Shown in pieces: positions 1-33,080 of a stretch of DNA of 33,080 nucleotides. Both the position numbers and the translations under genes were made by a program. The notes beneath the pieces are model-generated. The model was not told the DNA's origin, did not search any database, and saw only the letters and a list, made by a program, of their open reading frames with translations. The stretch spans positions 1 through 33,080 of the forward strand of contig CANRPP010000013.1 of the NCBI GenBank assembly GCA_947632545.1. The letters are read 5' to 3'. Numbering within the stretch: position 1 is the first letter of the stretch; the number at the start of each line of letters is the position of its first letter. This DNA comes from an uncultured Bacilli bacterium (GTDB lineage Bacteria; Bacillota_I; Bacilli_A; RF39; UBA660).

Positions 1-85
1 GAATGGCTACACATGCATTTTTTGCGCCACTTACTCTAATAGTACCAGATAGCTCTGCACCTCCATTTATTTCTAATACCTTCAT
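1..85 (-). CDS. murA: UDP-N-acetylglucosamine 1-carboxyvinyltransferase, N-terminal fragment
   Basis: Only the first 28 codons are inside the window; the gene continues past the left edge. The peptide reads MKVLEINGGAELSG followed by TIRVSGAKNACVAI, the characteristic MurA start with its conserved SGAKN motif. MurA transfers enolpyruvate from PEP to UDP-GlcNAc, the first committed step of peptidoglycan synthesis, in the cytoplasm. The ATG is preceded by GAGGT at SD distance and by a strong promoter about 85 bases upstream. The neighbouring holin/endolysin pair has its own terminator, so murA seems to be transcribed separately. An AroA-type EPSP synthase is the only close alternative, and the N-terminus fits MurA better. 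Confidence 0.85.
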   Translation of the reverse strand, partial: MKVLEINGGAELSGTIRVSGAKNACVAI

Positions 86-169
86 TTACATACCTCAAAT
101 CTATTCTATATATTTTATTACTAAAATCAAAAGTAGTTAGACTTTTTACTTTTTAATCAGCTAATATCC

Positions 170-198
170 ATTATAGATAATTTATTATATTTAGTCAA
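170..198 (-). promoter_or_regulatory. Sigma-A promoter of murA
   Basis: On the minus strand TTGACT (193-198) is separated by exactly 17 bases from TATAAT (170-175). The predicted start is near 163, giving a leader of about 78 bases before the murA ATG. Confidence 0.75.
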
Positions 199-258
199 TC
201 TCATATAGCATATATATTTAGCCAATAGCTAGTAAATTATTAGTAATAAATAGGTATA

Positions 259-303
259 ATAAAAGAACATAGCTATTCTAAATATAGCTTTTGTCCTTTT
301 TTT
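259..303 (-). terminator. Intrinsic terminator of the holin-endolysin unit
   Basis: A long imperfect hairpin (AAAGGACA..AGCTAT pairing with ATAGCTATGTTCTTT on the minus strand) overlaps the endolysin stop codon and ends in a T-rich tract. A seven-T run on the other side makes it potentially bidirectional. Confidence 0.6.
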
Positions 304-983
304 AAATTAATTCCATATAAATCATCACTTCTACAAGTAAATATGAGCTTTGGTTGAGGTGCTGGAGTTGGAGTTGGTTCTGGTGTTGGCTCTGGTTCTG
401 GTGTTGGCTCTGGCTCTGGCATTGGTTCTGGCTCTGGCGTTGGTTCTGGTTCTGGAACTGGAGTCGGTTCTGATTTTATCTCTTTAAAAGTATATCCATT
501 ACTATTAAGAATTTTTATACTATCATCTACCCAAAGACATTCCTCTGGTTTTTTACCATTATTTATACTCCAATTACCATTAGAGTTTTTATCCCATCCT
601 GTTCCTGTAAATCTTCCTCTCCCACACTCTATATGGCAATGATTTCCTGATGCATTACCTTTAGTACCCTCTTTATAAAATATTTCTCCTCTATTAATAG
701 TTTTTCCAATAAACAAATTACTAACATCATTATCATGAGCAAATAATACTGTCATATAATCAATTGTACCATCTGGATATTCTACTTGTTCAGAACTTTC
801 TAACCATACTTCATTAGCATCCTGTGTATATATTTTTTTTATTACCCCTGTAAATGGAGCTTTTATATAATCAATTCCTGCATCCAATCCACCATCATCT
901 ATAGCGTAACTATCTTTATGTGAACCTACCATATAACCTTGTGTTATTCTCATATATGGACTGGGATAAAGTGGTTTTTCCAT
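273..983 (-). CDS. M23 (LytM-like) metallopeptidase, probable endolysin
   Basis: 236 residues. The first ~150 match a zinc-dependent M23 endopeptidase that cuts peptidoglycan cross-bridges. Visible metal/active-site elements are His22 with the following Asp of HKDSYAIDD, the LFAHDND segment, and the HxH motif in GNHCHIE. There is no signal peptide, as expected for a phage-type endolysin exported through a holin. A Pro/Glu/Thr linker of PEPEPT-type repeats (about residues 172-212) leads to a short C-terminal segment of unknown function. The start codon overlaps the holin stop (TAATG), so the two are translationally coupled. The pair stands alone between murA and a sortase gene, with no other phage genes visible. 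Peptidase fold is fairly certain; phage origin is inferred from the holin partner. Confidence 0.75.
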   Translation of the reverse strand: MEKPLYPSPYMRITQGYMVGSHKDSYAIDDGGLDAGIDYIKAPFTGVIKKIYTQDANEVWLESSEQVEYPDGTIDYMTVLFAHDNDVSNLFIGKTINRGEIFYKEGTKGNASGNHCHIECGRGRFTGTGWDKNSNGNWSINNGKKPEECLWVDDSIKILNSNGYTFKEIKSEPTPVPEPEPTPEPEPMPEPEPTPEPEPTPEPTPTPAPQPKLIFTCRSDDLYGINLKKGQKLYLE

Positions 984-1324
984 TAATTTTCACCTTCCGT
1001 ATTAATAATATTTTCCTTTTTTATACATACAGTATCTGATTTTACTAAATCCTTATAGGATGCTAGTTTCCCTTCTAATGTTTTAAATATAGTATCAGCT
1101 CCTAAAAAGGAAAATAACCCGACCCATATACTTGTTGGAAAAGAGATATTTGTAAATTTCATACAAAATAAAATACCACAACCTATATTTATAACAAGAG
1201 AATAAAGACATAAATATTTACTTTTTTTAAATATTTTTTTCGTTTTTTGAATAAAAGCACATGTAATTGTAGAAAGTGCGATTGCTATTACAAGCAATTG
1301 TTGCAACAATTCTATTTTTAACAT
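983..1324 (-). CDS. Phage-type holin-like small membrane protein
   Basis: 113 residues with three hydrophobic stretches (about 5-22, 38-55 and 62-78), short charged loops (KKIFKKSK) and a charged C-terminus. The segment FPTSIWVGLFSFLGADTIFKTLEGKL resembles holins found next to endolysins in Bacillota prophages. Holins form membrane lesions that let the endolysin reach the wall. AGGAGG lies just upstream of the ATG. The stop overlaps the start of the M23 peptidase, the classical lysis-cassette order. The assignment rests on topology, the short motif and context. Confidence 0.65.
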   Translation of the reverse strand: MLKIELLQQLLVIAIALSTITCAFIQKTKKIFKKSKYLCLYSLVINIGCGILFCMKFTNISFPTSIWVGLFSFLGADTIFKTLEGKLASYKDLVKSDTVCIKKENIINTEGEN

Positions 1325-1340
1325 TACTACCTCCTAAAAT

Positions 1341-1370
1341 AATATATGCTAAAAACTATTTTTGACACAA
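1341..1370 (-). promoter_or_regulatory. Possible promoter of the holin-endolysin pair
   Basis: TTGTGT (1365-1370), 18 bases, TATATT (1341-1346) on the minus strand just before the holin SD. Both boxes deviate from consensus, so this is tentative. Confidence 0.35.
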
Positions 1371-1420
1371 ATAATAGAATTAAAATATAAATACTTTTTT
1401 CCAAATATTACCATATATTA

Positions 1421-2299
1421 TTAATTATAGTAACTTTTCTTTTGAGTCTTTATTAATTTTGCTTGTATAACTATTCTTTCTCCTTGATTATTTAAGCAAG
1501 TAGATAATGTTAGAAATTTATCATTAGTATTAACTTCTGTATCAATTGGTGCGATATTCCTTTCTTTCATTGTTTGAATCCATTTTTGTTTTTTTGTTTT
1601 ATTACTAAAATTAGTGATTATATAATATCCTTCACTTTTTATAGTGTAAATAGAAAATATTTGAAATATCATATTCTCTTTTTTAGTAGATAAGAATATA
1701 ACATAATTATCTTTATTTTTTTGCCAAGTTGGTGATAGTGTATCTTTTAATGAACCAAATAATGTTTTATCAAGTCTCCCATGTCCATAAATAATTGTAT
1801 TCTCATTTAAATTATTTATATCATTTCGATAATCCATAAAAACCCAACCTGCTTTATTATCTTTCTTATCAAAAGAATGATTTAAATAATAATTATTATC
1901 ATCTGCTTGAACAACAGGATAATTAACATTTGTATTTCTTATACGAATAAATCCCACTGTATCACTATTTTTTGATACCAGAATAGATAAATTAACTTCA
2001 TAAAATGGTGTTTTTGCATAATAATAGTAATTACTATTTCTATTGTATGGGGGATTAATTAATATACCTTTTTTACTATTATTTTTAATATCAATATTTT
2101 TATTAATTTCTGTAGTTATTTGTCGTATTTTGGAATTATCATGATACCAATTTAATATAGTATATAATGAGAAGATAATACTACCAAGGCACAATAATAT
2201 TAGAAAACAAATTAATTTATTTACCTTTATTTTTTTATTGTTTTCTGTATTTGTTGTTTGCATCTTGTAATATTCTTCTATAGTTAGATATTTTCTCAA
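1421..2299 (-). CDS. srtB: Sortase, class B-like
   Basis: 292 residues. A basic cytoplasmic N-terminus and a signal anchor (about 29-50) precede an extracellular sortase barrel. The catalytic triad is visible: His173 in IIYGHGR, Cys268 in LTLSTC and Arg275 in GERIVIQ. Sortases cleave a C-terminal sorting signal and join the protein to peptidoglycan. Class B is favoured by the NVNYPVVQADDNNYYLNH and GWVFMDYRND segments and by the two neighbouring proteins ending in NPNTSD, a variant of the SrtB-type NPxTx motif. Initiation is at TTG, chosen because GAGGTG lies 7 bases upstream; the next in-frame ATG is codon 13. It is divergent from one substrate gene. Class D cannot be fully excluded. Confidence 0.85.
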   Translation of the reverse strand: MRKYLTIEEYYKMQTTNTENNKKIKVNKLICFLILLCLGSIIFSLYTILNWYHDNSKIRQITTEINKNIDIKNNSKKGILINPPYNRNSNYYYYAKTPFYEVNLSILVSKNSDTVGFIRIRNTNVNYPVVQADDNNYYLNHSFDKKDNKAGWVFMDYRNDINNLNENTIIYGHGRLDKTLFGSLKDTLSPTWQKNKDNYVIFLSTKKENMIFQIFSIYTIKSEGYYIITNFSNKTKKQKWIQTMKERNIAPIDTEVNTNDKFLTLSTCLNNQGERIVIQAKLIKTQKKSYYN

Positions 2300-2359
2300 T
2301 TATAATCACCTCATTATATAAAATAGCTAACTTATTATTATGATAAAAGGAGTAGATTT

Positions 2360-3019
2360 ATGAAAAAAATATTATTTTTTTCTCTTATTGCAATAATGTC
2401 ACTATCAGTATTTACAAATGTATTTGCTGCTGATACTTATGGAGTAGTAAGAGATATTACTAAACAAACTGGAGATTCTTTATCTTCTGGTAATGGAACT
2501 ATAGAAACTAAAGGAGATACAACTACTATTAGATATTCAGCTTCTACATTTAAAATGTTAGAAGCAGATAAACATGCTGCTAGTGGAGAAAGACCAGGTC
2601 CTGCAGCTTGGATTGGATTTGAAGTTGAAGAACCAACTAATCAAAAGGATTCAAAATATAAAGTAACAACTCCAGATAATAAAACAACTAGTGTTACAAC
2701 TTCCCCATATAGAGATTATGTTGGAATAACACCAGAAAATCTTAAAAAAGCTCTTTTAAATGGTACAGTATTAACCTATAAATATGCTTTCGACTGGAAT
2801 GAAGATAATGACAATGATCAATATGTTATAATTGAAATTGATCCAGAGGAACTTACTTTATTAGCAGTTAATGATGGAGATATTGTATGGTCTCCAGAAA
2901 TTGCTAAAGAAGTTTTAGCACAACAAAATCCTAATACTTCAGACATTAATGTATTTTGGTTAATTGGACTTATTTTAATTAGTAGTTTTGGTTTTAGATA
3001 TTATTTTAAGAAAATATAA
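2360..3019 (+). CDS. Secreted NPNTSD-anchored surface protein, sortase substrate 1
   Basis: 219 residues and the only long plus-strand gene here. A signal peptide (1-23, cleavage likely after NVFA) is followed by a ~165-residue ectodomain I do not recognise. The C-terminus has NPNTSD (190-195), a hydrophobic segment and the tail YYFKKI, a complete cell-wall sorting signal. AAGGAG lies at SD distance before the ATG. It is divergent from the sortase gene (60 bases apart) and convergent with the second NPNTSD protein, with a shared terminator between them. Two AxWIGFEV/DYVGITPENLKKAL-like stretches suggest a beta-sandwich ligand-binding or carbohydrate-type domain, but that is a guess. Anchoring by the adjacent sortase is inferred from the motif and proximity. 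Confidence 0.8.
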   Translation: MKKILFFSLIAIMSLSVFTNVFAADTYGVVRDITKQTGDSLSSGNGTIETKGDTTTIRYSASTFKMLEADKHAASGERPGPAAWIGFEVEEPTNQKDSKYKVTTPDNKTTSVTTSPYRDYVGITPENLKKALLNGTVLTYKYAFDWNEDNDNDQYVIIEIDPEELTLLAVNDGDIVWSPEIAKEVLAQQNPNTSDINVFWLIGLILISSFGFRYYFKKI

Positions 3020-3034
3020 TATTAAATTTTCAAT

Positions 3035-3066
3035 AAAAAATATGTAATTTCAATTACATATTTTTT
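3035..3066. terminator. Bidirectional intrinsic terminator between convergent surface-protein genes
   Basis: A near-perfect inverted repeat: AAAAAATATGTAATT (3035-3049) pairs with AATTACATATTTTTT (3052-3066). A/T runs on both sides make it usable in both directions. Confidence 0.8.
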
Positions 3067-3067
3067 A

Positions 3068-3832
3068 TTATATAGATTTTATCTTCTTTATTAAAAAGAA
3101 TAATCCTAATAAAACTATTATAGATACTAATACATAAGGTAGTGAATTATCTGAAGTATTGGGATTTTCAATTTCTTGAGTATTCTTATCAGGTAATTGT
3201 GTATAGATATCTACTCCATAAGGTGCTTTTATATTACATGCCCAAAGATATCTAACATTAGTAGCATTTTTAGCTTCTTTATCTAAATCAATAAAACCTG
3301 TTGTCTCTATTTCTTTTCCATAGTTTAATACTGTAAATCTAACTTGAATTTTTCCTTCATCAGATGATTTAAATTCCCACCTATATGTATATACATCATC
3401 TTCTTTAATTATAGCCTTAAAATCTTTTGCCCAATTTGCAGTCAATATAAAATTATTATCACTTTTTTGTGTCATTACAACTGCTTCAGTTAAATACTTA
3501 TTTGATTTATTATTAAGAGCAATAGAAAGTTCAAATAAATCTAAATTCTTATAGTTTTCTTTATTTAATCCTACATAAACTTCTTCTATAATACCATCAC
3601 TTAATTTTGCTGTACTCGATTTATTAAATGGTCCATATTTCATTCCTTCTTTTTCTATAGCCTCACCTTTTAAATTAGTAACATTTTTTGTTATTTGTTC
3701 TTTTTTACCATATCCTCCTTCTGTTTGCCAATCTTTATATTCCCATTTTGTTAATGCACTAACTGACTGTGTTAATAAACAAAAAAATATAGCTCCTACA
3801 AATAATATATTTAAATATTTTTTTATTTTAAT
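3068..3832 (-). CDS. Secreted NPNTSD-anchored surface protein, sortase substrate 2 (ATT start proposed)
   Basis: From the first in-frame ATG (3643) the protein would be 191 residues with no signal peptide. The frame stays open upstream and encodes a textbook signal peptide, KIKKYLNILFVGAIFFCLL then TQSVSA. AGGAGG sits 7 bases before an ATT codon at 3830-3832, and no ATG, GTG or TTG occurs in that stretch. I therefore propose ATT as initiator, giving 254 residues. The C-terminus has NPNTSD (about 223-228), a hydrophobic segment and the tail KKIKSI, matching substrate 1. The ectodomain, with motifs such as TYRWEFKSSDEGKI, is unrecognised. Alternatives are a start-codon mutation that reduces expression, or a sequencing error. 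Confidence 0.75.
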   Translation of the reverse strand: MKIKKYLNILFVGAIFFCLLTQSVSALTKWEYKDWQTEGGYGKKEQITKNVTNLKGEAIEKEGMKYGPFNKSSTAKLSDGIIEEVYVGLNKENYKNLDLFELSIALNNKSNKYLTEAVVMTQKSDNNFILTANWAKDFKAIIKEDDVYTYRWEFKSSDEGKIQVRFTVLNYGKEIETTGFIDLDKEAKNATNVRYLWACNIKAPYGVDIYTQLPDKNTQEIENPNTSDNSLPYVLVSIIVLLGLFFLIKKIKSI

Positions 3833-3870
3833 TTAAACCCCTCCTTATACTACATATTATTCAATTAGCA

Positions 3871-3899
3871 ATTATAATAGAAATATTTAATTACAAAAA
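3871..3899 (-). promoter_or_regulatory. Possible promoter of sortase substrate 2
   Basis: TATAAT (3871-3876) on the minus strand lies 17 bases downstream of TTTTTG (3894-3899). The weak -35 box overlaps the T-tract of the rpsI terminator. Confidence 0.35.
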
Positions 3900-3932
3900 A
3901 AGAACTGAATGAAATTTTTCATTACAGCTCTT
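3895..3932 (-). terminator. Intrinsic terminator of rplM-rpsI
   Basis: On the minus strand AAGAGCTG..AATGA pairs with TCATTCAGTTCTT (one bulged T), followed by seven Ts. It lies shortly after the rpsI stop. Confidence 0.8.
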
Positions 3933-3947
3933 TGAAACATGTAAATC

Positions 3948-4373
3948 TTAACGTTTACTAAATTGTGGTGCACGACGTGCTTTCTTTAAACCTGGTTTTT
4001 TACGTTCTTTCTTACGAGCATCTCTTGTAATAAAGCCATTAACTTTTAATGTTTTACGGAAACTATTTTCACTATCTGCAGGTGTAGTTTTATCATAATC
4101 TAATAAAGCTCTTGCAATACCTAAACGGATTGCTCCTGCTTGACCAGATGAACCTCCACCCTTAACAGTAACATCAATATCAAACATATCTCTAGTATTA
4201 GTTACATCTAATGGTTGACATAAATCTAAGATTAAGATTTTATTTGTAAAATATTCTTCTACATCACGACCATTAACTGTAATTTTTCCTTTACCTGAAG
4301 TTAATGAAACACGAGCTACACTAGTTTTTCTACGTCCAGTACCAGTATAAATATTTTTGTCTTCTTTTGCCAT
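3948..4373 (-). CDS. rpsI: 30S ribosomal protein S9
   Basis: 141 residues, slightly longer than the usual ~130. [12 protein letters not shown] at the N-terminus, [20 protein letters not shown] in the middle and the invariant C-terminus APQFSKR identify S9. The C-terminal tail reaches the P-site tRNA in the 30S subunit. The gene follows rplM after 11 bases and is the last gene before a strong terminator, the standard rplM-rpsI pair. Confidence 0.98.
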
Positions 4374-4384
4374 AACTTACCCTC

Positions 4385-4816
4385 CTACTTTACCTCAAGC
4401 ACTTCAGGCTTTTGAGCTTCGTGCTTATGTTCAGATCCTTTGTATACAAATAATTTTTTATACATTTGGCGACCAAGTCTGTTATGTGGAAGCATTCCTT
4501 TAACAGCTCTTTCAACCATTTCTTCAGGATATCTTTCTCTCATTACTTTTGCAGTTCTTTCTCTTAATCCACCTTGATACATAGAATGATTATAATAAAT
4601 CTTTTTCTCTTCTTTGTTTCCAGTTAAAAGAACTTTTTCTGCATTGATAATAATGATATTATCTCCACAATCAATATGTGGTGTAAATGTAGGTTTGTGT
4701 TTACCACGTAAGTATGTAGCAGCTAAAGTAGCAACTCTACCAAGAGGCTTATTAGTAGCATCAATTACATACCACTTACGATCTACAGTTTCTTTTTTTT
4801 GCATAAAACTTTTCAT
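4385..4816 (-). CDS. rplM: 50S ribosomal protein L13
   Basis: 143 residues, the normal length. [32 protein letters not shown] and the [14 protein letters not shown] segment identify L13, an early-assembly large-subunit protein. It is first in the rplM-rpsI unit, preceded by an SD (AAAAGGAGAG), a structured leader and its own promoter. L13 is known to act in feedback control of this operon in low-GC Gram-positives. Confidence 0.98.
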
Positions 4817-4886
4817 TTTTTCTCTCCTTTTACTTAAATTAAGTTTTCCCAGGACTTAATTTTAGTGGGGATATTTGAATGTACCG
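4817..4886 (-). promoter_or_regulatory. L13-leader-like 5' UTR
   Basis: The ~70-base leader contains a perfect 9-bp stem, AAATTAAGT with ACTTAATTT (4854-4862 and 4836-4844), closing the loop CCTGGGAAA directly upstream of the SD. An autoregulatory L13 leader family is known in Bacillota, and the conserved GUCCUGGGAAA-type loop fits my recollection of it. The stem is seen; the family match is recalled and should be confirmed with the covariance model. Confidence 0.6.
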
Positions 4887-4892
4887 CTTATA

Positions 4893-4921
4893 ATTGTACT
4901 AAAAAAAGTACAAAAAATCAA
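4893..4921 (-). promoter_or_regulatory. Sigma-A promoter of rplM-rpsI, with embedded palindrome
   Basis: TTGATT (4916-4921), 17 bases, TACAAT (4893-4898) on the minus strand. The spacer and -10 contain an inverted repeat TTGTAC-N8-GTACAA. Confidence 0.65.
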
Positions 4922-4958
4922 TAGTTTTAACCTATTTTGCAAATATTTTTACATTTTT

Positions 4959-4995
4959 ATTAATAATATTCAATTATTTATAAAATATTATTAAT
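4959..4995. repeat. AT-only inverted repeat downstream of the kinase-like gene
   Basis: ATTAATAATATT (4959-4970) is the reverse complement of AATATTATTAAT (4984-4995), giving a 12-bp A/T stem with a 13-base loop. No T-tract follows on the minus strand, so it is at best a weak terminator or 3'-end stabiliser for the upstream operon. Confidence 0.4.
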
Positions 4996-4999
4996 ATTA

Positions 5000-5677
5000 T
5001 TACCTATTTTTTATTTTTTTCTTTGCATATTGATATAGTGTATCATGCCTATCCATAGTAGCTTCTACAAATTCTGAAGTAGAATTACAACCTAATAGAC
5101 TATATTCACATTGAAGTACTTTAAGTTGTTTAAATTTTTCGTTAAAATCATTATAAAACTTTGATATTATTATTCCTGCAAATACAAAATTTTTAAGCTC
5201 CACATTATTCTGAAATTCTATATTATCTATATCTTGTAAATCATCAATAATATAAGTCCCCGAATCTATAAATCTAAACATACCATCATATATAAAATTT
5301 GATAAATGCCAATCAGTAACATATATATATTTCTCAGATAATAAATTTAATTCTTTTTCTATACAATAAAGCTCTTCTATAAATTTATCTTTAGATATAT
5401 TATATAATTCTGTTTTTGATTTAGTAATTAATTCAGTAGTATAAGCTTTTAATGAACCTTCTTCATCTAAATATATTTTTTTAGGTAGTAATATTCTTTT
5501 AGTTTTTATATCTTTTAAGTAATCCCCTGTTTTTAAATCAAGATCACAGCAGTCATTATACAATATTTTTAAAGCTTCTCCATTATATTTATAAACTTTA
5601 CCATTACATCCTTTACCAATAAATTCTAATAAAGACGGATTTATAGTTACTTTTTTACCTTCTAAATATAAATTCAT
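5000..5677 (-). CDS. Small protein-kinase-fold protein (RIO/lipopolysaccharide-kinase-like)
   Basis: 225 residues. Kinase landmarks are in order: a glycine-rich loop IGKGCNGKVYKY (20-31), the ATP lysine in EALKIL (Lys37), a catalytic-loop equivalent VTDWHLSNF (Asp122 and Asn127, the HRDxxxxN spacing) and a DFG equivalent FIDSG (Asp138). All four key residues are present, so it could be catalytically active. The C-lobe after the DSG is short and there is no membrane segment. Homologues are often annotated only as protein kinase. It is last in the SDR-ecfA-ecfA-truA operon, 17 bases after truA. The substrate (protein, tRNA or small molecule) cannot be told from sequence. Confidence 0.6.
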   Translation of the reverse strand: MNLYLEGKKVTINPSLLEFIGKGCNGKVYKYNGEALKILYNDCCDLDLKTGDYLKDIKTKRILLPKKIYLDEEGSLKAYTTELITKSKTELYNISKDKFIEELYCIEKELNLLSEKYIYVTDWHLSNFIYDGMFRFIDSGTYIIDDLQDIDNIEFQNNVELKNFVFAGIIISKFYNDFNEKFKQLKVLQCEYSLLGCNSTSEFVEATMDRHDTLYQYAKKKIKNR

Positions 5678-5694
5678 AATTTTCCCCCTATTAT

Positions 5695-6432
5695 TTAAAT
5701 ATTATATTTAACATCTACTAAATATAAACCTTCACTAGGTGCAGTTACACCACATTTACTTCTATCTTTACTATTAAGTATTTTTAAAACATTATTGTAA
5801 TCTAGTTTATTTTCACCTACTTTTATAAGTATCCCTACCATATTTCTTACTTGATATCTTAAGAAACCATTTCCTCTAAAAGTAAATATAAGTTTATTAT
5901 TATCTTCTTCTACTTTAGCAATATCAATTTTTCTAATACAATTTGGTTTATTAACATTTTCTGTAACAAATGCCCTAAAATCATGTTCTCCAATAAATAC
6001 TTTTATTGCTTCTTTAATAGCAGAAACATTTAATTTATAATTATACTGAAATACATAATTTCTCTCAATTGGATTATATTCACCCATATTAAGATAATAT
6101 TTATATTCTTTTTCTTTACTATTATATCTAGCATGAAATTTATCATCAACTATTTTTGTTTCAATAACATGTATATCTTCTGGTAAATTACTATTTAAGG
6201 CTCTTTTAAATTTATGAGTAGTAATATCTATATCTAAATCAACATGAGCATATTGACATAGGGCATGTACACCTTTATCTGTTCTACCTGATGATTGAAC
6301 AGTTTTTCTAATTCCATTATTTATTTTCTCTATTGCATTTTCTAGCTCATTTTGAATTGTTCTTAAATTAGGTTGCATTTGATATCCACAAAAATTACTA
6401 CCATCATATGAAAATTTAATTAAGTAACGCAC
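5695..6432 (-). CDS. truA: tRNA pseudouridine(38-40) synthase
   Basis: 245 residues, normal for TruA. The N-terminus IKFSYDGSNFCGYQMQP, the catalytic motif SSGRTDKGVHA (catalytic Asp in RTD), and FRGNGFLRYQVRNMVGIL near the C-terminus identify the enzyme. It isomerises U38, U39 and U40 in the tRNA anticodon stem. It lies 2 bases after the second ECF-like ATPase gene, keeping the Bacillota order ecfA1-ecfA2-ecfT-truA-rplM-rpsI except that ecfT is missing and a kinase-like gene is inserted before rplM. Confidence 0.95.
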   Translation of the reverse strand: MRYLIKFSYDGSNFCGYQMQPNLRTIQNELENAIEKINNGIRKTVQSSGRTDKGVHALCQYAHVDLDIDITTHKFKRALNSNLPEDIHVIETKIVDDKFHARYNSKEKEYKYYLNMGEYNPIERNYVFQYNYKLNVSAIKEAIKVFIGEHDFRAFVTENVNKPNCIRKIDIAKVEEDNNKLIFTFRGNGFLRYQVRNMVGILIKVGENKLDYNNVLKILNSKDRSKCGVTAPSEGLYLVDVKYNI

Positions 6433-6434
6433 TA

Positions 6435-7193
6435 TTACACCTTCTTATATATATCTTTTATTAAATCTCTTATATCTTTATTATAATTTAGTTTTATACC
6501 TTTTTTTCTAACTAAATTAGTAAATAATATTGTTTTAGGTATATTTATAGAATTATTCATTAACTTTAAAGTATTCCCTTCAAATAATTTATTTGTATCC
6601 CCTTGTATTAATAATTTATTTTTAGAAAAACATATTAAATTTTTAGTATATCTATAAATAAATTCTGAATCATTAGAGCATATTATAATAATCTTATGGT
6701 AATTATCAATTAATCTATTAAATATATCTATTACTTTTTTTCTTGTTTTTATATCAAAAAAATTAAACAATTCATTACAAACTATAATATCAGGATTAGA
6801 TAATAGAGCAGTTGCTAGTAATACTAATTTTACCTCTGATGATGATAATTCATTTATTATTTTATTTTCATAATTATTAAGACCAACTATTTTTAAAGAA
6901 TCAATTATTTTTTTTCTATAATCTTTTACTGTTAGTGTTTTATTTAATATATACATTTTCATATAATTATAAATAGATAAGCTATAATAAATATTATCTA
7001 TATTAGTATCAACTATAGATATTTTTTTATATAAAGTTCTTTTTTCTTCTTTTGTTAATCTTTTATTATCTATATAAATATTATTATTATCAAAGTCTAT
7101 TTTTTTTAAATTATTAATAAAAAAGTCATATGTTCCAATTACACCATTAATTATATTATCCGTAACTATAGCGCTATTAATTTTTACTTCCAT
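6435..7193 (-). CDS. Degenerate ECF-transporter-type ABC ATPase, EcfA2 position
   Basis: 252 residues. By position and length this is the second ATPase of an energy-coupling-factor vitamin transporter, but key motifs have decayed. The Walker A region reads GVIGTYDFFINNL (17-29) with no GxGKS/T. The signature is LSSSE (116-120) in place of LSGGE. Walker B reads PDIIVCNELF, with the Asp replaced by Asn140 but the Glu kept. The H-loop segment is IIIICSND with no His. It overlaps the upstream ATPase by 10 bases, so the two are co-translated. It probably cannot bind ATP through its own P-loop. It could form the signature half of a single hybrid site, or be an eroding gene held in frame. Confidence 0.6.
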   Translation of the reverse strand: MEVKINSAIVTDNIINGVIGTYDFFINNLKKIDFDNNNIYIDNKRLTKEEKRTLYKKISIVDTNIDNIYYSLSIYNYMKMYILNKTLTVKDYRKKIIDSLKIVGLNNYENKIINELSSSEVKLVLLATALLSNPDIIVCNELFNFFDIKTRKKVIDIFNRLIDNYHKIIIICSNDSEFIYRYTKNLICFSKNKLLIQGDTNKLFEGNTLKLMNNSINIPKTILFTNLVRKKGIKLNYNKDIRDLIKDIYKKV

Positions 7194-7960
7194 AATTTTT
7201 CTACCATCCTATTCATATCAAGTTCTAAATCATCTAATAGGTTATAATACTTAAGTTTAATTGATAAGTCAATCATAAATGGTAAATCTAGACCTGCTTT
7301 ATTTAATAAGCTATCTTTAGTTAATGCATGTGGTATATCATCATCTAAAATAACTTCTCCTTTATTTAATATAATAAGTCTATCTGCTATAGTTGCTAAA
7401 TCTAAATTATTTGATGCATATATAATAGTTAAATTACTTATAGATTTTAATTTTAACAATATTTTTTTAGAATCTTCAAAAGAAACATCACTAAATATAT
7501 CATCTAAAAATAGTACTTTTGGTTTTGATAGTAATTCTATTGCTAATAATAATGTAAGTTTTTTTATATTAGATAATTCACATATATTACGATCTAAATC
7601 TAATTCAAATAGTTTAACCATTTCTTTTAATCTTTTATTTTTTTCTTTTTTATCTATTCCTAAATTATCTAATTTATGTAATAATTCATCTTTAACATTT
7701 CTAAATATAAAATTATTTATATTATTATATAAAACTTTTCCAATTTGTGTTGATAATTCATAAGAACTAAAATTATAAATATCTTTTTTTCCATAAAAAA
7801 CTGATTCTTTCACTTCAATTAAACCACTTAATATTTTAATAAGTGTACTTTTACCACATTTATTAGAACCTGACATATAGTTAATAGCATTTTCTTGGAA
7901 ATTAATATTTATATTTTTAATAATATTTTTATATGATAAATTTTTAACAATTAATTTCAT
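7184..7960 (-). CDS. ECF-transporter-type ABC ATPase, EcfA1 position, partly degenerate
   Basis: 258 residues. Walker A is intact (GSNKCGKST, 31-39) and Walker B is LFLDD with Asp154 where Glu is expected. The Q-loop, normally FQNPDNQ, reads LYNNINN. The signature is ELSNIKKL (128-135) and the H-loop is YASNNLD with no His. The remaining layout and length match EcfA1, which drives vitamin uptake together with EcfA2, EcfT and an S component in the membrane. GGGAGG precedes the ATG. The gene lies 33 bases after the SDR gene and overlaps the second ATPase. No EcfT is encoded here. Its role may be transport, regulation or none. Confidence 0.65.
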   Translation of the reverse strand: MKLIVKNLSYKNIIKNININFQENAINYMSGSNKCGKSTLIKILSGLIEVKESVFYGKKDIYNFSSYELSTQIGKVLYNNINNFIFRNVKDELLHKLDNLGIDKKEKNKRLKEMVKLFELDLDRNICELSNIKKLTLLLAIELLSKPKVLFLDDIFSDVSFEDSKKILLKLKSISNLTIIYASNNLDLATIADRLIILNKGEVILDDDIPHALTKDSLLNKAGLDLPFMIDLSIKLKYYNLLDDLELDMNRMVEKLWK

Positions 7961-7981
7961 ATAGTAAACCTCCCTGTTATT

Positions 7982-8006
7982 AAAAGCTAACCTTTAGTTA
8001 GCTTTT
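7982..8006 (-). terminator. Hairpin at the end of the SDR gene
   Basis: A perfect 10-bp stem, AAAAGCTAAC (7982-7991) with GTTAGCTTTT (7997-8006), overlaps the SDR stop codon. The minus-strand T-tract is short (TTTTAAT), so it may only attenuate transcription into the ATPase genes. Confidence 0.55.
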
Positions 8007-8752
8007 TTCTTTTGTATTCTATAAGCAATTCGAAGTAACATTTTATCTGATACAAATCTACTTACGAATTTAACAAGTTTCATTTGAACTCCAGGTATAA
8101 TTACTTTTTTATGTTTTTCTAACATCATATCAATTGCATATTTTGCTACATAACTAGGTTGTAATGAAGATGTTTTAAAACTAACACCTGCTACTTTATT
8201 AAAGTTAGTGTCAACTGGTCCTGGACATAATAGTGAACAAACTACATTGCTTTTTTTCTTTTTTAATTCATAATTAATTGCTTGAGTTAGTTTATATACA
8301 TAAGATTTAGTAGCGTAATATGTACTCATTAAAGGACCACCTGGCATAAAGGCTGCAGATGATGCTACATTTAAAATATAGCCTGAATCATTTTTTAACA
8401 TATTTTTTAAAGCATACTTTGTTAAAATATGAACTGCTTTTATATTAAGATTAATCATTTCTAAATCATTTGCTAAATCTGTATCCGAAAAATTACCATA
8501 ATTACCAAAACCAGCATTATTTATTAAAATATCAATTCCTTGATTTTTAATTAAAACACATAATTCTTTTACTTTTTGCTCATTACTAAGATCCATAACA
8601 ATTATAGTAGTTTTAGTAGGTAATTTTTGTTGTATAAATTCTAATCTTTCTCTATTTCTAGCTACTAAAATAAGTTCATATTTTTTAGAAGCTAAATATT
8701 TAGCTATCTCAAAACCTATACCACTAGATGCTCCAGTTATTAAAGCTTTCAT
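7994..8752 (-). CDS. Short-chain dehydrogenase/reductase (SDR, DltE/YohF-like)
   Basis: 252 residues. The classical SDR pattern is complete: the cofactor loop TGASSGIG at the N-terminus, the NNAGFG motif, a catalytic Ser in VASSAAF and the Tyr/Lys pair in YYATKSYV. The Arg in VARNRERL after the second beta strand suggests NADP(H). These enzymes oxidise or reduce alcohol/carbonyl groups on lipids, sugars or small metabolites; the substrate is not predictable. The second ATG was chosen because GGGTGA sits just before it; an upstream ATG would add only MGDN. A dedicated promoter lies about 50 bases upstream. It is the first gene of the unit leading into the ECF-like ATPases. Confidence 0.85.
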   Translation of the reverse strand: MKALITGASSGIGFEIAKYLASKKYELILVARNRERLEFIQQKLPTKTTIIVMDLSNEQKVKELCVLIKNQGIDILINNAGFGNYGNFSDTDLANDLEMINLNIKAVHILTKYALKNMLKNDSGYILNVASSAAFMPGGPLMSTYYATKSYVYKLTQAINYELKKKKSNVVCSLLCPGPVDTNFNKVAGVSFKTSSLQPSYVAKYAIDMMLEKHKKVIIPGVQMKLVKFVSRFVSDKMLLRIAYRIQKKKAN

Positions 8753-8803
8753 ATTATCACCCATAAATTTATTTTTTTATATAAACTGCAAATATTTATC
8801 TAT

Positions 8804-8812
8804 ATTATAGCA
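8804..8812 (-). promoter_or_regulatory. Extended -10 promoter of the SDR operon
   Basis: The minus strand reads TGCTATAAT, an extended -10 element. The -35 region (TTCTTT) is weak. The predicted start is about 45 bases before the SDR ATG. It lies in the 301-base gap that also holds the nuclease remnant and the rplQ terminator. Confidence 0.55.
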
Positions 8813-8920
8813 CATTTCTAATTAAAAAAGAACTTACAATAAATATTTATGAATAGACTAATTAAAATTTAAGGAGAAGTTAAAATGCTACACGCTTATT
8901 GAAATGTTGGAAGATTTTAA

Positions 8921-9037
8921 CTAGACTATCTAAAATTCCAGACAGTGTCTAGAAAATTGAATTGGTACATTAATGTGCAAAATTTTTATTCAAAAGGTGA
9001 TAATAAGCCTATTGTAATTATTCTTTGTAAAACAAAA
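8921..9037 (+). pseudogene. Remnant of a YhcG/DUF1016-family PDDEXK nuclease, C-terminal end
   Basis: On the plus strand an uninterrupted frame reads KLNWYINVQNFYS then GDNKPIVIILCKTKKD. This closely resembles the C-terminal KMNFYLNVLDD ... DNPSIGIILCKSKN block of YhcG-type nucleases. A stop codon (8918-8920) precedes it in frame and no upstream nuclease domain is visible. The frame runs out into antisense of rplQ. An SD-like AAGGAG at 8871-8876 precedes a five-codon ORF that might be the old start region. It is read as the residue of a deletion. The match is from memory of the family. Confidence 0.5.
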
Positions 9038-9055
9038 AAAGACAGAAATCTGTCT
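9034..9055 (-). terminator. Intrinsic terminator of the S10-spc-alpha transcript
   Basis: On the minus strand AGACAG-ATTT-CTGTCT is followed by a run of seven Ts. It overlaps the rplQ stop and closes the ~14-kb ribosomal unit. Confidence 0.85.
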
Positions 9056-9497
9056 ATTTTTCTTCTTTTGTTTCTTTCTTTTTTGATTTTGTATCTTTTT
9101 TTGCTTTTGTATCTTTTTTAGCTTTTGTAGAAACTTCTTTAGTATTTGCTTCTTCTTCAATTAATTTTAAAACAACAACTAAAGCTCCATCTCCACGTCT
9201 TTCATCTAGTTTAAAGATTCTAGTATACCCACCATTACGTGTAGCATAACGTGGTGCTAAAACATTAAATATTTTATCTACAACTTTCTTATCATTATGT
9301 AAGAATGCTAATGCTTTACGACGTGAAACTAAATCGCCTTTTTTACCATAAGTAATCATTTTATCTATGAATTTACGAACTTCTTTAGCTCTAGTTTCTG
9401 TTGTTTGTATACTTTCATTTTCAACTAATTGTTTAGTTAAAGTAGCAAGCATACTTCTTCTATGTTTATTATCGCGTCCTAATTTTCTATATGCCAT
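9054..9497 (-). CDS. rplQ: 50S ribosomal protein L17 with lysine-rich tail
   Basis: 147 residues against about 115-125 usual. The core ([53 protein letters not shown]) is standard L17, which lies near the peptide exit tunnel. A tail of about 35 residues follows, built from [16 protein letters not shown]-type repeats. It is strongly basic and low-complexity, and the DNA repeats too. It is the last gene of the superoperon, 20 bases after rpoA, with the terminator overlapping its stop. Confidence 0.96.
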
Positions 9498-9517
9498 AAT
9501 TTTCTCCTCCTTATAAA

Positions 9518-10468
9518 TTAATCATCATCACGTAAAACTAGACCCATTTCTCTAATTTTATCTAGTACTTCTTTTAGAGATTTTTTACCTAAATTACGGA
9601 TTTTCATCATATCATTTTCACTCTTGTTAACAAGATCTTGTAAAGTATGAATACCTGCTCTTTTTAAACAATTATAAGCTCTAACAGAGAAGTCTAAGTC
9701 TTCAATAGATGTTTCTAATGCTTTTACTGTAGGATCTTCTACTTTTTCAATCATCATACCAGTAACATCAGCTATAGATGATAAATCAGTTAATATTTCA
9801 AAATGTTCAATTAAAATTCTTGAAGCTAATGCAATTGCTTCTTCTGGTTTAATAGAACCATTTGTCCATACATCCATAATTAATTTATCATAACTTTCAT
9901 CTTGTCCAACACGAGCATTACCAACTTCATATGATACTCTTTCAATTGGAGAATATAATGAATCGATTGCAATAACTCCTGCTTTCTTTAAATCATATAA
10001 TCTTTTATTCTCTTCACTCTTAACATATCCACGGCCATTTGTAACAGTCATTTCCATACTTAAATGACCACCTTTAGCTAAAGTAGCAATAACCTTATCT
10101 GGATTAATTACTTCTATATCAGCATCATGATCTATATCTCCTGCTGTTACTTCTCCCTCTTTATTAACATCAAGTCTTACAACTTTTGCTTCACTTGAGT
10201 GATTTTTAAATACAACACCCTTTAAGTTTAAAATAATAGTTGTAACATCTTCATAAACTCCTTCAATTGTTTGGAATTCGTGTAAAACACCATCAATTTT
10301 AATACTACTTATAGCACTTCCTGGAAGTGATGATAACATAACACGTCTAAGTGCATTACCTAATGTAGTACCAAATCCTCTCTCTAATGGTTCAAGTTCA
10401 AATCTTCCATAGAAATTACTTTCTACAGAATCAGTAATTTTATATATTGGTTTTTCAAATTGTAACAT
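9518..10468 (-). CDS. rpoA: DNA-directed RNA polymerase alpha subunit
   Basis: 316 residues, full length. The N-terminal dimerisation/assembly domain shows [20 protein letters not shown]. The C-terminal domain shows [19 protein letters not shown] and [10 protein letters not shown], the helix-hairpin-helix part that contacts UP elements and activators. It sits between rpsK and rplQ as in all Bacillota. The SD GGGAGG lies before the ATG. Confidence 0.98.
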
Positions 10469-10492
10469 GAAACTAACCTCCCTTTATTTAAA

Positions 10493-10876
10493 TTAACCAC
10501 GTGGTCTTTTTGGTGGACGACATCCATTATGTGGTATTGGTGTAACATCATAAATTGCTGTTACTTCTAGACCTGCTGTTGAAAGTGAACGAATTGCTGT
10601 TTCACGACCAGGTCCTAATCCTTTTACATATACTTCTACTTTACGCATACCCATATCATATGCAGCTTTTCCTGCAGCTTCAGCAGCTAATCCAGCAGCA
10701 TATGGAGTTGATTTTTTACTTCCCTTAAATCCAATTGCACCTGGAGCCGACCAACTTATTGTATTTCCTTCTTTATCTGTAATTGTTGTAATTGTATTGT
10801 TAAAAGTTGACTTAATATGTGCTATACCTTCAGGAACATTCTTTTTAACTTTTTTCTTTCTAGACTTATAAGCCAT
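10493..10876 (-). CDS. rpsK: 30S ribosomal protein S11
   Basis: 127 residues. [28 protein letters not shown] and the C-terminal [14 protein letters not shown] are invariant S11 signatures. S11 forms part of the 30S platform near the mRNA exit. It belongs to the alpha block rpsM-rpsK-rpoA-rplQ and is preceded by AAAGGAGG. Confidence 0.98.
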
Positions 10877-10911
10877 AAGTTTAACCTCCTTTTTTATATT
10901 AATTACTCAAA

Positions 10912-11280
10912 TTATACTTTCTTCTTATTAGCAACTGTCTTACCTTTACCCTTACGAGTACGAGCATTACGGTTTGTTCTTTGACCTCTTACAGGTAACT
11001 TTTTCTTATGACGACTTCCTTGATATGAATTAATTTCCATTTTAGTTTTAATATTCATATTAACTTCACGACGTAAATCACCTTCAGTTAAATATTTATT
11101 AATTTCATCACGAAGTTTAATTAATTCATCTTGTGATAACTCACCTGCTTTTTTAGTTGGTTCTACTCCTGCATCTTTACAAATTGTTTTAGCAAGATTT
11201 CTACCAATTCCATAGATATAAGTTAATGAAATAACTATATGCTTATCATTTGGAATATCTACACCTTTAATACGTGCCAT
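10912..11280 (-). CDS. rpsM: 30S ribosomal protein S13
   Basis: 122 residues. [27 protein letters not shown] and the basic C-terminus [18 protein letters not shown] identify S13, which sits in the 30S head and bridges to the 50S. AGGAGG precedes the ATG. It follows rpmJ by 17 bases. Confidence 0.98.
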
Positions 11281-11297
11281 CTAATACACCTCCTATA

Positions 11298-11411
11298 TTA
11301 ACCTTGTCTTTGTTTGTGTTTTGGATTTTCACAAATAATTCTTACTTTACCTTTACGTTTAATAACCTTACATTTTTCACAAATTGGTTTTACAGATGAA
11401 CTTACTTTCAT
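11298..11411 (-). CDS. rpmJ: 50S ribosomal protein L36, zinc form
   Basis: A 37-residue protein: [19 protein letters not shown], then [18 protein letters not shown]. Cys11, Cys14, Cys27 and His32 form the C-x2-C-x12-C-x4-H zinc site of the zinc-binding (C+) L36 type. The ATG has GGAGGG at SD distance. It fills the gap between infA and rpsM exactly where rpmJ belongs. Confidence 0.96.
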
Positions 11412-11424
11412 TTTATCCCTCCTA

Positions 11425-11640
11425 TTATTTACGATAGGTAATACGCCCACGTGTTAAATCATATGGCGATAATTCTACCATTACAGTATCCCCTGCTAAG
11501 ATGCGAATATAGTGCATTCGTATTTTACCAGAAACGTGGGCTTCTATAATGTGTCCGTTTTCTAACTCAACTTTGAATTTACCACCAGGTATTATCTCAA
11601 GGACTTTACCTTCTACTTCAATTGTATCTTCTTTAGCCAT
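11425..11640 (-). CDS. infA: Translation initiation factor IF-1
   Basis: 71 residues, one S1/OB fold: [46 protein letters not shown] and [23 protein letters not shown]-1 binds the 30S A site during initiation. The start overlaps the 3' end of map by 8 bases, indicating coupling. Confidence 0.98.
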
Positions 11641-12391
11641 CTTTCCACTCTCCTGTCAAGATTTCATATCCATCCGCAGTTACTACCACTGTATGTTCAA
11701 AGTGGGCTGCTGGATGACCATCTACTGTTACTACTGTCCAATCATCATCTAATATTTCAACTCTTGGACTTTTTGCAGTTAGCATTGGTTCTACAGCAAT
11801 TACCATACCTTCCCTTAATTTCACTCCAGTATTTGGAATACCATAATTAGGAACGTCTGGATCTTCATGTAAATTAGTACCAATACCATGTCCACACAAT
11901 TCTTTAACAACTCCTAGCCCATGAGCTTCAGCAAATGTTTGAATTGCATGTCCTATATCACCAATTCTACCACCTGGTCTAACTTGCTTTAAACCTACAA
12001 ATAAAGCTTCTTCTGTATATTTCATAAGATGTTTCTTTTCTTCATCAATTTCACCTATTTGATAACTCCAAGCAGAATCACCATGGTAACCTTTATAACA
12101 AGCACAAATATCTAAAGTTACAATATCACCATTTTTCAATTTTCTCTTACCTGCAATTCCATGAACTACTTCATCATTTACTGATATACATATTGCAGCA
12201 GGAAAACCTTCATAGTTTTTACATGATGGTGTAGCATCTAAACTTCTTATATATTTATCTGCCAAATCATCAATTTCTTGTGTTGTTATACCTTCCTTTA
12301 AATAAGGCTTTAAATATTGGTGAGTTTTATAAACAATATTACCAGCTGTATGCATAAGTTCTATTTCTCTCTTACTTTTTAGAGTAATCAT
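11633..12391 (-). CDS. map: Methionine aminopeptidase, type I
   Basis: 252 residues. The five metal ligands are visible: Asp in [18 protein letters not shown] (two Asp), His in [13 protein letters not shown], Glu in VIAVEPML and Glu in HFEHTVVV. It removes the initiator Met from nascent proteins. There is no N-terminal zinc-finger extension, as expected for bacterial MetAP. The start overlaps the adk stop (TAATG) and the end overlaps infA, so adk-map-infA are coupled. Confidence 0.97.
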
Positions 12392-13053
12392 TACCTATCA
12401 CCTTCACTAATAATATTATCTATTTGTCTAAATACTTCTTCGATAGATTTATTTCCATCAATTCTATATAATATTTTTTGATCTTCATAGTATTTAATAA
12501 TAGGTTCAGTCTTTGATGTATATAATTCATATCTATTATTAAATGCTAAAATATTATCATCATTTCTTTGATAAAGATTGCCTCCACATACATCACAAAT
12601 AGATTCAATCTGTGGTTTACTTTCTTCACTATTAATATTATAAATAGCTTTACAATTTTCACAAATTCTTCTACCTGTAACTCTTTTTTCTAAAACATCT
12701 TTATCTATTTCAATTAAGAATACTTTATCAATTGAGTAATTAAGTCTTTGTAAAATCTTATCATACTCTATAGCTTGCTCTAGACTTCTTGGAAAACCAT
12801 CTATTACATAACCATTTTTACAGTCAGATTTTTTAAGTCTATCCTCAATTAATTGATAAGTTATCTCATCTTTTACTAAACCACCACTAGATAATGTTTC
12901 TAAAACATAACTACCAAGTTCACTATCTTCCATAGATATATCACGTAATATATCTCCAGTAGATATATGAGGTATATTATATTTAGAAGCAACTAAATCC
13001 GATTGAGTACCTTTACCTGCAGCCGGTGGTGCAATAAACATTATATTTATCAT
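12391..13053 (-). CDS. adk: Adenylate kinase, zinc-LID type
   Basis: 220 residues. It balances ATP + AMP and 2 ADP. The LID carries two Cys pairs, CENCKAIYN and CDVCGG, the structural zinc site typical of Gram-positive enzymes. GFPRSLEQA and the TGRRIC region are standard. The P-loop reads APPAAGKGTQ rather than the usual GPPGAGKGTQ: two glycines are alanine, including the first P-loop Gly, while the GKGT core is kept. This is a notable substitution but other motifs suggest an active enzyme. It overlaps secY by 4 bases (ATGA) and map by 1. Confidence 0.96.
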   Translation of the reverse strand: MINIMFIAPPAAGKGTQSDLVASKYNIPHISTGDILRDISMEDSELGSYVLETLSSGGLVKDEITYQLIEDRLKKSDCKNGYVIDGFPRSLEQAIEYDKILQRLNYSIDKVFLIEIDKDVLEKRVTGRRICENCKAIYNINSEESKPQIESICDVCGGNLYQRNDDNILAFNNRYELYTSKTEPIIKYYEDQKILYRIDGNKSIEEVFRQIDNIISEGDR

Positions 13054-14321
13054 TTTCTTCTATAGCCCCTCTTATAATTCCTTGCTAGTAAACTACCTTC
13101 TAACTGTTTATATGTTTCAAGTGCAACACCTACAACAATTAGTAATCCTGTTCCACCTATTGAAACAGTTGTTGGTAAACTAGTAAAATTTGAAAATAAG
13201 ATAGGTATACCAGCGATTACTACTAAAAATGCTGCTCCTAAAATTGTAAGTCTTGAAAGAACTTTACTTAAATGCTTTTTAGTTTCCTCTCCTGGCCTAA
13301 CTCCTGGAATATAACCACCATTATCTTGTAAATTCTTTGCAAATTCTTCTGGTTTTAATTGAATAAATGTATAAAAATATGCAAAGAAGAATATAAGTAA
13401 AACATATATCATAAATCCAACTGGAGTTGTATAAGATAAATATTTTGAAACTATTACTGAAAATTTTTCATTATTTATAACTCTTGCAATAACGCCTGGT
13501 ACTGAAATTAAACTAGATGCAAAGATTACTGGGATTACTCCTGCAGAGTTAATCTTTATTGGCATAAATGATTGACCTGCTTTACCATATGCTGTTGTTG
13601 ATTTATTAGCATATTGAATAGGAATTCTTCTTTCAGATTCTTGTACAAAAATCATACCAATAACAATAGCAAAATATACTATAACAAACAATGCAAATTT
13701 TGCAATACCAAGTGCTGTAACTTGAACTGTATCAAAGGTTACTAAACTTTGAAAAGCAGTTATAAACATTTGTGGAAGTGTTGCAATAATACCAGCCATA
13801 ATTATTAAACTGACACCATTTCCAATACCTTTTTGTGTTATTTGATCTCCTAACCATAATAAGAATGCTGTACCTGCAGTTAATACTGTAGAAATATATA
13901 AATATTCTAAAGGTTCACCACTTTTACCAATAAAAGCAAATGCAAATGCATATCCTTCAATAAAGGCAAATGCGATACCAACAAATCTTGTTATTTGGTT
14001 AATCTTTTGACGACCTGTAGGTCCTTGTTTACTTAATTCTGTAAAATATGGAATTATATCCATTTGTAATAATTGCATAACTATTGATGCCGTAATATAA
14101 GGCATAACTCCTAGAGCAAATATTGAGAAGTTTTTCATAGCTCCTCCACCCATAGTATTTAATAGTTCCAAAAATCCAAGATTTGAGCCTAAATCATCAG
14201 TTCCAGGAACTCTAATTGAAATACCTAGGATAAATATTAATAACGCTACTAGTGTAAAATAAATTCTATGTCTTAAGTCTTTATTAGTTGAAGTAAACAA
14301 TTGCTTCATGACTTTAAACAT
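13050..14321 (-). CDS. secY: Protein translocase subunit SecY
   Basis: 423 residues with ten hydrophobic segments. It forms the Sec channel in the cytoplasmic membrane. The early FALGVMPYITASIVMQLLQM, the cytoplasmic loop SERRIPIQYANK and the C-terminal TYKQLEGSLLARNYK are diagnostic. The stop codon is TGA, showing that TGA is read as stop. It overlaps adk by 4 bases and begins one base after rplO ends. Confidence 0.97.
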   Translation of the reverse strand: MFKVMKQLFTSTNKDLRHRIYFTLVALLIFILGISIRVPGTDDLGSNLGFLELLNTMGGGAMKNFSIFALGVMPYITASIVMQLLQMDIIPYFTELSKQGPTGRQKINQITRFVGIAFAFIEGYAFAFAFIGKSGEPLEYLYISTVLTAGTAFLLWLGDQITQKGIGNGVSLIIMAGIIATLPQMFITAFQSLVTFDTVQVTALGIAKFALFVIVYFAIVIGMIFVQESERRIPIQYANKSTTAYGKAGQSFMPIKINSAGVIPVIFASSLISVPGVIARVINNEKFSVIVSKYLSYTTPVGFMIYVLLIFFFAYFYTFIQLKPEEFAKNLQDNGGYIPGVRPGEETKKHLSKVLSRLTILGAAFLVVIAGIPILFSNFTSLPTTVSIGGTGLLIVVGVALETYKQLEGSLLARNYKRGYRRK

Positions 14322-14322
14322 A

Positions 14323-14766
14323 CTAAATCACCTCAGCTTTACTTCCTGACTCTTTAATCTTTTCTAAAGCACTCTTAGTAAATTTATGAGCTTGAATAGT
14401 TAATTTCTTTTCTAATTTACCATTACCAAGTACTTTAATACCATCTAATTGTTTTTTAATTACTCCTTTATCCTTTAATAATGTTGGATTAACTACTGTT
14501 CCATTATCAAATCTATTTAAATCTGATACATTAATTACAGCATATCTTGTTTTAAATAAATGATTTGAAAATCCTCTTTTTGGAAGTCTTCTATATAGTG
14601 GTAATTGTCCACCTTCAAATACTGGACTTATACTTACTCCACTACGTGCCTTTTGTCCCTTTTGACCTTTTCCAGAAGTCTTTCCAAGGCCACTACCACG
14701 TCCACATCCTAGACGTTTTTTTCTGTGTGTAGCACCAATATTTTTTTGTAATTCATGTAACTTCAT
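14323..14766 (-). CDS. rplO: 50S ribosomal protein L15
   Basis: 147 residues. [40 protein letters not shown] and FEGGQLPLYRRLPKRGFSN identify L15, a late-assembly protein of the 50S core. The ATG overlaps the rpsE stop (TAATG), leaving no room for rpmD, which normally sits between them. Confidence 0.98.
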   Translation of the reverse strand: MKLHELQKNIGATHRKKRLGCGRGSGLGKTSGKGQKGQKARSGVSISPVFEGGQLPLYRRLPKRGFSNHLFKTRYAVINVSDLNRFDNGTVVNPTLLKDKGVIKKQLDGIKVLGNGKLEKKLTIQAHKFTKSALEKIKESGSKAEVI

Positions 14767-15275
14767 TATCCTAATATCTCCTCTACTGTTTTTCCACGTA
14801 ATGCAGCAACCTCTTCAGGTGTCTTAATAGACTTAAGTGCATTTAACGCAGCTCTTGCCATATTTAATTTTGTTCTTGCTCCAAGGGACTTTGAAACAAT
14901 ATCACGAACTCCAGCTAATTCAAGAACAGCACGAACAGATCCTCCAGCAATAACTCCTGTACCAGCTGCAGCAGGTTTAATTATAACTCTAGCAGCTCCA
15001 GCTGTTCCAATAGCTTCATGAGCAACTGTTCTTCCATCAATTAAAGGTATTCTAACTAAATTCTTATTAGCATCTTGAATAGCTTTCTTTATTGCATCAG
15101 GTACTTCATTAGCTTTACCGATACCTAATCCAACACGACCTTTTCTATCACCGACAACGACCATAGCTGAGAATCTTCTTTGACGTCCACCTTTAGTAAC
15201 TTTAACAACGCTTTTAATATCAATTACTAATTCTTCTAAAGTCTTGTCTTTACCTTCTTGTGCTCTTTTTTGCAT
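14766..15275 (-). CDS. rpsE: 30S ribosomal protein S5
   Basis: 169 residues. [36 protein letters not shown] and the [18 protein letters not shown] segment identify S5, which lies near the mRNA entry site and affects fidelity. It is directly coupled to rplO. L30 (rpmD) is missing downstream. Confidence 0.98.
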
Positions 15276-15287
15276 AATACCCTCCTA

Positions 15288-15650
15288 TTAGAATTCTAAT
15301 CCATTTTCACGTGCAGCATCTGCTAATGCTTTTACACGACCATGATAAAGATATCCACCTCTATCAAATACTACTTTTGTAATTTTTGCTTTTAAAGCTT
15401 TTTTTGCAATTGCTTCTCCAACAACTTTAGCTGCCTCAATATTACTTCCATTTTTTATTTTTAAACTCTTATCAAGAGTTGAAGCAGAACAAAGAGTAGT
15501 TTTAGCCTCGTCATCTATAATTTGTGCATAAATTCCTTTATTAGAACGGAATACACATAATCTTGGTATTTGTGCTGTACCCATCATTTTAGAACGAATT
15601 CTTTGATGACGTACTACACGCATACTATTACGAGATTCTTTTTTTATCAT
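15288..15650 (-). CDS. rplR: 50S ribosomal protein L18
   Basis: 120 residues. [18 protein letters not shown] and the C-terminal [19 protein letters not shown] are L18 signatures. L18 binds 5S rRNA together with L5. It lies 12 bases upstream of rpsE. Confidence 0.98.
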
Positions 15651-15678
15651 AATTATTTCTCCCTTCTATCTACTTATA

Positions 15679-16209
15679 TTAAGCAGCTTTCTTTCCTTCT
15701 TTACGACGAATATACTCGTCTTTATAACGAATTCCTTTACCTTTATATGGTTCAGGTTTCCTTACCTTTCTTATATTAGCTGCAAATTCTCCAACTAATA
15801 CTTTATCAATACCTTTTACAGTTATTTCATTATTTCCACTAGCTTCAACAGTAAGCCCTTCTGGAACTTGCATTTCTACTACATGTGAATAACCTGCATT
15901 GATAACTATCTTTTTACCTTGAACATTAAAACGATAACCGACACCTACAATTTCAAGTGATTTTTCATAACCCTTTGTTACTCCAATAATCATATTTGTA
16001 ATTAAAGAGTTCATTGTACCATGCATAGCTTTAGCAGCTTCATTTTTACGTTCTAAAGTTATTTCATTATTTTCTTGTTTCATAGTAATATCTTTTAACA
16101 TTTCTTGTTTTAATTCACCTTTAGGTCCTTTTACTGTAACAATACCATCTGATTCTGTAACAGTAACTCCTTCAGGAACTTTAATTATACGATTTCCAAT
16201 ACGGCTCAT
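15679..16209 (-). CDS. rplF: 50S ribosomal protein L6
   Basis: 176 residues with two tandem L6 folds. MSRIGNRIIKVPEGVTV starts the protein, and RKPEPYKGKGIRYKDEYIRR ends it. L6 sits near the sarcin-ricin loop and the factor-binding site. The SD AAGGAGG lies just upstream. Confidence 0.98.
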   Translation of the reverse strand: MSRIGNRIIKVPEGVTVTESDGIVTVKGPKGELKQEMLKDITMKQENNEITLERKNEAAKAMHGTMNSLITNMIIGVTKGYEKSLEIVGVGYRFNVQGKKIVINAGYSHVVEMQVPEGLTVEASGNNEITVKGIDKVLVGEFAANIRKVRKPEPYKGKGIRYKDEYIRRKEGKKAA

Positions 16210-16235
16210 TTTAACACCTCCTTATATTTTCTTAA

Positions 16236-16637
16236 TTACCAAATATAAGCTAGAACTTCTCCACCTATATTTTCTTTACGAGCTTCTTTATCTGTCATTA
16301 TTCCTTTAGATGTTGAAATGATAGCAATACCTAAACCATTTAAAACTTTAGGAATTTCATCATTTTTAGCATAAACACGAAGTCCTGGTTTGGAAATTCT
16401 TTTAAGTCCAGTGATAACTCTCTCGCGTCTTTCAGTATATTTTAAAGTTAAAACTAGAGTTCCTTGAACATCTTCTTTAACTAATTTGTAATCTTTAATA
16501 TATCCAGCTTCTTTTAAGATTCTAGCAATTTCTTCTTTTACTTTTGAAGCAGGAACTTTTACTTCTTCATAACGCATTTGATTAGCATTACGAATACGTG
16601 TTAACATATCTGCAATTGTATCTGTTACTACTGCCAT
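16236..16637 (-). CDS. rpsH: 30S ribosomal protein S8
   Basis: 133 residues. [17 protein letters not shown] and the end [10 protein letters not shown] are typical of S8, which binds central-domain 16S rRNA. In E. coli S8 represses the spc operon; whether that applies here is unknown. Confidence 0.98.
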
Positions 16638-16657
16638 AATTATTTCCTCCTTTCCAA

Positions 16658-16843
16658 CTACCAGCTTGATTTCTTAACACCTGGTATTTGTCCTTTATAA
16701 GCTAATTCACGAAAGCAAATACGACATATACCGAATTTACTCATAACAGCATGTGGTCTACCACAACGAGAACATCTACTATATTCACGTACTTTAAACT
16801 TTTGTGGTCTATTAGCTTTTACAATCATACTCTTTTTTGCCAT
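16658..16843 (-). CDS. rpsN: 30S ribosomal protein S14, zinc type
   Basis: 61 residues starting at [13 protein letters not shown]. An upstream in-frame ATG would add 14 residues but overlaps rplE, lacks family similarity and is not used in S14Z proteins. Cys24, Cys27, Cys40 and Cys43 form the zinc site (CSRCGRPH and CRICFREL). This is the short type Z form (also named rpsZ) that needs zinc. It lies between rplE and rpsH as usual. Confidence 0.96.
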
Positions 16844-16856
16844 TTCTACCCTCCAA

Positions 16857-17396
16857 TTACTTTCTAAAAGGAATTCCAAGTCCATTTAATAAGTCAAATG
16901 ATTCCTCATTAGTTTTAGCTGTTGTTACGAATACTATATCCATACCACGAACTTTAACAACATCATCATAATCTATTTCTGCAAAGATTAATTGTTCTTT
17001 AATACCCATTGTATAGTTACCTCTACCATCAAATGCACGAGGTGAAACCCCTCTAAAATCACGAACTTGAGGTAATGAAATAGAAATTAATTTATCCATA
17101 AAGTTATACATATTTTCTCCTCTAAGTGTAACTTTACATCCGATTGCTTGTCCTTCTCTTACCTTAAATCCTGCGATTGATTTACGAGCTTTTGTAACTA
17201 CAGGTTTTTGTCCTGAAATCTTTGCTAAATCTGCTACTGCTGCATCCATTAATTTAGAATTAGTAGTAGCATCACCAACTCCCATATTTATAACTATCTT
17301 TTCAAGTTTAGGAGCTTCCATAACTGATTTATAACCATATTTACTCATTAAACTTGGAACAACTTCTTTTAAGTATTTTTCTTTTAGGCGGTTCAT
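16857..17396 (-). CDS. rplE: 50S ribosomal protein L5
   Basis: 179 residues. The N-terminus [30 protein letters not shown], the [19 protein letters not shown] block and [17 protein letters not shown] identify L5, which binds 5S rRNA and contacts P-site tRNA. It ends 13 bases before rpsN. Confidence 0.98.
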
Positions 17397-17414
17397 AATT
17401 CACCCTCCTTCCAA

Positions 17415-17723
17415 TTAATCAAGTTTTTCATTTGATTTTTTTGATATTCTAATCTTTTTTCCATTTTTATCAATTGTATGTCCAATTCTAGTTCCTTTTT
17501 TAGTTTTAGGATCAATAATTGCAACGTTTGATGCATCAATTGCTGCTTCTACTTCAATAATTCCACCAGCATCATTTCCATTACCTTTTTGATGTTTCTT
17601 AACTATATGAACACCTTCAACAGTAACTCTATTTCTTGCTCTATCAACGTTAATTATCTTTCCTTCTTTTCCTTTATCAGAACCAGTTTTAACTACAACC
17701 TTGTCTCCTACTTTTAAGTACAT
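17415..17723 (-). CDS. rplX: 50S ribosomal protein L24
   Basis: 102 residues with a KOW motif near the N-terminus (VGDKVVVKTGSDKGKEGKII). The later KTKKGTRIGHTIDKNGKKIR is typical. L24 initiates 50S assembly and lies at the tunnel exit. Confidence 0.97.
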   Translation of the reverse strand: MYLKVGDKVVVKTGSDKGKEGKIINVDRARNRVTVEGVHIVKKHQKGNGNDAGGIIEVEAAIDASNVAIIDPKTKKGTRIGHTIDKNGKKIRISKKSNEKLD

Positions 17724-17735
17724 ATTATCCTCCTC

Positions 17736-18104
17736 TTATAGCACTTCTTTAGCTAAAGATACTATTTTCATATAATCTTTATCACGAAGTTCTCTCGCTA
17801 CTGGTCCAAAAATACGAGTTCCTACTGGACTCTTGTCATCTCTAATGATAACACAAGCATTGTCATCGAACTTAATATAACTTCCATCTTCACGACGAAC
17901 ACCTTGACGGCTACGAACGATAACTGCTTTTACAACTTTACCTTTTTGAATGTTTGAATTTGGTATAGCACTTTTTACTGTACCAACAACAACATCACCA
18001 ATATTTCCAGTCTTAACATGACTTCCCCCAAGTACACGAATTACTAATAATTCACGTGCTCCAGAGTTATCAGCAACTTTCATACGACTTTCTTGTTGTA
18101 ACAT
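17736..18104 (-). CDS. rplN: 50S ribosomal protein L14
   Basis: 122 residues. [19 protein letters not shown], the [20 protein letters not shown] segment and [13 protein letters not shown] are invariant L14 features. L14 forms an intersubunit bridge. Confidence 0.98.
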
Positions 18105-18128
18105 AAATTATTCCTCCTCACCTAAGCG

Positions 18129-18389
18129 TTAAATAATAACTGCTTCTTTTACTATTTCTTTTAAATAGAAATGCTTAGTTTTAGATATTGGTCTAGTTGA
18201 AACTATACGAACAACATCTCCAACTTTTGCTTTATTTGTTTCATCATGAACACAATATTTCTTAGAGCTTTTAACTCTTTTATGATATAATGGATGATTT
18301 TTATAACTTTCGACTAATACTGTAATAGTTTTATTATTAGTAGCACTAACTACTTTACCAACTAATTCTTTTTTAATAGCTTTTTCCAT
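18129..18389 (-). CDS. rpsQ: 30S ribosomal protein S17
   Basis: 86 residues from [11 protein letters not shown]. This ATG was chosen because AGGAGG lies 6 bases upstream; farther in-frame ATGs at 18395 and 18407 touch or precede the [20 protein letters not shown] and [19 protein letters not shown] are S17 signatures. It is an OB-fold primary 16S rRNA binder. Confidence 0.96.
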
Positions 18390-18399
18390 TTTCATCCTC

Positions 18400-18600
18400 C
18401 TAATCATTTGCCTTTACTTGACGTTCTTTTAAAACTGTCTTCATTCTAGCAACGGTGTGTCTTAATTCTCTAATTTGTGAAGGTTTTTCAAGATTACCTG
18501 TAGCTTGTTGAAAACGTAAATTAAATAATTCTTTTTTAGTATCTACTAATTTCTTTTCGATTTCTTCAGTAGATAATTCTCTAATTTCTTTAACCTTCAT
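18400..18600 (-). CDS. rpmC: 50S ribosomal protein L29
   Basis: 66 residues from [25 protein letters not shown] precedes this ATG, while an upstream ATG would add MVVNN and overlap rpl[20 protein letters not shown] and the basic C-terminal helix identify L29, which lies at the tunnel exit near the trigger factor/SRP dock. It starts one base after the rplP stop. Confidence 0.96.
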
Positions 18601-18601
18601 A

Positions 18602-19021
18602 TTATTCACCACCATTTTCTTTCTTTACAAATTTTGTGGGAACAGGTAATTTATGAGATGCTAGTCTTAATGCTTCACGTGCAACTTCTTCATCTACACC
18701 AGAAATTTCAAACATGATTTTTCCTTCTTTAACAACTGCAACCCATCCTTCAACATTACCTTTACCTTTTCCTTGACGAGTACCAATTGGTTTTTTAGTA
18801 AGTGGCATATGTGGAAATATATTTATCCAAACTTTACCGCCACGTTTCATATAACGAGTCATAGCAACACGAGCAGCTTCAATTTGATTTGCTGTAATCC
18901 AAGCACCTTTTTTTGCTTGTAATCCATAATCACCAAAGCTTAATGTTGTATTTCCTCTAGACTTTCCTTCATAAGGTAATCTATGAACACGACGATATTT
19001 AGTTCTTGATGGTATCAACAT
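18602..19021 (-). CDS. rplP: 50S ribosomal protein L16
   Basis: 139 residues. [19 protein letters not shown], the [19 protein letters not shown] block and the [19 protein letters not shown] block are diagnostic. L16 contacts A-site tRNA and helps form the peptidyl-transferase centre. It starts one base after rpsC ends. Confidence 0.98.
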
Positions 19022-19022
19022 A

Positions 19023-19676
19023 TTAATTACCTCCCTTAGTCTTTTTAGAATTTAGGATTTCACCTTTATAGATCCAAACCTTTACACCAATTTTTCCATA
19101 TGTTGTATCTGCTTCTTTATGAGCATAATCAACATCTGCTCTTAATGTATGTAGAGGTATAGTTCCTTCAGTGTATCCTTCACTACGTGCCATATCAGCT
19201 CCACCTAAACGGCCAGATACTGATGTTTTAATTCCTTTAGCTCCTGCTTTCATAGCATTTCTAATAGCACGTTTTTGAGCCATACGGAATGATGCTCTAT
19301 TACTAATTTGATTTGCAATTGATGCTGCAACTAATTCTGCATTTAAATCTACTTTTTTAATATCAACAATTGAGATTTGAACATTTTCATCTGCAATCTT
19401 TGATAATACTTTCTTTAGTTTTTCTATTTCTTCTCCACCGCGTCCAATCATAACACCCGGTTTAGAAGTATGAATAACTACTTCACATCTCTTGGCATTT
19501 CTTTCAATTTCAACTTTAGCAATACCAGCTGATTTTAAATTTTCTTCTAAATATTTACGAATCTTTATATCTTTATTTAGATACTTAGAAAAGTCTTTTT
19601 TATTAGAATACCATTTAGCTTCCCAGTCTTTATTAATGCCAAGTCTTAGTCCATTAGGATTTACTTTTTGTCCCAT
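19023..19676 (-). CDS. rpsC: 30S ribosomal protein S3
   Basis: 217 residues. [19 protein letters not shown], the KH-domain segment [18 protein letters not shown] and [18 protein letters not shown] identify S3, which helps form the mRNA entry channel. It follows rplV after 17 bases. Confidence 0.98.
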
Positions 19677-19693
19677 ACTGTAACCTCCTTTAA

Positions 19694-20026
19694 TTATTTT
19701 GTAGCCACTACTATAATTATGTGACTAGTTCTATGATTGTTGTGTCCGATATGAGAACGAGAATCAAACATATGACGTTTCATAACAGGACCTGCATCTA
19801 CTCTTGCTTCTTTAACATATAAAGTATTTATATCTGCACCTTCATTATTAACAGCATTACTAATAGCAGAATCTAAAACTTTTTTTGTAAGTCTAGATGC
19901 TTTATTGTTTTTATTTATTAATATGTCTATTGCCTCACTTGTACTTTTTCCACGAATTAGATCTACTATTAAACGAGCTCTAATTGGAGAAATACGAAGT
20001 GTTTTTGCAATTGCTCTTGCTTCCAT
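19694..20026 (-). CDS. rplV: 50S ribosomal protein L22
   Basis: 110 residues. [35 protein letters not shown] and the C-terminal SHIIIVV strand identify L22, whose loop lines the exit tunnel. The loop tip reads [20 protein letters not shown]; the many His are less usual than the common PRARGRA-type tip. Confidence 0.95.
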
Positions 20027-20049
20027 ATTATATCCTCCTAGTCATTATT

Positions 20050-20316
20050 TTATTTTTTATCTGAACCATGTCCACCAAATTTACGAGTTAATGCGAATTC
20101 TCCAAGTTTATGTCCAACCATATCTTCAGTAACATATACTGGTATAAATTCACGTCCATTATGAACTGCAAATGTGTGTCCTATAAAATCAGGAAAAATA
20201 GTAGAACGACGTGACCAAGTTTTTATAACTTCTTTTTTTCCAGACTTATTTAATTCTTGAACCTTTTTTAATAATCTATCAAATACATAAGGTCCTTTTT
20301 TCAAACTTCTTGCCAT
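20050..20316 (-). CDS. rpsS: 30S ribosomal protein S19
   Basis: 88 residues. [39 protein letters not shown] and [19 protein letters not shown] are invariant. S19 is in the 30S head near the A site. Confidence 0.98.
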
Positions 20317-20331
20317 TTTATATCATCCTTT

Positions 20332-21162
20332 CTACTTACCATTACGACGACGTACTATAAATTTATCAGATTGTTTTTTCTTACGTGTCTTATATCCAAG
20401 TGCAGGTTTACCCCAAGGTGTAACTGGTGCTTTACGTCCGATTGGCGCACGTCCTTCACCACCACCATGTGGATGGTCATTAGGGTTCATAACTGAACCA
20501 CGTACTGTAGGTCTAATTCCCATGTGACGTTTACGTCCTGCTTTACCTATTTTTACAAGTGATGAATCTTCATTTCCGACTTCACCAATTGTTGCCATAC
20601 AAGTTCCAAGAACTTTTCTTTGTTCTCCGCTTGATAAACGAAGCATTACATATTTACCTTCACGACCAAGTATTTGAGCAGAAGCTCCAGCTGATCTAGC
20701 TAGTTCTCCTCCTTTACCAGGACGAAGTTCAATATTATGTACTGTAGTACCTACAGGTATTGACATTAAAGGTAGAGCATTACCAACTTTAATATCAGCA
20801 CCTTCTCCAGACATTACTTCCATACCAACTTTTAAATTTTTTGGAGCGATAATATATCTTTTTTCTCCATCTACATAATTTATTAATGCGATATTTGCAG
20901 TTCTGTTTGGATCATATTCAATACTCGCTACAACTCCAGGTACGTTTAATTTATTTCTCTTAAAATCAATGATACGATATTTTCTTTTAACTCCACCACC
21001 TTGGTGACGAACTGTTATCTTACCTTGATTATTACGTCCACTATTTTTCTTAATAGTAACTAATAAACTTTTTTCTGGAGTACTTTTTGTAATTTCTGTA
21101 TTAATTAAAGTACTCATTTTTCTACGTCCTGGTGTAGTAGGTTTATAATTTCTTATTGCCAT
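20332..21162 (-). CDS. rplB: 50S ribosomal protein L2
   Basis: 276 residues. [57 protein letters not shown] and the C-terminal [13 protein letters not shown] identify L2, a core protein near the peptidyl-transferase centre. It lies 14 bases after rplW. Confidence 0.98.
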
Positions 21163-21176
21163 AACTTATTTCCTCC

Positions 21177-21461
21177 TTAACCAAGATCTATTGTTTGACC
21201 GTCTTTTAGTGTAACAATGGCTTTCTTTGATCTATTTGACATACCACTATAACGACCAACTCTTCTTTTCTTAGGTTTCTCATTCATTGTTTTGATTGAT
21301 TTAACCTTTACATTAAATATTTTTTCAATAGCACTTTTTATTTCTGTCTTATTAGCTTTAGGATCAACTTTAAATGTATATTGTCCTGCTTCTTTTGCTA
21401 TTTGACTCTTTTCAGTAATAACTGGTGCTTTAATAATATCTAAATATTTAGTATCTTGCAT
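21177..21461 (-). CDS. rplW: 50S ribosomal protein L23
   Basis: 94 residues. [16 protein letters not shown], the [20 protein letters not shown] helix region and [18 protein letters not shown] identify L23, the exit-tunnel docking site for trigger factor and SRP. The start overlaps the rplD stop (TAATG). Confidence 0.98.
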
Positions 21462-22087
21462 TATGCTAGCACCTCCTCAATTTGTTTTAGTGCATCAACA
21501 GTTGCAAGCAATAAATCTGCTCCAACTAAATCTAATACACTAATTTCTTCTGGTGTTACTAATATTATATTACTTAAATTACGAGTAGCTAAAATTACAT
21601 TTTCATCTAATTCTTTAACTACTAATAATATTTTTTTATCAGTAATCTTTAATGAATCTAATACTTTAATAAAATCTTTAGTTTTAGGTGTTTGTAATAC
21701 TAAATCCTCTAAAACCATAATTTCATTATCTATTGCTTTATGAGCATATGCTGATTTAATAGCAAGTACTCTTTCCTTACGATTCATTTTTTTGCTGTAA
21801 TCACGTGGTACTGGAGTTCCAAATCTTCCTCCACCTACCCATTGAACAGCTCTAATAGAACCTTGACGAGCATGTCCAGTTCCTTTTTGTCTCCATGGCT
21901 TTCTTCCTCCACCTCTAACTTCAGAACGAGTTTTAGTGGAATGTGTTCCTTGTCTAAGTGATGCACGTCCTAAAATAACAGCATCATATAAAACTTTATC
22001 ATTTGGAGTAATTCCAAATATATTTTCATTTAATTTAACATCATTAATTTTTTCACCCTTAAGATTGAAAATATCAACTTTTTTCAT
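21461..22087 (-). CDS. rplD: 50S ribosomal protein L4
   Basis: 208 residues from [13 protein letters not shown], chosen because AAAGGAGG lies 7 bases upstream; an earlier ATG would add seven residues and place the SD inside the gene. [20 protein letters not shown], the [19 protein letters not shown] loop and [18 protein letters not shown] are L4. L4 lines the exit tunnel and is the known autoregulator of the S10 operon in E. coli; here only the leader suggests that possibility. Confidence 0.97.
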
Positions 22088-22102
22088 ATCTTTTCCTCCT
22101 TT

Positions 22103-22148
22103 CATCACATTTTAACTATTTAATCATTTTATATATCGTATTGTGATG
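22103..22148 (-). repeat. Inverted repeat in the rplC-rplD spacer
   Basis: CATCACA (22103-22109) and TGTGATG (22142-22148) are reverse complements separated by 32 AT-rich bases. They lie in the 65-base rplC-rplD gap, the widest inside the superoperon, and one arm ends next to the rplD SD. This could be a structured spacer or chance. Confidence 0.35.
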
Positions 22149-22152
22149 ACTA

Positions 22153-22986
22153 TTAAGCTGCAGCATCTTCTGTAGCAGTTGTAGTCTCATTAGCAACTTC
22201 AGTTGTATCTTTAACTTCTTCAACAGTTTCTGTTGTATCTTTTTCTTCTTCAACAGTTTCTGTTGTTTCATTATTATCAGCTACATCTTCTGAATTGTTT
22301 TCTGAAAGAGTTTCTACTTCTTCTACATAAGTTATTAAATCTGCTGGTGTACGTTTAACATCAGGATTTTTAACTGCTGTACGAATTATAACTAATGATT
22401 GTTTATTACCAGGAACATTTCCTTTAATAAGGATTAAATTATTTTCTTTATCTATAGATACAACTTCAAGATTTTGAATTGTTCTATTAACATTACCCAT
22501 ATGTCCAGGCATTTTTTTACCTTTCAATACGTGCATTGGTAACATTGTACCAAGTGATCCTACACCTCTGTGATATTGAGAACCATGTCCCATTGGACCA
22601 CATGATTGGTTATGACGTTTAATAACACCTTGGAAGCCTTTACCTTTACTAACTCCACTAACGTCTACCATTTCACCTTCGCTAAAGATATCAACACTGA
22701 TAGTTTGTCCTAATGTATATTCATCAGTATTAACTCCTCTAATTTCTCTTAAGAAGCGCTTAGGTGTTGTATTTGCTTTTTTTGTATGACCCATCTTTGG
22801 TTTATTACTAACTTTTTCTCTTACTGTTTCAGTAGCAAGTTGAATAGCAGCATAACCATCTTTTTCAACTGTTTTAATTTGAGTAACCACATTAGGCTCT
22901 ACACTAACAACAGTAACCGGAATTAATTTACCTTCTTTAGTAAATACTTGAGTCATTCCGATTTTCTTACCTAAGATTCCTTTCAT
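22153..22986 (-). CDS. rplC: 50S ribosomal protein L3 with acidic C-terminal tail
   Basis: 277 residues against about 205-215 usual. The core ([78 protein letters not shown]) is complete L3, which reaches the peptidyl-transferase centre. After about residue 213 comes a tail of ~65 residues rich in Glu, Asp and Thr, with repeats DTTETVEE and TTETVEEEK. The tail contains no Lys-rich rRNA-binding pattern and should be flexible and exposed. It is second in the operon, 17 bases after rpsJ. Confidence 0.96.
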
Positions 22987-23003
22987 AAATATTTCCTCCT
23001 AAA

Positions 23004-23315
23004 TTATTTTGTTTTAATTTCAATATCCACACCGCTAGGTAAATCTAAATGCGCTAAAGCATCAATTGTTTCCTTGCTAGGATTTTTGATATCAATAAGT
23101 CTTTTATGTGTACGCATCTCGAATTGTTCACGTGAATCTTTATCTTTGTGAACAGCTCTTAATATTGTAAACTTTTCAATATCAGTTGGTAGTGGAACTG
23201 GTCCTGAAATTATACCACCTGATCTTTTGATAGTTTCAACAATTTTTGTTGCAGCATTATCTAAAATTCTATGATCATATGCTTTTAATTTAATGCGAAC
23301 CTTTTCTGTTGACAT
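23004..23315 (-). CDS. rpsJ: 30S ribosomal protein S10
   Basis: 103 residues. [49 protein letters not shown] and the C-terminal [12 protein letters not shown] identify S10 (NusE), also part of antitermination complexes. It is the first gene of the superoperon, with SD GGGAGG before the ATG. Confidence 0.98.
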
Positions 23316-23431
23316 ATAAATCCTCCCTTCGCCTATATCTAGTATAGACTTGCTCCATGCAAATAACCCGATAACAAGTTAGCAACTTAACCTGGTGTAT
23401 CGGCAACCTCGCATATCTACGCAGTCACACA
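23316..23431 (-). promoter_or_regulatory. Structured leader of the S10 operon
   Basis: About 115 bases between the predicted start and rpsJ, distinctly less AT-rich than other spacers. CCGATA and TATCGG (23398-23403 and 23368-23373) close a stem holding an inner AAGTT/AACTT hairpin. A second hairpin, TTGC-atgga-GCAA, lies at 23350-23362, and CTATA/TATAG pairs near the SD. The pairing is seen directly. A role in ribosomal-protein feedback is inferred from known S10-leader control in other bacteria. Confidence 0.6.
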
Positions 23432-23437
23432 GATAAA

Positions 23438-23467
23438 AGTATATCATACTATTTCCTTGTTTTGCAA
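23438..23467 (-). promoter_or_regulatory. Main promoter of the ribosomal superoperon
   Basis: TTGCAA (23462-23467), 18 bases, TATACT (23438-23443) on the minus strand, with a TGA extended -10 just before the TATACT. Confidence 0.75.
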
Positions 23468-23532
23468 GTGTTTTTTGCATTTTTTTAATTATATGCAAAT
23501 TATTTTTTTCTATTATATTATTGATAAACATT

Positions 23533-23560
23533 AAAAAAGATAAAACTAATTATCTTTTTT
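23533..23560 (-). terminator. Intrinsic terminator of dinB
   Basis: AAAAAAGATA (23533-23542) pairs with TATCTTTTTT (23551-23560); the hairpin overlaps the dinB stop and is followed by Ts on the minus strand. Confidence 0.75.
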
Positions 23561-24745
23561 CTTCATAGCAGCAGGAATAACTGAATTACTACCAAATCTA
23601 TTATTTAGTGAATCTACTATCTTTTGAAAATCAGAAGTTGTATTATCTTTTTTTACTTCTTCATCAAATAATGATATTTGCTCCACCCTATCACTAGATA
23701 AATCTGCAAGTCTTACTCCAATAAGTCTTATAGGTTCTCCTCTAAAACTAATATCAAGTAAATGTATAACTGTTTTATAAATTATATTAGTATCATTAGT
23801 TGCATTTTCTAATTTTACTTGCTTTGAATAACTTTCAAAAGCACTATTTTTATAAATTATTGCAACTACATTACAATATTTATTTTTACTCCTCAATTGT
23901 CTTGCAACATCATCTGTTTGTCTAAATAAAATATCTTTTAATTCTTCTTTATCAGATATATCTTTAATTAATGTTTCTGTTGTACTAATACTTTCAGATT
24001 TAGAGTCCCGTTTTTCTACTTTAGTATAATCAATACCATTAGCAGAATCTAATAAAAATTGAGCCTGATTTTTAAAATGTTTATTTAATGTTCTAATATT
24101 ACTATTTGCAAGTTCCCCTATAGTATTAATACCTATACTTCTAAGTATCTTTGAGCTAGACTTTCCTACCATAAATAAATCTTCAATTGGTAGAGGCCAC
24201 ATTTTATTTTTAATTTCATCTTCAAATAAAGTATGTACTTTATCAGGTTTTTCAAAATCACTTGCCATTTTAGCACAAAGCATATTATTAGCAACACCAA
24301 CATTAACTGTAAATCCAAATTTATTTTTAATATCATCTTTTATTTTATAGGCTAATTTTATATAGTCATCATATATATATTTAGTACCAGTTAAATCAAT
24401 AAATGCCTCATCTACAGAATATTTTAAAATATTTGGAGAATAGTTTTTTAAATAATCATGAAATAATCTAGACTGTTCATAATACCAATTATAATCAGGA
24501 CTAAATATTTTTAAATTAGGACATTTTTTTCTAGCAGAATATAAAGTTTCTGCAGTTTTAATACCATATTTTTTAGCAATAGGACTTTTAGCTAAAACAA
24601 TACCACGTCTTTTAGTTTCATCTCCACCTATTATAGAAGGAATTTTTCTAATATCTATTTTATATCCTTCTTTTAAAAGTTTAATAGCACTCCAAGATAA
24701 AAAAGCATTATTAACATCAATATGAAATATAATTCTCTTATCCAT
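23546..24745 (-). CDS. dinB: Y-family DNA polymerase IV
   Basis: 399 residues. The palm shows FHIDVNNAFLSW (first catalytic Asp) and KYSVDEAFIDLTG (Asp-Glu pair). VNVGVANNMLCAKMASDFEK and the helix-hairpin-helix PIEDLFMVGKSSSKIL follow, then a little-finger domain. QISLFDE near residue 360 is a canonical beta-clamp-binding motif. It copies past DNA lesions at low fidelity. It has its own strong promoter and terminator and is not part of an operon. No LexA box was recognised near the promoter. UvrX/YqjW-type Y polymerases are the nearest alternative. Confidence 0.9.
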   Translation of the reverse strand: MDKRIIFHIDVNNAFLSWSAIKLLKEGYKIDIRKIPSIIGGDETKRRGIVLAKSPIAKKYGIKTAETLYSARKKCPNLKIFSPDYNWYYEQSRLFHDYLKNYSPNILKYSVDEAFIDLTGTKYIYDDYIKLAYKIKDDIKNKFGFTVNVGVANNMLCAKMASDFEKPDKVHTLFEDEIKNKMWPLPIEDLFMVGKSSSKILRSIGINTIGELANSNIRTLNKHFKNQAQFLLDSANGIDYTKVEKRDSKSESISTTETLIKDISDKEELKDILFRQTDDVARQLRSKNKYCNVVAIIYKNSAFESYSKQVKLENATNDTNIIYKTVIHLLDISFRGEPIRLIGVRLADLSSDRVEQISLFDEEVKKDNTTSDFQKIVDSLNNRFGSNSVIPAAMKKKDN

Positions 24746-24763
24746 AGAAAATCACCTATATTT

Positions 24764-24792
24764 ATTATAGAACATATTTTTGATATAAGCAA
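24764..24792 (-). promoter_or_regulatory. Sigma-A promoter of dinB
   Basis: TTGCTT (24787-24792), 17 bases, TATAAT (24764-24769) on the minus strand, leaving a leader of only about 15 bases before the ATG. Confidence 0.7.
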
Positions 24793-24794
24793 CC

Positions 24795-24827
24795 AAACAA
24801 AAATCACTAATAATTTTATTAGTGATT
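24795..24827 (-). terminator. Intrinsic terminator of the SGNH-like gene
   Basis: AATCACTAATA (24802-24812) pairs with TATTAGTGATT (24817-24827), an 11-bp stem followed on the minus strand by TTTTTGTTTGG. Confidence 0.8.
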
Positions 24828-25992
24828 ATATATTTTTACTTTTTTTACTTAAAACTTTTTGAAAAATTTCAAATTCTCTTTTATGTTCATCTGCAATTTC
24901 TAAACCTCTTTTATATTCATAATCAAATCTTTCCATTGCATCATAAACACTATCTCTATAGTCTGTCATTAATGAATCACAAACTCCCTTTGCCCCTTTA
25001 TCACATATAGTAAAATCTTGATATTCAGAAGAATTTTCATTATTAGATAATATTTTATTATTATAATTATTATATATATGACCTAATATTGTATTAGCTA
25101 AAGCATTATGACCTGTAGCAGAAATATGAAAATTATTTTCACTATTATTATATTCTTTACCTACTTTTTCTGTATCAATAAATGTAGTTTTATATTGCTT
25201 ACATAAATCAGATAATTTTTCATTATATCGAATTACTAAATCCCTAAATATATTCATTTCTTCTTTTTGTAAAGATTTAGGAACATATGCACCTAAAGTA
25301 TAAATATCTGTACTATTATTTATACCAAGTATATTATTATAATTTCTTTCTATAGAATCTATTACCTTATTTAGTGTATTTTTATTATTTACCTTTTCTA
25401 ATGTGTAATAATAATTTGGTTTCTTATTTCTATCTTTATAATCTTTCTTAATTCCAAAAGGATTTGCCCCTACTTCTCTCATTAAATCATTAACACCACT
25501 AGAATATATCATTATAGGTTCTTTAGCCATTTGTATAGAAGTAGATATTCTAATATCTTTATCTTTTGGTTTTACTTTATGAGCAAATTTATATATATTA
25601 GCTACTTTTCCAAAAGATTTTGGTAATCCAATATCTTGCATAACTTTTTCAAAAGCACTTACTGCACTATAAAGTTGTGATAATTTTATTTCCTCTACAC
25701 TTAAATTATTTTTTAGAAAATAATCTATATGTTCAGTCTTATTCATAGTAAGTGAAAATGCATTAATAACTTCTGGTTTTAGTTCATCACTTGTTAAAGA
25801 TAAAGCTAAATAATCTAATAATCCTTTTCTACAAAACATAGATGTAGTATTAACTCCTTGAGAATCATTTAATCCAACTATTAATAATCCCTTATCCTTA
25901 TAATAATTAATTAATTTATCTATTTTTTCATAATCTGAAATAAGATTTAATATTTTTACACGTTCTTCTATATCTAAATTTCTTTTATCCAT
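24826..25992 (-). CDS. SGNH/GDSL-hydrolase-like protein, cytosolic
   Basis: 388 residues with no signal peptide or membrane segment. Three SGNH blocks can be aligned: LIVGLNDSQGVN (Ser44 as nucleophile, block I), IMIYSSGVNDLM near residue 175 (the GxND block) and NNFHISATGHNALAN near 295 (catalytic His block). Such enzymes are esterases, lipases or carbohydrate deacetylases. The middle and the helical N- and C-terminal parts (the end rich in E, K and R) are unlike common members. A nearly ideal sigma-A promoter and a strong terminator make it a single-gene unit. Block I has Asn-Asp-Ser rather than Gly-Asp-Ser. The substrate is unknown. Confidence 0.65.
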   Translation of the reverse strand: MDKRNLDIEERVKILNLISDYEKIDKLINYYKDKGLLIVGLNDSQGVNTTSMFCRKGLLDYLALSLTSDELKPEVINAFSLTMNKTEHIDYFLKNNLSVEEIKLSQLYSAVSAFEKVMQDIGLPKSFGKVANIYKFAHKVKPKDKDIRISTSIQMAKEPIMIYSSGVNDLMREVGANPFGIKKDYKDRNKKPNYYYTLEKVNNKNTLNKVIDSIERNYNNILGINNSTDIYTLGAYVPKSLQKEEMNIFRDLVIRYNEKLSDLCKQYKTTFIDTEKVGKEYNNSENNFHISATGHNALANTILGHIYNNYNNKILSNNENSSEYQDFTICDKGAKGVCDSLMTDYRDSVYDAMERFDYEYKRGLEIADEHKREFEIFQKVLSKKSKNI

Positions 25993-26017
25993 TACTATCC
26001 CCCCGAAAAGTATTAGT

Positions 26018-26046
26018 ATTATACCACATTAAAAGTTATTTGTCAA
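26018..26046 (-). promoter_or_regulatory. Consensus sigma-A promoter of the SGNH-like gene
   Basis: TTGACA (26041-26046), 17 bases, TATAAT (26018-26023), with TGG before the -10: both hexamers are perfect consensus. The -35 overlaps TTTGTCAAA on the plus strand, a 0A-box-like word. Confidence 0.85.
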
Positions 26047-26087
26047 AAGATACAATATAATTCTAAATTAAATTATTATTATATTAT

Positions 26088-27365
26088 TTAAATCAAATTA
26101 TCATTTAAGCAAAATACTGCATATATAGGGATATATCTTACTTCTTTTTTAGTTGAAAAATTATTTTCAGTTATACGGTAAGCATTATTTACGGTAAATC
26201 TTTTCATTAATACAGATAAAGATTTAGCTTTTGACATAGATTTAATTGTTATTTCAATAGGTATAACTTCACCCATTCTGTTTTGTACTACAAAATTAAC
26301 TTCTGCTTTCCCACCTGATTGATAGTAATATAATGAATAATTAGCCTCAACTAAAGTTTTAGCTATATGATTTTCATACATTGTTTCTTTTATATTTTCA
26401 TTAGATATAAAATCTTTTTTACTTATATGTAACATAGAAAATAATAATCCGTCATCAGGTAAATACAATTTAAAACTTTCTACTTCTCTGCAGCTACTAA
26501 GAGGTGACTTTATATTTCTTATTTTATAGCTTCTGTAAACGATCTGATTATCTATTAAATATTTTATAGTAGATTCATATTCTTTAGCTCTTTTTCCAAA
26601 ACCCATTAACCCATATTGGAATTTTTTATTTTCTTTTCTTAATTGTTCTGGTATTGAATCAATTACTTCTAAACCTCTAGGGATATCTATAAGTGTAGAA
26701 TTTAGTGATACTTCTTTTTTATATGTATCTAAAATCTTTTGTTTAATAGCTTCTATTTCATTATCACCTAGTCCATTATTAAAAGCATTAATTACTTCGG
26801 GAAATCCTCCTGTAAATAAATATTCATAAAATAAGCCAAGTGCAACTTTATGAAATGGGCATGTTTTTCTTTTTTCATATGACTCTCTAATTAGATTCGC
26901 TAATTGTTCTTCGCCTCTAGACCATAAGAATTCCTCAAAATCCATTTCATACATACCTTTAAATTGTAAATTTTCTCCCTTAAATTCAGTAAGATTTTCA
27001 CGTCTTGATGTAATGGCAATTATATGATATTTACTATTTTCACTACCAAATAGTTTTAAGCCTCTTACAATTTCTACATCATTAACATTATCAAATACTA
27101 TTAATGTATCATCTTCAAGTATAGTTTCCCCTGATATTACAGATAAATTTACAACTAATTTTTCAGTTGATTTTTCTTTTTTAAATAAGTCTAATAGTCT
27201 ATGATTATTAGAAGTATTAAAATATATTACATTTTTATACTCATTTTTTCCAAAATTTAATACTGTAAATGTCTTTCCAACTTGTTTAGGGCCATATAAT
27301 ATTAAAGGTTTTCTAATAATATCTTCTTTCCATTTTTGAAAGAATGCAACTATTTTTCGTTCCAT
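26088..27365 (-). CDS. AAA-type ATPase with DUF4143-like C-terminus
   Basis: 425 residues. Walker A is LYGPKQVGKTFTVLNF near residues 23-38, and Walker B is TLIVFDNVNDVE, followed by IIAITSRRE (sensor-like). The C-terminal half (QIVYRSYKIRN, then FKLYLPDDGLLFSML, then NHIAKTLVEANYSLYYYQSG and KAEVNFVVQNRMGEVIPIEI) matches the DUF4143/PDDEXK-like module of a widespread family of ATP-binding proteins. Their function is unsettled; they are common in gut bacteria, often as multiple mobile copies. It has its own promoter and GGTGGTGA SD, and is an isolated gene. Not a ribosome or replication AAA protein. Confidence 0.8.
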   Translation of the reverse strand: MERKIVAFFQKWKEDIIRKPLILYGPKQVGKTFTVLNFGKNEYKNVIYFNTSNNHRLLDLFKKEKSTEKLVVNLSVISGETILEDDTLIVFDNVNDVEIVRGLKLFGSENSKYHIIAITSRRENLTEFKGENLQFKGMYEMDFEEFLWSRGEEQLANLIRESYEKRKTCPFHKVALGLFYEYLFTGGFPEVINAFNNGLGDNEIEAIKQKILDTYKKEVSLNSTLIDIPRGLEVIDSIPEQLRKENKKFQYGLMGFGKRAKEYESTIKYLIDNQIVYRSYKIRNIKSPLSSCREVESFKLYLPDDGLLFSMLHISKKDFISNENIKETMYENHIAKTLVEANYSLYYYQSGGKAEVNFVVQNRMGEVIPIEITIKSMSKAKSLSVLMKRFTVNNAYRITENNFSTKKEVRYIPIYAVFCLNDNLI

Positions 27366-27398
27366 AAATTGTCACCACCTTACACATTTTATAAATTA

Positions 27399-27427
27399 AG
27401 TATACTTTCTTTTTAATATTTAGTCAA
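27399..27427 (-). promoter_or_regulatory. Sigma-A promoter of the AAA ATPase gene
   Basis: TTGACT (27422-27427), 17 bases, TATACT (27399-27404) on the minus strand. Confidence 0.7.
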
Positions 27428-27436
27428 GTTTAATGC

Positions 27437-27465
27437 AAAATAAAAAGACTACTACTGCTTGTCTT
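27437..27465 (-). terminator. Probable terminator of spo0A
   Basis: A short stem, AAGAC with GTCTT, around an 11-base loop is followed by TTTTTATTTT on the minus strand. The stem is weak (5 bp) but the T-tract is good. Confidence 0.5.
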
Positions 27466-27475
27466 ACTAATACTT

Positions 27476-28252
27476 CTATATTAATACTGATGGTTTATTA
27501 AATTCTAATCTTAATTTATCTGCTACTGTAACAATAAATTCTGAATTAGTAGGTTTAGCTTTATCAATATCAACACTATGTCCAAATATTTCTTCCATTA
27601 ACTGCCAATTACCTCTATTCCAGCTAACTTCTATAGCGTGTCTTATCGCACGTTCTACTCTTGATACTGTAGTATTAAACTTACTTGCTATTTCAGGATA
27701 TAACTCTTTAGTTATTCCGCCAATAACCTCTGGCCTTTCATAAAGCATTATTATTCCTTCTCTTATATACTGATAACCCTTGATATGTGATGGAACACCT
27801 AATTCGTGCAATATTTTAGTCGTAGATATTTGTAAATTATTTAAATGTAAATCTACTGTTTTACTATCGTATGTTCCTCCTTCGGATAATTCCATAACTC
27901 TTTTTTCTAATTCAGATAATTCAAAAGGTTTCAATATATAGTAATTAACTCCTAATTCAGATACCCTTCTAATAATTTCTGGATTATTATAAGATGTTAA
28001 TACAATTACCTTTCTAGAAATATTTTTCTTTTGCATAGTTTCTAATACACTTATACCATCTTTATTTGGCATAATAAGATCTAGAACAATAACATCATAA
28101 TCTTCTTGTTTCTTTTCAATTAGTTTTAATCCATCTACTCCATCGTTTGCGTCTAAAGAAACTACTATATCATTATGTTCTTTAAAATACTCCTTAATCA
28201 TACTAACTAAATCTTTATTATCATCAATTACTAACAGCCTAGTTTTACTCAT
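27476..28252 (-). CDS. spo0A: Sporulation master regulator Spo0A
   Basis: 258 residues from [11 protein letters not shown], chosen because AAGGAG lies 5 bases upstream; an earlier ATG adds MEGEI. The receiver domain has Asp10-Asp11, phospho-acceptor Asp58 in VIVLDLIMP, Thr86 and Lys108 (ILKPFE). The C-terminal effector domain has the Spo0A recognition helix [18 protein letters not shown] and ends [18 protein letters not shown]. Spo0A, phosphorylated by a phosphorelay, binds 0A boxes and controls sporulation and stationary-phase genes. An inverted pair of 0A-box-like sites upstream points to autoregulation. SpoIVB, its usual neighbour in many Bacillota, is not adjacent. Confidence 0.95.
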
Positions 28253-28284
28253 TATTTCTCCTTCCATATACTACCTGCATAAAT

Positions 28285-28290
28285 ATTATA
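28285..28290 (-). promoter_or_regulatory. Promoter -10 element of spo0A
   Basis: TATAAT on the minus strand about 33 bases before the spo0A ATG. There is no good -35 at 17 bases (TATGAA), which is typical of activator-dependent promoters. No clear SigH promoter was recognised. Confidence 0.55.
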
Positions 28291-28320
28291 CCTCAATAAA
28301 AATTTTTTTCATAGGCATTT

Positions 28321-28340
28321 TTTTGACAAGTTTTGTCGAA
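28321..28340. promoter_or_regulatory. Inverted pair of 0A-box-like Spo0A sites
   Basis: The plus strand reads TTTTGACAAG then TTTTGTCGAA. TTTGTCGAA matches the 0A-box consensus TTTGTCRAA, and TTTGACAA is its near-perfect inverse 3 bases away (TTGTCAAAA on the other strand). They lie about -44 to -62 from the predicted spo0A start, just upstream of the weak -35. Confidence 0.6.
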
Positions 28341-28367
28341 AAAGAAAAGTAGTTTATAAAACTACTT
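28340..28367 (-). terminator. Intrinsic terminator of cdaA-cdaR
   Basis: AAGTAGTTT (28347-28355) pairs with AAACTACTT (28359-28367), a perfect 9-bp stem with a 3-base loop, followed by TTCTTTTT on the minus strand. It overlaps the cdaR stop. Confidence 0.75.
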
Positions 28368-29717
28368 CTCACTTATTCTAATTTTTACTTTTTTGGTTTT
28401 GGATGAATATTTTACTAATAAATCATTTCCTTTAACCTTAACTTTAACCTCATGTTCTCCAACACCATAGCCGTCTAAATCTATATAAGCAGTTATTCCC
28501 GTTGCATCTAAACTATTAATTACAGATTCGCTTCCTTTTACTACAACAGTTACTTTGCTATCTGCTTCTGATAAAGCTTGAACTTTATATTTACTATCTA
28601 AATTTTCAGTAGCAATTGAAATATCAGAAAATTCTTTTGTAATTGAATTATCAACAGATACATTTACTGTTAGTGTTTTAGTACTAATGTCTGTAATACC
28701 AATTGGTTTTTTAAGGGTAACTTTATATTCTTTATTTTCAGATAAACCAGTTACATCTATTTCAACAGGTAAATACTCTATATTATTTATAGCTTCTTCA
28801 CTACCATAAACTGTAACTTTAGAAATACTAGTACTAGCAGATTTAATAGATTTACCAGTTGCCAAATTACCTTTAGGTACTACTCTTACAGGAACTTCTT
28901 TACTAGGTGAAGTTATTTTAACTTTAGCTGTTACACTAGTCGGAACAATTTCAACATCCACAACTTTACCTTTAGTATCATAAGCAACTAAATCAACTTT
29001 TTTAAGTTCTATTTCTCCTGCTTTTGGATTCGCTATATCATCAACATCTACTAATGCTTTTACTGTTGCAACTTTATCTAGTTTGTATTGAGCACCTTTA
29101 ATAATAACATCATCTCTATCAAGTTCAACGTTTTCTATTGATAATTTACTATCTAAATCGTCTGGATGTAATATATCATAAGTTAGACTTCTTGTTTCTG
29201 ATACTTTTGGATATAATGTAACAGTAACAACAGATGGATCTAATTTATAATCTAATGACTTTAACTTTTGAGAATATTTTAAAGTAACTTTATGATTACC
29301 TTCACTAAGTCCAGTTAAATCAACTGATACTCCTTTAGATGGTGACTGTTTTGCCAAAAAGATATGTCTTTTTTCTCCAACTAATGTAATATCAACTGTC
29401 TTTGGTAAGCCTTCTACTACATATAATTCTTCATTATAAACAGCTGATACTGGTTGATTATATAATATTTCAGCATATTGGTCTGCCATAACACTAGACT
29501 CTTGGTCTATTAATATAAATACTCCAAATGCTAAAATTAGGCTTATAACTATAAGAGTTGACTTTTTACTTAAAAATCTATCAATACCCTTATTATTATC
29601 TTTAAATAAATCTGTTATCCTTAAGATAAATTTGGTAATTGGGCTTATTAACCATTTATCAAAGAATGAACCAATATGATGGAAAAATTTACCGATTCCT
29701 TTAATTATTTTCTTCAT
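28362..29717 (-). CDS. cdaR: YbbR-domain regulator of diadenylate cyclase
   Basis: 451 residues from MKKIIKGIGKFFHHIG. This start overlaps the cdaA end by 17 bases and has GGAAGAG upstream; an earlier in-frame start adds 13 residues. A membrane anchor (STLIVISLILAFGVFILID, about residues 45-63) is followed by an extracytoplasmic region with about four YbbR repeats (recurring TVDITLVG-, VTVYGSEEAINNI-like and VVVKGSESVINSL elements and DLxGLSEGNHKVTL ends). CdaR binds CdaA and adjusts c-di-AMP synthesis. The glmM gene that usually follows is absent; spo0A follows after a terminator. Confidence 0.9.
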   Translation of the reverse strand: MKKIIKGIGKFFHHIGSFFDKWLISPITKFILRITDLFKDNNKGIDRFLSKKSTLIVISLILAFGVFILIDQESSVMADQYAEILYNQPVSAVYNEELYVVEGLPKTVDITLVGEKRHIFLAKQSPSKGVSVDLTGLSEGNHKVTLKYSQKLKSLDYKLDPSVVTVTLYPKVSETRSLTYDILHPDDLDSKLSIENVELDRDDVIIKGAQYKLDKVATVKALVDVDDIANPKAGEIELKKVDLVAYDTKGKVVDVEIVPTSVTAKVKITSPSKEVPVRVVPKGNLATGKSIKSASTSISKVTVYGSEEAINNIEYLPVEIDVTGLSENKEYKVTLKKPIGITDISTKTLTVNVSVDNSITKEFSDISIATENLDSKYKVQALSEADSKVTVVVKGSESVINSLDATGITAYIDLDGYGVGEHEVKVKVKGNDLLVKYSSKTKKVKIRISEK

Positions 29718-30534
29718 ATATCTCTTCCTCATCCATTTCTTCTTCATCAAATTCAATATCTTGTTTTGGTCTTAATTCATCAATAAGTAATATTCTAATA
29801 TCATCAAGTGATAAATTATAATATAACTCACCTTTTATTGCAACAGACATCCTACCAGTTTCTTCTGAAACTACTAATGATATTGAATCAGTTTCTTCTG
29901 ATATACCTAATGCTGCCCTATGTCTAGTACCTAAACGTTTATTTATCTTTGAATTACTACTAGTTGGAAATACCGCACCTGCACAACTAATTCTATCACC
30001 TTGAATTATAACTGCACCATCGTGTAGTGGATTTCCTTCATAAAATATCGCAATTAATAAATCATTAGATAAATCCGCATATAACTTTTTAGCTTTATCA
30101 ATATAATTACCTAAACTTATATCTCTTTCTATTGTTATTAAAGCACCTATTCTATTCTTTCTTAAATATTCCATTGCTTGAACAATTTCATAAACTAAAT
30201 GCTCTCTCTCATCAACAGTTAAAACCTTATGTCTACCCAATAGTTGACTTCTACCTAATTGCTCTAAAATATTTCTTATTTCTGGTTGGAATATTATTAT
30301 TAAAGCTATTGGTCCCCATTGAATAATATATTCTAGTAAAACTTCCATCGTAGTTAAACCTAAATAATAACTTATAACTTTTAAAAGAAGTATCATTGCA
30401 ACTCCTTTAAATATTAAAGAAAGTTTTACATTATTCTTAATATTTTTTAAGATAAAGTAAAATATTAACCATACTAATAATACATCAATTACTTTTTGAA
30501 TTATTGATATAACGTCAGTTATTGTTATTGTCAT
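29701..30534 (-). CDS. cdaA: Membrane diadenylate cyclase CdaA (DisA_N)
   Basis: 277 residues. Three N-terminal membrane segments (about 8-28, 38-58, 66-83) precede the DisA_N catalytic domain with the DGA motif (172-174, LHDGA) and RHR motif (204-206, GTRHRAA), both needed to make c-di-AMP from two ATP. A short acidic tail (DEEEMDEEEIYEENN) is unusual. c-di-AMP controls potassium and osmolyte transport and wall stability. It has its own promoter and is coupled to cdaR by overlap. Confidence 0.95.
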   Translation of the reverse strand: MTITITDVISIIQKVIDVLLVWLIFYFILKNIKNNVKLSLIFKGVAMILLLKVISYYLGLTTMEVLLEYIIQWGPIALIIIFQPEIRNILEQLGRSQLLGRHKVLTVDEREHLVYEIVQAMEYLRKNRIGALITIERDISLGNYIDKAKKLYADLSNDLLIAIFYEGNPLHDGAVIIQGDRISCAGAVFPTSSNSKINKRLGTRHRAALGISEETDSISLVVSEETGRMSVAIKGELYYNLSLDDIRILLIDELRPKQDIEFDEEEMDEEEIYEENN

Positions 30535-30561
30535 TATATCACTCCTTTACCATGTTCTTAT

Positions 30562-30590
30562 ATTATACAAAATATTTTTTAATTAGTAAA
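30562..30590 (-). promoter_or_regulatory. Sigma-A promoter of cdaA-cdaR
   Basis: TTTACT (30585-30590), 17 bases, TATAAT (30562-30567) on the minus strand, just after the upstream gene ends. Confidence 0.65.
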
Positions 30591-30592
30591 TA

Positions 30593-31018
30593 CTAACCCG
30601 GTGGATTATTTATACCTTGACCAATATTTACAATCTTTTCTGAAGGATTTTGTGTATTATTTGGATTGTTTGGAATATTAGATGACATTACAGGCTTATT
30701 TACTTGATTAGAAGTAGATTGAGGCTGTGTATAAAATTGAGAAGCTTGATTTAAAGTCGTTTGAGGGTTTGTATTAAGAGTTGAATTTTGATTTGAAGTA
30801 GACTGACTACTTACTTGGCTTTGATTAACAGAATTATCTATATTAGCAACAGTTGCATAGCTATTATTAAACTTTTCTTTTGCAGCTTTTTTTAAATTAT
30901 TTTGTTCAGCCAAATAGCCAATACATGAACAAAATAAAATTCCCGCTATTACTGCAACTATTATATATAGTGGTCCATCTAATATATCTCTAAAAAAGAT
31001 TATTATAACATCCATCAT
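30593..31018 (-). CDS. Q/N/S-rich membrane-anchored protein of unknown function
   Basis: 141 residues. One membrane segment (about 13-34, LDGPLYIIVAVIAGILFCS) is followed by a short basic stretch (KKAAKEKF). The rest, about 90 residues, is low-complexity and rich in Asn, Gln, Ser and Thr, ending NIGQGINNPPG. The N-terminus would face outward and the disordered tail inward by the positive-inside rule, though this could be the reverse. AGGGGTG precedes the ATG. It lies upstream of cdaA in the same direction and may be read into it. I do not recognise a family; single-TM proteins with long disordered tails occur near envelope genes. Confidence 0.55.
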   Translation of the reverse strand: MMDVIIIFFRDILDGPLYIIVAVIAGILFCSCIGYLAEQNNLKKAAKEKFNNSYATVANIDNSVNQSQVSSQSTSNQNSTLNTNPQTTLNQASQFYTQPQSTSNQVNKPVMSSNIPNNPNNTQNPSEKIVNIGQGINNPPG

Positions 31019-31069
31019 TACACCCCTATTCTATATATTATGATAACATTACATAAAGTATTTTACAAC

Positions 31070-31103
31070 AAAAAAAATAATATCTATTAATTAGATACTA
31101 TTC
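31070..31103 (-). terminator. Intrinsic terminator of the HAD gene
   Basis: On the minus strand AATAGTATCTA pairs with TAGATATTATT (one G-T pair), followed by a run of Ts. It overlaps the end of the HAD gene. Confidence 0.7.
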
Positions 31104-31802
31104 TATTATTTCATTAACTAACTCTGATACACTTTTATATTCTTTTTTAGCATTTTGTTTTACCTCGTCTATAGAATTAACCATCGCATAGCCTTTAAAA
31201 TCCTTAATCATTTGTATATCACTATAACCATCACCTATTACATAAATATTATCTTTTGATATATTTAAATTATCTAGTAACAAATTAATTGCTTTTGATT
31301 TATCAATTTTATTAGAAATAATTTCTATTGAATTATTATTAACATAATAAGAATTAACATAATCTTTATATTTACTATTTATTAAATTATTAATAGTTAC
31401 TGCCATATCATAACTTTGATATCTTACATTTATTTTAGTTAAATCTTTATAATTAAAATCAACTCTACTTTCTAATTTACTACAACAAAAATTATTTATT
31501 GACTTTTCTAATTGTAAATCTTTTTCTATATCTTTTATAATTTCATTATTTATAGAAAAATTAGAAATTACTTTATCATTTTTATCTAATATAGTAGCAC
31601 CATGATTTAAAATAACATAATCATACATAAAATTATATAAATTTACTTTATTATAAAAATCAAGATAACTTCTACCTGTTGCTATAACGAAGATATTACC
31701 ATTTTCTATGAATTTAGATATTACTTTTTTATTTTTTTCCATATCTTCATCATTTAAATAAAATGTTTGGTCATAATCACTGATTAATATTTTTTTATTC
31801 AT
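31098..31802 (-). CDS. HAD-superfamily hydrolase, Cof/YbjI type
   Basis: 234 residues. All four HAD motifs are present: ISDYDQT (nucleophile Asp9 and Asp11), VIATGRS (motif II), a Lys in DKSKAINLLL (motif III) and VIGDGYSDIQM (motif IV). The cap between motifs II and III is of the C2 (Cof) type. These are phosphatases of sugar phosphates, PLP or FMN; the substrate is not predictable. The ATG overlaps the stop of a glycoside hydrolase remnant (ATGA), and the SD TGGAGG lies inside that remnant, so the remnant's reading could still help drive translation. No separate promoter is obvious. Confidence 0.9.
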   Translation of the reverse strand: MNKKILISDYDQTFYLNDEDMEKNKKVISKFIENGNIFVIATGRSYLDFYNKVNLYNFMYDYVILNHGATILDKNDKVISNFSINNEIIKDIEKDLQLEKSINNFCCSKLESRVDFNYKDLTKINVRYQSYDMAVTINNLINSKYKDYVNSYYVNNNSIEIISNKIDKSKAINLLLDNLNISKDNIYVIGDGYSDIQMIKDFKGYAMVNSIDEVKQNAKKEYKSVSELVNEIIE

Positions 31803-32020
31803 ATAGTCCTCCAGATATAATTTGTTTTTTCAATAGATTTAGTTAAACTTTCAAATCTTTTTATAAACTCATTTTCATCTATAACTTGCTTACCGTAACC
31901 CCAACCTTTATCTGAATTTAAAGCGATTCCACCATATTCACTCATTATTATAGGTTGTCCTTTATATTTATAAGTTCCACTAAATAATTTTATATTTTTT
32001 ATACAAATATTCAAAAAATC
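31799..32020 (-). pseudogene. Remnant of a glycoside hydrolase family 2 enzyme
   Basis: An open frame of about 70 codons reads KGQPIIMSEYGGIALN, then GWGYGKQVIDENEFIKRFES and LTKSIEKTNYIW. This closely resembles the catalytic-domain end of GH2 beta-galactosidase/glucuronidase-like proteins, in which PIIxTEYGGIA holds the nucleophile Glu. No start codon with an SD exists; the only in-frame initiator is a TTG with no SD. The upstream GH2 domains are absent, and the usual GYCYTQLxDVEQE ending is missing. It looks like a deletion remnant fused to unrelated sequence, ending in an ATGA overlap with the HAD gene. Confidence 0.6.
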
Positions 32021-32066
32021 GAACAAATTTCCTAATAGTACTATAAAGAAAGAAGTACTACAACTA

Positions 32067-32765
32067 TTATTTATATATATAATTATAATATTCCATTAAA
32101 AAGTCACAATTTATTTCTACATATTTCATATTATTTTCTATCAAATATTTTAATATTACACTTGCTTTATAATCAGAATTATTACATAAAATTTGTATTT
32201 TCTCTTTTTCAATATATTTATTTGAAATTGTATGCATATTCCAATATTCCATTCGCTTATCCTGCAAGTTACTATTTTTTGTATATAGCATTTTTAAAAA
32301 ACTATCATAATATCTTTCTTTTACTTCATCAATATCATTGTAATCAAAATCAACATTTTCTTCCAAATTTAATATTAAAAATACGCTATTATCTAATATA
32401 TTTTTCATATTATTGTAAATTTTATGTCGTTTTTTTTCATTATTTAAATTTTTTTTAACAACAACATTTGGTAATGATTTAATACAAAATGGAAGCCTCA
32501 TATATGTTGTACCAAGCCAGTATATAAATTTATTAACATCACATTTAGCCGTTAACCATTTTAACCAAACATCCATTATATTAATTATGCCCTTTTCTCC
32601 CTTTACAAAAAAAATTTTAGATGTTTTTTCAATATACAAAGAATTTACGCCAATTCTAGGTTCTAACCCATTTTTAAAAATACTTTCTAAATTATCAATA
32701 TTTGTATAATGAAAAAACGAACGTTCAAGATCAATATTTTTAATATCACTACTATTATAATCCAT
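32067..32765 (-). CDS. Uncharacterised protein, possible ADP-ribosyltransferase-like fold
   Basis: 232 residues from MDYNSSDIK, chosen because AGAGGT lies 6-8 bases upstream; an earlier ATG adds 13 residues. The N-terminus has FFHYTNIDNLESIFKNGLEP, a pattern (HYT... NLxSIFxxGL) seen in ADP-ribosyltransferase-like families such as DarT and the KptA fold. Then comes EKTSKIFFVKGEKGIINIMD. The remainder is Lys/Asn/Tyr-rich with no membrane segment. The C-terminus is predicted soluble and helical. No antitoxin macrodomain gene is adjacent. It is a single gene beside a GH2 remnant and a hydrophobic peptide gene, so it may be acquired. The fold call is weak. Confidence 0.4.
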   Translation of the reverse strand: MDYNSSDIKNIDLERSFFHYTNIDNLESIFKNGLEPRIGVNSLYIEKTSKIFFVKGEKGIINIMDVWLKWLTAKCDVNKFIYWLGTTYMRLPFCIKSLPNVVVKKNLNNEKKRHKIYNNMKNILDNSVFLILNLEENVDFDYNDIDEVKERYYDSFLKMLYTKNSNLQDKRMEYWNMHTISNKYIEKEKIQILCNNSDYKASVILKYLIENNMKYVEINCDFLMEYYNYIYK

Positions 32766-32842
32766 ATTTTTACCTCTATTAATTGTTAACTTATCAATAC
32801 GCAAGTGTGTTTTCTAAATTATCAAAATTCAATATAAAATTA

Positions 32843-32871
32843 TTGAATAAGGAACAAATGTTTGATATAAT
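32843..32871 (+). promoter_or_regulatory. Sigma-A promoter of the hydrophobic peptide gene
   Basis: TTGAAT (32843-32848), 17 bases, TATAAT (32866-32871), with an extended TGA before the -10. The predicted start is near 32878, giving a ~57-base leader. Confidence 0.7.
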
Positions 32872-32901
32872 TTTATTAGGAACATTTAATAGTTGGGTGC
32901 T

Positions 32902-32926
32902 ACCTCTATCTTTATAGACTGGAGGT
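32902..32926 (+). promoter_or_regulatory. SD-occluding hairpin in the peptide leader
   Basis: ACCTC (32902-32906) pairs with GAGGT (32922-32926), covering most of the GGAGGT SD; TAT/ATA can extend the stem. An alternative TCTAT/ATAGA stem would compete. Confidence 0.55.
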
Positions 32927-32934
32927 GATGCTTG

Positions 32935-33018
32935 ATGAATAAGAAAGATTTTTTAATCTTTGCTTTAATCGTTGTCATCCTTTTACTTATAGCATTACTT
33001 TTCGTAATTCTAAATTAA
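32935..33018 (+). CDS. 27-residue hydrophobic peptide, candidate type I toxin
   Basis: The peptide starts MNKKDFLIFALIVVIL and ends LLLIALLFVILN, a short charged N-terminus followed by one membrane-spanning helix. The SD GGAGGTG lies 8-9 bases upstream, inside a hairpin that would hide it, and a sigma-A promoter with extended -10 lies about 60 bases upstream. A strong hairpin follows the stop directly. This layout (small membrane peptide, occluded SD, direct repeats, terminal hairpin) matches Fst/Ldr-type type I toxin-antitoxin loci. The antidote RNA would come from the opposite strand, starting at or beyond the right edge of the window. A holin-like or regulatory peptide is the alternative. 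Confidence 0.6.
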   Translation: MNKKDFLIFALIVVILLLIALLFVILN

Positions 33019-33022
33019 AAGT

Positions 33023-33053
33023 GCACCTAACTCAAACAGTTTGAATTAGGTGC
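33023..33053. terminator. Hairpin 3' of the peptide gene, possibly a shared terminator
   Basis: GCACCTAACTCAAA pairs with TTTGAATTAGGTGC across a CAG loop: 14 positions with one mismatch. Plus-strand sequence after it is not T-rich, but the minus strand continues ACTTTTAATTT, so it may terminate an antisense RNA coming from the right. Confidence 0.6.
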
Positions 33054-33080
33054 TACACAAATTATTGGGTAACACTCAAC

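Follow-up and report, generated by a model that had tools for sequence, protein, structure and literature searches.

Repeated loss of EcfT beside a retained EcfA1–EcfA2 pair: a candidate one-site, non-hydrolysing ATPase heterodimer

To our knowledge, ECF ATPases have been regarded solely as motors that power the import of vitamins and metals. The closest described systems to the gene pair reported here are the Group II ECF modules, for example Lactobacillus delbrueckii ECF-FolT2 (5d3m, 5jsz, 8bms) and Thermotoga maritima EcfA-A′ (4hlu, 4zir), with which it shares the rplQ–truA gene order, the A1/A2 pair itself, a sequence relationship detected by NCBIfam models and a predicted fold that includes the C-terminal region. 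It differs from these modules in having no EcfT, no recognised S component and a single nucleotide-binding site, and in having lost the P-loop of A2 and the catalytic Glu of A1. In the degenerate sites of heterodimeric ABC exporters, Asp (or Asn) replaces the catalytic Glu, as in the surviving site of our pair. Such exporters (TM287/288, BmrCD, MsRv1273c/72c, MRP1), described as a class with one degenerate site in PMC12038006, are asymmetric pairs like the one here; however, their other site is active and drives transport, whereas our pair has no transmembrane domain and its second site has been destroyed.

Isolated EcfA–EcfA′ dimers close upon ATP binding, and a closed ATP-bound state was captured when both catalytic Glu residues were changed to Gln (PMC10368641). 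This 2EQ module (8bms) resembles our pair in that the catalytic Glu is gone and the binding elements are left, but it is laboratory-made and has both P-loops and EcfT, whereas our pair is natural, with one P-loop and no EcfT. By analogy, a naturally occurring pair that has a single P-loop and carries Asp or Asn where the Glu stood would be predicted to take up one ATP and remain closed.

The pair lies in a DNA stretch of 33,080 nt (the window), which is contig C13 of a 1.05 Mb, 95% complete, low-GC genome (G000) that may belong close to the order RF39. The minus-strand order is rplQ, a short-chain dehydrogenase gene (SDR), ecfA1-like, ecfA2-like and truA (Table 1), and the position of the pair between rplQ and truA is orthologous to that in EcfT-bearing relatives. 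The A1 and A2 frames share 10 bases (ATGGAAGTAA), the likely truA ribosome site falls within the last A2 codons, and no ORF is present in the ecfA2–truA interval. The SDR gene (7994–8764) stands between rplQ and ecfA1 in the genus and in many family members.

Table 1. Coordinates of the pair, its motifs and truA in the 33,080-nt window.
Feature	Position	Strand	Description
ecfA1-like ORF (A1)	7184..7960	-	258 aa; Walker A and Walker B Asp kept; Q-loop, signature, catalytic Glu, H-loop and D-loop Asp lacking
A1 Walker A GSNKCGKST	7844..7870	-	residues 31-39; G31, G36 and K37 invariant in 45/45 species
A1 degenerate signature LSNIK	7562..7576	-	residues 129-133
A1 Walker B VLFLDD	7499..7516	-	residues 149-154; Mg-binding D153 kept; D154 in place of the catalytic Glu
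A1 C-terminal region	7187..7324	-	residues 213-258; PFxxDLSxKLxYYxL and MVxxLW; highest conservation within A1
ecfA2-like ORF (A2)	6435..7193	-	252 aa; P-loop lacking; signature LSSSE and D-loop Asp kept
A2 lost P-loop position, GVIGTYDFFI	7116..7145	-	residues 17-26
A2 signature LSSSE	6834..6848	-	residues 116-120; E120 in 45/45 species; position 117 S or T in 45/45
A2 D-loop Asp D147	6753..6755	-	kept in 44/45 species
A2 C-terminal region	6438..6557	-	residues 213-252; tail D(I/V)RDLIKDIYKKV
truA	5695..6432	-	frame intact; GTG start at 6432, 2 bases past the A2 stop

Both proteins are recognisably, though distantly, ECF-type. Pfam finds ABC_tran in each, and the top NCBIfam models for both are ECF-type ATPases, with scores between 67 and 105 bits where the cut-offs lie between 315 and 392; the equivalog cut-offs of TIGR04520 (315 bits) and TIGR04521 (330 bits) were reached by neither A1 (101 and 84 bits) nor A2 (66.5 and 67.6 bits). 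Single-chain AlphaFold2 models had a pLDDT of 92.5 for A1 and 92.4 for A2, and the nearest PDB matches found by Foldseek were EcfA/CbiO proteins, with TM-scores by query length of 0.90 (A1) and 0.80 (A2). The structural alignments extend across the C-terminal helices of both subunits, with the C-terminus of A1 aligning to EcfA1 in 8bmr. The models, which combine an ABC fold with an ECF-type C-terminal region, would place both proteins in the EcfA1/EcfA2 family.

An earlier note on this DNA, made from the sequence alone, had read the first ATPase as keeping Walker A and losing the Q-loop, signature and H-loop, and the second as losing Walker A and keeping LSSSE; the motifs agree on each of these points. 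A1 has an intact GSNKCGKST and the Walker B D153, with D154 at the position of the catalytic Glu, and its Q-loop, signature (LSNIK) and H-loop are all gone. A2 has GVIGTYDFF where a P-loop would lie, N140 for the Walker B Asp, and retains LSSSE, E141 and the D-loop D147. E141, which the earlier note had listed as a kept Walker B Glu, is indeed present in the window, but it is part of the dead site and varies across the genus; what A2 conserves is the Ser/Thr and Glu of the signature together with the D-loop Asp. Neither subunit combines a P-loop with a catalytic Glu, and a fully catalytic composite site is absent. Judged from these motifs, two ATPases competent for both ATP binding and hydrolysis are unlikely to be encoded here, there being a single P-loop and a replaced catalytic Glu in the site that survives.

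The D-loop of ABC dimers touches the partner's Walker A site. We defined composite site 1 as the Walker A and Walker B Asp of A1 together with the signature and D-loop of A2, and compared it with site 2 in the 13-genome clade that contains the window. In site 1, the A1 Walker A was present in 13/13 and the A1 Walker B Asp in 11/13, and the Ser/Thr and the Glu/Gln of the A2 signature and the A2 D-loop Asp were each present in 13/13, with the A1 catalytic Glu found in 0/13. In site 2, the corresponding counts were 0/13 for the A2 Walker A, 3/13 for the A2 catalytic Glu, 6/13 for the Glu/Gln of the A1 signature and 1/13 for the A1 D-loop Asp. EcfT-less lineages of one or two genera mostly follow the same trend, with three genomes (G068, G081, G035) retaining GK at the A2 Walker A position. 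Across 45 species, the A1 GK is present in all 45, and the A1 catalytic Glu is replaced by Asp in 33 and by Asn in eight. All eight genomes of the genus that could be read, and about 50 other species, show this state, which excludes a chance origin. The proposal of the earlier note, that a heterodimer would have one live and one dead composite site, is upheld by what lineages that lost ecfT independently have conserved. A point that it did not make is that the surviving site should bind ATP but not hydrolyse it, because the catalytic Glu is missing.

Conservation sorted by the presence of EcfT separates two groups of residues. The residues conserved in both EcfT-plus and EcfT-less genera are mainly A1 G31, G36, K37 and D153, A2 S117 and E120, and both C-terminal regions, whereas A1 E154, the A1 D-loop Asp, and the P-loop, Q68, G119 and E141 of A2 are conserved in EcfT-plus genera only; the conservation of A2 Q68 falls from 0.83 to 0.04. 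The dead-ATPase motif pattern is already found in genera whose EcfT is shrunken, and from this order of motif states the loss of hydrolysis seems to precede the loss of EcfT; an independent-pair test of motif loss against ecfT loss gave 5–7 contrasts, too few for significance. The A2 D-loop Asp is missing from 13/13 genera of the second large EcfT-less clade, and 3/13 have lost the GK of the A1 P-loop. Three genomes, G015 (L109), G075 (L108) and G065 (L107), have an A1 frame of only 155–167 aa, mostly C-terminal region, in which the C-terminal motifs remain, the frame is open and the A1–A2–truA order is retained. Because this second clade loses the A1 GK, the A2 D-loop Asp and parts of A1, ATP binding is, as far as motifs indicate, not universal among EcfT-less pairs.

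The A1 and A2 frames are both intact in eight of nine genomes of the genus, and the ecfA2–truA interval is without an ORF in eight of the nine; in the ninth (G006, 66% complete) neither ATPase nor truA was detected. Frameshifts or absence in close relatives, which the earlier note would have taken as a sign of simple decay, were found in none of those with data. A survey of the family (58 genomes, 57 genera) found an EcfT-like ORF with 4–6 predicted helices between ecfA2 and truA in about 27 genomes, and 25 genera in which the pair is present and the interval has no ORF. The pair is retained in 25 of the 28 ecfT-less genera; the locus showed no pair in G034, G025 and G064. At three loci (L147:7546-8142, L148:7543-8127, L154:2922-3551) a shrunken, three-helix EcfT-like ORF of about 194–209 aa lies between ecfA2 and truA; these remnants have open frames and are without the SRG coupling motif of full EcfT. 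A fragment resembling EcfT lies at a contig end in L146. A scan of named genomes added the pair in 54 more species, nearly all without EcfT; the close relatives are gut MAGs, and more distant carriers include Candidatus Onthousia. On the best TruA tree the EcfT state changes 7–8 times, and 5–6 changes are forced by the supported branches alone. We conclude that ecfT was lost several times independently, and that the pair usually stayed.

We searched for EcfT beyond the locus with PF02361 and with a family-specific profile built from an alignment of 23 EcfT proteins of the same family. Both gave 0 matches in the window genome, with ecfT-bearing controls scoring 1e-86 and 1e-100 against the family profile; a hidden EcfT elsewhere in this genome was therefore rejected within the reach of these two profiles. 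To the same extent, the absence of ecfT that the earlier note had reported at the locus holds for the whole 95% complete genome. None of the other eight members of the genus matched PF02361, which was present in every sampled genome from other families of the class. Across 35 ecfT-less or pair-less genomes the family profile had no credible match. Short matches only were obtained in G071 and G081 (E 1e-3 to 4e-3), and these were rejected as EcfT: they cover about 45 of 251 positions inside frames of 271–582 aa and look like chance. As for the reach of the profile, it recognised the shrunken EcfT-like ORF of G072 (6e-12) and missed the locus ORFs of G016, G022 and G087, so that a very diverged EcfT could be missed. 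The earlier note had also suggested looking for a second intact set; no second EcfA set was found among the matches listed for the window genome, where the other match for A2 was an 858-aa frame (7.6e-12).

S components were sought with PF12822, PF07155, PF09515 and PF02632, with no credible match; because EcfT-bearing relatives were mostly negative too, this search is weak. Loss of an S component as the cause of EcfT loss was set aside as uninformative, the Pfam S-component families being missing from EcfT-bearing relatives as well. The genomes of this family (f1, G009–G087) gave no credible match to ThiT, to PF07155 or, in the 28 genomes searched for it, to BioY, and this applied to genera with a canonical EcfA1A2T as well. 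Three borderline PF12822 matches (L135–L137) adjoin apbE-like and FMN-binding-type genes.

The view of the earlier note that the pair is probably selected was supported by dN/dS, one of the checks it had proposed, and by a neutral simulation. Between the window genome and G001, the closest pair of genomes, dN/dS was 0.34 for A1, 0.26 for A2, 0.19 for TruA and 0.09 for the SDR, and in most comparisons the pair ranged from 0.22 to 0.43 against 0.09–0.25 for neighbouring genes. Selection on the pair is purifying, and the constraint is real yet weaker than on neighbouring genes; we regard it as relaxed because the values for the pair exceed those of its neighbours in most comparisons. In a simple neutral simulation, both frames were open in 0/400 runs at 0.1 substitutions per site. 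The C-terminal regions are the best preserved parts of the two proteins, with pN between the same two genomes of 0.04–0.17 in the C-terminal regions against 0.11–0.29 in the remainder. The A1/A2 terminal conservation may come partly from the overlap of reading frames; nevertheless, conservation at the C-terminus extends over about 40 residues. The A2 tail KDxRDLIKDIYKKV has constant amino acids and synonymous codon variation, which rules out RNA-level constraint from the truA ribosome site as the explanation of its conservation and places the constraint on the protein.

We favour, as the probable explanation, that EcfA1 and EcfA2 form a heterodimer which binds ATP without hydrolysing it and which has been kept for a role outside transport, one that predates the loss of EcfT. 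A1 and A2 would be held together through their C-terminal regions, with one ATP bound in the sole remaining composite site, between the Walker A and Walker B Asp of A1 and the L-S/T-x-S-E and D-loop of A2. No hydrolysis would be expected, because A1 has Asp or Asn in place of the catalytic Glu, and neither the Q-loop nor the H-loop survives. Since EcfT has been lost, the pair presumably cannot work as an ECF transporter, and its role would most likely be that of an ATP-clamped complex for binding or scaffolding through the conserved C-terminal surfaces. Such a role may already have existed in EcfT-bearing relatives, because the same residues are conserved there. The broader proposition, that a hitherto unrecognised, EcfT-independent function of EcfA1–EcfA2 predates EcfT loss and that several lineages independently kept the pair as a one-site, ATP-clamped, non-hydrolysing heterodimer, we hold to be evenly balanced. 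Repurposing from vitamin transport, as the earlier note had suggested, is plausible; no vitamin S component was recognised in the family, even where EcfT is present.

The main rival is slow decay, in which the ECF module has become useless in reduced genomes and both ATPase genes are eroding, their frames kept temporarily by the essential ribosomal/truA operon and by translational coupling to truA. The graded erosion across the family, from canonical modules through dead ATPases with a shrunken EcfT and then no EcfT to a truncated A1, is what decay would produce, as is the relaxed dN/dS of the pair. The A1/A2 overlap and the likely truA ribosome site within the last A2 codons would provide the coupling, and the absence of the pair from the locus in three genera suggests that it is dispensable in some lineages. 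However, neutral evolution breaks the frames by 0.1 substitutions per site, whereas the actual frames are intact at dS of 0.35 or more and across 25 genera. Nor does decay readily account for an A2 tail that varies synonymously and not in amino acids, for the selective keeping of one nucleotide site with destruction of the other, or for the parallel outcome in repeated lineages; in G034, moreover, an intact truA follows immediately on the SDR gene. We therefore consider slow decay unlikely, though a serious competitor.

It is less likely again that the pair is still a transporter motor, driving a membrane partner that is encoded at another place in the genome and is either unrecognised or highly diverged. 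The retained Walker A of A1 fits such a motor, and the shrunken EcfT-like ORFs that escape the profile (G016, G022, G087) leave room for a very diverged EcfT. However, A1 is without a catalytic Glu, Q-loop and H-loop and A2 is without a P-loop, so hydrolysis would not be expected; the Q-loop region has eroded, as the fall at A2 Q68 illustrates; and there was no credible EcfT match in the 35 ecfT-less genomes and no PF02361 match in the genus. A working transporter with a diverged partner is made improbable by this apparent loss of the elements for hydrolysis and EcfT coupling. The genomes are MAGs, and ecfT might in principle be missing through a contig break or misassembly; yet in eight genomes of the genus and on about 50 MAG contigs ecfA2 is followed directly by truA, with a gap of a few bases or an overlap, which makes an assembly or annotation artefact a negligible prospect.

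In the preferred reading of a clamped heterodimer, two intact genes that still encode a single site for ATP and the regions thought to join the subunits suggest that a pair without its membrane partner now does a different job. No description of an EcfT-less EcfA1A2 pair was found in the open-access literature searched. The natural series of active modules, dead modules with a shrunken EcfT, EcfT-less pairs and truncated pairs allows one to ask what other roles such ATPases have and how pseudo-ATPases originate. It also calls for caution in annotation: these genes may be labelled ‘ECF transporter ATPase’ and taken as a sign of vitamin uptake in gut bacteria whose nutrition is deduced solely from genomes.

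The remainder of the window contains several other ORFs of note. The ORF at 5000–5677 has no Pfam match and resembles a divergent protein kinase fold (GKGCNGKVY...EALKIL, TDWHLSNF, DSG); similar ORFs lie after truA in G001 and G005. A sortase-like ORF (1421–2299, minus strand) adjoins two surface-type proteins at 2360–3019 (plus) and 3068–3643 (minus), both of which end in NPNTSD followed by a membrane helix, not in LPxTG. At 273–1324, a peptidase/endolysin-like protein with a proline-rich repeat adjoins a small holin-like membrane protein.
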